64,000 nt of DNA, taken from the NCBI GenBank assembly GCA_022710975.1, contig JAKLGA010000008.1, forward strand, positions 124,001 through 188,000, given 5' to 3'. The position numbers and the translations under genes were made by a program. The notes beneath the pieces are model-generated. The model saw nothing but the letters and a program-made list of their open reading frames with translations, made no database searches and had not been told where the DNA came from. This document shows, one piece after another, positions 1 through 64,000 of this stretch (positions are counted from its first letter, which is position 1; each line of letters opens with the position of its first letter). This DNA comes from Myxococcota bacterium (lineage in GTDB: Bacteria; Myxococcota; B64-G9).

Positions 1-135
1 CTGCCTGGCGAGGACGGCCGCGAGGTGCTGCCGCCGGGCGCGGTCAGCGCGGCGGAACAGGAAGATCAGTACGCCAGCGCCCGCGAGGGCGCCCGCGCAG
101 ACGAGCAACGCGTGGGCGAGGGAGAGATCCTGCAT
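1..135 (-). CDS. Membrane-anchored protein, N-terminal fragment (cut by window edge)
   Basis: The reading frame begins with ATG at 135 and runs off the left edge after 45 codons. A GGAGG lies 10 bases upstream of the ATG, which supports the start. The visible N-terminus is a single hydrophobic helix (about residues 8-28, rich in Leu, Ala and Gly) followed by a basic stretch (RRADRARRQ), as in an inner-membrane protein with an N-out, C-in anchor. No domain is visible in what remains, so the function is unknown. It lies downstream of the FHA gene on the same strand with a 194-base gap, so it probably has its own promoter. Confidence 0.6.
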   Translation of the reverse strand, partial: MQDLSLAHALLVCAGALAGAGVLIFLFRRADRARRQHLAAVLARQ

Positions 136-219
136 CGACGACCAACCTCCCATTCCCATTCTCTATCAGGGCAGCCAAGAGGGTGAAAACGATCCACTCC
201 AGAGGGCCCACGCTCGTCC

Positions 220-249
220 GGGCAGGCCCGAAAGACACCCTGCCTGCCC
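220..249 (-). terminator. Hairpin downstream of the FHA gene
   Basis: A perfect 8-base inverted repeat, GGGCAGGC and GCCTGCCC with a 14-base loop, lies about 80 bases past the stop of the FHA gene. There is no U-tract on the minus strand, so this is at best a weak or Rho-assisted terminator. The rest of the 136-329 gap shows nothing I can identify. Confidence 0.35.
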
Positions 250-329
250 TTCTCAGCCCACCCTCCCGGGTTCGAGGTGGATCTGGCGAAACACTTCGTG
301 GATTGAGGAAAAAGGGCCGGACGGCAGGC

Positions 330-1046
330 TCACCTGATCACGAACTTGAACTTCTCGTCGCAGATGAAGATCTCGTCGCTGTCGCGGATCTTCATCTTCT
401 CGATGCGCTCGCCCTTGTACCAGGTGCCGTTGGCCGAGCCGAGATCCTCGATGAAGAACTCGCCCCGCTCGCGGGTGATGATGGCGTGCTCGCGGGAGAC
501 CTTGACCGAGTTGATCACCAGGTCGCACTTCGACGAGCGCCCGATGATGAAGATGTCCTTGTCGATCTTCTCGCTGTCGCCGTCCTCGTTGACGATGAAC
601 AGGCCGGCCGCCTCCTCCGCCGGGCGGGCGGCGGGCCGGGCCGAGGCCGGCGCGGGCCGGGCCGCGGGCCGGGCCGCGGGAGGCGGGGGCGCGGCCTTGG
701 GCGGGGGCGGCGCCTCGGTCTTGCGCGCCCCGGGCGCCTCGCGCGTGCGGCCCGGCGCGAACTTGGGGGGCGGTGGCGCGCTGGCCGCGGCCGGCTTGGC
801 CGCGGGCCGCGCGGCCGGACGCGCCTCGGCCCCGCCGTCCTCGATCTCGAACTTGTCCGCGCCGGCAGGCGGCGCCGCGTCCACGGCCGAGGGGGTGACG
901 TAGCCCAGGCGGACCGCCATCTCGAACATGGCCTGGCTGACCAGGGTCTCGATCCGCTGGCCGGACTCGTCCGCCATGGTCTTGAAGACGGAATACAGCA
1001 CGTCGGAAACGTTGACCGGTTTGGAACCACCCGAGGGGATCGCCAT
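330..1046 (-). CDS. FHA-domain protein with Pro/Ala linker
   Basis: A cytoplasmic 238-residue protein. Residues 1-55 are a helical N-terminal segment without a known motif. Residues 60-147 are a low-complexity Pro/Ala/Arg linker. Residues 149-238 form a forkhead-associated domain with the usual phosphothreonine-binding signature: GR (169-170), SREHA (184-188) and NGT (206-208). FHA domains bind pThr peptides, so a partner phosphorylated by one of the Ser/Thr kinases is likely; two such kinases are encoded at 28-33 kb, but a link is inference. There is no membrane segment or signal peptide. The gene has its own strong promoter and GGAGAGG-type ribosome binding site. The domain call is firm; the partner is unknown. 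Confidence 0.9.
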   Translation of the reverse strand: MAIPSGGSKPVNVSDVLYSVFKTMADESGQRIETLVSQAMFEMAVRLGYVTPSAVDAAPPAGADKFEIEDGGAEARPAARPAAKPAAASAPPPPKFAPGRTREAPGARKTEAPPPPKAAPPPPAARPAARPAPASARPAARPAEEAAGLFIVNEDGDSEKIDKDIFIIGRSSKCDLVINSVKVSREHAIITRERGEFFIEDLGSANGTWYKGERIEKMKIRDSDEIFICDEKFKFVIR

Positions 1047-1111
1047 CTCGCCTCTCCTGCCCTCTGTGCCGAAAAACCCAATCTTTTCGACGGGTTTCAG
1101 CCCGCGGCCTG

Positions 1112-1140
1112 ACTATACCAGCCCGCTCCAGGGCTGTCAA
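1112..1140 (-). promoter_or_regulatory. Sigma-70-type promoter of the FHA gene
   Basis: Read on the minus strand, a perfect TTGACA (1135-1140) is followed by a 17-base spacer and TATAGT (1112-1117). This is among the closest-to-consensus promoters in the window. Transcription should start near 1105, leaving a leader of about 60 bases before the ATG at 1046. Confidence 0.75.
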
Positions 1141-1193
1141 CTTTCCATTCCCTCGCTGGGACGGGCACATGCGCCGGCCTCGCGGCCGGCCCC

Positions 1194-2468
1194 TCAGGGA
1201 TGCGCCCGCCGCACCAGGGTGGCCCCGTCCGGCAGGTCGCCAGGGAAATCGGCCTCCTGCAGCCCGGCCTCCAGCACCGTGTTGGAGCCCACCCGGCAGC
1301 CCTCCGGGATGCGGCTGCCCTTGCCCACCACCACCATCCCGTCCATCTGGCACTTGGCGTATTCCTTGTTGGTCACCTCGTCACGGCCCCCGTCGAGCAC
1401 CGCGCCGGCGCCCACCACCACGCCCTTGTCCAGGATGGCCCGCCGCACCCGGGCGCCGGGCCGGATCACGGCGCCGTCCATCAGGACCGCCTCCTCGACC
1501 ACGGCCCCGGGGCCCACCTGGACGCCCGGCGAGAGCACCGAGCCCTGCACCCGCCCCTCGATCCAGCAGCCCGCCGACAGGCGCGCCTTGCCCACCTCGG
1601 CGCGCGCGCCGAAGCGCACCGGAGGCATGTCGCCGTCGCGCAGCGTCTCCTGCCTGCTGCACACCTCCCAGCCCTCGAGATCCAGCCCGCTCGAGGCGTC
1701 CAGGCAGTCCATGCTGGCGTGGAAGTAGGAGGACACGGTGCCCACGTCCCGCCAGTAGCCGTCGAAGCGGTGGGCGTACACGTTCCCGCCGGCGAGCAGG
1801 GCCGGCATGATGTGCGCGCCGAAGTCGTTGCCCTGCTTGGTGGCCACGATGTCCTGCAGCGCCTTGACCAGGGCCGGGTACTCGAACACGTAGATGCCCA
1901 TCGAGGCCAGGCGCGTGTCGGCGGCCTTGGGCTTCTCCTCGAAGCGCGTGATGCGGCCCCGCGCGTCGGTCCACAGCATGCCGAAGCGCGAGGTGTCCTC
2001 GGGCGCCACCTCCATGACGGCGATGCTCAGCGCCGCCCCGCGCTCCACGTGCTCCTCGACCATGCGCCGGTAGTCCATGCGGTAGATGTGGTCGCCCGAC
2101 AGGATCACCACCCGCTCGGGCGCCATGGAGTCCATGAAGTCCACGTTCTGCCAGATGGCGTCCGCGGTGCCCTGGTACCAGTCCGAGTCCGCCTCCCCGG
2201 TGCGCGGCGGCAGGATGCGCACCCCGCGGCTGCGGCCCTGCAGGTTCCAGGCCTCGCCCACGCCCATGTGCTCCATCAGGGACAGCGGCTTGTACTGGGT
2301 GAGCACCCCGACCCAGGGGAGCTGGGCGTGCATCACGTTGGTGAGCGCGAAGTCGATGATGCGGTAGCGCCCGGCGAAGGGCACGGCCGGCTTGGCGCGC
2401 TGCTTGACCAGCACCCCCAGCCGCGTGCCCCCGCCGCCGGCCAGCAACATGACGAGCGGTTTCTTCAC
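1194..2468 (-). CDS. glgC: Glucose-1-phosphate adenylyltransferase (ADP-glucose pyrophosphorylase), canonical copy
   Basis: A 424-residue GlgC-type nucleotidyltransferase that makes ADP-glucose from ATP and glucose-1-phosphate, the first committed step of glycogen synthesis. The nucleotide-binding loop is intact: GGGGTRL at 11-17 and RAKPAVPF at 24-31. The catalytic-site motif SGDHIYRMDY lies at 124-133, GTADAIWQN at 100-108, and a FEEKP sugar-phosphate motif follows. The C-terminal third has the repetitive hexapeptide pattern of a left-handed beta-helix. The start is GTG at 2468 with GGGAGG six bases upstream; its first base pairs overlap the stop of the preceding paralog (GTGA), so the two are translationally coupled. 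Glycogen synthase and branching enzyme are not in the window. Confidence 0.85.
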   Translation of the reverse strand: MKKPLVMLLAGGGGTRLGVLVKQRAKPAVPFAGRYRIIDFALTNVMHAQLPWVGVLTQYKPLSLMEHMGVGEAWNLQGRSRGVRILPPRTGEADSDWYQGTADAIWQNVDFMDSMAPERVVILSGDHIYRMDYRRMVEEHVERGAALSIAVMEVAPEDTSRFGMLWTDARGRITRFEEKPKAADTRLASMGIYVFEYPALVKALQDIVATKQGNDFGAHIMPALLAGGNVYAHRFDGYWRDVGTVSSYFHASMDCLDASSGLDLEGWEVCSRQETLRDGDMPPVRFGARAEVGKARLSAGCWIEGRVQGSVLSPGVQVGPGAVVEEAVLMDGAVIRPGARVRRAILDKGVVVGAGAVLDGGRDEVTNKEYAKCQMDGMVVVGKGSRIPEGCRVGSNTVLEAGLQEADFPGDLPDGATLVRRAHP

Positions 2469-3748
2469 GACACGCCTCCCGCGCGGCCCAGGCTGGCGCC
2501 GCTCTCGAGCGCCGGCGCGCGCCAATCTCCGGCCTGGACGCCCATTTCCACCAGGCAGTTGCGCCCGACCCGCCGCCCGGACGGCACCTCGGCGCCCTTG
2601 CCCACCAGGCTCACCCCGCCGCGGATGGCGTCCGGCAGCGCCCGGTTCGCGCCCTCGCACGGGCCCTCGCCCACCACGGCCCGCTCGCCGATCACGCCGA
2701 ACTTGTCCACCACCGCGCGATCCACGCGGGCGCCGGAGCGCACCACCGCGTCGTGCAGCAGCACGCTGTCGGTGACCACCGCGCCGGCCTCCACCCGCAC
2801 GCCGGGGCTCAGCACCGAGCGGCGCACCTCGCCCTCGACCCGCACCCCGGGCGAGAGCACGCAGTCCTGGCAGCGGGCCGCGGACGCGCACCACACCGGC
2901 GCGGGATCGCCCAGCCCGGCGTGCTCGGCGCGCGAGCGGATCTCCCAGCGCGCCAGGTCGATGGCCGGCCGCTCGCCCAGCAGATCCATGTGGGCCTGGT
3001 GGTAGGCGTCCACCGAGCGCGCGTAGCTCCAGTACCCGTCGTGCCGGTGGGCGCGCACGTGATCCCGCCCGAGCATGGCCGGCAGCACCTCCGAGTAGAG
3101 CTGGAAGCTCGAGCCCGTGCGGGCGTTTTCCTCCAGCCGGGCCTCCAGCACCTCGGTCCGGAACAGGTACATGGTCAGGGAGGCCAGCCGGGAGCGCGGC
3201 CGCTCGGGCTTCTCCTCGTAGCCGACCACCCGGCCGCCCGCGTCCACCTCGGCGAAGCCGAAGCGGCCCCGGCCGAGCTCGGGATCCATGTCCTTGACCA
3301 CCATGGTGAGATCGGCCCCGCTCTTGCGGTGGGCCTCGACGATCGGCCGGAAGTCCATGCGGTAGACGTGGTCTCCCGACAGCACCAGCACGTCCCGCGG
3401 CTTGTGCCTGCGCACGAAGTGCAGGTTCTGGTAGACCGCGTCCGCCGTGCCCCGGTACCAGTGGCTCTGGGCGTCGGCCACGAAGGGCGGCAGCAGCTTG
3501 ACCCCGCGGCCACGGCCGACCAGATCCCAGGGCTCGCCGGTGCCCAGGTGGTCGATGAGCGACGAGGGCCGGTACTGGCTGAGCACGCCGACGCGCCCGA
3601 TGTCCGAGTGGGCCACGGACGACAGGGCGAAGTCGATGAACCGGTACTGGCCCCCGAAGGGCACCGCGGCCTTGGGCCGGGCCTGGGTCAGCGCGGCCAG
3701 CTCCTCGACCCGCCCGCCGGCCAGGATCATGGCGATGACGTCCCGCAT
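2465..3748 (-). CDS. Divergent ADP-glucose pyrophosphorylase paralog, possibly a regulatory subunit
   Basis: This 427-residue protein aligns without gaps to the following gene over the N-terminal half: SGDHVYRMDF at 124-133, GTADAVYQN at 100-108 and a YEEKP motif, plus a C-terminal beta-helix. The nucleotide loop is altered: GTR (14-16 in the paralog) is VEE here, and RAKP (24-27) is RPKA. Those residues contact the ATP phosphates in known GlgC enzymes, so catalysis may be weak or absent. Bacillus GlgC/GlgD and plant large/small subunits are precedents for a catalytic plus modulatory pair. The start at 3748 has GGAGAGG just upstream; an upstream in-frame ATG at 3805 lacks a ribosome binding site. 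It is first in a two-gene operon. Confidence 0.8.
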   Translation of the reverse strand: MRDVIAMILAGGRVEELAALTQARPKAAVPFGGQYRFIDFALSSVAHSDIGRVGVLSQYRPSSLIDHLGTGEPWDLVGRGRGVKLLPPFVADAQSHWYRGTADAVYQNLHFVRRHKPRDVLVLSGDHVYRMDFRPIVEAHRKSGADLTMVVKDMDPELGRGRFGFAEVDAGGRVVGYEEKPERPRSRLASLTMYLFRTEVLEARLEENARTGSSFQLYSEVLPAMLGRDHVRAHRHDGYWSYARSVDAYHQAHMDLLGERPAIDLARWEIRSRAEHAGLGDPAPVWCASAARCQDCVLSPGVRVEGEVRRSVLSPGVRVEAGAVVTDSVLLHDAVVRSGARVDRAVVDKFGVIGERAVVGEGPCEGANRALPDAIRGGVSLVGKGAEVPSGRRVGRNCLVEMGVQAGDWRAPALESGASLGRAGGVS

Positions 3749-3803
3749 GGCCTCTCCAGCCCCTCCAGGGGCAACTCCAGTGGATGGGTTCCAGGTCCCC
3801 GGC

Positions 3804-3833
3804 ATCGTATTCGCGTGCGCGCGCGGTCGTCAA
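3804..3833 (-). promoter_or_regulatory. Promoter of the glgC-type operon
   Basis: On the minus strand TTGACG (3828-3833), an 18-base spacer and TACGAT (3804-3809). A second TTGACG sits 13 bases further upstream. The promoter is divergent from, and close to, the one serving the gene at 3922. Confidence 0.55.
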
Positions 3834-3850
3834 GGGTGGCCGTCAAGGGT
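3828..3850. repeat. Direct repeat CGTCAAGGGT between divergent promoters
   Basis: Two exact copies of CGTCAAGGGT start at 3828 and 3841, a 13-base period. Each contains a minus-strand TTGACG. They lie directly next to the plus-strand TTGACA at 3854, so a regulator bound here could act on both directions. The operator role is inference. Confidence 0.4.
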
Positions 3851-3853
3851 AGG

Positions 3854-3882
3854 TTGACAGCCCCCGGGGGGACGGCCATACT
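3854..3882 (+). promoter_or_regulatory. Promoter of the Asp-rich repeat/FGE-like gene
   Basis: A perfect TTGACA (3854-3859), a 17-base spacer and CATACT (3877-3882). The predicted start of transcription is near 3889, 33 bases before the ATG. Confidence 0.6.
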
Positions 3883-3921
3883 AGCCCCCGACGAAATCCT
3901 CAACCCCCGAGGAGCGAGACG

Positions 3922-6135
3922 ATGCGACTCGACATCCGATCCCTGAGCCTGTCCACCCTGTGCCTGGCCCTGATCGCCGCCGCCCCGGGCTGCCCCTCGG
4001 GCGGCTCGGACTTCACCGACGAGGATGGGGACGGCTGGGCGCCGACCGCGGACTGCAACGACGCCGACGCCGCCATCCACCCCCTGGCCGAGGACATTCC
4101 CTACGACGGCATCGACCAGGATTGCTCGGGCGAGGACATGACCGACTTCGATCGCGACGGCTACGACGCGACCCAGGTCACCGGCGGCACGGACTGCGAC
4201 GACGCGGATCCGGACGTGAACCCCGGCGCCCAGGACGTCCCCTACGACGGCGTGGATCGCAACTGCGACGGCCAGCCGCTGAACGACGTGGACGGCGACG
4301 GCGTCGACGCCCTGGTGGTCGGCGGCGCCGACTGCTGCGACGACGGCACCGAGGACTCGCTGGGCTGCTCGGCGGCCAACGCCGCCGGCATCGGTCCGGC
4401 CCAGGCCGAGATCTCCTACGACGGCATCGACCAGAACTGCGACGGCGGCGACTACGCGGGCGGCGCCTTCGACGCCGACGCCGACGGCTACCTGACCGAC
4501 CTGCAGCCCGAGGGCATCGACTGCAACGACGAGGACCCGCTCATCCACCCGCAGGCCGCCGAGCGCTGCAACGAGATCGACGACGACTGCGACGGGCTGA
4601 CCGACGAGGCCCTGCCCGACCTGGACGGCGACGGCCACCCGTCCTGCTGCGACTGCGACGACTTCGACTCCGGCACCTACCCGGGCGCCGCCGAGATCCC
4701 CTACGACGACGTCGACCAGGACTGCGACGGCGCGGACCTGATCGACGTGGACGGGGACGGCTTCCCCTCCACGCTGGTCGCGGGCGGCCTGGACTGCAAC
4801 GACGCCAACGCGGACATCAACCCGGCCGAGGCCGAGGCGTGCAACCACATCGACGACAACTGCGATCTGGCGGTCGACGAGACCTTCACCGGCACCGGCG
4901 ACGGCGACGGCGACACCTACTACGGCTGCATGGACTGCAACGACGCCAACCCGGCCATCAACCAGGGCGCCTTCGAGGTGCCGGGCAACGTGGTCGATGA
5001 CAACTGCAACGGCATGGTGGACGAGCTCGACCTCGACTTCGACGGCCACTTCGCGGTGATCAGCGGCGGCGACGACTGCTGCGATCTGGGCAGCGAGGCC
5101 GTGCTCGGCTGCAACGCCGGCAGCGCCTTCGGCATCAACCCGGCCCAGGTCGAGATCCCCTACGACGGCATCGACCAGGACTGCAACGGCGCCGACCTGA
5201 TCGACGCGGACAGCGACGGGCACATCGCCGTGCAGGCCGGCGGCGACGACTGCGCCGACGGCAACCCGGAGGCCTACCCCGGCCACGCCGAGGACTGCCA
5301 CGATCCGGCCGACAACAACTGCGACGGGCCGGCCAACGAGGGCTGCGGGCCGGGCGCGGACGAGGACGTGCGCGTGGACGCCGGGCCCTTCACCATGGGC
5401 CGGCTGGTGGACGAGACCCCGTACGCCGACCAGGCCCCGCAGCACGTGGTCACCCTGGAGACCTTCTTCATGGACAAGTACGAGGTGACCATCTCGCAGT
5501 ACCGCCGCTGCGTGATGGACGGCTACTGCTACAACAACCCGCTGTTCACCTGGTCGCAGACCGACGAGCTCTACTGGATGACCCAGGCCCGCGGCCTGCA
5601 CCCGGCCATCGGGCTGGACTGGTACGAGGCCCAGGACTACTGCGCCTGGGCCGGCAAGAGCCTGCCGACCGAGGCCCAGTGGGAGAAGGCCGCCCGCGGG
5701 CCCGGCGCCAGGATCGACCTCTACCCCTGGGGGCCGGTGGAGTACACCACCCCGGCCGGCGGCGGCGCGCAGGTGCGGTTGCCTGTCGCCTGCGATCGCG
5801 CCAACCACACCCACCTGTGCACCGGCGAGCCGTGCGAGCAGGACGTGGTGGCGGTGGACCGCTACCCCACCGGCGTGAGCTTCTACGGGGTGTTCAACCT
5901 GTCCGGGAACGTCTGGGAGTGGGTGAGCGACTTCTACCAGTGGGACTACTACACCGTCTCCCCGGCCGACGATCCCACCGGCCCCGGCGACACCGGCGTG
6001 AAGGTGCTGCGCGGCGGCAGCCTGTCCGACCTCGACTACCAGATCGAGCTGACCCAGCGGTCGGCGTCCGGGCCGTTCAGCCGGGCCAGCAACCTCGGCT
6101 TCCGCTGCGCGCGCATCCCGCCGCAGGCGCCCTGA
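3922..6135 (+). CDS. Exported Asp-rich metal-binding repeat protein with C-terminal FGE-like (SUMF1/PvdO fold) domain
   Basis: A 737-residue secreted protein. Residues 1-25 form a signal peptide ending in a Cys (APGC), a plausible but non-ideal lipobox. Residues about 28-475 hold roughly ten copies of the myxobacterial putative metal-binding repeat (DxDGDG...DCDD...P.A.E...DGIDQDCDG), expected to bind calcium. Residues about 483-735 are a formylglycine-generating-enzyme-like domain: GPFTMG, FFMDKYEVT, LPTEAQWEKAARG, NLSGNVWEWVSDF, LRGGS and ASNLGFRCA are all recognisable. The catalytic cysteine pair of true FGE, which lies between LRGGS and SNLGFR, is missing, so sulfatase activation is unlikely and a structural or binding role is more likely. 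GGAG at 3910 supports the start. Confidence 0.85.
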   Translation: MRLDIRSLSLSTLCLALIAAAPGCPSGGSDFTDEDGDGWAPTADCNDADAAIHPLAEDIPYDGIDQDCSGEDMTDFDRDGYDATQVTGGTDCDDADPDVNPGAQDVPYDGVDRNCDGQPLNDVDGDGVDALVVGGADCCDDGTEDSLGCSAANAAGIGPAQAEISYDGIDQNCDGGDYAGGAFDADADGYLTDLQPEGIDCNDEDPLIHPQAAERCNEIDDDCDGLTDEALPDLDGDGHPSCCDCDDFDSGTYPGAAEIPYDDVDQDCDGADLIDVDGDGFPSTLVAGGLDCNDANADINPAEAEACNHIDDNCDLAVDETFTGTGDGDGDTYYGCMDCNDANPAINQGAFEVPGNVVDDNCNGMVDELDLDFDGHFAVISGGDDCCDLGSEAVLGCNAGSAFGINPAQVEIPYDGIDQDCNGADLIDADSDGHIAVQAGGDDCADGNPEAYPGHAEDCHDPADNNCDGPANEGCGPGADEDVRVDAGPFTMGRLVDETPYADQAPQHVVTLETFFMDKYEVTISQYRRCVMDGYCYNNPLFTWSQTDELYWMTQARGLHPAIGLDWYEAQDYCAWAGKSLPTEAQWEKAARGPGARIDLYPWGPVEYTTPAGGGAQVRLPVACDRANHTHLCTGEPCEQDVVAVDRYPTGVSFYGVFNLSGNVWEWVSDFYQWDYYTVSPADDPTGPGDTGVKVLRGGSLSDLDYQIELTQRSASGPFSRASNLGFRCARIPPQAP

Positions 6136-6145
6136 CCGCCCCGCC

Positions 6146-8404
6146 CTACTTCCCCAGCATGTGCCAGATCCCGTCCCAGTCCGCGGGCGGGGGCGCGTCC
6201 CTGAAGGTGCGGCAGCGCTCGGCCAGCAGGACCGAGGGCCGGTCCCCGCGCGCGCGCTGGAGCCCCTCGAAGGCCGCCAGCGCTTCGTCCCAGCGCCTGG
6301 CGCGGTAGGCCAGCAGGCCTCGCTCGAACTCGGCCAGCCAGGCGTCCGCGACCGGATCGGGCGGGCCCAGCTTCACCAGCTCGAACACCCGCACCGCCTC
6401 CTTGCGGCCCTTGACCGCCACCCGCTCCACCTCGCGGAAGGTGAAGCCGTCCCCGGCCGCCAGGCGGGTGAACTCGCTGACCAGGATGCGGGTGCCGAAC
6501 ACCTTGTTGAGCCCCTCCAGCCGGGAGGCCAGGTTCACGTGATCGCCGACCACGGTGTAGTCGAAGCGCCGCGCCGAGCCCATGTTGCCCACCGACATGG
6601 GGCCGGTGTTGATGCCCACGCCGATCTCCGGGCCCTCCAGCCCGCGGGCGCGCCAGGCCGGCCGCAGGGTCTCCAGGGCCGCGCTCATCTCCAGCGCGGT
6701 GCGGCAGGCCACGGCCGCGTGCTGCGGCAGCGGCACCGGCGCGCCGAACACGGCCATGATCGCGTCGCCGATGTACTTGTCCAGCAGGCCCTCGTTGCGC
6801 AGGACGAGATCCGTCATCGGGGTCAGGTAGCCGTTGAGCAGCTCGGTGAGCACCTCCGGCTCCAGGCCCTCGGCCATCGTGGTGAAGCCGCGGATGTCGG
6901 AGAACAGCACGCTGAGCACCCGGCGCTCACCGCCCGGGCGCAGGTTCTCCGGGTGGGCCAGCAGGCGCTCGATGACCTGGTCGGACAGGTAGTGCGCGAA
7001 GGTCCGCCTGACCTGGCGGCGTTTCAGCCCCTCGCCCAGGTAGGCCAGGGCCAGCCCGCAGGCGCTGGCCAGCGCGAAGGCGAGCACCGGAGCCGCCGCT
7101 CCCAGCCACACCTGGGCCCGGACGAAGAGCGCCTGGCCGGCGCCCAGCGCGGCGAGGAGCAGGAGCAGCGACAGGCCGAGCTGCCAGCCCAGGCGCAGGC
7201 CGAGGCGCGGCCAGTACAGCAGGCCCACCAGGCCGGCCAGCAGCAGCACCACCAGCGCGTCCGCCCACGCGCCCGCCCGCCGCAGCGGATCCCCGCGCAG
7301 CAGGTTGTCGATGGCGGTGGCGTGGATCTCGACCCCCGGCCCCCGGCCGAACGGGGTCTGGGCGTTGTCGTTGCCCAGGCTGGTGAAGCCGAGCAGCACG
7401 ATCCTGTCCGCGAGCGCCTCGGGCCCCAGGCGCCCGCGCACCAGGTCCACCACCGCGTGGGTGGGGAAGGCCTCGCCCCTGGGACGCCCGCGGAAGTTCA
7501 GCAGCAGCTCGTCCCCGGGCTCCAGCGGCACGCGCTGGTCCCCGATCCGCACCTCGGCGCCGCCGTCCGGGCTGCGTCCCAGGTAGGCCAGCCTGGAGCG
7601 GGGCAGGCCGCGGTAGGCCGCCACGAGCTGGACCGAGAGCGGGGCGAGCGTGCCGCCGCGCAGGTTGCGGGCCATGCACACGCTGCGCAGCGCGTGGGTC
7701 TCGTCCTCGTGCAGGGTGATCAGCCCCAGCCCGCGGGCCGCCGCGTTCAGCGCGGGCAGGGAGGAGAGCAGCCGCCGGCCCTCGACCGGTGGCCGCGGGC
7801 CGAGCACGGCCTGCCCGTACTTGGCCTTGGCCAGCTCGACCTCGGCCGTCCCGGCCGCCTCGCCCACGTCGCTCTCCGCCAGGTGCAGGGCCAGGAACAC
7901 GTTGCCGAGCGCGCGGACCTCCGCCTCCAGGCGCTGGTCGGCCCGCAGCTCGTACAGCACGCGCTCGAGCAGGGCGGCGGCGCCGCAGGCCTGGCAGGCC
8001 TGGCAGGCCTCGGCCTGGCCGGGCCCGGCCGCCCAGGCCTCCAGGTCCCGGGCGAGATCCGCGGCCAGCAGCGCCTCGCGATCGGTGAACAGCGCGTCCA
8101 CGCCCACCACGCGCGGCCGGGCGGCGGCCAGGGCCGCGAACACTTGCCGCCAGCCCTCCCGGCGCTCGAACAGCTCCGGCGCCTCGGCCAGGGTCCGGTC
8201 GTCGAAGGCCAGGATGACCACCTCGCCCCCGGCGGGCTCGGGCCCGCGCAGCGCGAAGCGCGCGTCCAGCGCCTGGCGCTCGAGGATCTCGAGGGCCGCG
8301 CCCAGCAGCGGGACGCGCCAGCCCAGCCGGTGGGCGAACACCCAGGCGCCCAGCAACAGGCCGAGCGCCAGCCCGACCGCCAGCGGGTTGCGCAGCCACC
8401 TCAC
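6146..8404 (-). CDS. CHASE2-domain adenylate cyclase
   Basis: A 752-residue class III nucleotide cyclase. Residues 5-25 are a first membrane helix; about 35-370 is an extracytoplasmic CHASE2 sensor (REXQALDARFALRG-like start, ILAFDDRTL); about 371-465 are three membrane helices; about 495-690 is the cyclase domain. Both metal-binding Asp are present (FSDIRGF and KYIGDAIMAVFG), as is VGDHVNLASRLEG, so the domain should be active and make cAMP. The start is GTG at 8404, overlapping the upstream FecR gene's stop by four bases (GTGA). The sensor contains an unusual CxxCxxC created by a 9-base tandem repeat at 7987-8010. CHASE2 cyclases beside FecR proteins are a recurrent pairing. Confidence 0.9.
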   Translation of the reverse strand: MRWLRNPLAVGLALGLLLGAWVFAHRLGWRVPLLGAALEILERQALDARFALRGPEPAGGEVVILAFDDRTLAEAPELFERREGWRQVFAALAAARPRVVGVDALFTDREALLAADLARDLEAWAAGPGQAEACQACQACGAAALLERVLYELRADQRLEAEVRALGNVFLALHLAESDVGEAAGTAEVELAKAKYGQAVLGPRPPVEGRRLLSSLPALNAAARGLGLITLHEDETHALRSVCMARNLRGGTLAPLSVQLVAAYRGLPRSRLAYLGRSPDGGAEVRIGDQRVPLEPGDELLLNFRGRPRGEAFPTHAVVDLVRGRLGPEALADRIVLLGFTSLGNDNAQTPFGRGPGVEIHATAIDNLLRGDPLRRAGAWADALVVLLLAGLVGLLYWPRLGLRLGWQLGLSLLLLLAALGAGQALFVRAQVWLGAAAPVLAFALASACGLALAYLGEGLKRRQVRRTFAHYLSDQVIERLLAHPENLRPGGERRVLSVLFSDIRGFTTMAEGLEPEVLTELLNGYLTPMTDLVLRNEGLLDKYIGDAIMAVFGAPVPLPQHAAVACRTALEMSAALETLRPAWRARGLEGPEIGVGINTGPMSVGNMGSARRFDYTVVGDHVNLASRLEGLNKVFGTRILVSEFTRLAAGDGFTFREVERVAVKGRKEAVRVFELVKLGPPDPVADAWLAEFERGLLAYRARRWDEALAAFEGLQRARGDRPSVLLAERCRTFRDAPPPADWDGIWHMLGK
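7987..8010. repeat. 9-base tandem repeat encoding CQACQAC
   Basis: AGGCCTGGC is repeated 2.7 times within the CHASE2 coding region. On the coding (minus) strand it gives Cys-Gln-Ala repeats, that is CxxCxxC, within the periplasmic sensor domain. Confidence 0.6.
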
Positions 8405-9483
8405 CGGGGTGAGACCTCGAGCAGGTAGCGGGCCACGGCCGGCCCCGGGAGCCGGAGCGCGCGGAGCTGCCCGAGGCAGGCGGGCGTGGCCGCGCCGCCC
8501 ACGACCTCCACCTCGACCACCTGGCCGCCCTCGACCCGCAGGGCCAGCCGGACGAGGGGTGTGCCCGCGAAGCTCGCCGCCAGGCAATCCGCCAGGGGCC
8601 CTGGCCCGAACGTCGACCGCAGCCGGCTCACCACCTCCGCCGGCGCCGTGCCCACGCTGGGCGCAATCTGGCGCACGGTCCCGAGGCGCCAGGCCCGACC
8701 CGGCTCCGGGCCTCGAGCCGGTTTCTTCCCGGGGGGCCCCACCTGGCGCCCGCCCGCCGGCCCACCGTCGCGCTTGACCTCCACCTGCTCCCGCGGCGGT
8801 TTGAGCGTGGCGGCGACGTCCCCGCCCGAGGACTTCAGCAGGCCCAGGACGGCCGAGTCCTCACGGAGCTTGGCCTCGAGCTCGGCGCGCCTCTCCGCCT
8901 TCGCCTTCGTCGGCTCGGCCTCCGCCGCGGGGGCCTCCTTCTTCTCGGGCCTGTCCTTGTCCGTGGGCACGGGCGGCGCCGTGGCCGGCGGGGCCGGGCT
9001 CGGGGTCGGAGTCGGCGGCGCGGGGGCGTCCGCCAGCGGAGCGGCGCTGTCGGCGGCCTGCATGCGGGCGTGCCAGCCGGCGACCCGCTCCGCGCCGGCC
9101 CGCTCGTCCTCGGTGGTCAGGCGGGCGAGCTGGCTCTCCACGCCCTCCGAGGCCGGCGGCGCGTCCAGGACCGCCACCTCGGCCAGCCGCAGGGTCTGGC
9201 CCTCGTCCACCCGGACCAGGTAGCCGTTCGCGAGCGCCAGCACGGCGAACGCGCCCATGCCCACCCGCAGGCTGTCGCCCCGCCGGAGCTGGGCCCCGAC
9301 CCTGGCCGGCGCGGGCGCGCCGCCGGGCGGCACGATCTCGACCTCGCCGCGCACCATGGCCAGCTCGGCCACCGCGCGGTCCGGGGCCACGGCCCCGTCC
9401 GGCGCGGGGGCGCGGTCCGCGCAGCCACCGAGCCCGAGCACGAGGAGCGAGAGGCACACCAGGGAACCCACCGCGCGCAGCAT
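8401..9483 (-). CDS. FecR-domain lipoprotein
   Basis: A 360-residue lipoprotein with a signal peptide and lipobox (LGLGGC). Residues about 38-110 resemble a FecR domain (VRGEVEI, ...LRRGDSLRVGMGAFAVLAL, RVDEGQTLRL). A Pro/Ala/Lys-rich segment with an acidic-basic coiled stretch follows (about 145-215), and the last 90 residues form a compact domain typical of TonB/AgmX-like energy-coupling tails (ADCLAASF, RLALRVEGGQV). The ATG at 9483 has GGAGG seven bases upstream. It is the first gene of a two-gene operon with the CHASE2 cyclase, to which it is coupled by a GTGA overlap; it may present a periplasmic signal to that sensor (inference). Confidence 0.75.
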   Translation of the reverse strand: MLRAVGSLVCLSLLVLGLGGCADRAPAPDGAVAPDRAVAELAMVRGEVEIVPPGGAPAPARVGAQLRRGDSLRVGMGAFAVLALANGYLVRVDEGQTLRLAEVAVLDAPPASEGVESQLARLTTEDERAGAERVAGWHARMQAADSAAPLADAPAPPTPTPSPAPPATAPPVPTDKDRPEKKEAPAAEAEPTKAKAERRAELEAKLREDSAVLGLLKSSGGDVAATLKPPREQVEVKRDGGPAGGRQVGPPGKKPARGPEPGRAWRLGTVRQIAPSVGTAPAEVVSRLRSTFGPGPLADCLAASFAGTPLVRLALRVEGGQVVEVEVVGGAATPACLGQLRALRLPGPAVARYLLEVSPR

Positions 9484-9508
9484 GGCGAGACCTCCGGGAA
9501 GCACCCCC

Positions 9509-9538
9509 ATTGAACCCCGGAAGCCGGGCTCGATGCAA
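9509..9538 (-). promoter_or_regulatory. Possible promoter of the FecR-cyclase operon
   Basis: On the minus strand TTGCAT (9533-9538), an 18-base spacer and TTCAAT (9509-9514). Both boxes are imperfect. The leader would be about 20 bases. Confidence 0.4.
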
Positions 9539-9594
9539 CGTGGGCGGCCCGCGGGAGGGCTGCCCGGGCCCAGCCCGCGCCGGCCCTGGTGTGC

Positions 9595-9600
9595 TAGCAT
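9595..9600 (+). promoter_or_regulatory. Possible extended -10 element
   Basis: TG at 9592-9593 followed by TAGCAT at 9595-9600 fits an extended -10. I see no convincing -35. It would give a leader of about 14 bases for the gene at 9621. Confidence 0.35.
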
Positions 9601-9620
9601 CCGCTGGAGGGAGGAAGCAC

Positions 9621-10691
9621 ATGCAGGCGTCGACACGCCTCCAGATCGCGTCGCTCGCGCTCGCCGCCGTCCTGGCCAGCGCCGGGCCCGGGTGCCAGGG
9701 TGGCTCGGAGCCCGGGGACGGCGGACAGGACGCCGAGGCGGACGGACAGGGAGAAGACGGGCGGGACGAAGGCTCCGGGGCGGATGTCCCCGACGGCGGG
9801 GACGCCGAGGGGCTGTGGCCCTGGTGCCCGGACCCCTCGGCCTACGTCGGTGGGGGCTGGGACCACCTGGCCCGGGTGGACGACCAGGCCCTGTACTGCG
9901 TCCTCAACCAGGGCGCGACCGTGGAGGAGGACCTCGCGCTGAAGGCCCGGCTGCGCCTGGTGCCCGGCGCCTACCCCCTGCCCCGCGAAGGCCTGGAGGC
10001 CGCCTGCCTGCTGCCGGCCTGCCTCGAGCTCCCTGGCGGGGTGGGCTCGGAGCTCGCCGGCGAGGGCTGGCTGGCCGTCGCGGTCGAGCCCTCGGGCCAG
10101 GGGCAGCACCTGACCTGGCAGCTCGCGGAGCCACTGCAGGCTGGCGGCCGGCCGTGGTCCGTGGAGATCTCCGCCAGCATGTACACCTACTCCGCCGCGG
10201 CCGGCGTCCCGGAGCTCGTCCTGTCCAACCGGCTCACCCGCTACGAGGCCTGGGGCGAGCTGTACACCTCCCTGCGGCTCACCCACGCGGAGCTCCCCTA
10301 CCCATGGCAGCTCCTGCCCTGCCGGCCCGACACCGAGTCCCACCGCCAGGACCGGGCCACCTTCGACCGCGGCTGGATGGAGGTGTGGCACGACGTGGTG
10401 GACGACGTGCCCTCGGGGGGTGGGGCGCCGGCCGTGCTCGCGCGCGGCTTCGGGGAGCTCGACGGGGTGGCCTTCGACCAGCGCGACTACTTCAAGCTGG
10501 GCCACCTGATCGCCCACCACAACTGGGGCGGCACCTTCCTGGTCATGCTCGACACGCCGATCGGCCAGGCCTGCGGCCTGAAGCTGGCCATCCCCTCCCT
10601 GGACGGCGGCGGCCCGGACCCGGCCGCCTGGACCGTGGGCTGCGATCTGGCGCCCCTCGAGGAGCTCACCGGGCTGGTGACCGGGCCCTGA
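9621..10691 (+). CDS. Lipoprotein of unknown function
   Basis: A 356-residue exported protein. The ATG at 9621 follows GGAGGGAGG. The signal peptide (about residues 1-24) ends in SAGPGC, a likely lipobox, and is followed by an acidic Gly/Asp/Glu-rich spacer (27-60), the usual tether of lipoproteins in this group. The mature part has seven or more Cys, several in pairs, consistent with disulfides outside the cytoplasm, and alternating hydrophobic strands suggesting a beta-rich fold. I do not recognise a family. It is monocistronic, diverging from the FecR operon. Confidence 0.65.
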   Translation: MQASTRLQIASLALAAVLASAGPGCQGGSEPGDGGQDAEADGQGEDGRDEGSGADVPDGGDAEGLWPWCPDPSAYVGGGWDHLARVDDQALYCVLNQGATVEEDLALKARLRLVPGAYPLPREGLEAACLLPACLELPGGVGSELAGEGWLAVAVEPSGQGQHLTWQLAEPLQAGGRPWSVEISASMYTYSAAAGVPELVLSNRLTRYEAWGELYTSLRLTHAELPYPWQLLPCRPDTESHRQDRATFDRGWMEVWHDVVDDVPSGGGAPAVLARGFGELDGVAFDQRDYFKLGHLIAHHNWGGTFLVMLDTPIGQACGLKLAIPSLDGGGPDPAAWTVGCDLAPLEELTGLVTGP

Positions 10692-10737
10692 GGCGCGGCC
10701 CCGGCGGAACCCCGCCCGGACCGAGGCATCCAACGGT

Positions 10738-10765
10738 TTGATGCGCGGCCGGGTCGTAGTAGACT
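10738..10765 (+). promoter_or_regulatory. Promoter of the small TM protein / TldD operon
   Basis: TTGATG (10738-10743), a 16-base spacer and TAGACT (10760-10765). Transcription would begin near 10772, 27 bases before the GTG. Confidence 0.5.
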
Positions 10766-10798
10766 GCCCGCGGGCCGCGCGCCGCGCGAGGAGGGTCC

Positions 10799-10999
10799 GT
10801 GGGCGGAAGGCTGAAGGGCAGACGAGCCAAGGACAAGCAGACGCGGCCCTGGCCGGTGTTCAAGCTGGCGGTGTACGCGCTGCTGGCCATCACGGTGCTC
10901 GGGTTGCTCTACTGGTACTGGTTCTCCCAGGAAGGTCTGGAGAAGACCCGGGAGATCATGGAGTCCGACGCGAAACCGAAGACCGCCATCCCCGGCTGA
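10799..10999 (+). CDS. Small single-pass membrane protein
   Basis: A 66-residue protein beginning with GTG at 10799 after GAGGAGGG. Residues 1-18 are very basic, 19-43 form one strongly hydrophobic helix ending in aromatic residues (YWYWF), and a charged tail follows. The positive-inside rule puts the N-terminus in the cytoplasm. It sits 15 bases upstream of the exported TldD-like protease and is almost certainly co-transcribed; a partner or anchor for that protease is possible but unproven. Confidence 0.7.
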   Translation: MGGRLKGRRAKDKQTRPWPVFKLAVYALLAITVLGLLYWYWFSQEGLEKTREIMESDAKPKTAIPG

Positions 11000-11014
11000 C
11001 AGGAGATCCCCCAA

Positions 11015-12793
11015 ATGCACCACGCCCGCACGCCCACGCTTCGCTGCGCCCTGGCCTGCCTGCTGCTGCTCGGCTGCTTGCCGGGCCTGGTGTTCGCCGG
11101 ACCCAAGAACAAGACCAAGGCCGCCCCGGCCCCGTGCAAGGCCGAGGAGGACAAGCCGACCTTCGACCACCGGCCGGTGCTGCTCAAGGCCATGGAGGCC
11201 GAGCTCCAGCGCTCCATGTCCAGCCTCCGCATCGAGGGCTTCGAGGCCCCCTACTTCATGGCCTACGAGCTGGAGGAGACCCAGTCCAACCGCGTCCAGG
11301 CGCGCTCCGGCTCGCTCGACTCCGCCGGGGGCGGTAAGAACCGCCGGCTGCGGGTCGAGGTGCGGGTCGGCAACCACGAGCTGGACAACATGGGGCGCAA
11401 GGAGCAGGCCTTCGACTTCTCCTTCACGCCCGGCTACCGCGCGCCGCGGCACGGGCCGCTCGACGACGACGCGCTCGCGCTGCGCAACGCCTTCTGGCTG
11501 GTGACGGACGAGACCTACAAGGCCGCGCTCAAGTCCTACCTCAAGCTCAAGAGCGCCCGGGTGACCGAGGTGGAGGTGGATGAGTTCGCCGGCAGCTTCA
11601 CCAAGGAGAAGCCGGCCACCTACCAGGGCCCCGTGCTGCCCATCGAGTTCGATCGCGAGCGCTGGGAGCGCTTGGCCCGCACCGCCTCGGCCCGCTTCGA
11701 GAGCCACCCGGACATCTTCGATCACGCGGTCAGCGTGGACGGCTCCAAGCAGGTGCGCTACCTGGTGACCAGCGAGGGCACGCGCATCGTGGACGAGCTG
11801 GTGCTGTTCAACCTGAGCGTCACCGCCAACACGCGCGCCGAGGACGGCATGCTGCTGACCGATCAGCTGACGCTCTACTCCAAGGACGGCGCGGGCATGC
11901 CCGACGAGAAGAGCGTGCTCGCCAAGGTGGACCAGGTCATCACCGACCTGGAGGCCCTGCGCAAGGCCCCGGTGCTCGAGCCCTACACCGGGCCGTGCAT
12001 CCTGGACGGGGAGGCCACGGGCGTCCTGTTCCACGAGGTGATCGGCCACCGGCTGGAGGGCGAGCGCCAGCTCGACGACGAGGAGGGCAAGACCTTCAAG
12101 GGCCAGATCGGCAAGCAGATCATCCCCCCCTTCCTGTCGGTGATCGACGACCCCACCCTGCCCGCCATCGACGGCGTGGCCCTGAACGGCTTCTACCGCT
12201 TCGACGACGAGGGCGTGCCGGCCCAGCGCGCCGAGCTGATCGCCAAGGGCGTGCTCAAGAGCTTCCTGATGAGCCGGACCCCGCTCAAGGGCTTCCTGCA
12301 GTCCAACGGCCACGGGCGCTCCTCGGGCGGCGAGATGCCGCGGGCGCGCATGGGCAACACCCTGGTGGTGTCCGATCGCCAGGTGCCCTTCGCCCGGCTC
12401 AAGGAGATGCTGATCGAGGAGGTCAAGCGGCAGGGCAAGCCCTACGGCCTGATCCTCAAGAACATCGTGGGCGGTTCCACCCACACCTCGACCTGGGGCT
12501 ACCAGGCCTACAAGGGCACGCCGCAGATGGTCTACCGCGTGTTCCCCGACGGCCGCGAGGAGCTGGTGCGCGGGGTCGAGATCGTGGGCACGCCCATCGC
12601 CAGCATCAACAAGATCGTGGCCACCTCCGACCGCACCGCGACCTTCAACGGATTCTGCGGGGCCGAGAGCGGCTACGTGCCCGTGTCCACCTCGGCGCCG
12701 GACGTGCTGATGACCGAGATCGAGTTGCAGCGCGTGATGAAGCAGGGAGCCAAGCCGCCCCTGCTGTCCTCGCCCTGGAACGGACTCCACTGA
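11015..12793 (+). CDS. Exported TldD/PmbA-family metallopeptidase
   Basis: A 592-residue protein with a classical Sec signal peptide (residues 1-29, ending LVFAG; a Cys at about 21 might be an alternative lipidation site). The rest is a TldD-type peptidase. The zinc motif HEVIGH is at 340-345, followed by RLEGE as in TldD (HEAxGH.LEGD), and the C-terminal FCG...VPVSTSAP near 545-560 matches the TldD segment that supplies the Cys zinc ligand. Well-studied TldD/E complexes are cytosolic and process microcin B17 or unfolded peptides; an exported version would act in the periplasm. There is no adjacent TldE/PmbA partner. AGGAG 10 bases upstream supports the start. Confidence 0.85.
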   Translation: MHHARTPTLRCALACLLLLGCLPGLVFAGPKNKTKAAPAPCKAEEDKPTFDHRPVLLKAMEAELQRSMSSLRIEGFEAPYFMAYELEETQSNRVQARSGSLDSAGGGKNRRLRVEVRVGNHELDNMGRKEQAFDFSFTPGYRAPRHGPLDDDALALRNAFWLVTDETYKAALKSYLKLKSARVTEVEVDEFAGSFTKEKPATYQGPVLPIEFDRERWERLARTASARFESHPDIFDHAVSVDGSKQVRYLVTSEGTRIVDELVLFNLSVTANTRAEDGMLLTDQLTLYSKDGAGMPDEKSVLAKVDQVITDLEALRKAPVLEPYTGPCILDGEATGVLFHEVIGHRLEGERQLDDEEGKTFKGQIGKQIIPPFLSVIDDPTLPAIDGVALNGFYRFDDEGVPAQRAELIAKGVLKSFLMSRTPLKGFLQSNGHGRSSGGEMPRARMGNTLVVSDRQVPFARLKEMLIEEVKRQGKPYGLILKNIVGGSTHTSTWGYQAYKGTPQMVYRVFPDGREELVRGVEIVGTPIASINKIVATSDRTATFNGFCGAESGYVPVSTSAPDVLMTEIELQRVMKQGAKPPLLSSPWNGLH

Positions 12794-12887
12794 CATCCGA
12801 CCCGAGACTACACTGTCCCACCTCTGAAAAAATTCCTGCCTCCAGGCCAAACCTGACAGAGATGTCGTGATCCGTCCTCGGTCCCCT

Positions 12888-12921
12888 CACGTTCAGAGGA
12901 TGGTCCGCATCCGAAAACGTG
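12888..12921. promoter_or_regulatory. 34-base interrupted palindrome, candidate enhancer for the sigma-54 promoter (or terminator of tldD)
   Basis: CACGTT-4 bases-GGATG, a 5-base centre, then CATCC-3 bases-AACGTG. Its centre is about 87 bases upstream of the predicted sigma-54 start of transcription, the usual distance for an enhancer-binding-protein site. Because it lies 95 bases past the tldD stop and is followed by TTTCC, it could instead be a terminator hairpin; the sequence does not decide. Confidence 0.5.
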
Positions 12922-12965
12922 TTTCCTGACCCGGCGTTACAGCCGGTTAGCGCCTGAGGAGGGCT

Positions 12966-12981
12966 TGGCACCCGGGTTGCA
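12966..12981 (+). promoter_or_regulatory. Sigma-54 (-24/-12) promoter
   Basis: TTGGCAC (12965-12971), five bases, TTGCA (12977-12981). The invariant GG (12967-12968) and GC (12979-12980) are exactly 10 bases apart, matching the RpoN consensus TGGCAC-N5-TTGCA. The start of transcription should be near 12992, 47 bases before the ATG of the 123-residue protein. Activation would need an AAA+ enhancer-binding protein, not present in this window. Confidence 0.8.
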
Positions 12982-13000
12982 ACCCCCCCGGTCGAGCTTC

Positions 13001-13020
13001 CCCCTGGGATCCACCAGGGG
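13001..13020 (+). promoter_or_regulatory. 5' leader hairpin
   Basis: CCCCTGG and CCAGGGG separated by six bases form a 7-base-pair stem in the leader, about 9 bases after the predicted transcript start and just ahead of the GGGAG ribosome binding site. It could stabilise the mRNA or tune initiation. Confidence 0.45.
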
Positions 13021-13038
13021 CGCGATGTGGGAGCACCG

Positions 13039-13410
13039 ATGGCCAAGAACCCGATGACGAAGAAGGAAGACCGCCTGTACCTCATCGTGGAACGGCTTCG
13101 CGAGGATCCCAAGGACGGCTCCAACCCGAAGAAAATGTACAACTTCTCCGACCCGACCGCCCTGCGGGCGCTGCGGATCCACCGGCACCTGAAGGCCCTG
13201 GAGCAGGACATCCTCGAGGCCCAGGACACCGACACCATCAGCATCGAACCGGCCGTGGACCCCGGCCACGTGGTCCTCCAGATCCGCAACAACGAGATCC
13301 ACTGCAGCCGGGTGGCCTACCTGAGCCAGCGCGAGCTCCGCCTGCTCCGCCGCAACCGCAAGGTGGCCAACGCGCTCCGCCGGGCGCTGGCCGCGCGCGA
13401 CGTGGCCTGA
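13039..13410 (+). CDS. Unrecognised 123-residue protein under sigma-54 control
   Basis: A small soluble protein, Lys/Arg and Glu/Asp rich, without signal peptide or membrane segment. The N-terminal half is predicted helical, residues 60-85 look like a short beta unit, and the end is a strongly basic helix (about 98-119, many Arg), which could bind nucleic acid. ATG 13039 is chosen because GGGAG lies five bases upstream; an in-frame GTG at 13027 is the alternative. It has its own sigma-54 promoter and no co-transcribed neighbour. I do not recognise a family. Confidence 0.7.
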   Translation: MAKNPMTKKEDRLYLIVERLREDPKDGSNPKKMYNFSDPTALRALRIHRHLKALEQDILEAQDTDTISIEPAVDPGHVVLQIRNNEIHCSRVAYLSQRELRLLRRNRKVANALRRALAARDVA

Positions 13411-13524
13411 CCCGGCCCCCGGCCCCTTCCCCCCACCTCCCGATTTGCGTGCATCTCCGGCGCGATTTGTCTACACTCCCGGCGCAGGTTGATCCGTCTG
13501 TCTGGGAAACGGGAGGAGGACGCC

Positions 13525-15990
13525 ATGCGCCAGCTGGAGATCGGGGTCCTGTTCGTGCTGTGTACGCTGTGGAGCCTTCCGGCCGGGGCCCAGGAAGGCA
13601 AGGTGAAGCTCCCGCTGGACGTGTGGCAGGCCATGCGCCTCGAGCTCGAGGCCTCCCGGAAGCCCGAGCGGGCCGACCTGGCCTGGTGCCCGATCGAGCG
13701 GGCGGTCGAGGGCACGTTCCGCAAGGGCCTGTTCCGCGGCACGCTCAGCGCGCGCTTCGAGGTGCTCGAGGATCGCGGGCACGTGCGGGTGCCGGTGCTC
13801 GACAGCGGGGCCTCGCTGGGCGAGGTGCTGCTCAACGGCCAGCGCACCTCCCTGCTGCGCGAGGGCACGCTCTACACCCTGGGCGTCGAGGCGCCCGGCA
13901 CCTACGCCGTGCGGGTGGAGTTCTTCTACGGCAAGGAGCAGGACCGCTTCGAGCGGCGCATCCGCTTCCGCCTGCCCGACGCCGGCCCCACCCAGGTGAA
14001 GGCGCTGGTGCCCGAGCAGGACATCGAGCCCACCCTGGCCCACGGGGCGCTGGTCGTCCGCAGGCAGGGCCCCGAGGGGACGCGCCTGGAGGGCTACCTG
14101 GACCCCACCGGCCAGCTCGACCTGGCCTGGACCCGGCGGCTGACCCACCGCGAGGAGCAGGACGTGCGCCTGGAGGCCGACCTGCACGCCCTGGTCACCC
14201 TCCAGGAGGCCCTGGTCACCGGCCTGGCCGTGTTCGACTTCCAGGTCCAGGAGGGCGAGACCGCGCGCATCGAGCTGCGACTGCCCGCCGACATGGAGGT
14301 GCTGGGCGTGGACGGCGATGCGGTGCTGCAGTGGCAGACCGATCCGACCGACGGGGGCCGGCTGACGGTGCTGCTGCGCTACCTTGTCCAGGAGCAGGTG
14401 CGCCTGGCCGTCCGCTTCCAGTTCCCGGCCACGGCGGGCAAGCCGGTGGAGCTGCGCCTGCCCATGCCGACGGGCGAGACGCCCGTGCGCGGGGCGGTGG
14501 GCGTGCTCGGGCCGGCCGGGCTCAACGTGCAGGTGGCCGAGGTCCAGGGCGCCGAGCAGCTCGAGCAGCGCGATCTGCCGCCCGAGCTGACCGAGCTGAC
14601 CGCCAGCCCGCTGCTGTTCGGCTTCCGCTTCACCGCCGCGCCGACCATCCGCCTGGCGGTGAAACGCCACGACGAGGTGCAGCTGACCAGCACGCTGATC
14701 GACGAGCTGCAGGCCTCCAGCGTGCTGATCGAGGACGGCACGGAGATCACCAAGCTCAAGCTGCGCATCCGCAACAACACCCGCCAGTACCTGACGCTGC
14801 GCCTGCCCCCGGGCGCGGTGCTGACCCACTCCCTGGTGGACGGCAGGCCCATCCGGCCCGCCACCACCGCGGCGGACGGAGGCCCGGCCCTGCTGCTGCC
14901 GCTGCGGCAGAGCGAGCGGGTCGGCGCGACGGGCCAGCGCGATCACACGGTGCGGGAGGGCGAGACGCTGTCCGATCTGGCCAACTTCTACTACTCCGAT
15001 CCCAGCCAGTACCGGAATATCCTGGAGGCCAACCCGGACCAGCTCGGCGACGCCTCCGATCTGATGGCCGGCCAGCAGCTGCGCATCCCGGCCGCCCAGG
15101 GGGTCACCGTCGAGGAGTCGAGCTTCGTGGTGGAGCTGGCCTACAAGCGCGCCGGCGGGGAGGCGCTGGGCTGGTTCGGCCGGCGCGAGCTGGTGCTGCC
15201 CACCATGGACGTGGACACCATGAAGGCCACCTGGCACCTGTACCTGCCCGAGTCGATCGATCCCCTCGGCTTCGACGCCAACCTGACCCAGTACTCGGCC
15301 ATCCGCTACGACCCCTTCCGCCGGCTGCGGGACTACCTGCTGCAGGTGCTGTGGGTGCACGACGCCTGGGCGGGCGGCAAGTACCGCAGCATCCTGGTGC
15401 AGCGCAAGGAGATCTACAAGTCCGACTACGCCCGGCGCACCTCGGGCGAGGTGGTCCTGGCCACCTTCCCCCTGGTGGGCGAGCGCTACCGCTTCCGCCG
15501 CAGCCTGCTCGGCCAGGAGCAGCCCCGCATCCTGGTGACCTACGCGGTGCGCGGCCTGGCCGGGCCGGTGCGCTGGGGCGTGTTCGGGCTGGCCTTCGCC
15601 GTGGGCCTGTTCCTGTTCTGGCGCCCGCGCCGGGCCGCCGCCTGGCTGGCCGCCGGGGGTGGTCTGCTGCTGGCGCTGCTGGTGGCCCACTTCGTGCTCG
15701 GCGTGCACCGCCGGGTGCTGTGGGGGGTGGATCTCGCGCTGCTCGTCGCGCTGCTGCACCTGCGCTGGCGGCCCTGGTGGGAGGGGCTGAAGGGGCTGGC
15801 GCGGGAGCCCTGGCGCGCGCTCGAGCTGTGCACGCTGCGCAACCTGGCCTTCCTGGTGGGCCTGAGCGCGCTGCTCTGGCTGGCGCTGTGGTTCCCGCTC
15901 ATGCTCTCCAGCCTGACGGCGGTGGCAGCCTTCCTGTGGTGGCGCCGCAAGGCCCGCCTGGCCGCCCGGCAGGAGGTGGCCCATGCGTAA
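13525..15990 (+). CDS. Large exported/inner-membrane protein with embedded LysM domain
   Basis: An 821-residue protein: signal peptide 1-24 (ending AGAQ), a long beta-strand-rich extracytoplasmic region, a LysM domain at about 473-522 (HTVREGETLSDLANFYY ... LMAGQQLRIP), more beta-rich sequence, and three or more hydrophobic helices at the C-terminus (about 679-812). LysM binds peptidoglycan GlcNAc units, so the periplasmic part may grip the cell wall while the tail anchors it to the inner membrane. GGAGGAGG precedes ATG 13525. It overlaps the next gene by eight bases, and shares with it a block around ITxLxLxxRN followed by a DGxP segment and LLLPL. The family has no assigned function known to me. 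Confidence 0.75.
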   Translation: MRQLEIGVLFVLCTLWSLPAGAQEGKVKLPLDVWQAMRLELEASRKPERADLAWCPIERAVEGTFRKGLFRGTLSARFEVLEDRGHVRVPVLDSGASLGEVLLNGQRTSLLREGTLYTLGVEAPGTYAVRVEFFYGKEQDRFERRIRFRLPDAGPTQVKALVPEQDIEPTLAHGALVVRRQGPEGTRLEGYLDPTGQLDLAWTRRLTHREEQDVRLEADLHALVTLQEALVTGLAVFDFQVQEGETARIELRLPADMEVLGVDGDAVLQWQTDPTDGGRLTVLLRYLVQEQVRLAVRFQFPATAGKPVELRLPMPTGETPVRGAVGVLGPAGLNVQVAEVQGAEQLEQRDLPPELTELTASPLLFGFRFTAAPTIRLAVKRHDEVQLTSTLIDELQASSVLIEDGTEITKLKLRIRNNTRQYLTLRLPPGAVLTHSLVDGRPIRPATTAADGGPALLLPLRQSERVGATGQRDHTVREGETLSDLANFYYSDPSQYRNILEANPDQLGDASDLMAGQQLRIPAAQGVTVEESSFVVELAYKRAGGEALGWFGRRELVLPTMDVDTMKATWHLYLPESIDPLGFDANLTQYSAIRYDPFRRLRDYLLQVLWVHDAWAGGKYRSILVQRKEIYKSDYARRTSGEVVLATFPLVGERYRFRRSLLGQEQPRILVTYAVRGLAGPVRWGVFGLAFAVGLFLFWRPRRAAAWLAAGGGLLLALLVAHFVLGVHRRVLWGVDLALLVALLHLRWRPWWEGLKGLAREPWRALELCTLRNLAFLVGLSALLWLALWFPLMLSSLTAVAAFLWWRRKARLAARQEVAHA

Positions 15991-18481
15991 CCACCTCGCC
16001 TGGCCGGCGATCGCGCTGCTCGGGCTGGCGGGCCTGCTCGCGCCCCGGGCCTGGGCCCAGGCCGGCGACGAGAACGAGGCCGACTACGAGCAGGCCGAGG
16101 CGGCCGAGGGCGCCCGGGACGCCGAGGCCGAGGCCAACTTCGACTCCATCGTGATCCCGCAGAACAACGCCCCGGCCGCGGCCGCGCCCGTGGGCTGGGG
16201 CCGCGGCCAGGGCTACCTGAAGAACGTCGACCTCCCGCCGGAGCAGGCCTACCGCGCCCCGGTGGGCGGGGGGCTGGTGGCCCTGCCCCCGCTGGCACGC
16301 GAGCTGGTCGAGCTGCCGCTGCGCTCCTTCGAGTCGCTGCGCGCGGAGCTGGACAAGGCCCGCGAGAAGCTCGCCCGGCTGCAGGGCCCGGCGGTGGTGC
16401 TGGGCGCCGCGGACTACCGCGGCGAGGCCATCGAGGGCGCGCTGCGACTCCAGGTGAGCCTGCAGATCACCCTGGGCCGGCCGGGCGCCTGGAAGACCGT
16501 GCCGCTGATCGGCGACGACGCGGTGCTGGTGCGCGCCGCGGTGGGCGGCCAGCCCGTGCCGGTCTCGCGGCGCAGCGGCTACCACGTGTGGGTCACCCAG
16601 CGCACCGGCGAGGTGGAGGCCGAGCTCGAGGTGCTGGTGCCGGCCCGCGGGCCGCGCGGCTCGATCGAGTACGACTTCCTGGTGGCCCGCTCGCCGATCA
16701 CCCGCTTCGCCTGCCAGTTCCCGGTGGCCGGCCTCGAGCCGCGCATCACCGCCGCCGTGCAGGCAGAGTCCCGCGCCGAGGGCGGCGGCACCCTGGTCCG
16801 CGCCACCCTGCGGCCCACCACGCGCATCCACCTGGTCGGCTTCAAGGACCTGGGCGCGGCGGCCGAGCAGGCGGCCAAGGTGTACGCCGAGACGATGAAC
16901 CTGCTGTCGGTGGACGAGGGCGCGCTCGAGCTCTTCACCGTGGTGCGCTACACCATCCTGTACGCCGGCGCCAAGAGCTTCGACATCCTGCTGCCCGGCG
17001 GCATGAGCGTGGTCAGCGCCGACGGCATGGGCGCCTTCCGCTTCGTGCAGGAGCCACACCCGCAGGGCACCCTGCTGCGGGGCGAGACCGAGTTCCCCAT
17101 CCGCAACAACTACGAGATCTCGCTGCGGCTGCGGCGCGAGCTCCCCGATCAGGGCAAGGCCTTCGAGGCCCCCCTGCCCCACTGCCAGGGGGTCGAGCGC
17201 GAGTCGGGCTGGCTGGCGATCGAGGTGCCCGGCAAGCTGCAGCTCGAGGACAAGGGCCGGGCCGAGGTCATGGCGCTGGACGTGCGCCAGCTCCCGGAGG
17301 AGATGGTGCGCTCGGCGGTCAGCCCGATCCTCAGGGCCTACCGCTACCACAGCCCGGCGGCCCGCGTGGAGCTCCTGGCCACGCGCCTGCCGGAGATCGA
17401 GCCCGAGAGCGGCTCGATCGACCGGGTGCGGGCCTTCACCAAGATCACCGAGGAGGGCAACGTCATCACCGATCTGCGCCTGAGCCTGCGCAACCGGCTG
17501 CGGCACAGCCTCAAGCTCGGCCTGCCCGAGGGCACCAAGGTCAGCTCCGCGCTGCTCGACGGCCAACCGTTCAACCCGAGCCGCGACGAGGACGGCAAGC
17601 TGCTGCTGCCGCTCAAGCGCTCCCGCGGCCAGGACCGCCTGCAGCCCTTCACCCTGTCGGTGATCCTGGAGACCAGCCTGCCGGCCTTCGGCTGGTTCGG
17701 GCTGCCGTCGCTCAGCCTGCCGACCGCGGACCTGCCGGTCTCCTCGCTGGTCTGGACCCTGTACCTGCCGGCCCAGAACATCTACTCGCGGGCCTGGAGC
17801 GACATCGAGCCGCAGAGCCAGGTGGGCCAGGCGGACTGGTTCCAGCCGGCCGGCGGCGACGAGGCCGGCGCGCGCGGGCCGAGCGCGACAGACCGCCAGG
17901 CCTTCCAGCCCCGGGCGCCCGCGGACACCGCGGACGCGGGGGCCATGCCGGTGCGCTTCCAGATCCCCAAGGACGGCGTCACCCTCACCTACCAGCGCTA
18001 CTGGATCGACCGCGAGCGCCCGCTGGAGATCGGCTTCGGCTACCTGCGCGCCTGGCTGCGCATCCCGGCCTGGCTGGGGCTGGCCGGCCTGGGCGTCTTC
18101 GGCCTGTGGCTCGTGTCGCTGGCGTTCAGCGCGCGGCGCAGGAACGGCCTGCTGGTGCTCGGGCTCGGCCTGACCGTAGCCGCGTTCGCCGGCGCGGACT
18201 GGCTGGGCGGCGCGCTCGCCGTCACCCTGGGCGTCCTGGCCGGGCTGGTGGTCGTGGCCCTGCACCGGCGCTGGCTGGGGCGGCTCCCGGAGGGCGCGCG
18301 CGGCTGGGCGAAGCAGCTCCGGGAGAGCTACCGCCTCAGGCGCCGCGATCCGGCCGAGTGGACCGCGCGCAAGGTCTGGTGGCGCATCTCCATGGCCGTG
18401 GGGCTGCTGTGCTTCGGGCTGCTGGTGGCGGAGGGCCTCCTGGAGCTCGCCTGGCTGCTCTTCTCGCCCTACCCCGGCTGA
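15983..18481 (+). CDS. Large envelope protein related to the preceding gene, without LysM
   Basis: An 832-residue protein with a signal peptide (1-26, APRAWAQ), an acidic low-complexity start (28-52), a beta-rich extracytoplasmic body and three hydrophobic helices near the end (nucleotides 18055-18265 and 18385-18465). It shares the order of motifs and the C-terminal membrane layout with its neighbour, including ITDLRLSLRNRLRHSLKLGL (here) against the equivalent block there, and FGWFG/LGWFG, but has nothing at the LysM position. The start overlaps the upstream coding region by eight bases, so the two are probably coupled and may form one complex. Function unknown. Confidence 0.75.
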   Translation: MRNHLAWPAIALLGLAGLLAPRAWAQAGDENEADYEQAEAAEGARDAEAEANFDSIVIPQNNAPAAAAPVGWGRGQGYLKNVDLPPEQAYRAPVGGGLVALPPLARELVELPLRSFESLRAELDKAREKLARLQGPAVVLGAADYRGEAIEGALRLQVSLQITLGRPGAWKTVPLIGDDAVLVRAAVGGQPVPVSRRSGYHVWVTQRTGEVEAELEVLVPARGPRGSIEYDFLVARSPITRFACQFPVAGLEPRITAAVQAESRAEGGGTLVRATLRPTTRIHLVGFKDLGAAAEQAAKVYAETMNLLSVDEGALELFTVVRYTILYAGAKSFDILLPGGMSVVSADGMGAFRFVQEPHPQGTLLRGETEFPIRNNYEISLRLRRELPDQGKAFEAPLPHCQGVERESGWLAIEVPGKLQLEDKGRAEVMALDVRQLPEEMVRSAVSPILRAYRYHSPAARVELLATRLPEIEPESGSIDRVRAFTKITEEGNVITDLRLSLRNRLRHSLKLGLPEGTKVSSALLDGQPFNPSRDEDGKLLLPLKRSRGQDRLQPFTLSVILETSLPAFGWFGLPSLSLPTADLPVSSLVWTLYLPAQNIYSRAWSDIEPQSQVGQADWFQPAGGDEAGARGPSATDRQAFQPRAPADTADAGAMPVRFQIPKDGVTLTYQRYWIDRERPLEIGFGYLRAWLRIPAWLGLAGLGVFGLWLVSLAFSARRRNGLLVLGLGLTVAAFAGADWLGGALAVTLGVLAGLVVVALHRRWLGRLPEGARGWAKQLRESYRLRRRDPAEWTARKVWWRISMAVGLLCFGLLVAEGLLELAWLLFSPYPG

Positions 18482-18507
18482 TCAGATCGCCAACCTGGCA
18501 GCGGTAG

Positions 18508-18527
18508 GGGCGCAGCTCGCTGCGCCC
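18508..18527. terminator. Bidirectional terminator hairpin
   Basis: GGGCGCAG-CTCG-CTGCGCCC followed by TTCTGTC, between two convergent genes (stops at 18481 and 18551). The GTAGGGGCG... form resembles small dispersed palindromes seen in many bacterial genomes. Confidence 0.55.
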
Positions 18528-18550
18528 TTCTGTCGGGGTGGGAGACCGCC

Positions 18551-20065
18551 TCAGGCCGGCAGGGGGCGGGGGGGGGCGACCTGCATGCGCTCGAGCAGGT
18601 GCACCAGGGCCGCGCGCACCTGGGCCGGATCGCCGGGATCCACGCACAGCGCGGCGGCCGGAGGCTCCAGCCCGGGGGCGCACAGCTGCAGCACCGGCAC
18701 GCCGACCTCGTCGCGCAGGTGGTTGACCAGCAGGTTCAACCGGAAGCTGTCCCCGTCGGAGGACGCGCCCAGCACCGCCAGCGCGCCGGCCGCCCGATCC
18801 CCCAGCGGTCGCCACAGCGGGCGCAGCGGCGCGGCGAAGGGCAGCAGCACCAGGTCGATCACCAGCTGCTCGCTCAACCTGAGGCAGCCGAGCAGGCCAA
18901 AGCCCACGCGCAGGGCCTCGCGCTGACCGTCGAGCTCGGCCTGCGGCAGGCGACCGAGCGCCCCGACCAGCTCGCGCAGCGCGCGCTCCTCGGGCCCCAC
19001 CAACACCACCTTGCCCCGGGTGAAGCCCGGCGCCCCGGCGGGCGCGGGCAGCCCGTCCGCGCCCAGGCGCACCTTGAGCTCGAACAGCGCCTCGGCCGGC
19101 AGCAGCGGGGCCGAGTCCGGGGCCTGCAGCACCTCCTCCGCCGCGATCAGCAGCCCCTTGTCCAGCAGGGTGCGGATGGCCCGGCAGGCCTCGAAGTCGG
19201 TCACCCGGGCGTGGTCCACCAGCTCGCCCACGGTGCTGTAGAACTCGAGCAGCGACAGGACCTCCTCGGTGACCGGGTGCAGCCCCTCGAGTTGGGCCTT
19301 GCGCTCCGCGACCACCACCAGCCGCACGCGGTCGGCCGGCAGCTCGGCCCGCAGGCGCTGCAGCTCGTCCGCCTGACGGGCGGACTCCAGCAGCAGCGGC
19401 TCCGTCGCCCGGCGGATGCTCGACTCGGTGGCCACCCGCTCGGGCACGAAGGCGAAGCTGCCCGCGTGCCAGCCCAGCAGGCGGAAGAGCGCCTTCTCGC
19501 CGCGCAGCCGCCCGAGGGTGGCGTGCACCACGCTGCCGCCCTGCACCCAGATGCCGCCCTCCAGCCCCTCGGTCTTCAGCTCGAGCAGGCCGCTCTTGCG
19601 GTTCAGCGAGAAGATCTGCAGCAGATCGACCAGGGAGATCTGCTCCAGGCTGCCCTCGATCTGCCGGCTCTCCTCGCGCACCTGCCGGGCGGTGGCCATG
19701 CGCCGGAAGATGGTCGCCAGCAGCGCCAGCACCTCGTCGGCGTGGAACGGCTTGCGGATGACCGCCTCGCGGAAGCCCCACAGCAGGCTGTCGTCCTCCT
19801 CGCCGAGAGACATGACGATCACCGGGATGTGCTCGGTGCGCGGGTTCGAGCGCAGGATCTGGATGAACTTCTTGGGCGGGATCAGCGGGCTCTGGTCGTC
19901 GAACAGCACCAGGTCCGGGTGGTACAGGATGGACTTCTCCAGGGCCTGGCCGCCGTCACGGGCGGCGCGCACCTCGTAGCCCCGCTCGTGCAGCGCGTTG
20001 CCGAGCGCCTTGAGCGTGCGGCGCTCCGGGTCGGCGATGAGGATGAGTTTCCGCTTCTCGGCCAT
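18551..20065 (-). CDS. Response regulator with DUF4388 (PATAN-like) domain
   Basis: A 504-residue cytoplasmic protein. Residues 5-120 form a receiver domain with LVLFDD as the likely phosphoacceptor region and RKPF for the conserved Lys; the acidic pair is reduced (IADPE). Residues about 138-250 are a DUF4388 domain (GSLEQISLVDLLQIFSLNRK, SGLLEL), common in Myxococcota regulators and suspected to mediate protein-protein signalling. The remaining 250 residues are an alpha/beta region without a motif I know. It is the last gene of the dapF operon, 10 bases after the preceding stop. The ribosome binding site is weak, fitting coupling to upstream translation. Confidence 0.8.
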   Translation of the reverse strand: MAEKRKLILIADPERRTLKALGNALHERGYEVRAARDGGQALEKSILYHPDLVLFDDQSPLIPPKKFIQILRSNPRTEHIPVIVMSLGEEDDSLLWGFREAVIRKPFHADEVLALLATIFRRMATARQVREESRQIEGSLEQISLVDLLQIFSLNRKSGLLELKTEGLEGGIWVQGGSVVHATLGRLRGEKALFRLLGWHAGSFAFVPERVATESSIRRATEPLLLESARQADELQRLRAELPADRVRLVVVAERKAQLEGLHPVTEEVLSLLEFYSTVGELVDHARVTDFEACRAIRTLLDKGLLIAAEEVLQAPDSAPLLPAEALFELKVRLGADGLPAPAGAPGFTRGKVVLVGPEERALRELVGALGRLPQAELDGQREALRVGFGLLGCLRLSEQLVIDLVLLPFAAPLRPLWRPLGDRAAGALAVLGASSDGDSFRLNLLVNHLRDEVGVPVLQLCAPGLEPPAAALCVDPGDPAQVRAALVHLLERMQVAPPRPLPA

Positions 20066-20075
20066 GCGCGACCCG

Positions 20076-22025
20076 TCAGAACTGCCGCTGGAAGTTGTAG
20101 TGATCCTGGAGCCTGGCGATCAGGCTCTCGACGACGCTCGCCTCGCAGGTGTGGAAGGCGAACAGGCGCCCATCCTGGCCGTGGCGGCCCAGGCAGGCGT
20201 AGCTGAAGCGCTCGCCCAGCACCAGCAGCAGCCGGTGCGAGGCCAGGCGCTCGTCGTCCAGGTGCACGCGGGTCACCAGCGGGTGCTCCCCCGCGCCGGC
20301 GGCGGGATCGCGCAGGCCCACCAGGAACACGCGCGCCCGCTCCGCTCCCGCCAGGGCCCGCTCGACGGGCCGGGTCTCGGCGCCCAGCGCGCCGCCCACG
20401 CTGTAGAGCAGCGCGCGGCTGTCGGGCACGGCCAGGGCCTGGCGGGCCACCTGCTCCTCCAGCGCGTCCACCACCGGCGCGGTGAACTGCCCGTGGGCGC
20501 TCGCGCCGCCGGAGTCCTCCGCCAGGCGGAAGGTCTCGCCCGCGCGCTGCAGCGGCCCGAGGTGCTCGGCCTCGCTGCCGATCAGCACCTCGACCGCCTC
20601 CCAGAAGTCCAGCTCGGAGAGCCTGAGCCGCCGGTAGAGCCCCTGGCGGATGCGCTCCACGGACCCGCGGCAGGTCGCCAGGAGCTCGTCGAAGTCCTTG
20701 CCCTCCTGCGGGAAGGTGGCCACGCCCATGGTCACGTGCAGCGGCAAGCGCGCGGACAGCTCGCGCACCAGGGGCTCGGCGGCCAGCGCGTCCTGCCCGC
20801 GGCGCACGAACATGCGCACGCCGAAGGAGTCCGTCTCGGGCAGCAGCACGTAGTACTCCGCGTCCGACACGCGCGCCAGGATGTCGGAGTCGCGCACCAC
20901 GCGGGCCAGGCACTCCGCCACCTTGCGGCCCAGCATGGACGCCACGTCGGCCGGCACCTGCTCGCGCAGGAACTCGTGGCGGTCGATGTGCACCGTGACC
21001 AGGGAGAAGGCCCGGTTGTAGCGACGGGCCTTGTAGATCTCCTTGCCGGCGTAGTCCACGAAGTAGGTCAGGTTGTAGGCCGTGGTGCCCTGATCCCGGA
21101 GCCCCAGCCGCTCCAGCGACTGGAAGCGCCGGCCGTTCTTCAGCGCGATGGCCGAGAACTGGGCCATGGTCTTGGCGATGTTCTGGTCCCGCTCGGCGAA
21201 GTCGCCGCGCAGCTTGTCCAGCACCAGCAGCAGGCCCAGCGGGTGGCCGTCACCGAGCAGCGGCACCAGCAGGCCGGCCGCGTGGGTCGAGCCGCTCCAC
21301 GGACCAGGCAACGGACAGCCCGCCTGGGCGAAGAACGGCTCGCCCGCGCGCACCACCTGCAGCGACTCGCCCTGCAGCACCAGGGTGGCCGGGAAGTCGT
21401 GCAGGCCGACCAGGCCGCGGTAGCCGGCCAGGTTCAGCCGCTCGGCGCCGAGGGCGTCGGGCAGGGCCTCGGGCGAGGCCAGCCACAGGAGCCCGCCCTG
21501 GGCGCCCAGCGCCTGCACCACGTGGCGCAGGATCACCTCGCACAGGTTCTCGAAGTCCAGGGTCGACAGGATGTCCAGGCAGCGCCGGTAGATGGTCTGC
21601 GCCTGCAGGTACTGCATGCTCTCGTCGAGCAGCTTGGTCTGCACGTCCATCAGGCGCCGGCGCTCCAGCAGCCGGTCGAGGGTCAGCAGCAGCTCGTCCC
21701 GGTCCACGGGCTTGACCAGGTACTCGAACACGCCCATGCGCATGCTCTTGACCGCCAGGCGCACGTCGTCCCGCTGGGTCACCACGATCACGTCCATCCA
21801 GGGGAAGGCGGCGCGCACCTGCTCGGTCAGCTGCAGGCCGTCCATCTCGCGCATGAGCAGATCGGTCACCAGGATGTCGAAGCGCTCGGCCTTGAGCAGC
21901 GCCAGGGCCGCCGCGCCGGAGCGGGCCGTGCGCACCTGGTAGCGCCGCCCCGCCAGGACGTCGGTGTAGAGCTGGAGGTAGAACTCCTCGTCGTCGACCA
22001 GGAGTATGCGGACGTCGTTGCTCAT
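20076..22025 (-). CDS. Response regulator - GAF - degenerate GGDEF protein
   Basis: A 649-residue cytoplasmic protein. The receiver (1-125) is intact: LLVDDEE, LVTDLLMREMDG and LVKPV. A GAF-like domain spans about 150-320. Residues about 335-500 have the shape of a diguanylate cyclase (NLTYF, EIYKARRYNRAFSLVTVHID, MGVATFPQ), but the signature loop reads SDAEY where GGDEF is expected, so c-di-GMP synthesis is unlikely; it may bind nucleotide or a partner instead. About 140 further residues follow. ATG 22025 overlaps the dapF stop (ATGA), so translation is coupled to a cell-wall/lysine enzyme. Confidence 0.85.
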   Translation of the reverse strand: MSNDVRILLVDDEEFYLQLYTDVLAGRRYQVRTARSGAAALALLKAERFDILVTDLLMREMDGLQLTEQVRAAFPWMDVIVVTQRDDVRLAVKSMRMGVFEYLVKPVDRDELLLTLDRLLERRRLMDVQTKLLDESMQYLQAQTIYRRCLDILSTLDFENLCEVILRHVVQALGAQGGLLWLASPEALPDALGAERLNLAGYRGLVGLHDFPATLVLQGESLQVVRAGEPFFAQAGCPLPGPWSGSTHAAGLLVPLLGDGHPLGLLLVLDKLRGDFAERDQNIAKTMAQFSAIALKNGRRFQSLERLGLRDQGTTAYNLTYFVDYAGKEIYKARRYNRAFSLVTVHIDRHEFLREQVPADVASMLGRKVAECLARVVRDSDILARVSDAEYYVLLPETDSFGVRMFVRRGQDALAAEPLVRELSARLPLHVTMGVATFPQEGKDFDELLATCRGSVERIRQGLYRRLRLSELDFWEAVEVLIGSEAEHLGPLQRAGETFRLAEDSGGASAHGQFTAPVVDALEEQVARQALAVPDSRALLYSVGGALGAETRPVERALAGAERARVFLVGLRDPAAGAGEHPLVTRVHLDDERLASHRLLLVLGERFSYACLGRHGQDGRLFAFHTCEASVVESLIARLQDHYNFQRQF

Positions 22026-22888
22026 GCGCGGACGCCGGGGCTGTCCACGCGGTCCAGCTCGCCCCGGAACACCTCCAACGCGGGCCCGCGCATCCAGACC
22101 GCGGAGTAGTCGCGCTCCACGCGGATGAACAGGCTGCCGCCAGGCAGGTTGACCTTGATCTCGCGCTCCAGCTCCACCTTGTCCACCCTGGCGGCCGCGG
22201 CCGTCGCCGCGCAGGCCCCCGTGCCGCAGGCCTGGGTGATGCCGCAGCCGCGCTCGTAGACCACCAGATCGATCTCCCCCCGGCTCTTCACCTCGGCCAG
22301 TCCCACGTTCACCTTGGCCGGGAACCACGGGTGGCTCTCCAGCAGCGGCCCGTACTGCCGGGCCATGGCCAGGTCGGCCTCCTTGAACAGCACCAGGTGC
22401 GGGTTGCCCATGGACAGGGCCGTGGCGGTCGCCTTGAGCTCGCCGGCGTCGATCTCCTGCAGGATGAACGGCCCCGTGCCTCCCAGCATGGGCACGTGCT
22501 CGCGCTCGAACACCGCCGGCCCCATGTTCACCGTGACCGTCTCCACCTTGCCGCCGGCGCCGAGGTGGGCCAGGCAGGTGAGCACGCCCCGGGCCGTCTC
22601 CACCCGCACCTCGGGCCCGGCCGCGCGGCCCGAGTCCACCAGGTACTTCACGAAACAGCGGATGCCGTTGCCGCACATCTCGGGTTCGGAGCCGTCCGAG
22701 TTGTAGATGTGCATCCGCGCCGCGCCCGCCTCGGACGGCAGCACGGTCAGCACCCCGTCCGCGCCCACGCCCTTGTGGCGATCGCACAGCAGGCGGGCCT
22801 GCTCCCGCTCCACGAGCACCGCGCCCCGCGCGGTGTCCAGGAGGACGAAGTCGTTGCCCAGGCCCTGGTACTTCCAGAAGGGGATCAC
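22022..22888 (-). CDS. dapF: Diaminopimelate epimerase
   Basis: A 288-residue enzyme converting LL- to meso-diaminopimelate for lysine and peptidoglycan synthesis. Both catalytic cysteines are present: Cys72 in NSDGSEPEMCGNGIRC and Cys221 in ACGTGACA. Length is normal for the family (about 275-285). The start is GTG at 22888 with GAGG six bases upstream. It leads an operon with two response-regulator-type genes, an unusual partnership. Assignment is firm. Confidence 0.97.
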   Translation of the reverse strand: MIPFWKYQGLGNDFVLLDTARGAVLVEREQARLLCDRHKGVGADGVLTVLPSEAGAARMHIYNSDGSEPEMCGNGIRCFVKYLVDSGRAAGPEVRVETARGVLTCLAHLGAGGKVETVTVNMGPAVFEREHVPMLGGTGPFILQEIDAGELKATATALSMGNPHLVLFKEADLAMARQYGPLLESHPWFPAKVNVGLAEVKSRGEIDLVVYERGCGITQACGTGACAATAAAARVDKVELEREIKVNLPGGSLFIRVERDYSAVWMRGPALEVFRGELDRVDSPGVRA

Positions 22889-22923
22889 ATTGCGCCTCGC
22901 TTGACAGGGTGGCCCCGCGGTTC

Positions 22924-22952
22924 ACCGTAGATTCGAACCCCCGGGATGTCAA
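22924..22952 (-). promoter_or_regulatory. Promoter of the dapF operon
   Basis: On the minus strand a perfect TTGACA (22947-22952), a 17-base spacer and TACGGT (22924-22929). The transcript would start near 22917, about 29 bases before the GTG. Confidence 0.65.
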
Positions 22953-22976
22953 CGCCTTTTTGCCCTCCACCAGCGC

Positions 22977-23004
22977 TTGACTTGCGCCGGGGACGGGCTA
23001 GAGA
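22977..23004 (+). promoter_or_regulatory. Promoter of the EamA transporter gene
   Basis: TTGACT (22977-22982), a 16-base spacer and TAGAGA (22999-23004). The -10 ends six bases before the ATG, so the mRNA may have no leader, although AAGGGG between them could also serve as a ribosome binding site. Confidence 0.45.
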
Positions 23005-23010
23005 AGGGGC

Positions 23011-23904
23011 ATGCCGACCCACCTCGAACGCCTGCGCACGAACGGCATGTTGCTCATGGCCCTGTCCGCCCTGCTCTTCAGCGGCATGGCGGCCCTGGCC
23101 AAGGTGGCCGCCCAGCGCATCCCGCCCGCCGAGGTGGTGCTCTTCCGCAGCTTGCTCGGGGCGTTGCTGCTGCTCGCCTGGCACCTGGGACGCGGCGGCC
23201 GGCTGGGGGAGCTCCGCGGCCAGCAGCGCGGGTTGCTGGCGCTGCGCGGCCTGCTCGGCGGGCTGGCGGTGCTGCTCTACTTCTACGGCCTGACGGGCCT
23301 GCGGGTGGCCGACGGCATGCTGCTCAACAGCTGCGCGCCGCTCTTCGTGCTGGCGCTCAGCGCGCCGCTCCTCGGTGAGCGCGTCTCGCGCGCCCAGCTC
23401 CTGGCGGTCCCGCCGAGCGTGGCCGGGGTGGCCCTGGTGCTCAAGCCGAGCCTGTCGCTGGTGAACTGGCCGGGCCTGGCCGCCCTGGCCTCGGCCGCGC
23501 TGGCCGCGGGGGCGTACATCTGCGTGCGCAAGCTGGCCCGCACGGAGCGCGCGCTGGTGGTGGTGCTGTACTACACGCTCGCCAGCGCGCTCCTGGCCGC
23601 GCCCGTGGCCGCCCTCGGCTGGCGCTCCCCCGACGGCCCGACCTGGCTCGCCCTGCTCGGGGTGGCCGCCCTGGGCGTGGCGGCCCAGCTCGTCCTGACC
23701 GCGGCCTACCGGTACGACACCGCCGGCCGGGTGAGCATGGTGGGCTACCTGGGACCGCTGTTCGGGGCGGGCTGGGATCTCGGGCTGTGGGGGGCCGCGC
23801 CCGACCCGTGGAGCGCCCTGGGGGCGGCGCTGGTGATCGGCTCGCTGGTCTGGATCCACCTGCGGGCCCGCCAGGCGCCCGGTCCGGGGGAGAGGCCGGG
23901 TTGA
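23011..23904 (+). CDS. EamA/DMT-family permease
   Basis: A 297-residue inner-membrane protein with about ten hydrophobic helices in two halves, the two-EamA-repeat layout of the drug/metabolite transporter superfamily. Characteristic pieces are FSGMAALAKVAAQRIPPAEVVLFRS in the first repeat, YFYGLTGLRVADGMLLNSCAPLFVLALSAP, LLGERVS, and the matching second-half VSMVGYLGPLFG. Members export metabolites or amino acids; the substrate cannot be read from sequence. It diverges from dapF. Length is normal. Confidence 0.85.
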   Translation: MPTHLERLRTNGMLLMALSALLFSGMAALAKVAAQRIPPAEVVLFRSLLGALLLLAWHLGRGGRLGELRGQQRGLLALRGLLGGLAVLLYFYGLTGLRVADGMLLNSCAPLFVLALSAPLLGERVSRAQLLAVPPSVAGVALVLKPSLSLVNWPGLAALASAALAAGAYICVRKLARTERALVVVLYYTLASALLAAPVAALGWRSPDGPTWLALLGVAALGVAAQLVLTAAYRYDTAGRVSMVGYLGPLFGAGWDLGLWGAAPDPWSALGAALVIGSLVWIHLRARQAPGPGERPG

Positions 23905-23929
23905 ATCCGGCCTGCGGCTGCGCTACGGT
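23901..23929 (+). promoter_or_regulatory. Promoter of the BamE-like lipoprotein gene
   Basis: TTGAAT (23901-23906, overlapping the EamA stop), a 17-base spacer and TACGGT (23924-23929), the same -10 as dapF. The leader would be about 28 bases. Confidence 0.6.
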
Positions 23930-23963
23930 GAACTCGCCATCCCACACGCAGGAGGTCCTGATC

Positions 23964-24776
23964 ATGACTCGTGTCGCGCTCGCGTTGGCCCTGGCCGCAG
24001 CGTCGCTGGTGAGCCTGCCTGGTTGCGCCACGCTGACGCTGCTCAGCGAGGCGGACCAGCTGGCGGTGCAGAAGGCCCACCAGGGCGGGACGTTCTACCT
24101 CAAGCAGCCCTGGTTCGTGGGCCCCTTCTACCGCTACGAGGACCGGCTGTTCGTGTCGGAGCGGGCCTTCGACGAGCGCGTGCTGCTCGAAAGCGTGGGC
24201 GGTGAGCCCATGCTGCCCCTCGAGCCCACGGCCATCCTGCCGCTCGGGCGCAAGGTGCGTGTCACCCAGGTGGAGTTCCCCACCGGCGGCGCGGTGGAGG
24301 GACGCAGGCTGAAGTCGCCGCGCCACTTCACCTGGGTGCTGATGGAGGATCTGGACCAGCCAGGGGGGCTGCCCTACGTCATGGTCCTGACCCAGAGTTT
24401 CCGCACGCCCAAGGCCTTCGCGGACGCGATCGGCCAGTACCTGGTGGCCGAGGACCCGCGCCCGGCCTTCGCCGCCCGGAGGCCCGAGGTGCTCGACGCC
24501 ATCGATCGCAAGGTGATCATCAAGGGCATGCGGGCGGAGGAGCTGATGCGCTCCCGCGGCTACCCCGACCAGATGCTGCGCAAGAAGGAGGGGGAGGTGA
24601 GCGTGGAGACCTGGCTCTACGGCAAGGAGCGCGAGGTCATCCTCAGGGACGACGCCGTGGACAGCTGGAAGAACTTCCCCACCTTCCCCTTCCAGGAGCC
24701 CGGGCCCGCCCCCGCGGCCGCCCCGGCCCCGGAGGGCGCTGCGGCCCCGGCCGCGGCCCCCGCCGCCCAACCGTAG
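23964..24776 (+). CDS. Lipoprotein with a BamE/SmpA-like C-terminal region
   Basis: A 270-residue lipoprotein: signal peptide and lipobox SLPGC (Cys at about 21), ATG 23964 after GGAGG. The C-terminal half contains IKGMRAEELMRSRGYPDQM, then a charged turn and ETWLYGKEREVIL, which resembles the helix-helix-sheet of BamE/SmpA (G.s.eqv...G.P ... W.Y). The last 35 residues are a Pro/Ala tail. This suggests an envelope-assembly or peptide-binding fold, but family membership is tentative. Confidence 0.65.
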   Translation: MTRVALALALAAASLVSLPGCATLTLLSEADQLAVQKAHQGGTFYLKQPWFVGPFYRYEDRLFVSERAFDERVLLESVGGEPMLPLEPTAILPLGRKVRVTQVEFPTGGAVEGRRLKSPRHFTWVLMEDLDQPGGLPYVMVLTQSFRTPKAFADAIGQYLVAEDPRPAFAARRPEVLDAIDRKVIIKGMRAEELMRSRGYPDQMLRKKEGEVSVETWLYGKEREVILRDDAVDSWKNFPTFPFQEPGPAPAAAPAPEGAAAPAAAPAAQP

Positions 24777-24803
24777 ACAGACCTTCCCCCCGGTAGGTAT
24801 ACT
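24774..24803 (+). promoter_or_regulatory. Strong promoter of the Kelch-like lipoprotein operon
   Basis: TAGACA (24774-24779; its TAG is the stop codon of the upstream gene), an 18-base spacer and TATACT (24798-24803), five of six matches in each box. The transcript should begin near 24810, followed by AAGGAGG at 24821. Confidence 0.65.
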
Positions 24804-24833
24804 CCTGCCTGCGTGGCTCGAAGGAGGTTCCGG

Positions 24834-26414
24834 ATGACTCTCACGTCCGTCCGCCCCTGGCTGGGCGCCGGCCTGGCCTTGCTCGCCTTCGCCTGCGGCC
24901 CCCAGGACACCCTGGAGGCAGGTGGGCTGTCGCTGGGCTTCGCCGCCCGGGCGCTCGACGGGCCCTGCCCCGAGCAGCCCGTGGCCGACCCGGCGCCGCC
25001 CGCGCTCACCCGCCTCGAGTACTGGCTGTTCAAGGCGGACGGGACGCTGCACCACCACGGCGGCGGCTCGGTCCGCGCCGGCGCGGCGCCGTCCTTCGGC
25101 GGCATCCCCGAAGGCGAGCACCTCCGGCTGCAGGTCGTGGCCACGGCCAGCGACGGCAGCGCCTGGGCCGGCGGGGCGCAGGACCTCCAGATCCAGGAGG
25201 GGCGCGCCACCCACACCGACGTGTTCATGAGCCCGTCCATCGACATGGCCTGCGTGACGCGCCCGCTCGGCCGAGCGCGCGCCTTCAGCGCGATCGCGCC
25301 GCTCGGCCAGGAGCAGGTGCTCCTCGCGGGCGGCGGCACCGAGCTGCGGGCGGACTCCTGCGGCGCGGGCTGCGTGGAGCTCTTCGCCAGCCGCAGCGCG
25401 GAGCGGTTCGATCCGGGCCTGGGGTTCATGCTGCCCGCCGCGCCCATGCACTCGGCGCGCCTGCTGGCCAGCGCCACCCGGCTACCCGACGGCGCCGTGC
25501 TGGTGGTGGGCGGCGCCAGCCGGGTGCGGCTGCGCTCGGGCGCCGGCTTCCCCTTCGAGATCGACCCGACCGAGCTGGTGCCGAGCTTCGAGGTGTACCT
25601 GCCGGGCGAGGACGCGTGGATCGAGAAGCCGCTGCCCGGGGGCCAGGGCCGGGTGTTCCACAGCGCCGTGGCCCTGCCCGACGGGCGGGTGCTGGTGACC
25701 GGCGGCGGCACCTCGATCGCCGCGGCCCTGGCCGACGGCCTCCTGTTCGATCCGGCCCTGGAGAGCGTGGGCGACTTCATCGCGCTGGCCGACGGGCTGG
25801 ACGCCGCGCGCCTGGGGCACACCTCGCTGGTGGTGGGCAACCAGGTGATGCTGCTGGGCGGGGTCACGTTACCCACCAAGAGCCCTGTCGAGACCTTCGC
25901 CCCCTCCGCGGAGGGAGGCACCTTCAGCTCGGTGCCGGTGACCGGCCAGCCGATGAACCTGTTCTTCCACGCGGCCATGCTGCTGCCGCTCCGGCCGGAC
26001 GAGATCCTGCTCGCGGGTGGGTCGTACTTCGACGGCGCGGACGCGCTGCTGGCCCCGAGCGCCAACAACGCGCTGATCTACTCGGCCTCCACCGCCAACG
26101 CCACCGAGACGGACTCGCTGGGCGCGGCGCACCTGATGCCCGCGCTGCTGCCGGTGGGGCAGGACGGCGTGCTGGTGGCCGGGGGGTTCTCGGACCTGGG
26201 CGGCACGCCGAGCGACTCGCTGGAGCTCTTCGCCCTGCTGACCAACCAGTTCGACGTGCCGGTCGGCGCCTCCGGCAGCGTGCGCCTGAGCGTCCCGCGG
26301 GCGGGTCTGGCGGCCGCGTCCATCCCGGGCGGGCGCGCGCTGTTCGCCGGCGGCCTCGGCCCGGACGGCTTGCTGGGATCGGCCGAGCTGTTCACCCCGG
26401 ATGTCCGGCCTTGA
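24834..26414 (+). CDS. Kelch-like beta-propeller lipoprotein
   Basis: A 526-residue exported protein with a signal peptide and probable lipobox (LLAFAC). After an N-terminal beta domain (about 25-135) it carries repeated Kelch-type blades: LPDGAVLVVGGA, LPDGRVLVTGGG, VGNQVMLLGGV, QDGVLVAGGFSD and IPGGRALFAGGLG, spaced about 50-60 residues. Such propellers are surface-binding scaffolds in many Deltaproteobacteria. AAGGAGG six bases ahead of ATG 24834 fixes the start over the in-frame GTG at 24813. The PEGA gene begins 13 bases after its stop, so the two share a transcript. Confidence 0.75.
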   Translation: MTLTSVRPWLGAGLALLAFACGPQDTLEAGGLSLGFAARALDGPCPEQPVADPAPPALTRLEYWLFKADGTLHHHGGGSVRAGAAPSFGGIPEGEHLRLQVVATASDGSAWAGGAQDLQIQEGRATHTDVFMSPSIDMACVTRPLGRARAFSAIAPLGQEQVLLAGGGTELRADSCGAGCVELFASRSAERFDPGLGFMLPAAPMHSARLLASATRLPDGAVLVVGGASRVRLRSGAGFPFEIDPTELVPSFEVYLPGEDAWIEKPLPGGQGRVFHSAVALPDGRVLVTGGGTSIAAALADGLLFDPALESVGDFIALADGLDAARLGHTSLVVGNQVMLLGGVTLPTKSPVETFAPSAEGGTFSSVPVTGQPMNLFFHAAMLLPLRPDEILLAGGSYFDGADALLAPSANNALIYSASTANATETDSLGAAHLMPALLPVGQDGVLVAGGFSDLGGTPSDSLELFALLTNQFDVPVGASGSVRLSVPRAGLAAASIPGGRALFAGGLGPDGLLGSAELFTPDVRP

Positions 26415-26427
26415 GGGAGGACGCACC

Positions 26428-27909
26428 ATGCGCCGCCTGAACCGAACCTCGGCGTTGCTCGCGGCCCTGAGCCTCGGCCTGCTGGCCGCTCCGCCCGCCC
26501 TGGCGGACGGCACGGTCCCCACCGCCACCTTCGCCCTGGGACGCGGCGGCGCAGCGGCCCGGCTGGCGGTGGACGTGCAGCACCAGCTGCGCGAGCTGGC
26601 GCCCACCACCGGGGTGCTCCAGCCGCTGGACGTGTCCGCCGCGCTCGATCCAGCCGAGCCGCCGGAGCGGCGCGCGGCCATCGAGGAGGGCAAGGCGCTG
26701 CTCGAGGAGGGCAAGGCCGCCTACGAGCAGCTCGACCTGGAGGCGGCCCAGGCCAAGTTCGAGGGCGCCCTGAAGAAGTTCGAGTTCGGCTATGGCTACC
26801 TGGACAAGCAGGGCCTGCTGGTGGAGACCCTCATGTACCTGGGCGCCAGCTGGGTGCTGGTGGGCGAGCCAGAGAAGGCCACCAAGGTGTTCTTGCAGGC
26901 CTACGACATCCCCGGCAAGAAGACCATGGACACCGAGCTGTTCCCACCCAACATCCAGGAGGTGTTCGAGGCTGCCCGCCAGACCTACGAAACCGCGACG
27001 CGCGGCAAGGTCTCCCTGGTCAGCGAGCCCCAGGGCGCCGAGGTGTTCATGGACAGCGCCTACCGGGGCGGCTCGCCGCTGCAGGTCGAGGACCTGCGCG
27101 TCGGCGAGCACCTGGTGCGCGCCATCAAGGACGGCTACCGCCCCTGGGGCGGCCGGGTGAAGGTCGAGGCGGACAAGGTCAAGCGCTTCAAGATCACCCT
27201 CAAGCCCACCGGCAACCGTCAGGAGTTCTCCAAGAGCTTCGCGGCGCTGGCCGCCGAGCTGCTCAAGGGCGACCCGGCCCAGGCCAGCGTCGCCATGGGC
27301 AAGCTGCTGGGCGCGGAGCGCATGGCGCTGGTGGTGCTCGAGGGCGAGGAGGCCGCCATGACCCTGCGCGGCTTCGTGACCAACGTGGGCGACCCCCTGC
27401 GCGTGACCCGCGCCCAGGTCGTGCTGGACACCACCTCCGCCGAGTACGACGCCAAGCTCAAGGAGTTCCTGCTGCGCCTGCTCTCCGCCACGCCCGGGCA
27501 GGAGGAGATGGACGCCGGCGCCGCGGACGCGGCCAAGCTGGTGGCTGGCGTGGAGGGCGGCGGCGAGGGCCTCGACCTGGGCGACGACGGCGGCAAGGAG
27601 CCCGACGGCGCCAAGCCCGCGGACGGCAAGACGGGCGAGGGCGACGCCGACGCCGTGAAGGCCGAGGAGGAGCGCGAGAAGGCCGCGCAGGCCAAGCGCG
27701 TGGCCGAGGAGGCCGCCAGGGAGAAGGACCGGGATGACCGGGACGATCCGGGCGCGGCGGCCTTCACCTGGACCTACCTGTCGGACAAGTGGTGGTTCTG
27801 GACCGCCATCGGCGTGGTCGTGGTCGGCGCGGGTGTGGGCCTGGGCGTCGGCCTGGGGATGGGCGGCGGCGAGGACAGCGGCGGCCAGCTCGTGCTGGGC
27901 CTGCACTGA
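26428..27909 (+). CDS. PEGA-domain exported protein with C-terminal membrane anchor
   Basis: A 493-residue protein with a signal peptide (1-24, ending ALADG). Residues about 80-175 are helical and repeat-like, suggesting TPR-type hairpins (AIEEGKALLEEGKAAYEQLDLEAAQAKFEGAL, here given in part). Residues about 192-260 are a PEGA domain (VSLVSEPQGAEVFMD, SPLQVEDLRVGEHLVRAIKDGY). A charged Lys/Glu/Asp stretch at 400-445 precedes a C-terminal hydrophobic helix (WWFWTAIGVVVVG...). PEGA proteins are abundant in Myxococcota, often next to Ser/Thr kinases, as here (the next gene, convergent). GGGAGG precedes the ATG. Confidence 0.75.
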   Translation: MRRLNRTSALLAALSLGLLAAPPALADGTVPTATFALGRGGAAARLAVDVQHQLRELAPTTGVLQPLDVSAALDPAEPPERRAAIEEGKALLEEGKAAYEQLDLEAAQAKFEGALKKFEFGYGYLDKQGLLVETLMYLGASWVLVGEPEKATKVFLQAYDIPGKKTMDTELFPPNIQEVFEAARQTYETATRGKVSLVSEPQGAEVFMDSAYRGGSPLQVEDLRVGEHLVRAIKDGYRPWGGRVKVEADKVKRFKITLKPTGNRQEFSKSFAALAAELLKGDPAQASVAMGKLLGAERMALVVLEGEEAAMTLRGFVTNVGDPLRVTRAQVVLDTTSAEYDAKLKEFLLRLLSATPGQEEMDAGAADAAKLVAGVEGGGEGLDLGDDGGKEPDGAKPADGKTGEGDADAVKAEEEREKAAQAKRVAEEAAREKDRDDRDDPGAAAFTWTYLSDKWWFWTAIGVVVVGAGVGLGVGLGMGGGEDSGGQLVLGLH

Positions 27910-27912
27910 GGC

Positions 27913-30075
27913 TCAGTCCACCCCGGCCGGGGTGGTGATCTCCACCTCGCTCAGCGTGCAGCGGGCGTTCTGGCACAGGACCGCGGGCAGGCCGCGGAAG
28001 CCCAAGGGGAAACCGGCCCGGCCCTCGAACAGATCCCTGCCGTCCAGGCTCAGCCGGGCGCGGTCGTCCTTCATCTGGAGCCTGAGCGAGTGCGTCTGCC
28101 CGTCCTCCAGGTTGCCCGGAAAGTCGAAGCGCTCCTCGGCGCTGCCGTCCAGGGGCCCCCGCCGCCAGGCCAGCCCGTCCCGGCCTGAGGCCAGCGGGAG
28201 CAGGAGCTGCAGGCCCGCCTCCCCGCGTTCGTCGAGGAAGCCGAGCCCCACGCGCTGCTCGAGGTCGACCGGGAGCAGGCTGCCCGCGCCGAGGAACCGC
28301 TCGCGCACCACGTCCAGGGCGAGCCGCGACACGCCGGCCTGGGTCCACTGGGCGGGCTCGATCCGCACCCGGGCCAGCAGGCTGAGCCCCTCGTGCTTCA
28401 TGGGCCGTTCGCCGAAGAGCGCCCGGGCCGGCACCTTGTTGACGGTCAGGGCGCGCCGGCTGGTGTCCTGCACGAGCGCGGCGTTCTCCACCTGCCAGGA
28501 GCCACCCAGGAACACCACCTCGGTGGTCGGCAGCTCGCTGGGCTTGAAGTCGTAGCGCAGGACGTTCAGCCCCCCGCGGGCGCGGCGTTCGGCGGTCGGG
28601 AGCGGGCTCGTCACGTGGGGGTGATCCAGCGCCAGCGGAGAGTTGCCCTCTCCGTCGAGCAGGATCACGTCGCCCGGGCTGTCGGCCAGGCTCGGGCCCA
28701 GCAGCAGCCAGAAGAAGAAGACCGCGGCCAGGGCCAGCAGCGCCGCGCCGCCCAGCAGGAAGACGAGCGCCGCGCTGAGCCGGCGCCGGCGGCGCGGGGC
28801 ACGCCTGGGGCCGGGCTGCGGGACGGCGGCGGCCGGTGGCGCGGGTGGGCCAGCCGCCGGGAGCGCGGCCGGCGGCGCCACTCCGGCGGCCTGGGCGTCG
28901 GACGGGGCCGGCGCCGGGAGCGCCCGCCCCACGGCCACCGCGCCCTCCGCGCGGCTGGCCAGCCGCTCCAGGGTGGCGGCCACCAACTCGGCGCTCTGCG
29001 GGCGGCGATCGGGCTCGAAGTCCAGCATGCGCGCCACCAGCCGATCGAGGTCGGCCGGCACGCCCGCCCGGTGACGGGAGGGATCCTCGAAACGCCCCAG
29101 CGGCAGCTCGCCGGTCAGCATCTCGTACAGCATGACCCCCAGCGAGTAGATGTCGGCCCGGTGATCGACGTGCTTGGCGTCCTTGCGTTGCTCGGGCGCC
29201 ATGTAGTTGACGGTGCCCATGCTCACCTTGGTGCGGGTGAGCTCCCACTGGCCGTTCTGATCCAGGATGTTGGCCAGGCCGAAGTCCACCACCTTGAGCA
29301 CACCGCCCTGGGTGAACAGCACGTTCTCCGGCTTGAGATCGCGGTGGATGACCCGGTTGCGGTGGGCGTGGTCGACCGCCCGGCACAGCTTGCCGAACAG
29401 CTCCCCGATCTGGTCCAGGGGCAGGCGCCCCTGGTTGAGCATGTGCCGGAGGCTCAGGCCGCCGATGTACTCCATCACCAGGAAGTAGTGCGGCCCGACG
29501 TGGCTGGTGTCGTGGATGGTGGCGATGTTCGGGTGCTGCAGCGCGGCCAGAGAGTGCGCCTCCTTCTCGAAGCGCTTGATGAAGCTGGGGTGCTTGGCCA
29601 GGTCCTCGTTGAGGACCTTGATGGCCACCTCGCGGTGCAGCGAGTGCTGCACGGCCCGGTAGACCTTGCCCATGCCGCCCTTGCCGATCACCTCGTGCAG
29701 GTCGAAGCCCGGGATCTCCAGCCCCGCGGCGCCCTGATCGGTCTTGGCCGCCTGCGGCGCCCTGGGGGCCGGCTCCGCCGCCTTGCCCCTGTCGGCCGGC
29801 GCCGCGGGCCGCGGCGGCTCCTGGGCCGCCGGCTTCTGCGCCCCGGCCTCGACCACCTTGGCCACCGGACGGCGCTGCGGCGCCACGGGGGGCTGGGCGC
29901 GCGTGGCCCGCACCGGACGGGGACGCGCCTCGACCTCGGCCGGGGCGCCCCCGGTCTGCTCGGAGCGCCTGACCTCGAAGGTCAGGCCGCAGCCGCTGCA
30001 GGGCTTCTTCTGGCCGCTGACGTAGATGCTCACGTCGTTGTGCGCGCCGCAGGCCGGGCAAGGTTGCATCACCAT
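27913..30075 (-). CDS. Membrane Ser/Thr protein kinase with N-terminal zinc ribbon and C-terminal sensor domain
   Basis: A 720-residue protein. Residues 6-30 form a CPACG...CSGCG zinc ribbon; 40-115 is a Pro/Ala/Arg linker; about 123-385 is a Hanks-type kinase with IGKGGMGKVY, VAIKVL, HRDLKPEN, DFGLAN and APEQ, all catalytic residues present. Pro-rich sequence leads to one membrane helix (about 428-458). The extracytoplasmic C-terminus (about 470-720) is beta-rich and resembles LamG/concanavalin-like sensor folds. I place the start at ATG 30075, which has GGTGGAG upstream; GTG 30090 is possible. The stop of the GAF-cyclase gene is close, so they form an operon. Confidence 0.85.
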   Translation of the reverse strand: MVMQPCPACGAHNDVSIYVSGQKKPCSGCGLTFEVRRSEQTGGAPAEVEARPRPVRATRAQPPVAPQRRPVAKVVEAGAQKPAAQEPPRPAAPADRGKAAEPAPRAPQAAKTDQGAAGLEIPGFDLHEVIGKGGMGKVYRAVQHSLHREVAIKVLNEDLAKHPSFIKRFEKEAHSLAALQHPNIATIHDTSHVGPHYFLVMEYIGGLSLRHMLNQGRLPLDQIGELFGKLCRAVDHAHRNRVIHRDLKPENVLFTQGGVLKVVDFGLANILDQNGQWELTRTKVSMGTVNYMAPEQRKDAKHVDHRADIYSLGVMLYEMLTGELPLGRFEDPSRHRAGVPADLDRLVARMLDFEPDRRPQSAELVAATLERLASRAEGAVAVGRALPAPAPSDAQAAGVAPPAALPAAGPPAPPAAAVPQPGPRRAPRRRRRLSAALVFLLGGAALLALAAVFFFWLLLGPSLADSPGDVILLDGEGNSPLALDHPHVTSPLPTAERRARGGLNVLRYDFKPSELPTTEVVFLGGSWQVENAALVQDTSRRALTVNKVPARALFGERPMKHEGLSLLARVRIEPAQWTQAGVSRLALDVVRERFLGAGSLLPVDLEQRVGLGFLDERGEAGLQLLLPLASGRDGLAWRRGPLDGSAEERFDFPGNLEDGQTHSLRLQMKDDRARLSLDGRDLFEGRAGFPLGFRGLPAVLCQNARCTLSEVEITTPAGVD

Positions 30076-30094
30076 CTGGCTCGGCTCCACCCTG

Positions 30095-31459
30095 CTACGG
30101 GCACAGGACCTCGACCACCTGGACCGGCCGGGAGCGCCCGCGCACCTGGGCGGCCGGCAGGGGACGCACCTTCAACCGCCGGCCATCCGCCACCGCCCAG
30201 GCCTCCTGGAAGGTGCTCTCGGTGACCAGCATCTGGCCCGGCTGCGCCAGGTCGCACACCCGCGCGGCCAGGTTCACCGCGTCTCCCATCACGGTATACT
30301 CCATCCGCAAGGAAGATCCCACCGTCCCGATGACCGCCTCGCCGGTGTTCAGGCCGACGCCCACGGCCAGCTCTGGCCAGGCCGGCTCCCGCCCGCCGCG
30401 GTTGAACTCCGCCAGCACGGCCAGCATCTCCTGGCCGGCCTGCACGGCCCGCAGGGCGTCATCCGGGCGGCGGATGGGCGCCCCCCACACGGCCATGACC
30501 GCATCGCCGATGAACTTGTCCAGCACTCCGCGGTGGCGGAAGACCACCGCCACCATGCGCTCGAAGAAGGCGTTCAGCAGGCGCACCAGCTCGGCCGGGG
30601 GCAGGCGCTCGGCCAGCGCGGTGAAGCCGCGGATGTCGCAGAACAGCACGCTGACCCGGTCCGTGCGGCCCTCGGCGCGCAGGTCGATGCCGCGCTCGAC
30701 CACCTCGCTCAGGATCTCCGGCGCCAGGAAACGGGCCAGCCGCTCCCGGAGCCGGGCCTCGGCCTCCACCCGCGCGCGCAGGCGGGCCCGCTCGAGCACG
30801 GCGGCCGCCTGGCCGGCCAGCGTGCTGAGCAGCCGCAGATCCCGGACCGAGAAGGCCGAGGTGGCCTCCTCGGTGTCCAGGTGCACCACCCCCAGCACCT
30901 CGCTCTGCCCGACCAGCGGCACGCACATGGCCGAGCGCACGTTCTCGCGGATCACGCTGGCCGAGCCCTGGAAGCGCAGGTCCGACTGGGCATCGCCCGA
31001 CAGGATGGCCGAGCGGCCGCGCACCGCGCGCCGCAGGATGCTGTCGGGGATGCGGATACCGCCGTGATCCTGCTCGGGGTGGCGCCGCCGCGAGACGATC
31101 GGGACCAGCGGTGCGCCCTCGTCGGCGCGCAGCAGGATGGCGCCGCGATCCGCGGGCAGCAATTCGAAGGCCAGGGCCAGCAGGCTCTGGAGCAGCGCGC
31201 GCGGATCGCGCTCGTGGCCCGTGTAGCGGTGGAACAGGTACACGGCCCGGAGCCGTTCGTAGTCGCCGCGCAGCTCCTCCTCCGCGGCCACCTGCGCCTC
31301 GGGTTGGAAGTCCCCCGGCTCGACCTCCAGGCAGGCCTGGATGAAGCCCTCGCCGCCCACGTCGGGCACGATGGCGACGGCCCCGTCGGGCTCCTCCGCC
31401 AGGCCCGGTTTGAACAGGTCTTCCATGTCCAGATGCTCGCCCGAACGGCAAGGTAGCAC
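30095..31459 (-). CDS. GAF-domain adenylate cyclase
   Basis: A soluble 454-residue class III cyclase. After an N-terminal helix region, residues about 85-230 are a GAF domain (LLPADRGAILLRADE, SAMCVPLVGQSEVLGVVHLD). Residues about 265-440 form the cyclase: SVLFCDIRGF, LDKFIGDAVMAVWGAP and MGDAVNLAARV, so both metal Asp and the transition-state Arg are present and activity is expected. It shares its layout with the CHASE2 cyclase but senses a cytosolic ligand. The start is uncertain: GTG 31459 has AGGGG nine bases upstream, ATG 31426 is a shorter alternative. It precedes the zinc-ribbon kinase by a few bases. Confidence 0.88.
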   Translation of the reverse strand: MLPCRSGEHLDMEDLFKPGLAEEPDGAVAIVPDVGGEGFIQACLEVEPGDFQPEAQVAAEEELRGDYERLRAVYLFHRYTGHERDPRALLQSLLALAFELLPADRGAILLRADEGAPLVPIVSRRRHPEQDHGGIRIPDSILRRAVRGRSAILSGDAQSDLRFQGSASVIRENVRSAMCVPLVGQSEVLGVVHLDTEEATSAFSVRDLRLLSTLAGQAAAVLERARLRARVEAEARLRERLARFLAPEILSEVVERGIDLRAEGRTDRVSVLFCDIRGFTALAERLPPAELVRLLNAFFERMVAVVFRHRGVLDKFIGDAVMAVWGAPIRRPDDALRAVQAGQEMLAVLAEFNRGGREPAWPELAVGVGLNTGEAVIGTVGSSLRMEYTVMGDAVNLAARVCDLAQPGQMLVTESTFQEAWAVADGRRLKVRPLPAAQVRGRSRPVQVVEVLCP

Positions 31460-31474
31460 GAAGCCTTTCCCCTG

Positions 31475-31503
31475 TTCAACCCGGGCCGGGGAGCGGGTAC
31501 AAT
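31475..31503 (+). promoter_or_regulatory. Promoter giving a leaderless kinase mRNA
   Basis: TTCAAC (31475-31480), a 17-base spacer and TACAAT (31498-31503). The -10 ends six bases before the GTG start at 31510, and no ribosome binding site lies between, so the transcript should begin at or next to the start codon. Confidence 0.6.
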
Positions 31504-31509
31504 GCCCCG

Positions 31510-33096
31510 GTGAGCGCGCGCCTGGGCGACTACCGGCTGCTGCGCCGCCTGGCCCAGGGCGGCATGGGCGAGGTGTACCTGGCGCTGCTCGAACGCGGGG
31601 GCGGCTTCTCCAAGGCGGTGGCGCTGAAGACCCTGCTGCCCAGCGTCGCCTGCCGCGAGGATCTGGCCGAGCTGTTCGAGTCGGAGGCCCAGCTCGCGGC
31701 CCTGCTCAACCACGCCAACATCGTCCAGACCTTCGACCACGGCTGCGCCGAGGGCCGCGCCTTCCTGACCATGGAGTACGTCGAGGGGCCGGACCTGGCC
31801 CGCCTGCTCGCGGCCCACGGCCCGCGCCCCTTCCCGGGGGACGTGGCGGCGGAGATCGGCGTGCAGGCGCTGCGGGGCCTGGCCCACGCCCACGCGCGCC
31901 GCGATCTGCACGGGCGCAGCATGGGGGTGCTGCACGGCGACGTGAGCCCGTCCAACATCCTGGTGACCCGCGACGGCCAGGTGAAGCTCGCGGACTTCGG
32001 CCTGGCGCGCCTGCGCTCGGCCGCTGCGGCCGACGGCGTGCTGGCCGGCAAGCTCTGCTACATGAGCCCGGAGCAGGCCTCCGGCGAGCCCCTGCGGCCC
32101 CAGAGCGACCTGTTCGCGCTCGGCCTGGTGCTGTACGAGCTGCTCACCGGCGTGCGGGCCTACCCGCCGCGCGAGCCGACCGGCGCGATGCTCGAGGAGC
32201 TGCGCGCTGCGCGCATCCGCCCGGCCGGCGAGGCCTGCCCGGAGCTCCCGGCGCCCGCTCAGGCCTGGCTCGCGCAGGCCCTGGCCGCGCGCCCGGAGGG
32301 GCGTTTCGGCCAGGCCTCCGAGATGGGCCAGGCGCTGGCGGCGGCCTGCCCGCCGTGCGGCCCGGACCGGCTGGCCGCCTTCGTGGCGAGCGTGGCGCCC
32401 GCCGGCGAGGCCGCCCAGGCCGAGCTGCCGGAGCGCACCGAGGTGGCGGCCCGGCCGCTGGTCCAGCCGCCCGCGCCGGCGCCCCGCGTCCGGCGCGGGA
32501 CCTGGCTGGGGCTGTTCGGGCTGTGCTGGGGCGTGGCCGCGGCCTGGTGGGGCCTGCACACGCCGCCTGGCCCTCCGCCGCCGCCTCCACCCGTGCCCCA
32601 GGTGGAGCGTCCGGCGCCGGCCCGCCTGGCGCCGGCGGCCCTGGCCGCGGGCAGGGGCCTGGCGGACAGCCTGCCGGGCTACGCCGCCGGCGCGCCTGCC
32701 CCGGCCGTGCGCGCACCCGAGCGCCCGGCCCAGCCCGTCGCGACCGGCGTCCTGCTGAGCTTCCCCGCGGCGCTCGCGGCCGAGGTAGATCACGCGCCGG
32801 CCGCCGGTGCCCGGCTGCGCCTGGACGCCCGCGGGCCGCACCTCGTCAAGCTCGCGCCCCGCGAACCCGGCGCGGGCTCGTGGGAGGTGCTGCTGCGCCT
32901 CAGCCCGCCGGCCCGGGCGGGCGCGGGCTGGCGCGTGACCGTGGGCTCCAGCCCCTGGATGCGCATCGCGCTCCAGGGGCGACCCGAGGGGCAGACCCCC
33001 CGAACGCTGCTGCCGCTGCCCGTGGGCAAGGTCGAGCTGGTGCTCTCCAGCGGGCAGGTCCGCGTGCCCATCGAGCTGGAGGTGCCCGCACCGTGA
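31510..33096 (+). CDS. Membrane Ser/Thr protein kinase, non-RD type
   Basis: A 528-residue Hanks-type kinase. Residues 7-265: LAQGGMGEVYLAL loop, VALKTLL (Lys about 37-38), catalytic loop HGDVSPSN at about 143, DFGLAR, SPEQ. The Arg that normally precedes the catalytic Asp is Gly (HGD), so it is a non-RD kinase that should not need activation-loop phosphorylation. A Pro/Ala stretch leads to one membrane helix (about 328-352) and a beta-rich outer domain of about 150 residues. The start is GTG 31510, with the promoter directly upstream. It diverges from the GAF-cyclase operon. Confidence 0.85.
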   Translation: MSARLGDYRLLRRLAQGGMGEVYLALLERGGGFSKAVALKTLLPSVACREDLAELFESEAQLAALLNHANIVQTFDHGCAEGRAFLTMEYVEGPDLARLLAAHGPRPFPGDVAAEIGVQALRGLAHAHARRDLHGRSMGVLHGDVSPSNILVTRDGQVKLADFGLARLRSAAAADGVLAGKLCYMSPEQASGEPLRPQSDLFALGLVLYELLTGVRAYPPREPTGAMLEELRAARIRPAGEACPELPAPAQAWLAQALAARPEGRFGQASEMGQALAAACPPCGPDRLAAFVASVAPAGEAAQAELPERTEVAARPLVQPPAPAPRVRRGTWLGLFGLCWGVAAAWWGLHTPPGPPPPPPPVPQVERPAPARLAPAALAAGRGLADSLPGYAAGAPAPAVRAPERPAQPVATGVLLSFPAALAAEVDHAPAAGARLRLDARGPHLVKLAPREPGAGSWEVLLRLSPPARAGAGWRVTVGSSPWMRIALQGRPEGQTPRTLLPLPVGKVELVLSSGQVRVPIELEVPAP

Positions 33097-33105
33097 GGGC
33101 GGGTC

Positions 33106-34977
33106 TCAGGCGGGGCCGTGCAGCCGGGCGGCCACGTCGGCCAGCTCTGCGGCCGCCAGGGTCTCGCGGGTCGGCCGGCCCTGCGCGTCCAGGCCGCGCA
33201 GCTCGTAGTACTCGCGCAACAGCTTCTGGGTGTCAGGCACCGAGCCGACCGCGCCGCCCTCGGCCGTGGGGGTGAGCACCTTGGCGGGCAGGCGATCGTC
33301 GGCGGCCGTGGCGCCCATCAGGTTGATCAGCGCGCGGCGGAGCAGCCAGATGCGGGCGCCGGCCTGCAGGTAGTCCTGGACGCTGAAGCCCCAGCCGGTG
33401 ACCGCGTTGAGCGCCTCCACCGGATCGCCAGCCTTGAATGTCCAGTTGTCGAACACGCACATGCACAGGGCCGCCAGGGGGGCCCCGTAGTCCTCGGCCA
33501 GCTTGACCGCGGCCGCCTTGCCCTCGTCCACCTGCCCCTGGTAGTCAGGCGCGAAGCCGAGCTCCGGCCAGCTCGCCATGCCTTGCTCCACCGGGTGCAT
33601 CAGGTGGGCGTTGTGGCAAGCCCCGCGGCTGGACATCATGTACGCCAGCCCCATGCCGTGGGAGCCGCGCGGATCGTGCATGGGCAGCTCCAGGCCCTTC
33701 ACCTCGGCGGTGAGCGCCTCGGCGCCGCGGCCGATGCGCCGGGCCGCCTCCCGGCTGCCCTCGGCCAGGAGGTCGCCCACGCCCTCGCGCAGGCCGATCT
33801 TGTGCACCAGCGCCAGGATGGCCTCGGCGTTGCCCCAGCCGAGCTCCAGGCCGTCCACCTCGTCCCGCGACAGGATGCCCTGTTCGACACAGTCGATGGC
33901 GAAGGCCACCGTGCAGCCGCCGGTGATGGTGTCGAAACCGTAGCGGTTGCACATCTCGTTGATCTTCAGCAGCGAGGCGGCGTCCGAGTTCATGCACAGC
34001 GCGCCGAACGAGGCGCAGGTCTCGTACTCCGGTCCCGGCCCGGTCTCGACCTGGTACGGGCCGGGCTCGTCGTTCTTCATCACCCGCCGGCAGGCGATCG
34101 GGCAGTGCAGGCAGGCGTCCGGCTTGACCAGGAAGCGCTCGGTCATGGTCGGCCCGCCGATGGCGGCCGAGACCTCCAGCGCCTCCCCCAGGCGGTAGTT
34201 CTTCAGCGGTACGTCCCCGATGATCATGCTCAGATCCATGGTCGAGTCGGTGCCCATCTGCTTCAGGCTCTCGGCCGGGACCGACTCCTTGATCTGCGCG
34301 AACAGGCGCAGGCGCAGCGCCTTGAGAGCCGCGGGGTCATGGGCCTCGAAGGGTTGGCTGCCGCGCACCACCATGGCCTTCAGGCGCTTGGCGCCCATGA
34401 CCGCGCCCATGCCGGTGCGGCCGGCGAAGTCGTGCTTGTCGTGGCACACGGCGGCGTAGCGCACCAGCCGCTCGCCGGCCTGCCCGATGCACAGGACCTT
34501 GGGCTCCCGCCCCGGGCCCAGGCTCGGCTTCAAGGCGTCCACGGTCTGGTAGGTGTCCAGGCCCCACAGCGCCCCGGCCGGACGCAGCTCCACCCTGCCG
34601 TCGTCCAGGCAGAGCACCACCGGCTCGGCCGCGCGGCCGCGGACGATCACCCCGTCCAGGCCGGCCGCGCGCATCTCCACGGCCAGGTTGCCGCCGCAGG
34701 AGCTCTCGCCCCACAGGCCGGTCAACGGCGAGCGGGCGCAGATGGAGAAGCGCGAGGAGCCGGGCACGCCCGAGCCGGCCAGCGGGCCGAGCATCACCAG
34801 CAGCGGGTTGTCCGGGCCCAGGGGGTCGACCCGGGGATCGGCCTCCTCGAAGAACAGGCGCGCGGCCATGCCCGCCCCGCCCAGGAAGCGCCGCCACAGC
34901 TCCTCGGGGATGCTCCGCCGCCGCGATGCGCCCGTGCCCAGATCGACTTCCAGGACTTGCCCCTTGAGGCCCTTCAT
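33106..34977 (-). CDS. aor: Tungsten-containing aldehyde:ferredoxin oxidoreductase
   Basis: A 623-residue enzyme oxidising aldehydes to carboxylic acids with ferredoxin as acceptor, using tungstopterin and one 4Fe-4S cluster. The cluster ligands are present: CLHCPIAC (Cys289, 292, 296) and Cys505/507 in LCMCVFDNW, close to the positions in Pyrococcus AOR (288, 291, 295, 494). The N-terminal domain starts MKGLKGQVLEVDLGTG as usual, and the length is normal. ATG 34977 has GGAGGAG upstream. No tungstate transporter, pterin gene or ferredoxin is nearby. It is monocistronic. Confidence 0.93.
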   Translation of the reverse strand: MKGLKGQVLEVDLGTGASRRRSIPEELWRRFLGGAGMAARLFFEEADPRVDPLGPDNPLLVMLGPLAGSGVPGSSRFSICARSPLTGLWGESSCGGNLAVEMRAAGLDGVIVRGRAAEPVVLCLDDGRVELRPAGALWGLDTYQTVDALKPSLGPGREPKVLCIGQAGERLVRYAAVCHDKHDFAGRTGMGAVMGAKRLKAMVVRGSQPFEAHDPAALKALRLRLFAQIKESVPAESLKQMGTDSTMDLSMIIGDVPLKNYRLGEALEVSAAIGGPTMTERFLVKPDACLHCPIACRRVMKNDEPGPYQVETGPGPEYETCASFGALCMNSDAASLLKINEMCNRYGFDTITGGCTVAFAIDCVEQGILSRDEVDGLELGWGNAEAILALVHKIGLREGVGDLLAEGSREAARRIGRGAEALTAEVKGLELPMHDPRGSHGMGLAYMMSSRGACHNAHLMHPVEQGMASWPELGFAPDYQGQVDEGKAAAVKLAEDYGAPLAALCMCVFDNWTFKAGDPVEALNAVTGWGFSVQDYLQAGARIWLLRRALINLMGATAADDRLPAKVLTPTAEGGAVGSVPDTQKLLREYYELRGLDAQGRPTRETLAAAELADVAARLHGPA

Positions 34978-35011
34978 GCCGGTCTCCTCCCAGCTCCGCG
35001 GTCGATGGGTC

Positions 35012-35041
35012 ATCGTAGCCGCAGGCCCGGGTGACGCGCAA
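35012..35041 (-). promoter_or_regulatory. Promoter of the AOR gene
   Basis: On the minus strand TTGCGC (35036-35041), an 18-base spacer and TACGAT (35012-35017). Leader of about 28 bases. Confidence 0.5.
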
Positions 35042-35064
35042 GCGGCCGACCCAGGGCCCTGTTT

Positions 35065-35095
35065 TTGGCCAAGGACGCGCCCGCGGTGCTAAGAT
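35065..35095 (+). promoter_or_regulatory. Possible extended -10 promoter of the hybrid kinase gene
   Basis: TG (35087-35088) and TAAGAT (35090-35095) form an extended -10; TTGGCC (35065-35070) is a possible -35 with a long 19-base spacer. Confidence 0.4.
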
Positions 35096-35123
35096 GGCCG
35101 GCGGCGTTTACCAGGGAGAACGC

Positions 35124-37085
35124 ATGGCCCCCAGCGAGCATCCAGAGCTGCAGGCGCTCGTCGCGCTGGCCCGCCGCCTGGCCGGCTCGACCACCACCGT
35201 GGAGGCCGGCGGCGAGCTCCAGGCGCGCGCCCAGGCCATCGAGGCGCGCTGGCGGGAGCTCGAGGCCCAGGCGACCGACAACCTGGAGCAGCTCGCCCAG
35301 GCCGGCCGGCTGGCCGAGCTGGGCACCCTGTCGGCGGCGGTGTTCCACGAGATGAACCAGCCGCTGGTGGGCATCAAGGGGTTCGCCGAGCTGCTGGCCG
35401 AGCAGCTCGGCAAGGCCGAGCCGGAGCGCCTGCAGACTTGGGCCCAGGAGATCCGCAAGCAGGCGCAGCGCATCCACGAGCTGCAGCTCCAGGTGATCGG
35501 CCTGCTGCGCAAGGAGCCGCCGCGCCGGACGGCCACCCCGCTGGCCGCGGCCCTGGACGAGGCCCTGGCGCTCTTCCGCAACCGCCTGGACAAGCAGGGC
35601 GTCCAGCTCACCACGGCCCTGTCGGCCGACCTGCCCGCCGCCCTGGTCTCGCGCCAGCACCTGGTGCAGATCCTGGTCAACCTGGTGGCCAACGCCATGG
35701 ACGCCCTGGCGGAGGCCCCCACCAAGGCCATCCGCGTGGCGGGGGTGCACGACGCGGAGCGCGGACGGCTGACCCTGGTGTTCACCGACAGCGGCCCGGG
35801 CGTCCCGCCGGAGGTCCGCGAGCGGCTGTTCACCCCGTTCTTCACCACCAAGGGCGAGCGCGGCACCGGCCTGGGCCTGTTCATCTCCCGCCGGCTGGCC
35901 GAGGCCAACGGCGGCGCCCTGCGCCTGGGCGATCCGCTGGCCCTGGGTTGGCGCGTGGCGCCCGGCACCGTGTTCGAGCTCGAGCTCGAGGCGCAGCCGG
36001 TGCTCTCGGGGGAGGACCTGGAGCAGGTCGAGGACGAGCCCACGTCCAGGGCGGCTCCGCCCGGCCCGAGCCCGGCCGAGCCGGTCCGCATGGTCGAGGT
36101 CTTCAATCGCACGCTGCGCGAGCTCTTCGCGCAGGTCACCGTCAGCCAGCGTATGCTGCTGGTGGACGAGGACGGCGGCGAACCCGGGGGACTGCTGGAC
36201 ATCGTCTCGCACCACGGCATCCTGGCCGACGTGGCGCCCTCGGGCGAGGAGGCCCTCGAGCGCCTGGGCGCCAAGGACTACGCCCTGCTGGTCACCGCGC
36301 CGGCGCTGCCGGGCATGAGCGGCCTGGAGCTCGTCACCCAGACGCAGCAGGGCTGGCCGGCGCTGCAGCGCCTGGTCCACGGGGACGGGCAGCACCTGGC
36401 GCAGCTGCTGCCCGCCCTGGAGACCGGCCTGATCGACTTCCTGAGCAGGCCGATCCCGAACCCGATCTACGCCAGCCTGCGGGTGCAGTGGGCGCTGGCC
36501 CGCTACGGGGAGGAGATCCGCGCCCAGACCGTCGCCCGGCAGCTCGGCCACTCCTGCCAGCGCCTGGCGGAGGAGCGCGGTCGGGACGAGGCGCGCTCGT
36601 GCGTGGAGCCTGTCCAGGCCGCCCTACGCGCCTTCCGGGAGCGCACGGACACCTACCCCACCCTGCTGCTCGGACCGCCCCAGCTCGCCAAGACGGCCGA
36701 GCAGCAGGTGCGGCCCGTGCGGCTCGTGCGCACGGCCGAGCAGGCCCTCGAGCAGCTCCAGGCCGGGGAGGTGCAGATGCTGGTGGTGGTGGACGGCGAG
36801 GGCGGCGTGGATGGGCTGGAGCTGGCCCAGCGGGCCCGGGCCATCGATCGGCGCCTGGCCTGCCTGCTCGTCCTGGGCGAGCCCCGGCTCGAGAGCCTGG
36901 CGCAGATCCTGGGCAGCGGCAGCGCGGACGTGCTGCTCCGGCCCATGGAGGGTCGTGAGCTGTTCCTGCCGCGCTTCAAGCGCCTGGTCGCGCGCCACAC
37001 GCTGATGCGCCGCTACCGCGATCTGCTGGACGCGCTCAAGTCGATGAACTTCCACCTGCTGCTCGGCCGCGACGCCCCGGGCTGA
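35124..37085 (+). CDS. Hybrid histidine kinase with two receiver-like domains
   Basis: A 653-residue soluble protein. After a short coiled segment, the dimerisation/phosphoacceptor region has the His in FHEMNQPL (His75). The ATPase domain (about 150-295) has the N box (VANAMDAL), DSGPGV, FTPFFTTK and GTGLGLFIS, so it should autophosphorylate. Two receiver-like domains follow. The first (about 345-460) reads LLVTAPALPGMSG where the phosphoacceptor Asp belongs, so it is a pseudo-receiver. The second (about 510-625) retains an Asp in VVVDGEGG but is otherwise divergent. There is no membrane segment. GGGAG precedes ATG 35124; it is close to, and probably co-transcribed with, the aldolase gene (22-base gap). 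Confidence 0.85.
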   Translation: MAPSEHPELQALVALARRLAGSTTTVEAGGELQARAQAIEARWRELEAQATDNLEQLAQAGRLAELGTLSAAVFHEMNQPLVGIKGFAELLAEQLGKAEPERLQTWAQEIRKQAQRIHELQLQVIGLLRKEPPRRTATPLAAALDEALALFRNRLDKQGVQLTTALSADLPAALVSRQHLVQILVNLVANAMDALAEAPTKAIRVAGVHDAERGRLTLVFTDSGPGVPPEVRERLFTPFFTTKGERGTGLGLFISRRLAEANGGALRLGDPLALGWRVAPGTVFELELEAQPVLSGEDLEQVEDEPTSRAAPPGPSPAEPVRMVEVFNRTLRELFAQVTVSQRMLLVDEDGGEPGGLLDIVSHHGILADVAPSGEEALERLGAKDYALLVTAPALPGMSGLELVTQTQQGWPALQRLVHGDGQHLAQLLPALETGLIDFLSRPIPNPIYASLRVQWALARYGEEIRAQTVARQLGHSCQRLAEERGRDEARSCVEPVQAALRAFRERTDTYPTLLLGPPQLAKTAEQQVRPVRLVRTAEQALEQLQAGEVQMLVVVDGEGGVDGLELAQRARAIDRRLACLLVLGEPRLESLAQILGSGSADVLLRPMEGRELFLPRFKRLVARHTLMRRYRDLLDALKSMNFHLLLGRDAPG

Positions 37086-37107
37086 CAGCTCGACGGAGGC
37101 CCGGCCC

Positions 37108-38148
37108 ATGGATCTGACGCGCGCTGCGCTCGACTTCCGCTCGGACACGGTGACCCGCCCGACGCCCGGCATGCGCCAGGCCATGGCCGAGGCCGAGGTC
37201 GGCGACGACGTGTTCGGCGAGGACCCCAGCGTGCGCCGGCTGGAGGAGCGCGTGGCGGCCCTGTTCGGGCGTGAGGGCGCGCTGCTGGTCCCCAGCGGCA
37301 CGATGGCCAACCTGCTGGGGATCGGCCTGCACTGCGGGCGGGGTGACGAGCTCGTGCTGGAGCGCCGCACCCACTCCTACTCGCACGAGGTGGGTGGCGC
37401 GGCGGCGCTGCTCGGATTGAGCTTCCACCCCCTGGACAGCCCGGACGGGCTGCTCAGCGTGCCCATGGTCTCCCGGGCCATCCGCCCGCTGGACGTGCAC
37501 GAGCCCCGCACCCGCCTGCTGGTGCTGGAGAACACGGCCAACCTGTGCGGCGGCCGGGTGCTGCCGCTCCCGCGCTTGCGGGAGCTGCGCGCGTTCACCC
37601 GGGAGCGCGGGCTCAAGCTGCACCTGGACGGCGCGCGCATCTGGAACGCCTCCATCGCCTCGGGCGTGCCGCTGTCCGCCTGGGCGGCCGAGGTGGACAG
37701 CCTGTGCTGCTGCCTGTCCAAGGGGCTGGGTTGCCCGGTGGGCTCGCTGCTCGTCGGCGACCGCGCCGATCTCGAGCGCGCCCGCGTGCTGCGCAAGATG
37801 CTCGGCGGTGGGCTGCGCCAGGCGGGGGTCCTGGCCGCCTGCGGGCTGTGGGCCCTGGACCACCACGTGGAGCGCCTGGCCGAGGACCACGCCACCGCCC
37901 GGGCCCTGGGCGAGGGGCTGGCGCGGGTGCTGGACGACCGCTTCCGGGTGCAGCCGCCGGAGACCAACATCCTGCTGGTGCACGCCGACACGCCAGAGAC
38001 CACGCGCCGGGCCGTCGAGCTCTGGAACCGGCTGGGCGTGCTGTGCTTCTCGCTCGGGGAGACCTCCATCCGCCTGGTGACCCACCTGGATCTCCCGCCG
38101 GGCGCCGCCGGAGAGGCCGTGCGGCGCATCGCCGCGCGCCCCGCCTGA
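37108..38148 (+). CDS. ltaE: L-threonine aldolase (low specificity)
   Basis: A 346-residue PLP enzyme of the beta-eliminating lyase group that cleaves threonine or allo-threonine to glycine and acetaldehyde. The N-terminal FRSDTVTRPTPGMRQAM and EVGDDVFGEDPSV blocks are typical, HLDGARIWNA follows, and the PLP Lys is Lys205 in CLSKGLGCPVGS. Length matches the family. Acetaldehyde produced here could in principle feed the neighbouring aldehyde oxidoreductase, but that gene is on the other strand and the link is speculative. A related call is a phenylserine aldolase. Confidence 0.92.
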   Translation: MDLTRAALDFRSDTVTRPTPGMRQAMAEAEVGDDVFGEDPSVRRLEERVAALFGREGALLVPSGTMANLLGIGLHCGRGDELVLERRTHSYSHEVGGAAALLGLSFHPLDSPDGLLSVPMVSRAIRPLDVHEPRTRLLVLENTANLCGGRVLPLPRLRELRAFTRERGLKLHLDGARIWNASIASGVPLSAWAAEVDSLCCCLSKGLGCPVGSLLVGDRADLERARVLRKMLGGGLRQAGVLAACGLWALDHHVERLAEDHATARALGEGLARVLDDRFRVQPPETNILLVHADTPETTRRAVELWNRLGVLCFSLGETSIRLVTHLDLPPGAAGEAVRRIAARPA

Positions 38149-38275
38149 CGCGAAGCGCGGGTGGCGGACCCGGCAACGCCCTGCGCGCCTGGGCCCTCCG
38201 GCCCGCTGCACACGCCAGCGAGGAACCCCTTGGGGACCCACGGGTTTCGGGCCGACCGGCCGCCGCGAACGGGTC

Positions 38276-38290
38276 TGGTACGCACCTTGC
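38276..38290 (+). promoter_or_regulatory. Sigma-54-like promoter of the DUF2339/DUF3999 operon
   Basis: TGGTAC (38276-38281), five bases, TTGC (38287-38290). GG (38277-38278) and GC (38289-38290) are exactly 10 bases apart. One change from TGGCAC. The start of transcription would be near 38302, 27 bases ahead of the ATG. Upstream are two adjacent small palindromes, CCCCTTGGGG (38226-38235) and ACCCACGGGT (38236-38245), possibly an activator site. Otherwise the 38149-38328 gap shows nothing. Confidence 0.55.
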
Positions 38291-38328
38291 GAACGCGGTA
38301 GAAGGGATCTCACCGAGGGAGGGCCCCC

Positions 38329-41157
38329 ATGGACGGACTCATCGCGCTGCTGGTCTTGCTCTTGGTGGCCCTGGGCGCCGCGTTGGTCGTGCTGCCCATC
38401 GTGTCCACCGTGCTGGCGGTGCGGGCCAGGCGGGCAGCCCGGGACGCGCTGGCGTCGCTGGACCAGGTCGAGCATCGCCTGCGGGTGCTCGAGAAGGCCC
38501 AGCGGGGTGTGACCCTCCAGGCCCCGAAGGAGGAGGCGCGTCTCGCGCTCGCCGTCGAACAGCCCCCTGCCAGCCCTCCCTCGCCCGCGGTGGCGCCCGC
38601 CGCGCCCCAGGCGCCGGCGTCGCCGCCTTCCGCGGCCGCCCCGCCGGCGCCCGCACCCGCGGCCTCCCCTCCTCCGGCCTCCACCCTCGAGGCTCCTCCT
38701 CCTGCCCCGCGCCCTCCGGCTCCCCCGCCCCGGGGCGCGGCCAGGGCGCCCAGCACGCTGGAGGAGAAGATCGGCCTGGTGTGGCTGACCCGGCTCGGGG
38801 CCATCCTGGGCATCGCCGCAGCCGGCTGGTTCTTCAAGTACATGGTGGACAACGACTGGATCGGGCCCTGGGGCCGCGTGGCCCTGGGCGCGCTGGCCGG
38901 CGGCGGCCTGCTGGTGTGGAGCGAGCTCCTCGGCCGCAAGGGTCGCACCCATCCGGTGTTCGTCCAGGGGTTGATGGGCCTGGGCCTGGCGCTGCTGCTC
39001 GTCAGCGCCTACGCCTCCTTCGCCTTCTACCACCTGGTCCCGCTCGGGGTGGCCTTCGGGAGCGTGGTGGTGCTGAGCGCGCTCGGCGGCGCCCTGGCCT
39101 GGCGCCACCGCGCCGAGGCCATCCTGGGGCTGGCGCTGCTGGCGGCCCTGGCCAACCCGGTCATGCTGTCCACGGGTGTGGACCGGCCGCTGGCGCTGTT
39201 CTCCTACCTGCTGCTGGTCACCGGCGGGGCCCTGTTCGTGTGCGTGCGGCTCCAGTTCCGGCTGGCGCTCGCGGGCGCGGTGCTCGGGGTGATCGGCCTG
39301 TTCATCGGCTGGTACGCGACCTTCTTCGACCCCAGCCCCGCCTACGCCGGCGACGGCATCGACCTGCCCGCGGCCGAGCGCCAGGGCGCCTACTTCGGGC
39401 TCCTCGCCCGCGCGGCCCCGCTGGCCGCGTCCGCGCTATTCCCGCTCCTGTGGCTGCTGACCGCCTGGCGCCTGCGGGTCCGCGGCCAGCGCAAGCTGGG
39501 CCTGGCGCTGGCGCTCACCGCGCTCACCGCGGCGCACGCGGCGACCACCGCACTGCTCTACGACCACGCCGTGCTGCTGGCGGCGGTGATGTGCGCGCTC
39601 GCCCTCGGCTCGGCCGCGTTCCTCCTCTGGCAGAGGGCCACGGCCTGGCTCGGCGTGCCCATGGCGTTCTCCTTCCTGGTGCTGATGGGGCTGACCGACC
39701 AGGCCGAGGCCGGCCGCCTGCTGCCGCTGCTGTCGCTGGCGGGCACCTTGACCACGCTGTACGCGGGCGCGGTGGTGTGGACGGCCCGCCGCGAGGGCTG
39801 GCTGGCCAGCGGCAAGGCGCTGTGGCTGCTGGCCGGGGCCGGGCTGGGCCTGGCGCTGGTCGGCGGGCTGTACCTCGTCGAGCGCCACCCGGTGAGCTAC
39901 GCCTGGCTGGTAACGGGCCTGTCGGGCCTGCTGCTCGCCCTGGCCGTGTTCGCCCGCTCGGCCATCCTGCTGGGCTGCCTGCTGCCGGCCGCCCTGCTCG
40001 GCCTGGCGAGCGCGGCCGATCCGAGCGTGGTCGAGCCCGGGCTGATCGCGGCGGCCAGCGTGTGGTGCCTGCTGTACGTCGGGGCGATCGGCCTGGACCT
40101 GTTCGTCTTCGGCTCGCCCTGGACCCGCGCCCGGCAGGCGCTGCTCACCAGCGCCGGGGTGGGCTTCCTGGCCTTCGTCCTGCTGGCCACCCCCGAGACG
40201 GCCACGGCGCTCCGGGCCGGCCTGGCGCTGGGCACGGGGGTGCTGTACCTGCTGGTCGGGCTGCGCACGCGGGCCGAGGGCCTGGCCGTGGGCGAGGCCG
40301 CGCTGCTGCCGCTCGGCCTGGCGGTGGCCGCCTTCAGCCTGGCGTTGTCGATCCTGCTGGCCGGCCCCAGCCTGACCATCGCCTGGGCCGTGGAGGGCGC
40401 GCTGCTCGCCTGGCTGGCCGCGCGCGAGGCGCCTGCCCAGCCCGATCAGCCGCCCGGCCACCCGGCCTGGCTGATGGCCGCGTTGGCCGTGCTCACCCTG
40501 GCCGGCCTGCACCTGCTCAGCGTGGACCTGCCCTGGCTCGACGAGCAGTACTGGGTCTTCTGGAGCTCGGGGGGGCGCCAGGGGCTGCTGCTGGCCAGCC
40601 CGTTCGGCCACCCCCTGGCCTGGGCGCTGCTCGGGCTGGCCGTCGCCATGGGGGTCTCGGCCCGGGCGCTCGGCCGGGCGCGCGCGCGCGTCGCCTTCCG
40701 CCTGTCGGCCCTGGCCTGCGTGGTGCTCGCGCACCTCAGCCTGCTCGCGCTCGCCATCCACGAGACCCGCCTGGCGCTCTCCCCGGCCCCGGGCGCGCTG
40801 GCCGGCCTGCCGGCCGAGGAGCTGCACGCCGCCATCGGCCGCTGGCAGACCGTGGTGGAGGCGGCCTCCACGCGCCTGGACATGTCCACCACCCTGGTCC
40901 TCGGGCTGTACGCGCTCACCCTGCTGGGGCTGGGCTTCGGACTGCGCGACCGGCTGCACCGGCTGCTCGGCCTGGGCCTGTTCGGGGTGACGCTGCTGAA
41001 GCTCGGGCTGTACGACATCTGGTCGCTGGGCACGCTGTACCAGATCGCGGTCGGCGGCGGCCTGGCCGCCCTGCTGCTGACCGGCGCCTTCCTGTACGGC
41101 CGCTTCGCCGGCCGCATCCGCGAGCTGCTCACCGACGACGGAGGCGGAAAGCCATGA
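38329..41157 (+). CDS. DUF2339 polytopic membrane protein
   Basis: A 942-residue protein. An N-terminal helix (about 1-28) leads to a short coiled segment (about 30-62) and a Pro/Ala linker (80-143). The rest is almost entirely hydrophobic, more than 20 helices. The segment after the linker (EEKIGLVWLTRLGAILGIAAAGWFFKYMVDN, given in part) is the DUF2339 signature. The function of the family is not established; a role in envelope homeostasis has been suggested from context in other bacteria. Its stop overlaps the start of the DUF3999 gene (ATGA). Control by a sigma-54 promoter is suggested by the upstream sequence. Confidence 0.88.
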   Translation: MDGLIALLVLLLVALGAALVVLPIVSTVLAVRARRAARDALASLDQVEHRLRVLEKAQRGVTLQAPKEEARLALAVEQPPASPPSPAVAPAAPQAPASPPSAAAPPAPAPAASPPPASTLEAPPPAPRPPAPPPRGAARAPSTLEEKIGLVWLTRLGAILGIAAAGWFFKYMVDNDWIGPWGRVALGALAGGGLLVWSELLGRKGRTHPVFVQGLMGLGLALLLVSAYASFAFYHLVPLGVAFGSVVVLSALGGALAWRHRAEAILGLALLAALANPVMLSTGVDRPLALFSYLLLVTGGALFVCVRLQFRLALAGAVLGVIGLFIGWYATFFDPSPAYAGDGIDLPAAERQGAYFGLLARAAPLAASALFPLLWLLTAWRLRVRGQRKLGLALALTALTAAHAATTALLYDHAVLLAAVMCALALGSAAFLLWQRATAWLGVPMAFSFLVLMGLTDQAEAGRLLPLLSLAGTLTTLYAGAVVWTARREGWLASGKALWLLAGAGLGLALVGGLYLVERHPVSYAWLVTGLSGLLLALAVFARSAILLGCLLPAALLGLASAADPSVVEPGLIAAASVWCLLYVGAIGLDLFVFGSPWTRARQALLTSAGVGFLAFVLLATPETATALRAGLALGTGVLYLLVGLRTRAEGLAVGEAALLPLGLAVAAFSLALSILLAGPSLTIAWAVEGALLAWLAAREAPAQPDQPPGHPAWLMAALAVLTLAGLHLLSVDLPWLDEQYWVFWSSGGRQGLLLASPFGHPLAWALLGLAVAMGVSARALGRARARVAFRLSALACVVLAHLSLLALAIHETRLALSPAPGALAGLPAEELHAAIGRWQTVVEAASTRLDMSTTLVLGLYALTLLGLGFGLRDRLHRLLGLGLFGVTLLKLGLYDIWSLGTLYQIAVGGGLAALLLTGAFLYGRFAGRIRELLTDDGGGKP

Positions 41158-42437
41158 TCCACGTGATGGCCTGGCTGCTCGTGTGCGCTGCGGGCCTGGC
41201 CGCGCCCGAGGCGCCCGCCCTCCAGCGGCGGGCGATCCTGGGGGTGGAGGCCGCCGGGGACTGGCGCGTGGAGCTCGATCCGCCCATGTACGGCGCCAGC
41301 GCCACGCGGCCGCGCTTCCAGGACGTGCGGCTGTTCGGGCCCGCTGGCCAGGAGGTGCCTTACGTGCTGCGCGCGGTGGCGCCGGGAGCGCCGCTCCCGG
41401 CCGGGCCGGCCGCGGCCCGCGTGCTCGATCCGGTGCTGCTGCCCGACGGCAGCTCGCGGGCGGTGCTCGACCTGGAGGGCCTGCCCGGGCCGCACGCGGG
41501 GCTCGAGCTGACGCTGTCTGGCCAGGACTACCTGCGCGCGGTGCGGGTGGAGTCCAGCCTGGACGGGCGCGAGTTCGGCCTGCTGGCCGAGGGGGCCTAC
41601 GTGTTCGACGTGGCCACCGGCGGGCCGCGTGCCCAGCGCTCGCGGGTGAGCTTCCCCGCCACGCACGCCCGCTACCTGAGGGTGAGCCTGCTGCCCGGCC
41701 GGGACGGCCAGCCCCTGCAGGTGCTGTCAGCCAGGGTGGAGGCGCCGGACGCCGCGCCGGCGGGCCCGCCCTGGCGCAGCCTGGCGCTGGCGGCCAGCCC
41801 GGCCAGCCTGCCGGTCCTGCCCGGCGAACCGCGGCGCTCGGCCTGGACGCTGGCCGACCGGCCCCCGGGCCTGCCGCTCACGGCGCTCGCCCTGGCGGTC
41901 GAGGACGAGGAGTTCGTGCGCCGGGTGCGGGTCGAGGCCACCACCCGGGGCGAGGCCTGGTTCGAGGTGGGCGGCGGGGTGATCTACCGGGTGCGCCGCG
42001 CGGCCTCCGGGTTCACCGACGAGTCGCTGGAGGTGTGGCTGGAGCCCGGGGAGCGCCCGCGCCTCCGGCTGATCGTGCTGGACGGGGACGACCCGCCGCT
42101 CAGGCTCACGGCCGTGCGCGGCCTGTGGCTGCCCGAGGAGCTCGTGTTCCGCGCCCGCCAGGCCGGGCCGCACGAGCTGCGGCTGGGCGATCCACGCGCC
42201 CAGGCGCCGCGCTACGACCTGGCGGAGCTGCTGGCTCGCGGCAGCGGTGGCGAGCCCCGCCCGTGCAGCCTGGGCCCGCTCGAGCCCCTGCCCGTGGGCC
42301 CCGTCGAGGCCGGCCCGGACACCCGCCCCTGGAGCGAGAAGCACGCGCTGCTGCTCCAGCTCGGCATCGGCGCGCTCGCCCTGGCGCTGCTCGCCTGGAC
42401 GCTCCGGCTCCTCTTCCGCCCCCGCCCGAAGTCCTGA
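41154..42437 (+). CDS. DUF3999-like membrane-anchored periplasmic protein
   Basis: A 427-residue protein with a signal peptide (1-17), a beta-rich periplasmic body and a C-terminal hydrophobic helix (about 400-420) followed by basic residues (RLLFRPRPKS). The layout and the pairing with DUF2339 match DUF3999. Segments such as LSGQDYLRAVRVESSLDG resemble carbohydrate-binding discoidin-like repeats. ATG 41154 overlaps the DUF2339 stop; a GGAGGCGG lies upstream. The two proteins probably work as a unit. Confidence 0.75.
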   Translation: MIHVMAWLLVCAAGLAAPEAPALQRRAILGVEAAGDWRVELDPPMYGASATRPRFQDVRLFGPAGQEVPYVLRAVAPGAPLPAGPAAARVLDPVLLPDGSSRAVLDLEGLPGPHAGLELTLSGQDYLRAVRVESSLDGREFGLLAEGAYVFDVATGGPRAQRSRVSFPATHARYLRVSLLPGRDGQPLQVLSARVEAPDAAPAGPPWRSLALAASPASLPVLPGEPRRSAWTLADRPPGLPLTALALAVEDEEFVRRVRVEATTRGEAWFEVGGGVIYRVRRAASGFTDESLEVWLEPGERPRLRLIVLDGDDPPLRLTAVRGLWLPEELVFRARQAGPHELRLGDPRAQAPRYDLAELLARGSGGEPRPCSLGPLEPLPVGPVEAGPDTRPWSEKHALLLQLGIGALALALLAWTLRLLFRPRPKS

Positions 42438-42444
42438 GCGCGCG

Positions 42445-42474
42445 TTGATCACCGCCCGCGCAGCGTGCTAATCC
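42445..42474 (+). promoter_or_regulatory. Promoter of the OmpA-domain gene
   Basis: TTGATC (42445-42450), an 18-base spacer and TAATCC (42469-42474) preceded by TG at 42466-42467 (extended -10). Confidence 0.45.
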
Positions 42475-42500
42475 TCCTGCTGGGAGGGAGGAGGACGACG

Positions 42501-43520
42501 ATGCTCCGCGCTGTCTGGGTGGCGATGGCCTGCCTGCTCGCGGCCACTCCGGTGGCCCGGGCCGGCAACGTGGTGGACGTGCGCCTGACCGACAAGGTGG
42601 TGCCCGGCCAGCAGCCCTCGCTCAGCGTGGACGCACAGGCCGACCTCGACTCGCTGGTGCTCACCCTGAAGGGCGACGGCGGGCTCGCGCTGAGCGAGCG
42701 CCGCGCCAGGATCCCGCGCCAGTCGAGCCGCTCCTTCCCCCTGCCGCAGGTGAAGCCCGGCAAGGTGCGCTGGCGGGGCAGCCTGGAGGTGAAGCTCGCG
42801 GACGGCACGGGCGGGGCCATGCCGCTCGACTTCACCACCGAGATCATGGCCTCCATGGAGCTCCGCGTATCGGCCGGCGACCTCGATCTGGAGCGGCGCA
42901 GCCTGCTGCTGCGCGCGGCGAGGCCGGTGGCCTCGGTCGACTGGAGCGTCACCTCGGAGGAGGGCCTGGAGCTCGGCCAGGGCACCTTCAGCCCGCCCGC
43001 CCCGGCGCGGGAGGTGCGCCTGGGCTGGGAGCAGAACCCCGGCACGGTGCTGAAGATCGCGCTGCTGGCCCGGGACGGCGAGGGTTTCACCGAGAGCCTC
43101 GACCTCTTCCCCTGGCGCTGGAGCGTGCCCCACGAGGAGCTGGTGTTCGAGACCGGCCAGGCCGACGTCCTGCCCACCGAGGCGCCCAAGCTCGATCGCT
43201 CCTACAAGCTCATCCAGGAGGGCCTGGCCAAGTACGGCAAGCTGCTGCCGATCAAGCTGTACATCGCCGGCCACACCGACACCGTGGCCGCGGCCGAGAC
43301 CAACGATCGGCTGAGCGAGCAGCGGGCGCTCAGCATCGCCCGCTACCTGCGCGCCAAGGGGTTCAGGCAGCCGATCTTCTACCAGGGTTTCGGCGAGCGG
43401 CTGCTCAAGGTGGAGACGCCGGACGAGACGGACGAGCTGCAGAACCGGCGGGCCGAGTACCTGCTGGCCGCCGAGCCGCCCCCCATGCAGGGCGCGCGGG
43501 GCTGGAAGACCCTGCCCTGA
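42501..43520 (+). CDS. Exported OmpA-like peptidoglycan-binding protein
   Basis: A 339-residue protein with a signal peptide (1-22, ending ARAGN). The first 200 residues are beta-rich without a known motif. Residues about 215-325 are an OmpA/MotB C-terminal domain: FETGQADVLP, YIAGHTDTVAAAETNDRLSEQRA and a closing NRRAEYLL, which binds diaminopimelate in peptidoglycan. It is probably a periplasmic wall-binding protein; there is no N-terminal barrel. GGAGGGAGGAGG precedes ATG 42501. Confidence 0.85.
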   Translation: MLRAVWVAMACLLAATPVARAGNVVDVRLTDKVVPGQQPSLSVDAQADLDSLVLTLKGDGGLALSERRARIPRQSSRSFPLPQVKPGKVRWRGSLEVKLADGTGGAMPLDFTTEIMASMELRVSAGDLDLERRSLLLRAARPVASVDWSVTSEEGLELGQGTFSPPAPAREVRLGWEQNPGTVLKIALLARDGEGFTESLDLFPWRWSVPHEELVFETGQADVLPTEAPKLDRSYKLIQEGLAKYGKLLPIKLYIAGHTDTVAAAETNDRLSEQRALSIARYLRAKGFRQPIFYQGFGERLLKVETPDETDELQNRRAEYLLAAEPPPMQGARGWKTLP

Positions 43521-43530
43521 GCCCGGGCCG

Positions 43531-45840
43531 TCAGGGCGCGAGGTCGAGCTTCATCCAGAAGAAGTCCTCGTCCACGGTGGCGCCGTGGCCCTCCTTCTTG
43601 GCCAGCGCGTCCTGCCACAGCACCTCGGCGGGCAGGGGGTCCCAGGCCGCGGCCACCTGGGTGGCCGCGTCTTGCACCGCGCCGTTCGAGCAGGTGTACA
43701 GATCCGGCGCGGCGATGTCGGAGATCGCGGGGGCGTAGTCCTCGAGCGCCGCGTCCGCCTCGTACCAGTAGCCGTCGTAGCGGTACCCGGGCGTTCCGGT
43801 CGAGCCGGTGTACACCTGGCCGGCCACGAACAGGCTCGAGCCAGCGACCGCCAGGCCCTTGATGCGATGCTCCTCGATCTCGTCCGGGCCCTTGCCGGTG
43901 TAGTACACGCCGCCGAAGGAGAACGCGCCCGTGTCCTTGTCCAGCCGCAGCAGCATGCCGTCGCCCTGCTGGGCGTCGAACACGCTCAGGCCGATGCGCC
44001 CGCCGGCGTACACGTGCTGGCCGGACACGTACACCACGTTGGTGTTGCTGCTGTCGTTCGCGCCCGCGGGGTAGGTCTTGCCCCACAGCAGGCTGCCGTC
44101 CGCGCCGGCGATCTTGAGCACGCTGAAGTAGGTGCTCGCCCCGCGGCGATCCGCGGCCACGACCACGTCCGCGCCGTCGAGCGCCAGGCCGTAGACGTTG
44201 GAGCCCAGCCCCATGTCGACCTGCTTGGTCCAGGCCAGGGTCGGATCGGCCCCGTCGGTGCCGGTGAACCGCATCAGCAGGCCGCGGCCGTTGGTCAGCC
44301 CGCCCACGAACACGGCGCTGGCGTCGGGCAGCGCCACGACGGCGTAACCGCGGTCGTTGTAGCCCACCGCCACGTCGACCGCCCGCTGGAAGAGCAACCC
44401 GCCGTCGACGGCGTCCAGCCCGACCAGGAACACGGAGGAGTTCGAGCCCAGCGTGCCGTGGGCGTTGCCGTCGCCCGAGGTGCCGGTCACGAACACGCGC
44501 CCATCGGCCACCGCCAGGGCGTAGCCCGTGGCGCTCATGCGATCGAGCGGCGAGGCCGCCCACTCGGGCCGCCAGATGCTCTGCCACTGCATGGCGCCGT
44601 CGGCGGGATCGATCTTCAGCACCAGGGCGCCGTTGTTGTTGTTGGTGTTGCCGCTGCTGGCCGCGGCCGCGACGTACAGGTAGCCGTCCGGTCCGTAGAC
44701 CAGGGCGTTGGGGCTGCCGCCCGTCTCGTCGTTCTGACCGGGATCGGTGCACCACTCCCAGGCGTTCTGGCGGCTGTAGATCTTGGCCCAGGCCAGGGTG
44801 CCCTCCGGGTTCACCCGCGCCAGCACCAGATCGTAGTAGAAGCCGTCGTAGCCCGGCACCACCTTGGTCTGCAGCAGGATGAAGGTGTTGCCCGAGGCGT
44901 CCGCCACCATGGCGGTGGCCTGCTCGTCGGTGGAGGTGATGCCCAGCAGCTTGTGCAGGACCGGGCTGGCGCCGGTGAACGGCCGGGCGTCGTCGCTCGG
45001 GCGGCCCGAGCCGGTGACGTTCAGGCTGTAGGACTTGGCGCCGTCGGCGTCGGTGTAGGTCAGGGCCAGGCTGGCGCGCCGCTCCCCCGAGTAGACCGGA
45101 TACAGGCGCACATAGAAGTCGAAGGTGGCTCCGGCCGCGATCTGCACGTCCTGGACCACCAGCACCGGGTGAGCGAGATCGTTAGCGTCCCGCAGGCTCC
45201 ACTCCTCGGCGTGGGAGCCGGCCGCCGGGGTCAGGGTGAGGGTGTTCAGGGTCAGGGCCGCCGCGCCCAGGTTACGCACCGAGAAGATGTCGAGCTGCTC
45301 GCTGAAGAGCGCGATGTTGCTGGAGGCCGGATCGTTGTCGTCGGGCACGTTGTAGCTGCTGCCCGAGTCGTAGTCCACGCCCGCGTGGGTGAGCGTCAGG
45401 CTGGCCTGCTGGTCGGGCTGGCAAACCCCGGCCGCGTCGCAGGTCTCGCCCGCGCCGCAGGTGCCGCAGCTCTGGGTGTTGCAGACCGGATCCAGCCCGC
45501 ACTCGCGCGCGCCGCAGTCCGGGCTGCAGCCGCCCTCGCACACGCCGCTGGCATTGCAGGTCTCGCCCGCGCCGCAGGTGCCGCAGCTCTGGGTGTTGCA
45601 GACCGGATCCAGCCCGCACTCGCGCGCGCCGCAGTCCGGGCTGCAGCCGCCCTCGCACACGCCGCTGGCGTTGCAGGTCTCGCCCGCCTGACAGCTCCCG
45701 CAGCTCTGGCCGCACACGGGATCCGTGCCGCACACGCGGTTCCCGCACTCCGGCGTGCAGGTCTCCTCCTCACCACACCCGACCAGCCCGAGCCCCGCCA
45801 TCCACGCCAGGGCCAAGCACACCGCCAGAGTACGCCGCAT
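43531..45840 (-). CDS. Cys-rich repeat lipoprotein with beta-propeller-like body
   Basis: A 769-residue lipoprotein (lipobox LGLVGC, Cys at about 22). Residues 25-145 hold three Cys-rich repeats of about 39 residues (CGARECGLDPVCNTQSCGTC type), two of which are identical at the protein level. An Ig-like segment follows (about 150-265), then about 480 residues of repeated blades (GNTFILLQTKV, DGYLYVAAAAS, DGRVFVTGTS, DASAVFVGGLT), as in SBBP/PQQ-like propellers. The protein is expected on the surface. ATG 45840 has GAGG upstream. Monocistronic. Function unknown. Confidence 0.75.
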   Translation of the reverse strand: MRRTLAVCLALAWMAGLGLVGCGEEETCTPECGNRVCGTDPVCGQSCGSCQAGETCNASGVCEGGCSPDCGARECGLDPVCNTQSCGTCGAGETCNASGVCEGGCSPDCGARECGLDPVCNTQSCGTCGAGETCDAAGVCQPDQQASLTLTHAGVDYDSGSSYNVPDDNDPASSNIALFSEQLDIFSVRNLGAAALTLNTLTLTPAAGSHAEEWSLRDANDLAHPVLVVQDVQIAAGATFDFYVRLYPVYSGERRASLALTYTDADGAKSYSLNVTGSGRPSDDARPFTGASPVLHKLLGITSTDEQATAMVADASGNTFILLQTKVVPGYDGFYYDLVLARVNPEGTLAWAKIYSRQNAWEWCTDPGQNDETGGSPNALVYGPDGYLYVAAAASSGNTNNNNGALVLKIDPADGAMQWQSIWRPEWAASPLDRMSATGYALAVADGRVFVTGTSGDGNAHGTLGSNSSVFLVGLDAVDGGLLFQRAVDVAVGYNDRGYAVVALPDASAVFVGGLTNGRGLLMRFTGTDGADPTLAWTKQVDMGLGSNVYGLALDGADVVVAADRRGASTYFSVLKIAGADGSLLWGKTYPAGANDSSNTNVVYVSGQHVYAGGRIGLSVFDAQQGDGMLLRLDKDTGAFSFGGVYYTGKGPDEIEEHRIKGLAVAGSSLFVAGQVYTGSTGTPGYRYDGYWYEADAALEDYAPAISDIAAPDLYTCSNGAVQDAATQVAAAWDPLPAEVLWQDALAKKEGHGATVDEDFFWMKLDLAP
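45440..45673. repeat. 117-base tandem duplication in coding sequence
   Basis: Units 45440-45556 and 45557-45673 differ at one base (A at 45553, G at 45670). They encode two identical 39-residue Cys-rich repeats. A more diverged third copy follows in the gene. The near-identity indicates a recent duplication or gene conversion. Confidence 0.95.
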
Positions 45841-46032
45841 GTCCGAGTACCTCCTCGAATGAATTTCACCAACTCCGATGCGCCATTGCACGGAGCCACC
45901 CACGCCAGGAGCGACAGAGCGAAGCCATGGTGCCAGCCACGGGGCCCAAAGTCAACCCGCCGGGCGATCCGCAGTGGCGCCCGGTCCCGACGCCGTGGTA
46001 GCCTCACCGCCGGAGTCAACCTGGGAGCCCGC

Positions 46033-47559
46033 ATGCCCAAGCGCATCGGTGAGATCCTGCTCGAGGCCGGCGCGATCAACGCCGAGCAGCTCGAGGAGGC
46101 GCTGCAGGCCCAGCGCCGACACGGCGACCGCCTGGCCAGCACCCTGCTCGGGCTGGGCGCCACGGACGAGCGCACGCTGGCCATGCACCTGTCGCGCCAG
46201 CTCGGCGTGCCCTTCGTGGTGCTGTCCGCCTCCGCCGTCTCGCTCGCGCTGCTCGACGGCTTCCCCCGGGAGCTGGCCGCCAAGGCCGAGGCGCTGCCCG
46301 TGTTCCGCGACGGCCAGGAGCTGTTCGTGGCCCTGGCCGATCCGCGCCACAAGACGGTGGTGGACGAGCTGCGCTTCCTGACCGGGCTCAGCATCGTGGA
46401 GCACGGGGCGCTGCACGGCCCGCTGCTGGAGGCCATCGGCCAGACCTACCGCATGCTCGACATGGGCAGCATCAAGATGTGGCAGGGGCTGGACCTGGAC
46501 GCGCGCGTGCCGCCGAGCCCCCAGGGCCACCTGGCCATCGCCGTGGGCGGCACCACCCCGATCCCCACGCCGGGTCCCATGCCTGCGGCCGCGGCCGGCG
46601 CTCCGCCGCCCGCATCGCCCAGGCCGCCCAAGGCCCACCCGGCCGCGACCACGCTGGACCTCGACTGGGTCTCCGACCTGAGCGAGGGGGGTCCCCCGGC
46701 GGCCCCGCCGGGCCAGCCCCCGGCCCCGCCACGGGAGGCGCCGCCCAGGCAGACCCCGGCGCCCGCCAGGCCGCCCACCACGCCCGAGCCGCCCGCCCCC
46801 AGGGCCTCGGTGCTGGTGGTGGACGACGAGCCGGACATCCGCTTCCTGCTGGCCGAGGTGATGCGCAAGGCCGGCTACCAGGTGGCGGAGGCCGCGGACG
46901 GCCACGCGGCCGTGGCCCAGCTCCGCGCTCACCTCCCGGACGCGCTGGTGCTGGACGCCATGCTGCCGGGCATCCACGGCTTCGATCTGTGCAAGCGGCT
47001 GAAGTCCTCGCCGGCCACCCGGCACATCAAGGTGATCATGGTCAGCGCGGTGTACCGCGGCTGGCGCTACGCCGACGACGTGCGCAAGCTTTACGGGGCC
47101 GACGACTTCCTGGAGAAGCCGCTCCGGCTCGAGGAGCTGAAGCTGGCGGTGGAGCGGGCGCTCGCCAGCCGCGAGACCGTCCACAGCCAGGCCGAGCTCA
47201 CCGCCCAGGCCCGGCAGTCCCTGGAGGCGGCCGCCCTGGCCTACCGCCAGGGGGATCTGGCCGGCGCGGTGCAGCACCTGCAAGCGGCCATCGAGGCCGC
47301 GCCCTTCGCCGCGACCCTGCACTCCCGCCTGGGCAAGATCTACGAGCAGATCGGCGAGGTCTACCGCGCGCTGGCCGCCCTGGACCGGGCGGCCGAGCTG
47401 GAGCCCAGCCTGGCGCACGTCCTCGACCTGGCCCGGCTGTACGAGCAGGCCGGCTTCACCCACAAGGCCTTCGAGGCCTGGGAGCGCGCGCTCCGGCTCA
47501 GCCAGGATCCGGCCCAGCAGGCCGAGATCAAGGCGACCCTGGCCCGCCTGCTGCCCTAG
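46033..47559 (+). CDS. MshEN - receiver - TPR protein
   Basis: A 508-residue soluble protein. Residues 1-140 are a MshEN / type II secretion ATPase N-terminal domain (RIGEILLEAGAINAEQLEEAL, QLGVPFV, LADPRHKTVVDELRFLTG); such domains bind c-di-GMP in MshE. A Pro/Ala linker (about 165-255) follows, then an intact receiver (about 256-375; VVDDEPD, VLDAMLPG, LEKPL), and TPR-like hairpins to the end. No ATPase domain is present, so it is a regulator rather than a motor. GGGAG five bases ahead of ATG 46033. I saw no convincing promoter in the 45841-46032 gap. Confidence 0.82.
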   Translation: MPKRIGEILLEAGAINAEQLEEALQAQRRHGDRLASTLLGLGATDERTLAMHLSRQLGVPFVVLSASAVSLALLDGFPRELAAKAEALPVFRDGQELFVALADPRHKTVVDELRFLTGLSIVEHGALHGPLLEAIGQTYRMLDMGSIKMWQGLDLDARVPPSPQGHLAIAVGGTTPIPTPGPMPAAAAGAPPPASPRPPKAHPAATTLDLDWVSDLSEGGPPAAPPGQPPAPPREAPPRQTPAPARPPTTPEPPAPRASVLVVDDEPDIRFLLAEVMRKAGYQVAEAADGHAAVAQLRAHLPDALVLDAMLPGIHGFDLCKRLKSSPATRHIKVIMVSAVYRGWRYADDVRKLYGADDFLEKPLRLEELKLAVERALASRETVHSQAELTAQARQSLEAAALAYRQGDLAGAVQHLQAAIEAAPFAATLHSRLGKIYEQIGEVYRALAALDRAAELEPSLAHVLDLARLYEQAGFTHKAFEAWERALRLSQDPAQQAEIKATLARLLP

Positions 47560-47560
47560 T

Positions 47561-47584
47561 TTCTACATTCTACAGAACGTGGAA
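47561..47584. terminator. Bidirectional hairpin between convergent genes
   Basis: TTCTACATTCT, two bases, AGAACGTGGAA: ten of eleven positions can pair (one G-U). It fills the 44-base gap between two converging stop codons. AT-richer than its surroundings. Confidence 0.45.
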
Positions 47585-47603
47585 TCGCTGGCCGGGCCTG
47601 GGC

Positions 47604-49001
47604 CTAATGTCCGCCCTTGCCGCGCGGGATGACGTTCCACAGGGTGGCCATGACGATGCCGCCGATGACCGCCCAGGGCAGCGCCCACAGCTTCCACCAC
47701 TGCCAGCCGTGGTTCGTGGTGACCCAGGCCACGACGACCCCGGTCACGGCGGCGGACAGGTACTGCATGCCGTCGAACAGCCCGGCGGCGGTGGCCACGC
47801 CCTTGCGGCCGCCGAAGTCCATGGAGGCCGCCCCGCCGATCATGCCGTGGGCGCCGTTGACGAAGAAGCTGAGGCACGCGAGGCACACCACGGCCCCGTA
47901 GGGACCCAGCGCGAGGGCGTCAGACCCATAGAAGGCCACCAGGCAGACGACCATCCCGATGAAGCCGATCACCACCACCGGCGCACGGCGGCTCTTGAAG
48001 ATGCGATCGGACATGTAGCCGAAGGCGAACCCGCCGGCGATGCCCAGCGCGGCGATGCTCCAGGACAGCAACTGGGGCACGAAGTCCGTGCCGCTCATCT
48101 CGTAGGACTCCTTGAAGTACATGGGCCACCAGGAGTCCACGGTGCTGCGGCGCACCAGGCCGATCATCATGGAGGCGATGGCGATCATCCACATGTGCCA
48201 GGAGGTGAAGATCTTGATCAGCACCATCTTGGTGGTGACCTTCTGGCCCGCCTCGCCCACCACGGCGTCGCCGGTGTCGCGGGACGGGTAGCCGGCCTCC
48301 TCGGGCGTCTCCTTGACGAAGAACAGGTTGAGGAAGAAGAACAGCGCCACCAGCAGGGCCGGGATCCAGAAGGCCCACTGCACCGGCAGGAAGGCGGCGA
48401 TGAAGGGCGCGCCGGAGAAGGCCAGGATCAGGCCGAAGCGGATCAGCACCCCGAAGATGGCGCTGAACGCGCCGCGCTCGCGGATGTGGAACCACTGGGC
48501 GTTGATCTTGACGATGGCCAGGGCCCCGAAGCTCTGGAAGTAGCCGTTCACGCCCCACATGATGGCCATGATCCAGGCCATAGTGCGGGCGTCCACGCCC
48601 CAGGCCAGCGAGGCGGCCTCGAGCACCGTGCGCTCGTGGCCCGTGCCGCTCATCACGGCCGGCTGGAGCACGGTCAGGCACATGGCGCCGAAGGCGCCGT
48701 TGGCGAGCACCACGCCCACCGCGCCGATCAGGAAGGCCTTGCGACCGCCGATCTTCTCGGCCAGGGGTCCGTTGAAGAACACCGACAGGCCGTACACCAG
48801 GGGCAGGATGGTCTCGAACAGGCCGAGATCGTTCTTGGTCCAGCCGAACAGCCCCTGCAGCACCGGCGCCAGGGCCGAGAAGTTGTAGCGGGTCATGTAG
48901 AACAGCGAGTACAGGACGCCGACCAGCATCCAGTTCTGGAAGCGGCGCACCTTGTACTTGGGGTCCTGGAACTCGGCGGGGATGTTGTCCTTGTAGGCCA
49001 T
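47604..49001 (-). CDS. OPA-type MFS transporter (sugar-phosphate/glycerol-3-phosphate permease-like)
   Basis: A 465-residue inner-membrane protein with about twelve helices. FYMTRYNFSALAPVL, GKNDLGLFETILPLVYGLSVFFNGPLAEKIGGRK (in part: WTKNDLGLFETILPLVYG) and GGRKGVATAAGLFDGMQYL are characteristic of the organophosphate:phosphate antiporter family (GlpT, UhpT). An insertion of about 30 residues lies between helices 3 and 4 of the first half. Substrate unknown. ATG 49001 has GGAGGAGG upstream, and it has its own promoter. It lies downstream of the nitrogenase-fold gene on the same strand but behind a hairpin element. Confidence 0.87.
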   Translation of the reverse strand: MAYKDNIPAEFQDPKYKVRRFQNWMLVGVLYSLFYMTRYNFSALAPVLQGLFGWTKNDLGLFETILPLVYGLSVFFNGPLAEKIGGRKAFLIGAVGVVLANGAFGAMCLTVLQPAVMSGTGHERTVLEAASLAWGVDARTMAWIMAIMWGVNGYFQSFGALAIVKINAQWFHIRERGAFSAIFGVLIRFGLILAFSGAPFIAAFLPVQWAFWIPALLVALFFFLNLFFVKETPEEAGYPSRDTGDAVVGEAGQKVTTKMVLIKIFTSWHMWMIAIASMMIGLVRRSTVDSWWPMYFKESYEMSGTDFVPQLLSWSIAALGIAGGFAFGYMSDRIFKSRRAPVVVIGFIGMVVCLVAFYGSDALALGPYGAVVCLACLSFFVNGAHGMIGGAASMDFGGRKGVATAAGLFDGMQYLSAAVTGVVVAWVTTNHGWQWWKLWALPWAVIGGIVMATLWNVIPRGKGGH

Positions 49002-49030
49002 GGGCCCTCCTCCGGGGATGATGCCCGGCC

Positions 49031-49059
49031 ACCGTAGCAGACGGGCCGGACACGGGCAA
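49031..49059 (-). promoter_or_regulatory. Promoter of the OPA-type transporter
   Basis: On the minus strand TTGCCC (49054-49059), a 17-base spacer and TACGGT (49031-49036), the same -10 as dapF and the gene at 23964. Confidence 0.55.
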
Positions 49060-49060
49060 G

Positions 49061-49140
49061 GCGTTCGAGTTTCTAGCCCCGCGTCGCTACGCGCCGCGGG
49101 ACAAGCAATTCTTCGCCCGGGGATTCGGGCTCGAATTGCT
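49061..49140. repeat. Dispersed intergenic element, copy A (double hairpin; likely terminator)
   Basis: GCGTTCGAG, then a GC hairpin (CCCGCG 49078-49083 with CGCGGG 49095-49100), then AAGCAATTCTTCGC. A second hairpin nests AGCAATTC/GAATTGCT (49104-49111, 49133-49140) around GCCCG/CGGGC. The same order is found in copy B at the right edge of the window. Here it ends at the stop of the nitrogenase-fold gene and may terminate it. Confidence 0.55.
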
Positions 49141-50392
49141 AGTGCACGCCCATCCAGGCGTCCAGCAGCCGCTGGGCCTGGGCCACGGCCCCGGCGTAGC
49201 CGAGCTCCGGCAGGGGGTAGATGTAGTGCTTGCGCCGGGCGGGGATGCCGGCCTCCACGGTGGGCAGGCCGGCCCAGCGCGAGTCGCCCAGCTCGAGATC
49301 CGGCCGGACCACGAGCTGGGGCAGTACCGCCGCGCCGTCCAGCGCGGCGCGGAGCGCGCCGAGCTCGGCGGGGGCGCCCAGGGCCAGCCCCTCGGGGCGC
49401 TTGTGACCGGCGGAGCCGAGCAGCTTGTCGAAGGCCGCCTCGCCGCCCTGGCTGCGGTCCAGGAGCAGGACCGGCCCCACGCACAGGCCGAGCTCGAGGG
49501 CCAGGCCGGTCCAGGCCGCGGCGCTGGCCGTGTCGGCCACGATGGCCAGCCGCTTGCCCGCCAGCGCACGCCGGGCAGTCTCCATACGCGGCCAGGCCTT
49601 CTTCTCCTCGCGCTCGAGCAGCCGCTGCACCAGCTCCGCGTCCAGGGCGAGCAGCCGGCCCATGGCCAGCAGCCAGCGGCTGGTGGCGGTCACCCCCAGC
49701 GGCAGGGGGCAGTCCAGCACCTTGCGGCGGGTGCGCTCGGCCATGGCGCGCGCGCTCGTGCCCGCGTAGGGCAGCCGCAGCAACAGATCCGAGCGGAAGG
49801 CCTGGAGCAGGGCCGGCAGGGGCTCGCCGGCCAGGAAGGAGGGGCCCATGGCGACCCCCAGGGCCTCGACCAGCCTGCGCAGCTCGCCCAGGTTGGCGAC
49901 CTGCTCCGCCTCGCGCCGGTGCACGAGCAGCCCGACCAGCGACAGCGTGTGCCGCTCGGCCACCGGCTCCTCCCAGCTCACCAGCTCCAGCAGGCTCCCC
50001 AGCGCGGCGCCGTACCCCGCCCACAGATCGGGCGCCTCCGCGGCCCCGGCCAGCAGCAGCGCGGGGCAGGTCGCATCCCTGCACAGCCTGGCCGCCAGCG
50101 CCTTGAGCGCCCGGCTCCCCTCGACCCGGGCGGTGGTGGCCACCAGGCGCAGCGCGGGTGCGCACCCGTCCACCGGCGGCGGGAGCGTCTTCGCGCCCAT
50201 CCCCAGGTTGCGCCAGCCCACCCGCGCCGTCCGCTCGCAGGTCCAGTCATGGGCGGCGAGGTCCGGCGGCGCCTGCCCGTCCGCGCCGACCAGGCAGACC
50301 TCCACCTCTCCGTCCAGCCCGCAGGCCGCCAGGTACACGCCCAGCGCCCCGCCCTGGCCCAGGGCCCCCGTCGCCGCCTGCTCGCCTGCCAT
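49139..50392 (-). CDS. Orphan nitrogenase component 1 (NifD/NifK)-fold protein without P-cluster cysteines
   Basis: A 417-residue soluble protein. Several blocks match the NifD/NifK/BchN superfamily: AGYGAALGSLLEL, a NLGELRRLVEALG segment, PLGVTATSRWLLAMGRLL (about 231-247), LAGKRLAIVADTASAAAWTGLALELGL, PDLELGDSRWAGLPTVEAGIPARR and a closing LGYAGAVAQAQRLL. In nitrogenases three Cys hold the P-cluster; here the corresponding spots read ATGALG, ADGQAP and TTARVEG, so no Cys. No partner subunit or NifH is present. Enzymatic role unknown. ATG 50392 has GAGG seven bases upstream; GTG 50419 is an alternative. It has its own promoter. Confidence 0.72.
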   Translation of the reverse strand: MAGEQAATGALGQGGALGVYLAACGLDGEVEVCLVGADGQAPPDLAAHDWTCERTARVGWRNLGMGAKTLPPPVDGCAPALRLVATTARVEGSRALKALAARLCRDATCPALLLAGAAEAPDLWAGYGAALGSLLELVSWEEPVAERHTLSLVGLLVHRREAEQVANLGELRRLVEALGVAMGPSFLAGEPLPALLQAFRSDLLLRLPYAGTSARAMAERTRRKVLDCPLPLGVTATSRWLLAMGRLLALDAELVQRLLEREEKKAWPRMETARRALAGKRLAIVADTASAAAWTGLALELGLCVGPVLLLDRSQGGEAAFDKLLGSAGHKRPEGLALGAPAELGALRAALDGAAVLPQLVVRPDLELGDSRWAGLPTVEAGIPARRKHYIYPLPELGYAGAVAQAQRLLDAWMGVH

Positions 50393-50445
50393 CACCAGAC
50401 CTCGCGCCACCGCACCCACCTCCGCCCCACCCCCGGGCGGGCGGC

Positions 50446-50474
50446 AGTATACCCGCGCCGGGACCGCAGTCCAA
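50446..50474 (-). promoter_or_regulatory. Promoter of the nitrogenase-fold gene
   Basis: On the minus strand TTGGAC (50469-50474), a 17-base spacer and TATACT (50446-50451). Leader of about 47 bases. Confidence 0.55.
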
Positions 50475-50494
50475 GCGCGGCCGGGTACCCGGCG

Positions 50495-50523
50495 TTGACG
50501 GCCGGACCCCGAGCCAGTACTGT
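50495..50523 (+). promoter_or_regulatory. Promoter of the DUF2378-like / TraB-like operon
   Basis: TTGACG (50495-50500), a 17-base spacer and TACTGT (50518-50523). It diverges from the nitrogenase-fold promoter; the -35 boxes are about 20 bases apart. Confidence 0.6.
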
Positions 50524-50546
50524 CTGGCAGTCAGGAGCTACCCCGA

Positions 50547-51155
50547 ATGGGACAGGTCAACGCCCGACGCTTCCCCACCGTGGCCCGCTACCTCGACCTG
50601 CACTGCGGCCGGCTGGACCGTCACCCCGGGTGCCAGGTCAAGACGGGCCTGCTACGCGACGTGATCGAGGGCCACCCGCTCGAGCGTGTCGAGCGGGATC
50701 TCCCGGCCGAGGTGGTGGAGCTGCTGCGCTCGCCCCCCCCGGTCAACGTGTGGATGCCCGAGATGCTCATCGAGGCGGTGCTGCAAGCCTGCGCCGACGA
50801 GCACTTCGCCAGCCAGGCGGAGGCCGAGGAGTGGGCCTTCCGGCACGACCTGGAACGCTTCCGGGGCCCGCTCTATCGCCTGCTGATGGTGCTGGCCAGG
50901 CCCGAGAGCATGCTGCGGGCTGCCAGCAAGCGCTGGGAGGCCTTCCACCGCGGCAGCAGCCTGGAGGTGGAGGTGCAGCCCAACCGGGTGGTGGGCACCC
51001 TGCGCTTCCCGCCCTGGCTGTACATGCCCGAGGCCAGGATCAACCTGGCCGGCCCTTTCCGCGCCGCGCTGGTCGCGGCCGGGGCCGAGGACGCCAGGGT
51101 CCTGCTGATCGAGGCCGGCGAACTGGTGCAACGCTACGAGGCCACCTGGAGCTGA
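50547..51155 (+). CDS. DUF2378-like (TIGR02265-type) protein
   Basis: A 202-residue soluble protein. The length, the pattern LPAEVVELLRSPPPVNVWMP, the segment LARPESMLRAASKRWEAFHRG and the closing block on a beta sheet (VEVQPNRVVGTLRFPPW) resemble the myxobacteria-restricted DUF2378 / TIGR02265 family, whose function is unknown. It is a tentative family call by eye. It has its own promoter and lies 13 bases ahead of the TraB-like gene, so the two are co-transcribed. Confidence 0.6.
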   Translation: MGQVNARRFPTVARYLDLHCGRLDRHPGCQVKTGLLRDVIEGHPLERVERDLPAEVVELLRSPPPVNVWMPEMLIEAVLQACADEHFASQAEAEEWAFRHDLERFRGPLYRLLMVLARPESMLRAASKRWEAFHRGSSLEVEVQPNRVVGTLRFPPWLYMPEARINLAGPFRAALVAAGAEDARVLLIEAGELVQRYEATWS

Positions 51156-51168
51156 GCTCCTCCGCCCG

Positions 51169-51816
51169 ATGCCACCCCCAGACCACCAGCTCACGCTCGT
51201 CGGCACGGTCCACCTGGATCCGGACGGCCCGGCGCTGCTGACCCGGCTGCTCGAGGAGCTCGGCCCGGAGGCGGTCACGGTCGAGGTGAGCGAGTACGCC
51301 CTGGAGTTCCGGCGCACGCTGGGCCCGGAGCTGCTCGCCCGGCTCGACCCCTTCCGCCTGCCCGACGGCCGGCTGCCCAACGGCCTGGCCGCGGTGGCGG
51401 CCCAGCTCCTGCCGCCCTTCGAGCACAGCGCGGCCGCGGCCTACGCCGGGCGGACAGGGGCCGCGCTCGCAGCGGTGGGCGACGGCCAGCTCTCGCGCCG
51501 GCTGCTCTTCCGCCTGGAGCGAGAGCTCATGGTGACCGACAACCTGGTGAAGCTCGCCACGCGCGACGAGCCGCCGCTGCGGGAGCAGGTGCGCACCGAG
51601 TGGCAGCGCGCCCGCGGCCACCACCGGGCAGGGCCGCCGCTCGGCTCGGACGCCGTGGCCCGCCTGGCCGGCATGGACCGGGGGCTGGCCCGGCGCATCC
51701 GGGCGCAGGCTGGCGCGGGTCGGCTGGTGCACGTGGGGGGCTGGGAGCACCTCAGGGGGCTGGCGGAGATCCTGGCCGATCTCGGGCCCATCGTGCGGCT
51801 GCTGAGTCCGGATTGA
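51169..51816 (+). CDS. Short TraB/PrgY-like protein
   Basis: A 215-residue soluble protein. LTLVGTVHLDPDGP near the start resembles the GTxH motif, TVEVSEYALEFRR the acidic motif and VHVGGWEHLRGLAEIL the C-terminal His motif of the TraB/PrgY (TIKI) fold. No membrane segment is present, unlike PrgY. In related families this fold supports metal-dependent peptide hydrolysis, but activity here is unknown. ATG 51169 follows the preceding stop by 13 bases. The nearest ribosome binding site (GGAG) partly overlaps the end of the upstream gene. Confidence 0.55.
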   Translation: MPPPDHQLTLVGTVHLDPDGPALLTRLLEELGPEAVTVEVSEYALEFRRTLGPELLARLDPFRLPDGRLPNGLAAVAAQLLPPFEHSAAAAYAGRTGAALAAVGDGQLSRRLLFRLERELMVTDNLVKLATRDEPPLREQVRTEWQRARGHHRAGPPLGSDAVARLAGMDRGLARRIRAQAGAGRLVHVGGWEHLRGLAEILADLGPIVRLLSPD

Positions 51817-51890
51817 GCGCTTCGTGCGGCGTGCGGCGTGCGACGTGCGAGCGCCGCACGCAGCACGCAGTTCGCCGCACGATCTCAATC
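51811..51890. terminator. 80-base palindromic terminator shared by convergent genes
   Basis: GATTGAG at 51811-51817 mirrors CTCAATC at 51884-51890; inside, CGTGCGGCG (51823-51831) mirrors CGCCGCACG (51873-51881), and TGCGGCG (51832-51838) mirrors CGCCGCA (51852-51858). Each outer arm includes the GATTGA that ends one of the two converging genes (Asp-stop in both). Confidence 0.6.
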
Positions 51891-53915
51891 CATCTTCGGC
51901 AGCTCGAGGGTGAGCAGGGTGTCCTTCTGGGCCATGAAGCGGCCCAGGAAGGCGCGCAGTTTGGTGTAGGCCCCGAGATCGATCAGCCGCTCGTTCACCG
52001 ACAGCTTGCGCGGGATAAGCAGGCTCTTGCCGTCTTCGCTGAGGCCGTAGGAGGTCTGCAGGCCGACCGCGGTGCCCTTCTCGAGATCCCGGGTGCGGAA
52101 GCCCTTGGGCAGCGCCTGGAGCAGGAAGCCCGCCGGCAGCGCCACCTGGATGTCGTACTCGTCGAGCCGCTTGAACGGGAAGCGCAGCGGGTTCACCCGC
52201 GTCTCGGTGTCGGGCTGGGGGCAGATGCCCCAGGGGCAGCCGCCCAGGCCCAGGAAGGCGCCGGCCTTGGCCACCATCTTGTCGCGCAGCACCTCGGCGT
52301 AGCGCGGCGCGTGGAACACGAGGCTCAGGGTGAGCGGTGTGTCCGGGGTGTCCAGCCCGCCGAACTCGAAGGAGTCCAGCTCGGCCCCCTGGGCCGCCGC
52401 GTTCACCAGCGAGCGCACCACCTCCTCGCGCTCCTGGGGCTTCTGCGGCACCAGCAGGCGCCGGAAGGCGTAGGCCATCTGGCCGACGAGCTCCACCTTG
52501 GCGGTGACCTTGGCCTGGCCCTCCATGCCCAGCTCGCCGCGCACCTCGATCCTGCGCCGGTTGTCGGCGGGGTTGCTGACGGGTAGGTCCTTGAGGGCGG
52601 CCGTGCCGCCCTTGATCCACAGCGACTTGCGGCCCTCGAAGGACCAGGGCAGGACGCCGAAGGGACACAAGCGGCTGGTCGGATCGATGAGCGCGCCGTC
52701 GGGCAGCGACAGCAGCACGTGGGTGAACTGCTCCATGGAGGGGATCTCCTCCAGGGCCGGGGGATCGTCCTCGGTGGTGGTCAGCACCAGGCCGGGTTCC
52801 ACGCCCACCGACAGCATCATCACGTACATGAGGTTGGCCGCCTCCTCGGGGGTGGCGGTCTTCTCCTTGAGCAGCTTGTCGATGTCGACCGTCTCGACCT
52901 CCATCTCGCGCGGCACGCCCGTGAGCCGGCCATACTCCTGCACGTTCAGGTTGGCCTTGACCCAGTCGTGGATGGCCTTGGCCCGGGCGCGCGGGTCGCT
53001 CTGGCCGGCGATGGCCTGGTCCGCGAGCTCCTTGGCCTTGGCCGGCGGCCGGCCGTAGTGGCCGAACCACTTGGCGTACACCTCGCCCAGCTCCGACCAG
53101 GCGTAGCGCCGGCCGAACCACTGCACCCCCACGTAGGAGGCGAGATCCACCGCGGGCGGCATGCCCTCCTCCTCCTGGATGGCGGGCACATTCCGGGCGG
53201 TCCACACGTCGAAGATGGCCTGCTGGCTCACCCCCACGCGGCCCGACAGGCCGGTGGCCATGCCCTTCTCCTCGGTCGCCTGGATGTCGAGGTTGTGGCG
53301 GTTGACCAGCACGGGCTGGATCTCCACCCGGAAGGGCGGCCGGGCCATCATGAAGCGCGAGTACATCACCGGCGCGTCCACCTTGTTGAACAGCCAGGAG
53401 GTCTCGGGGCCGCGCTGGGTGTACTGGTAGCCGATCACGTCCCCGGCTTCCAGGCCGGGGAAGATGATGGCGGTCTCGAGGAGGTCGATGGGCTGGTTCG
53501 AGCTCGGCGCCGCGTCCTTGACCAGCACGGTCTTGATGAAGTCCGAGGGCTTGAGCTCCACGCGCTTGCCGTCCGGCTTCTGCACGTAGGCCTGGATGGC
53601 GATCAGCTCACCCATGTGGCGCAGCACCACGTTGCCGTAGCGGTAGCCCTCGGTGGCGGCCCGGTCGAGCAGCTTGAGCTTCACGTAGCGGGTGAAGGCG
53701 TAGAAACGGCCCCGGCTGGTGTCGATGTCCACCGGGTCGAAGTGCACCTGGCCGATGTCGTAGAAGTACACCGCGTGGGCGTTCTTGGTGAGCGCCTCCG
53801 GGACGGTGGCGGCCTCCACCTCGGGCGGGATGACCACCAGGTCCGCGGTCTCGGCGCAGCCGGCGAGCGCCGCCGCGGCCAGCAGGACGGTCCAGGGGTT
53901 GCGACGGGATGCCAT
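51885..53915 (-). CDS. DUF3857/transglutaminase-like lipoprotein, catalytic Cys lost
   Basis: A 676-residue lipoprotein (lipobox AALAGC). Residues about 40-245 are a DUF3857 domain, about 295-420 a transglutaminase-like core and the rest a beta-rich C-terminal domain. At the usual catalytic GDCxxxA position it reads TPEEAANLMYVMML, without Cys, while the His (FTHVLLSL) and Asp (ALIDPTS) positions remain. It is probably a non-catalytic scaffold. The neighbouring paralog has the full triad. AGGAGG precedes ATG 53915. Last gene of a three-gene operon. Function of the family is unknown. Confidence 0.8.
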   Translation of the reverse strand: MASRRNPWTVLLAAAALAGCAETADLVVIPPEVEAATVPEALTKNAHAVYFYDIGQVHFDPVDIDTSRGRFYAFTRYVKLKLLDRAATEGYRYGNVVLRHMGELIAIQAYVQKPDGKRVELKPSDFIKTVLVKDAAPSSNQPIDLLETAIIFPGLEAGDVIGYQYTQRGPETSWLFNKVDAPVMYSRFMMARPPFRVEIQPVLVNRHNLDIQATEEKGMATGLSGRVGVSQQAIFDVWTARNVPAIQEEEGMPPAVDLASYVGVQWFGRRYAWSELGEVYAKWFGHYGRPPAKAKELADQAIAGQSDPRARAKAIHDWVKANLNVQEYGRLTGVPREMEVETVDIDKLLKEKTATPEEAANLMYVMMLSVGVEPGLVLTTTEDDPPALEEIPSMEQFTHVLLSLPDGALIDPTSRLCPFGVLPWSFEGRKSLWIKGGTAALKDLPVSNPADNRRRIEVRGELGMEGQAKVTAKVELVGQMAYAFRRLLVPQKPQEREEVVRSLVNAAAQGAELDSFEFGGLDTPDTPLTLSLVFHAPRYAEVLRDKMVAKAGAFLGLGGCPWGICPQPDTETRVNPLRFPFKRLDEYDIQVALPAGFLLQALPKGFRTRDLEKGTAVGLQTSYGLSEDGKSLLIPRKLSVNERLIDLGAYTKLRAFLGRFMAQKDTLLTLELPKMD

Positions 53916-53924
53916 GGCTTCCTC

Positions 53925-55922
53925 CTAGCGGGCCGCGCCGACCTTGGCGCCCTTCTGCTTGGCCGGCTCGAACAGCACCACGAACTTGCTGGCGTCCTGG
54001 GCCTTGAGGAAGGCCTCGCGCGCGCTCAGGTACTTGTCGGCCGGGATGATCAGCATCTTGACCACCAGCTTGTACTCGGTCACCAGGCGGTCGTTCTCGA
54101 TCTGGCTCAGGCGCTCGAGCTTCAGGAACTCGCTGTCCAGCATGACGTTCCTGGGCAGGCCGGCCGGTTGCATGCCGGCCGGGATCTGCACCTCGAAGCG
54201 TGTCTCGTAGGTACGCAGAAAATCGAGATCCAGGGCGTAGCGCCGCTTGGGCAGGTTGAAGTAGCCAAAGGTGCCGATGCCCAGAGGCTGGCGCACTTCG
54301 AAGGTGAGCCCGGTCCCGCTGGATTGCATGGCCTTCGGGAGTGAGGCCTTGAGGCGCACACCCATGGGGAGCTCGTTGTCCTCCCGGCCGGAGATGGACT
54401 GCTCCAGCAGGCTGGCGCCGGGGTAGGTCTCGGACAGCATGCCCTCCAACCATTGTTTGACCTGGTCGGTGGTCATTTCGAAGGCGCCCGCCCGGAACCG
54501 GCCGGCGAAGTTGCCGGTGCTCCTCATGTCGAGCTCCAGGCTCATGGCCCCCTCGGCCGCCGGGGTGAACGAGACCTTCGTCTCGCTCACGTTCGCCTCG
54601 GGAGGTTGCACCGGGACCTTGTCCAGGAAGGGCGCGCCGGGCCGGGCCACCACCACGTCCACGCCCTGGTCCGCGTCCGGAATGGTGGCGTGATCGAAGG
54701 TTCGGGTCGTGGCGTCCATCCAGTACACCTTGCCGTCGGCCTCGACCCGGGCGATGGAGTGGTTGAACTGGAAAGGCCCCGGCAAGTCCAGGTCGACTGC
54801 GCCCCTCTCGGACCGGGTGCCGATGATGACCGGATCGGCCTTCAGCCCGACCGCCCGGCACAGCACCGAGATCAGACCGGCCACGGCCTTGCAGTCGCCG
54901 TACTTCTTGTCGCACACCACGTGGGCCGAGAGCGGGATCAAGCCCTGCAAGCCACGCGAGAGCGCCACGTAGCGAACGTTCTTGTTCAGGTACTGCCAGA
55001 CTGCTTTGAGCTTCTCCGTTTCGGTGGTGGCCTTCGCCGCGATCTCATCCGCGACCGCCTTGACGATCGGGGTGATCTCCTGTTGCTTGACCAGCATCTC
55101 CTGCCAGCAGGTGCCCAGGTCCTCCCAGGTCTTGATCTTGCGGCAGGTCGGGAACTCCCCATAGGCGGACAGGTTCTCGTTCACCACCATCAGCTTGGCC
55201 TGCACGTCATCCGGAGCGACCATGCCGGGTTCAGGAATGATCGGGGCCATCTCGCGGGCGGTCCAGGTGCGCCGCAGCCGGTTGCCGACCTTCTCCTCGG
55301 TGGGCTGGATGTCGGCGTTGGAGACCTTCCAGCGGTAAGGGTAGTCCGCCGGGGCGTCCACCGTGAAGGTCATCTCCAGGACCGGATCCAGATCCTGGAA
55401 GAACATGTATCCCACGATCATGATCTTGGTGGAGCGGATGCGCCACCTCTCCTCGAAGATCGAGCCCGGGGTTGCGCCTTTCACCGACCACACGAAGCAG
55501 CGCAAGTCTGAATCGGGCTGATTCCAGGTGGTGAAGGTGCGGTCGACCATCTCGTCCCTGGGGACCGGGATCACCTCGCCCTCGGGGGTGATGGTGCGGG
55601 CCTCCAGCAGCTCGATCTTGTCAAAGGTCTCGTTGTAGCACACGTGGCGCTGGGTCTTGCAGTTGGGGGCCTCGGGCCCGCAGTCGAGGGCCTTGCGGTC
55701 CAGGATCTTGATACGCCGAAAACCTTCCTGGACCAAGGACTCGCCTTGGTCGTCCACCGTGCTCACGGCGCGGTCCTCGAGCACCACGGCCACCGCGCCC
55801 TCGAAGCGGGTCGGGGTCACGCTCTGGTACTGCTCGATGACCGCCTTGCCGCTCGTCGCGCACCCGGCCACGAGCCCGCCCAGGACCGCCACGCCCACCG
55901 CGACCCGGATCATCCTCGCCAT
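53925..55922 (-). CDS. DUF3857/transglutaminase-like lipoprotein, intact triad
   Basis: A 665-residue lipoprotein (lipobox LVAGC). It has the same architecture as its neighbour: DUF3857 (about 40-240), transglutaminase-like core (about 285-430), beta-rich C-terminal domain. The catalytic Cys is in KKYGDCKAVAGLISVLCRAVGL (in part), the His in FNHSIARV, and the Asp in YWMDATT, so it could be a cysteine protease or acyl transferase. Ten bases separate its stop from the next start, so they are co-transcribed. Six extra Cys in the N-terminal domain suggest disulfides. Confidence 0.82.
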   Translation of the reverse strand: MARMIRVAVGVAVLGGLVAGCATSGKAVIEQYQSVTPTRFEGAVAVVLEDRAVSTVDDQGESLVQEGFRRIKILDRKALDCGPEAPNCKTQRHVCYNETFDKIELLEARTITPEGEVIPVPRDEMVDRTFTTWNQPDSDLRCFVWSVKGATPGSIFEERWRIRSTKIMIVGYMFFQDLDPVLEMTFTVDAPADYPYRWKVSNADIQPTEEKVGNRLRRTWTAREMAPIIPEPGMVAPDDVQAKLMVVNENLSAYGEFPTCRKIKTWEDLGTCWQEMLVKQQEITPIVKAVADEIAAKATTETEKLKAVWQYLNKNVRYVALSRGLQGLIPLSAHVVCDKKYGDCKAVAGLISVLCRAVGLKADPVIIGTRSERGAVDLDLPGPFQFNHSIARVEADGKVYWMDATTRTFDHATIPDADQGVDVVVARPGAPFLDKVPVQPPEANVSETKVSFTPAAEGAMSLELDMRSTGNFAGRFRAGAFEMTTDQVKQWLEGMLSETYPGASLLEQSISGREDNELPMGVRLKASLPKAMQSSGTGLTFEVRQPLGIGTFGYFNLPKRRYALDLDFLRTYETRFEVQIPAGMQPAGLPRNVMLDSEFLKLERLSQIENDRLVTEYKLVVKMLIIPADKYLSAREAFLKAQDASKFVVLFEPAKQKGAKVGAAR

Positions 55923-55941
55923 CGCAGGCCTCCTCGGAAAC

Positions 55942-56619
55942 TCAGGGCTGGGCCTTCTCGGCCTTGTGCCCCTGCATCTGGTCGTTGAGCAGCAGGTTGC
56001 CCACGATCTTCGCGCTGCCCTGCTTGAGCTCGCCCTTCTTGAACCGGTCCGGCACCTCGTACCTGAACTGGTCGCCCTCGATCGCGCACTTCACCTCCAC
56101 CGGGGCCTCCCAGCCGCCGAACATCTGCTTCGCGTGGAACTTGCAGGCCCCGCCCTGGAAGGCCACCAGGCCGTCGTCGCGCAGCATCAGGCGCTCGCCC
56201 GCCTTGACCCCGGCCACGCCCAGGCCGATGTAAACCGCCTCGCCGTCCCGGGCGTAGGCGAAGTACTCGCGCGAGGTGCCCCCGCCCTCCTGCTGCACGA
56301 AGGCCAGCTCGCCTGGCATGGTCACCTCGATCTGGCCCTCCTTCTTCTTGTCTCCGGCCTGGATGGTGAGCTTTTCGCCCTGGATGGTCCACAGGCTGGG
56401 CTCGCTGGCGAAGGCGCTGTCCTTCACCTTCCAGGCCCCCTGCAGGGCCTTGACCTCGGCCGCGGGGTCGAAGGCGCCGAACAGGCTGTCGCCGCCGCCA
56501 GCGCCGCCCCCGGCGCCACCGCCCGGGGCCGCCGGTCCGCCCTCGCCCTGCTTGCAGCCCAGCATCGAGAGCGCCGCGAACAGACCGAGCCACAGCACGA
56601 GACGGTCGAAGGTAAGCAT
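55942..56619 (-). CDS. Small lipoprotein, first gene of the DUF3857 operon
   Basis: A 225-residue lipoprotein: signal peptide and lipobox (LSMLGC), a Gly/Ala-rich tether (about 25-42) and a beta-rich body with FDPAAEVKALQGAWKVKDS and repeated short strands. I do not recognise a family; the lipocalin-like LQGxWK start is weak evidence of a small ligand-binding barrel. ATG 56619 has AGGAGG six bases upstream; ATG 56634 has none. It is followed, after 19 bases, by the two transglutaminase-like genes. Confidence 0.7.
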   Translation of the reverse strand: MLTFDRLVLWLGLFAALSMLGCKQGEGGPAAPGGGAGGGAGGGDSLFGAFDPAAEVKALQGAWKVKDSAFASEPSLWTIQGEKLTIQAGDKKKEGQIEVTMPGELAFVQQEGGGTSREYFAYARDGEAVYIGLGVAGVKAGERLMLRDDGLVAFQGGACKFHAKQMFGGWEAPVEVKCAIEGDQFRYEVPDRFKKGELKQGSAKIVGNLLLNDQMQGHKAEKAQP

Positions 56620-56643
56620 GTTCACCCTCCTCATGGGCGAAGG

Positions 56644-56672
56644 ATGATAGCCCCCCCAACGCGTGGATTCAA
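56644..56672 (-). promoter_or_regulatory. Promoter of the small lipoprotein / DUF3857 operon
   Basis: On the minus strand TTGAAT (56667-56672), a 17-base spacer and TATCAT (56644-56649), five of six -10 matches. Confidence 0.65.
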
Positions 56673-56680
56673 GACAGGGA

Positions 56681-58135
56681 TCAGCGCCGTCCGGAGCGGC
56701 GCCGCGGGGGACCGCCACGCCGGCCGCCGCCGCCCCGGCCCCCGCCGCCGCCTCCCCCGCCCCCTTCCGCGCGGCGCTGGGGCTGGTTGGCTGCGGCGCG
56801 GTGCTCGTCGTGCAGCATGTCCGCGTGGCGCTTGAGCAAGTAGGCGACGACCTGCACGGCCTGGCTGTGCGCCAGCACGGCCCGGGCGGCCTCGAGGTGG
56901 CCATCGCAGATGGCCGACTCGGCGGCCTGGATGAGATCGTCGAGCAGGGCGGCGGAGCGCTCCGCGATCATCTGGCTGGCCTCCGGGAAGTGCCGCTCCT
57001 CGAAGCGGATGTTGAAGCGTTTCTCCAGCGTGCCGAGCGTGCGCACGTGCCGCCCGGTGACCAGGCTGACCGCCGTGCCCCGGCGGCCCACCCGGCCGGT
57101 GCGGCCGACCCGGTGCAGGTAGACCGGGGCCTCGTCCGGCAGGCTGTAGTTGATGACGTGCGACAGGTTGCTGATGTCGATGCCCCGCGCGGCGATGTCG
57201 GTGGCCACCAGGTAGCGGAGCTGCCCGGCGCGGATGGCGGCCATGACCCGCTCGCGCTCGGACTGGGGCAGCTCGCCCGAGAGCATCTCGGCCTGCATGC
57301 CCTCGCGGGCCATGAGGGTCGCCACCAGGGAGCAGTCCGAGCGGGTGTTCACGAACACGATGGCCGAGGAGGGCTTCTCCGCCCGGAGCGCGTGCAGCAG
57401 GTAGTGGTGCTTGGGCAGATCCTCGCCCACCCGGTAGTAGACGTTGTCGATCTCGTCCACCGACAGGCTGTCGGCCGACAGGTCGAGGCGCACCACCTCC
57501 GGGGCGTAGCGCTTGATCAGCCCCTCGGTCAGCTCGTTCAGGCTGGCCGACAGGATCACCACCTGGCGCCGGGCCTTGCAGGCGTCCAGCAGCCGGGTGA
57601 CGTCCTCGAAGAAGCCCATGGAGAGCATCTCGTCGGCCTCGTCCAGCACCACCACCTCGACCCCGGCCAGCTTGAGCGCGCCCTGCTCGAGCAGATCGAG
57701 CAGGCGCCCCGGCGTGCCCACGGCCGCGTGGCAGCCCTCGGCCAGCGCGCGGCGCTGCTCGCCCACGGGCGCGCCGCCCACCATCGGCACCACCCGCACG
57801 CCCCGGTGCCGGCCGATGGCCGAGAGCTCGCCGGCGATCTGGTTGGCCAGCTCGCGGGTCGGGGCCAGCGCCAGCAGGCGGGGGGTGCGCCCCTCGAGCG
57901 CCATGCGCTCGAGCAGCGGGATGCCGAAGGCGGCCGTCTTGCCCGTGCCGGTCCGCGAGCGGATGGCCAGGTTGCGGCCCGCGCGCAGCGGTTCGAGCGA
58001 GGCGAGCTGGACCTCGAGCAGCTCCTGGTAGCCCATGTCCCGTAGGGCCGCGGCGATCTCCGGCCTGAGGCCAGCGCGGTCGAAGGCGTCGGGGCGGTCG
58101 GGAGCGATTCCGGGGACGGTTTGCGTGTCAGGCAT
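56681..58135 (-). CDS. DEAD-box RNA helicase with Arg/Gly-rich tail
   Basis: A 484-residue ATP-dependent RNA helicase of the RhlE/CsdA type. Visible motifs: Q-motif region (YQELLEVQLASL), SRTGTGKT (I), PTRELA (Ia), GTPGR (Ib), VLDEADEML (II), SAS in place of SAT (III), VFVNTR (IV), TDIAARGID (V) and HRVGRTGRVGR (VI). The last 30 residues are Gly- and Arg-rich (GGGRGGGGRRGG), an unstructured RNA-binding tail. ATG 58135 follows GAGAGG. It is the second gene of an operon with the gene upstream at 58655. Confidence 0.95.
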   Translation of the reverse strand: MPDTQTVPGIAPDRPDAFDRAGLRPEIAAALRDMGYQELLEVQLASLEPLRAGRNLAIRSRTGTGKTAAFGIPLLERMALEGRTPRLLALAPTRELANQIAGELSAIGRHRGVRVVPMVGGAPVGEQRRALAEGCHAAVGTPGRLLDLLEQGALKLAGVEVVVLDEADEMLSMGFFEDVTRLLDACKARRQVVILSASLNELTEGLIKRYAPEVVRLDLSADSLSVDEIDNVYYRVGEDLPKHHYLLHALRAEKPSSAIVFVNTRSDCSLVATLMAREGMQAEMLSGELPQSERERVMAAIRAGQLRYLVATDIAARGIDISNLSHVINYSLPDEAPVYLHRVGRTGRVGRRGTAVSLVTGRHVRTLGTLEKRFNIRFEERHFPEASQMIAERSAALLDDLIQAAESAICDGHLEAARAVLAHSQAVQVVAYLLKRHADMLHDEHRAAANQPQRRAEGGGGGGGGGRGGGGRRGGPPRRRSGRR

Positions 58136-58148
58136 CGAACCTCTCAGG

Positions 58149-58655
58149 TCAAGCCATGTGGAAGCTGCGCATGAAGTCGAGCGCCACTTTGAGCTCGAAG
58201 TAGACCACGGACTCGGAGACCACCTGGCCGCTGGCCAGGTCGGTCACGGTGCCGTAGCAGGTGGTGTGGGTGCGGTGCAGGTTCCAGGGCCGGATGTCGC
58301 GCTTCTCGCCCACGTAGCGGTAGGCCCGACCGTCCGCGTCCTTGAAGTCGAAGGTGTAACGGATCTTGCCTTCCTGGAAGTAGCGCAGGTCGAGCGTGCC
58401 CTGGCAGGCGGCCCCGTCCACCAGCCCGCCCACGTGCACCGTGCCCTCGAGCCAGTTGGACATGAACTCCTGGCCGAACGGGTTGAGCCACGGCACCAGG
58501 TGCCGCGCGCCCCAGCGCACCCGGAACTCGAAGGGGTGCTCGCCCTCGGCGCCGGCGCCCGGCGCGAAGCGATGCGTGCCCCGCATGATCTCCTCGGCCT
58601 CGAAGCCGAGGCGGCGCTGCTCCAGCATCTTCTTGAAGTCGCTCCAGCGGTCCAC
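58149..58655 (-). CDS. Unrecognised 168-residue protein, coupled to the helicase gene
   Basis: A soluble 168-residue protein without signal peptide. Its sequence is beta-rich with aromatic and Arg residues (LDLRYFQEGKIRYTFDFKD, VSESVVYFELKVALDFM) and a HTTCYGTV turn; I see no catalytic motif. The fold may be a small beta barrel or START-like domain, but that is a guess. GTG 58655 follows GGAGG. It lies 13 bases ahead of the helicase gene under a shared promoter. Confidence 0.6.
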   Translation of the reverse strand: MDRWSDFKKMLEQRRLGFEAEEIMRGTHRFAPGAGAEGEHPFEFRVRWGARHLVPWLNPFGQEFMSNWLEGTVHVGGLVDGAACQGTLDLRYFQEGKIRYTFDFKDADGRAYRYVGEKRDIRPWNLHRTHTTCYGTVTDLASGQVVSESVVYFELKVALDFMRSFHMA

Positions 58656-58693
58656 GGGTACCTCCTGGGGTGGCGCACCGCGTCACCGGCAGG

Positions 58694-58721
58694 ATTCTAC
58701 TCACAGCGGAGAAGATGGCAA
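58694..58721 (-). promoter_or_regulatory. Promoter of the helicase operon
   Basis: On the minus strand TTGCCA (58716-58721), a 16-base spacer and TAGAAT (58694-58699), five of six in each box. Start of transcription near 58687. Confidence 0.6.
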
Positions 58722-58773
58722 GAGGTTCCGTCCCGGGCGCAAGCAACCGCTCGCCCGGGAACCGGGAAATCCG

Positions 58774-58802
58774 TTGACTAAACCACCCGGCTGGGATACT
58801 TC
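58774..58802 (+). promoter_or_regulatory. Promoter of the TPR gene
   Basis: TTGACT (58774-58779), a 17-base spacer and TACTTC (58797-58802). Leader of about 35 bases. A second TTGACG at 58810-58815 has no matching -10. Confidence 0.5.
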
Positions 58803-58843
58803 CTTTCTCTTGACGGCGTCTGCATGGAGTGTGCGGAGAGCGG

Positions 58844-61120
58844 ATGTCCAACGATTCCACCCAAGACCTGGCCAAGCTCGAGTACGAGTTCGCCACCAAT
58901 CCCAACTCGGAGGCCTTCATCCCTCTGGCCCAGGCCTACCTCAAGATGGGCCGGTTCGTCGAGGCGATGGTGGTCTGCAAGAAGGGCATCAAGGCCCACC
59001 CCGAGCTGCCCACCGGCCGCCTGATTATGGCGCACATCTACGCCGATCAGGCCAAGCACCAGAAGGCCATCGACGAGCTGAACAACCTGCTCAAGCTCAG
59101 CCCGCAGAACCTGGACGCCTTCCGCCTGCTGGGCAAGCTGTACCTCAAGATGGGCCGCGAGGCCGAGGGCATCGACTACCTCAAGAAGACCCTCGAGGCG
59201 GATCCCAACGACGCCGAGGCCAAGGAAGAGCTGCTCAAGCGCGGCATCGACTACCTGCCCGCCAGCGCGGCGCCGCCGCCCGCGCCGGAGCCCGAGCCAG
59301 CGCCGGTCCCCGAGGCCGTCACCATGCGGGAGCTCTCGCCGGTGCCTGAGGCCGTGGCCCGGGCTCAGGCCGGACAGCCCCGGCCGCGGGGCAACGGCGG
59401 CCAGGCCGCGCCCGAGCGCCCCACGCAGAAGGTCCCGGTGGCCCGGAGGCCCCCGCCTCCCCAGCCGCTGCCGCCCCGGCCCCAGAAGCGCATCGCCGAC
59501 ATGGTCCAGGAGATGGAGGCCCGCGAGGAGGCCAAGAAGCCCAGCCGCAAGGGCTTCAAGTACACCGTGGCGCTCGCCAGCGTGCTGCTGGTGGTGCTGG
59601 CCGTGTACCTGATCTACACCTGGCAGGCGGGTATCAAGCAGGCCGAGATCAACAAGAACCTGGAGGCGGGCCGGCTCGCCTTCAACCGCGACACCTACGA
59701 CGGCTACAAGAAGGCCCTGGAGAACTACCGGGCCATCTACAAGCTCGACAAGGAGCAGGTCGAGGCGCTGGCGCGGGCCCCGTTCGCCATCGCGGTGCTC
59801 ATGGGAGAGCACGGCGAGAACCGGGAGCTCACCAAGGAAGCCGAGAAGTACGTGCGCGAGGCCATGGCGCTCGAGTACAAGAGCCCGGCCCACATGGTGG
59901 CCCAGGCCATGATGGCGCTCTACGGCGGGGGCAGCCAGGCGGACGCCATCAAGCTGCTAGAGAAGGGCATCCGCGAGACGCCCGAGGCCTCCAACATGCG
60001 CACGGCGCTCGGCTTGATCCTGCTCAGCAAGGGCGACCTGGGCATCGCCAAGGACCACCTGCTCGAGGGCGCCAAGTCGGGCGACACCCGGGCGCTGATG
60101 GGCCTGGGCGACTGGGCCACCCGGCGCTCGCTGTACCGCGAGGCGGTCCAGTTCTACAACCGCGTGCAGCAGACCGATCGCGAGCACGTGGGCTCGCTGC
60201 TCAAGATGGGCCTGGTGGCGGTGCTGCGCGGGGACGATCTGGCCTCCACCCAGGCGGCCGACGCGGTGCTCAACCGCTTCAAGGCCGAGCTCGCGGCCAC
60301 CGCCTCCGAGCGCGAGAAGGCCCTGGCCGAGATGTTGACCACGGTGATCAAGCTCCGCATCCCCAAGACCCGGGCGGAGGGCCACAAGGCCCTGGCGGAG
60401 ATGCTGAAGAAGGATCAGACCAACGCCCAGCTGCACTTCGTGGCCGCGCGCGAGTACCGCCGCCAGGACAAGCTCAACGAGGCCAAGGAGACCATCCAGA
60501 AGGCCCTGCGCATCGACTCCTCGCGACCGGACTTCGTGCTCGAGGAGGCCGCCATCTTCCTGGCGCTGAAGGACTGGGAGTCGGCCCGCGCCCGGGCGCT
60601 GCGGGTGCAGGCCATGGACGCCGAGAGCGGCCAGAGCGCGCTCACCGTGGGCCAGGCCTACATGGGCGAGAAGAACTTCGACAAGGCCAAGGAGTACCTC
60701 GAGAAGGCGCGCGGCTTCGAGGACACCGAGGCCATCAGCCACTGGCAGCTCGCCACGCTGTACCTGAACGGACCCAAGCCCGATCCAGACCTGGCCCAGG
60801 CCGAGTTCGAGCTGGCGGTCACCTCGCTGGGCGCCATCGGCGAGCGGCGCAAGGCGGCCGAGGCCTGCTACGAGCTGGCCAAGATCTACCGCAACAAGGG
60901 CCGGGCCAGGGAGTTCGTGGGCATCCTCAAGAAGGCCCTGGAGATCGACGCCTCCTTCGCCCCGCCCTACTACCTGTGGACCGTCGCGGTCGACACCAGC
61001 AACGCGGACGGCAAGGCCGACGCGGTCGAGAAGTGCACCAAGTACCTCGAGCTGGCCCCCGCCGGCGAGTTCGCCGAGAACTGCAAGGCCACCCTCAAGC
61101 AGTTCGCCCCGGCCAAGTAA
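58844..61120 (+). CDS. Membrane-anchored TPR protein
   Basis: A 758-residue protein. Residues about 10-140 form three to four TPRs (SEAFIPLAQAYLKMGRFVEA, GRLIMAHIYADQ, DAFRLLGKLYLKMGREAEGI). A Pro/Ala linker (142-215) precedes one membrane helix (about 240-262, SVLLVVLAVYLIYTW), and about 490 residues of TPRs follow (TRALMGLGDW, AQLHFVAAREYRRQDKLNEA, PYYLWTVAVD). The N-terminal TPRs are cytoplasmic and the larger set periplasmic, so it could bridge the membrane. Asp/Lys-rich helices predominate. GGAG precedes ATG 58844 (GTG/ATG at 58829 is less well supported). Partners unknown. Confidence 0.8.
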   Translation: MSNDSTQDLAKLEYEFATNPNSEAFIPLAQAYLKMGRFVEAMVVCKKGIKAHPELPTGRLIMAHIYADQAKHQKAIDELNNLLKLSPQNLDAFRLLGKLYLKMGREAEGIDYLKKTLEADPNDAEAKEELLKRGIDYLPASAAPPPAPEPEPAPVPEAVTMRELSPVPEAVARAQAGQPRPRGNGGQAAPERPTQKVPVARRPPPPQPLPPRPQKRIADMVQEMEAREEAKKPSRKGFKYTVALASVLLVVLAVYLIYTWQAGIKQAEINKNLEAGRLAFNRDTYDGYKKALENYRAIYKLDKEQVEALARAPFAIAVLMGEHGENRELTKEAEKYVREAMALEYKSPAHMVAQAMMALYGGGSQADAIKLLEKGIRETPEASNMRTALGLILLSKGDLGIAKDHLLEGAKSGDTRALMGLGDWATRRSLYREAVQFYNRVQQTDREHVGSLLKMGLVAVLRGDDLASTQAADAVLNRFKAELAATASEREKALAEMLTTVIKLRIPKTRAEGHKALAEMLKKDQTNAQLHFVAAREYRRQDKLNEAKETIQKALRIDSSRPDFVLEEAAIFLALKDWESARARALRVQAMDAESGQSALTVGQAYMGEKNFDKAKEYLEKARGFEDTEAISHWQLATLYLNGPKPDPDLAQAEFELAVTSLGAIGERRKAAEACYELAKIYRNKGRAREFVGILKKALEIDASFAPPYYLWTVAVDTSNADGKADAVEKCTKYLELAPAGEFAENCKATLKQFAPAK

Positions 61121-61180
61121 CCATTGATTCACCGACAGGACCCGGCGGGATCACGCCGCCGGGTGGGCCCACCTGCCAGC

Positions 61181-61209
61181 TTGCGCGGGTGGGCGCGGGG
61201 GCGGACAAT
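61181..61209 (+). promoter_or_regulatory. Promoter giving a leaderless mRNA for the lamin-tail lipoprotein
   Basis: TTGCGC (61181-61186), a 17-base spacer and GACAAT (61204-61209). The -10 ends six bases before ATG 61216 and there is no ribosome binding site between, as for the kinase gene at 31510. Confidence 0.5.
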
Positions 61210-61215
61210 CGGCCC

Positions 61216-63909
61216 ATGCGGTGGCTGCCTGTCCTGACCATGGTCGTCGGTCTGCCAGGGTGGCTCCCGGGCTGCGACTCCTCGCCCGCCTGCCGGGGGC
61301 CGGTGGACTGCCCGGGCGGAGAGCGCTGCGTCGCCGGGGCCTGCGTCCCGCCCGACCGCGATGGCGATCGCGACGGGGTCCCCGATCTCCTGGACCGCTG
61401 TCCGGCCTGGGCGCCGGACGAGGACACCCCGCTGATCGATCAGCTCGACAGCGACGGCGACGGCCTGGGCGACGTGTGCGATCCCTGCCCGCAGCTCGCC
61501 GACCCGCGCGGGCCCGACGCGGACGGGGACGGGCTGGGCCTGGGCTGCGACCTCGAGGCCGAGCGCGAGCGCGAGCCCTACAACGACCTCCCGGCGCGGG
61601 CGCCCGAGCTGGCCGTGGGGCGCTGGCTGGAGGGGGTGATCGGCCCACCCACGCCCGAGGCCGACCAGGACTGGGCCTTCTTCCGCGCCCGGGCCGGAGA
61701 CCGGGTGCGGCTGGAGGCCCTGGCCTGGCCCGACACCTCCAGCCTCGACCCGCTGCTGGTGGTCATGGACCGCGACACCCAGGGCGGCGCCTACATGCGC
61801 CTGGCCGACGATGGCCCGGCCGGGCGGGGCGACACGCGCGACGCCCTGCTCGAGCTCGTCATGCCGGCCACGGGCGAGTACCTGGTGCTGGTCACCGCGG
61901 CGCAGAACTGGTTCGCGCCCGAGGCGCCGCAGGGCGACGTCGGCAGCACCTGGCGCCTGCGCCTCTCGCGCCACGCGCGCCCGACGACGATGCTCGAGCT
62001 GCCCCAGGCGCCGTTCGTCGTGCAGCTCCCCGCGGGGACGCTGGCCGGCTTCGGCCTGCAGCCCGGCGGGCCCGCCCTGCTCGAGGTGGGCCTGCGGGGC
62101 GGCGGGCTGTGGGACCCCGCCCTGGCGGTGCTGGAGGCCGGCTCCGGCCGCCTGCTCGCCACGGCCGACAACCAGCCCGCGTGCGCGGACCTGCGGGACG
62201 CGCGCCTGCAGCTCTGCCTGGAGGGTGGCCCCGTCGAGCTGTGGGTGGAGAGCGTCGGCCTGTCGGGCCAGCCGCCCGAGCTGCCGGCCGCGCTGGAGCT
62301 CCGCCTGGAGTCGTCCGTGGGCTGCGCCGGCGGCGCCTGCGACGCGGCCCTGCCCGCGGCCGGGGGCGCGAGGTTGCTGGCCCTGGGCGAGGCGGCGGCC
62401 GCGCCGCTCCAGGTGGAGGCCACCTCCGCGGTGTTCTCGCCTGCCCTGGAGCTGCTCGCCTGCGCACCGGGCGCGCCCACCCCGCAGAGCCTCGGCCTGG
62501 CGGAGGCCGGTCCGGCCGGCAGCGCGGCGGCCGAGGCGCTGGCCGCGCCGGGGGTCCGGCTGTTCGCCCGCGTGCGCGAGCGCGCCGAGGATCGCGCGGG
62601 CTGCGCGCCGCGGTCCGGCGCCGGGCGGACCTTCGCGCTCTCGGCGGCTCCGGCCGCGCCGCGGCCCGAGCCGCTGCTCCCCGGCCCGCTGCACCTCGAG
62701 CTCGAGCCGGGCCGGCCGCGCTGGTTCTCGCTGGAGGGCCTGCGGGCGGTCCGCCTGAGGGCGGTGGCGCGCCCGGCGGCCGGCTCGGCGGCCCACCCGG
62801 CCCTGGCGCTGCGCGGCCAGGGCGGCTGGCCGCTCTACGCCCGGGCCAGCGCGGTGGGCAGCGACCAGGGCGCGGCCGAGATCCGCTGGAGCCCGGCCGC
62901 GGACGGCCCGATCTGGCTCCGGCTGACGGAGGCCGAGGGAGGCGGCGGGCCCGCCTACGCGGTGGAGCTCGAGCTCAGCGCCGACGCGCTGCCGGCGCCC
63001 GAGCTCGAGGAGCCGCCCGGCGAGCACGCCGCCCCGGACGAGGCCGCCCCGCTGCCGCCGGGCGAGCTGGTGCTGCGGGGCGCGCTCTCGCCCGCGGCCG
63101 GAGAGGCCGACTGCTTCCGGCTCGAGAGCCCGCTGGGCGAGGCGCTGGAGCTCGTCACCTGGGCCGGCGCTCCCGGCGAGCCGCCGGACACGATCCTGCT
63201 GCTGTGGGATCACGCGGGCCGAACGCTCACCTGGAACGACGACCAGGGCGGCTCCACGCTGGCTGGCCTCCCGGCCCTGGCCGGCCGCGGGCAGGGCTGG
63301 ACGGCCTGCGTGGAGGCTCGCGGCGCGGATCCGCTGGCCTACCGGCTCGAGGTCCGGCGCGCGCCGCTCACCCCCGGCCTGGCCGTGCCGCCCCAGCCGG
63401 GGGAGCTGTGCCTGAACGAGGCCCTGCTCGATCCGGGCGAGGCCGATCTCGACGGGGACGGACGCGCGGACGCCGGGGACCAGTACGTGGAGCTGCTGAA
63501 CGCGGGCCCCTACCCGCTCGCGCTGCAGGGGCTCGTGCTGTGGGCCGCCGGCGGCGGCGCGCTGTTCGACGAGCAGGTGCGCCTGGAACCGGGCGAGGCC
63601 CTGCTGGTGCTCAACGGCGCGCCGCCTCCACCCGGCGCCTTCCCCGCGCAGGCCTTCGGGCGCGCGCGGACCGCGCCCTGGCTGGCGGCCGGCGCGCGGG
63701 GCCTGGAGCTCGCCCTGTCCACGCCCGCGGGGGCCAGCCTGGAGCTCGGGGGCTTCGCCCTGCCGTCCACCGGCGCGCCGGGCGAGTCCGTGGCCCGCCC
63801 GGCGGACGCGGGCTGCGACCGGCCGCTCCGCCCCCACGCGGCGCTGCCCGGGGCGGCGGGTCCGCGCTCGCCCGGCGCCCGCCTGGATGGCTCACCCTTC
63901 CCGCCCTGA
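61216..63909 (+). CDS. Exported lipoprotein with Asp-rich repeats and C-terminal lamin-tail-like domain
   Basis: An 897-residue lipoprotein: signal peptide with lipobox LPGC (Cys at about 20), a short Cys-containing segment (25-45), thrombospondin-3-like calcium-binding repeats (DRDGDRDGVPD, DSDGDGLGDVCDPC; about 50-115), a large Ala/Leu-rich beta region (about 130-735, including PPC-like strands) and a lamin-tail domain (about 735-830; LCLNEALLDPG, DQYVELLNAGPYPLALQGLVLW). The Ala/Pro/Gly-rich end has no known motif. It is a surface protein of unknown function. Start at ATG 61216 chosen for its signal peptide; upstream in-frame sequence lacks one. Confidence 0.78.
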   Translation: MRWLPVLTMVVGLPGWLPGCDSSPACRGPVDCPGGERCVAGACVPPDRDGDRDGVPDLLDRCPAWAPDEDTPLIDQLDSDGDGLGDVCDPCPQLADPRGPDADGDGLGLGCDLEAEREREPYNDLPARAPELAVGRWLEGVIGPPTPEADQDWAFFRARAGDRVRLEALAWPDTSSLDPLLVVMDRDTQGGAYMRLADDGPAGRGDTRDALLELVMPATGEYLVLVTAAQNWFAPEAPQGDVGSTWRLRLSRHARPTTMLELPQAPFVVQLPAGTLAGFGLQPGGPALLEVGLRGGGLWDPALAVLEAGSGRLLATADNQPACADLRDARLQLCLEGGPVELWVESVGLSGQPPELPAALELRLESSVGCAGGACDAALPAAGGARLLALGEAAAAPLQVEATSAVFSPALELLACAPGAPTPQSLGLAEAGPAGSAAAEALAAPGVRLFARVRERAEDRAGCAPRSGAGRTFALSAAPAAPRPEPLLPGPLHLELEPGRPRWFSLEGLRAVRLRAVARPAAGSAAHPALALRGQGGWPLYARASAVGSDQGAAEIRWSPAADGPIWLRLTEAEGGGGPAYAVELELSADALPAPELEEPPGEHAAPDEAAPLPPGELVLRGALSPAAGEADCFRLESPLGEALELVTWAGAPGEPPDTILLLWDHAGRTLTWNDDQGGSTLAGLPALAGRGQGWTACVEARGADPLAYRLEVRRAPLTPGLAVPPQPGELCLNEALLDPGEADLDGDGRADAGDQYVELLNAGPYPLALQGLVLWAAGGGALFDEQVRLEPGEALLVLNGAPPPPGAFPAQAFGRARTAPWLAAGARGLELALSTPAGASLELGGFALPSTGAPGESVARPADAGCDRPLRPHAALPGAAGPRSPGARLDGSPFPP

Positions 63910-63931
63910 CACCGCCAGGCGCCGGGGAATC

Positions 63932-64000
63932 GCGCTCGAGGCTGCCCGGGTCGCTTCGCGACCCGGGTAAGAAACTCTTCGCGCGCCAGGCTTCTCTGCG
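63932..64000. repeat. Dispersed intergenic element, copy B (cut by window edge)
   Basis: GCGCTCGAG, a GC hairpin (CCCGGGTCGC 63945-63954 with GCGACCCGGG 63958-63967, loop TTC), then AAGAAACTCTTCGC. The same order as copy A at 49061. The strong stem after the last stop also makes it a probable terminator. Confidence 0.55.

Follow-up and report, generated by a model that had tools for sequence, protein, structure and literature searches.

The 64,000 nucleotides analysed here (hereafter the window; C28:124001-188000 of genome G000, an assembly of 7.13 Mb in 29 contigs) encode a protein, P0002, which a first-pass annotation had described as an orphan nitrogenase-fold protein lacking the P-cluster cysteines. 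The locus raises the question of whether such a protein really stands alone, where it came from, and what it could do without a cluster. The reading frame of P0002 lies on the minus strand, contains no internal stops and encodes 417 residues from ATG 50392, with a GC content by codon position of 0.81/0.54/0.97. The GTG at 50410 would add six residues (MARGLV) ahead of this ATG and, with the better-placed GGAGG, may be the real start (Table 1).

The family and fold of P0002 were analyzed by profile search and structure prediction. P0002 matched PF00148 (Oxidored_nitro) with an E-value of 1.2e-23 and a score of 84.1 bits (cut-off 28.6), and the motifs GVTATSRW, LAGKRLAIVAD and LGYAGA, read earlier as NifD/K landmarks, were all present in the translation letter for letter. 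The NCBIfam equivalog profiles (NifD/K/E/N, BchN/B/Y/Z and CfbD) all stayed far under their cut-offs, the best being BchN with 33.3 bits versus 324. The AlphaFold model, built on a 15-sequence alignment, had a mean pLDDT of 86.9 and a pTM of 0.90 and showed three Rossmann-like domains; its best Foldseek matches among solved structures were K-type chains, from NifK, AnfK, MarK, NifN and BchB (E 1e-15 to 1e-12, TM about 0.7-0.77). The fold of P0002 and its membership in the nitrogenase component-1 superfamily, as the first-pass annotation had proposed, are settled.

The same annotation had found no NifH-type reductase, partner subunit or cofactor gene nearby, and we likewise found no NifH, no second PF00148 gene and no radical-SAM-motif gene within the window. 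That P0002 stands alone in its genome did not hold up. Whole-genome search ruled out a lone protein without relatives: G000 holds five PF00148 loci, four of them clustered on contig C26, where a protein 58% identical to P0002 over its full length (A_G000) is encoded with a partner B, a second pair C/D, a NifH-like protein H and radical-SAM genes, with more radical-SAM motifs upstream. The D-type partner and NifH-type reductase occur in this genome only there, beside A, and the whole-genome PF00148 search revealed no nif genes.

A maximum-likelihood tree was built with NifDKEN and BchNBYZ references from Rhodomicrobium, whose eight names were assigned by sequence reading and gene order rather than by profile search. 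B and C grouped with NifD/NifE, while A, D and P0002 fell on the NifK/NifN and BchB/BchZ side, which also received the long BchN and BchY branches, flagged as unsure by the program. P0002 was monophyletic with the A proteins (support 100/99 in the full tree and 100/100 in the tree without the cluster segment). It shares with A the three-domain fold, the HDW motif and C109; however, A has a GVGC cluster site, an intact N-terminal domain and B alongside, whereas P0002 has GADG, deletions and no nearby partner. These results identify P0002 as a duplicate of the NifK/NifN-type subunit A of the C26 system. A-type proteins were found in only 5 of 195 genomes of the phylum (scores above 560 bits), and D-type proteins were commoner.

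Judged by gene content and tree, the parent system has one reductase for two DK-like pairs (C/D and B/A), an arrangement reminiscent of NifDK plus NifEN. In G020, of the same phylum, A-B-D-C-H lie in a single run (L032). We found no description of a two-pair, radical-SAM-linked system of this type in the open-access literature searched, and the parent system is at least as interesting as P0002 itself. Nitrogenase-like loci that each combine 2-6 radical-SAM genes and a NifH-like reductase with one DK-like pair or two (L041, which is G000:C26:148500-162000, and L032, L033, L034, L035, L036, L037, L039 and L040) are present in most genomes of the host family of P0002 and in a few others of the phylum, and are apparently undescribed. 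Genome G001 (L037 and L038; contigs C10 and C47) has three H/C/D-like sets, of which C10 carries two next to each other. The C subunits (L041:5253-7340, plus strand) carry an N-terminal extension before the nitrogenase fold, with PF00148 starting at about residue 321 of 696 in C_G000. C26 also carries a carbamoyltransferase gene (Carbam_trans_N, _C; L029:7285-9123, minus strand), roughly 4 kb away from A.

Table 1. Positions of P0002, its sequence features and related loci. Plain numbers are window positions; L041 and L031 are loci on C26 of G000 and C279 of G006.
Feature	Position	Strand	Basis or remark
P0002 coding sequence, stop included	49139..50392	-	Cys-less K-type nitrogenase-fold protein, 417 aa
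Candidate true start of P0002, GTG at 50410 with GGAGG (50423-50419) 8 nt upstream	50408..50423	-	read by eye
TATACT, -10-like hexamer upstream of P0002	50446..50451	-	putative, consensus reading only
Residues 36-39 (GADG), site of the single K-side cluster Cys	50276..50287	-	alignment
Residues 48-50 (HDW)	50243..50251	-	alignment of A and D proteins
Residues 26-125, eroded cluster segment	50018..50317	-	identity, deletions, models
Residues 126-417 (domains II-III), conserved and under constraint	49142..50017	-	identity, dN/dS
MFS transporter, neighbour of P0002	47604..49001	-	probably outside the system; kept in four relatives
Radical-SAM gene, C26	L041:1707-2657	-	gene calling and family search
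A, C26	L041:2692-3990	-	gene calling and family search
B, C26	L041:3990-5228	-	gene calling and family search
C, 696 aa, C26	L041:5253-7340	+	divergent from A/B
D, C26	L041:7340-8662	+	gene calling and family search
H, NifH-like, C26	L041:8752-9597	+	gene calling and family search
Two radical-SAM genes, C26	L041:9605-10546 and 10592-11521	+	gene calling and family search
Radical-SAM part with lone Cys-less A-type gene, G006	L031:1-11607 (G006:C279)

To determine which cysteines P0002 has lost, we used an alignment with the Rhodomicrobium NifD/K/E/N and BchN/B proteins. P0002 has no Cys at any of the three P-cluster positions, as had been read before, but to call three of them lacking was an overstatement. 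In the subunit family of P0002, Cys occurs at the middle position alone, and cluster-bearing relatives, too, have other residues at the first and third; therefore, one Cys was lost and not three. Subunits A and D have just one cluster Cys, at the NifK Cys95/NifN Cys44 column, and subunit B has Cys at all three classical columns. Subunit C has Cys at two, its first column being unsure because of the long N-terminal extension. The layout of B/A is 3+1, as in the NifEN O-cluster, whose ligands are NifE Cys37, 62 and 124 and NifN Cys44 (PMC13031127). The B subunits (L041:3990-5228, minus strand, and those of G005, G008 and G020) have an extra Cys between the second and third classical cluster Cys (FFCTHL/FLCTNL/FYCTNL) that is absent in the other aligned subunits.

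The site that reads GADG in P0002 is GVGC in A and GPNC or GPDC in D, and its column is Cys in all A, D and nitrogenase proteins covering it except P0002 and A_G006 (CRGPAS); the BchB reference has Asp. With GADG here and no Cys at the other two columns, P0002 presents no Cys and no clearly placed Asp as a ligand for an interfacial Fe-S cluster; its Asp38, which might stand in for the Cys, adjoins the old Cys position, within one or two residues, and a two-residue gap in the alignment leaves its register unsure. A shifted cluster site formed by Cys24, 33, 52, 77, 104 or 109 was also considered and rejected. Among the candidates named in the first-pass annotation, Cys24 also occurs in the Cys-bearing A_G000 and Cys109 in every A protein without exception, while Cys52 and Cys104, like the remaining two, did not show up at any known cluster column. 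H48 and D49 are invariant in all 15 aligned A and D proteins, including both Cys-less ones. These results show that P0002 lost the one cluster Cys of the K side.

The loss of this Cys is accompanied by regional erosion. Identity to A is low up to residue 100 and the segment has in-frame deletions, whereas residues 97-417 are 64.5% identical to A. Compared with A_G000, residues 1-96 gave a dN of 0.736 and a dS of 0.81 (dN/dS about 0.9), and the part beyond residue 96 gave 0.297 and 0.63 (about 0.47); these are simple NG86 counts, and at so high a GC3 the ratio tends upward. The partnered A proteins follow the opposite trend, with the N-terminal part more conserved. With dS high in the two parts alike, their contrast is not accounted for by recent gene conversion, which is also not favoured as the source of the conserved C-terminal part. 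The model of A_G000 (pLDDT 88.5) shows one helix (43-53) immediately following the cluster Cys and another at 78-92; in the model of P0002 the first is down to 45-48, with pLDDT below 50 over residues 44-54, and the second is missing. These results show that erosion is selective around the old Cys, that constraint is kept on domains II-III and that the gene is otherwise intact.

The surroundings of P0002 offer little that would serve as a partner. Orthologues of the neighbouring MFS gene were found in four relatives, none beside a P0002 homologue, and this gene was rejected as a functional partner. Together with the genes at 38329, 42501 and 46033 it forms a neighbourhood kept in G007 and G004 without P0002, and in G008 and G006 it has other neighbours. 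P0002 looks like a copy placed into an older locus, where no partner is suggested. Two short genes of 202 and 215 aa without a Pfam match (50547-51816, plus strand) are divergent from P0002, and no homologues of them were seen at the MFS locus of G007, G004, G008 or G006. The window also encodes an aldehyde ferredoxin oxidoreductase of the tungsten-enzyme family (AFOR_N, AFOR_C; 33106-34977, minus strand) and two adjoining DUF3857 and transglutaminase-core proteins (51885-55922, minus strand).

We found one further Cys-less relative, A_G006, in a genome of the same family as G000 and a different genus. G006 (97% complete) has this single PF00148 protein, no true NifH, and none of B, C, D and H. 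The A_G006 gene has a one-base overlap with the next gene, a B12-type radical-SAM fusion that shares 42% identity with its counterpart next to B and A in G008, and orthologues of radical-SAM 1, 2 and 3 are present at 62, 57 and 53% identity. Upstream of radical-SAM 1, G000 has H, D and C, whereas G006 has another radical-SAM gene at this place; deletion is therefore favoured over an assembly gap. A foreign origin of contig C279 was not indicated, as its GC is 0.565 versus 0.567-0.592 on the other readable contigs (assembly contamination 6%). In G003 there is no PF00148 protein and radical-SAM 1 is missing as well. G006 therefore lost the reductase but retained the radical-SAM part together with a Cys-less A-type protein.

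The relation between the two Cys-less proteins was assessed on the tree. P0002 paired with A_G000 with support of 90/87 in the full tree and 73/59 without the cluster segment. In AU tests on the latter, pairing of P0002 with A_G006 was not rejected (p-AU 0.34), while pairing of A_G000 with A_G006 was (p 0.028). Shared-derived patterns were split, with 17 for P0002 with A_G000, 13 for P0002 with A_G006 and 2 for the third pairing, and at four columns invariant in partnered A proteins P0002 and A_G006 have the same new residue (L150, V175, I284 and A289). Whether the Cys was lost once, in an old paralogue, or twice in parallel, either outcome would be of interest.

Compared with characterized systems, P0002 resembles several K-type proteins and coincides with none. 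It shares the fold of NifN (chains 9i0f_B and 3pdi_B), and the parent pair B/A repeats the three NifE cysteines plus NifN Cys44 of NifEN (PMC13031127), but P0002 has no equivalent of Cys44. BchB, of the dark-operative protochlorophyllide reductase, shares with it the K-type side of the tree, the fold and the absence of Cys at the site, where BchB has Asp instead; unlike BchB, which partners with BchN and BchL, P0002 has an Asp not clearly in register and an eroded surrounding helix. MarK and IsrK are Group IV nitrogenase-like subunits paired with radical-SAM enzymes (PMC11423573). The parent system also combines nitrogenase-like and radical-SAM proteins, and MarDK chains (9d9u) are among the best fold matches of P0002; however, the parent system contains two DK-like pairs along with several HxsC/MoaA-like radical-SAM genes, and P0002 itself is unpartnered and predicted to be cluster-free.

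We tentatively propose, with confidence that falls somewhat short of calling it probable, that P0002 is a cluster-free duplicate of A serving as a non-redox binding/carrier or scaffold protein of the radical-SAM pathway. P0002 would be unable to complete the interfacial [4Fe-4S] site with B and unable to take electrons from H, while its conserved domains and His48-Asp49 would bind a substrate, product or intermediate of the pathway. G006 would be the model case, with its Cys-less A-type protein kept in an operon with the B12-type radical-SAM enzyme without B, C, D and H. Against this counts that P0002 occurs in one genome only, away from radical-SAM genes, that the tree without the cluster segment pairs it with A_G000 rather than with A_G006, and that family-like constraint on it is weakly supported. 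Of the earlier suggestion of a non-redox, single-subunit protein, the non-redox part is probably right, as the cluster Cys is gone; "orphan" is true of the neighbourhood only. More broadly, and with greater doubt, the Cys-less A proteins may be a branch of the nitrogenase family that has been retained as single subunits and acts together with radical-SAM enzymes, needing no reductase, partner or cluster.

The chief alternatives are that P0002 is decaying or that it is still a subunit. We consider it unlikely that P0002 is the relic of a copied A gene whose frame is not yet lost, even though it occurs in a single genome, is inserted among genes that are conserved elsewhere in its absence, and has an N-terminal dN/dS of about 0.9. 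In a simple neutral simulation the frame stayed stop-free in 7-12% of draws, and in the ancestry-corrected test family-like constraint on the whole protein was weakly supported (p 0.03-0.08 overall, residues 126-417 alone not significant). The contrast between the two parts of P0002 at similar dS, with constraint concentrated in domains II-III, is a better argument against decay than this test. The whole-codon N-terminal gaps relative to A, the GC3 of 0.97, the ribosome-binding-site-like GGAGG, the confident model and the second Cys-less protein of the A clade kept in another genus also speak against decay.

P0002 could also be an alternative or regulatory K subunit that pairs with B, or with A via the K-K face, to give a slower, altered or inhibitory complex, in which Asp38 might take over as ligand, the role that Asp has in BchB. 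The genome also encodes B and H, domains II-III are conserved, and an Asp lies near the lost Cys; but the eroded segment is the part that would face B and the cluster, the register of Asp38 is unsure, and G006, with the Cys-less relative, has no B or H at all, so we regard this as rather improbable. Far less credible is a classical single-subunit enzyme, a CfbD-like homomer with an unlinked NifH: CfbD does function without a K subunit (PMC11423573) and H is encoded elsewhere in the genome, but P0002 is K-type and without the cluster Cys, and its sister gene A has a B partner.

To our knowledge, characterized nitrogenase-family component-1 proteins are redox proteins with an interfacial iron-sulfur cluster. 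If the proposed reading of P0002 and A_G006 as retained cluster-free proteins is true, the nitrogenase fold would here do no more than bind a small molecule or act as a scaffold, and A_G006 would be the only nitrogenase-family component-1 protein of its genome. A member retained without any cluster ligand would demonstrate that this fold can persist for a different purpose. It would also be a natural experiment for telling the surfaces used in binding from those used in electron transfer.
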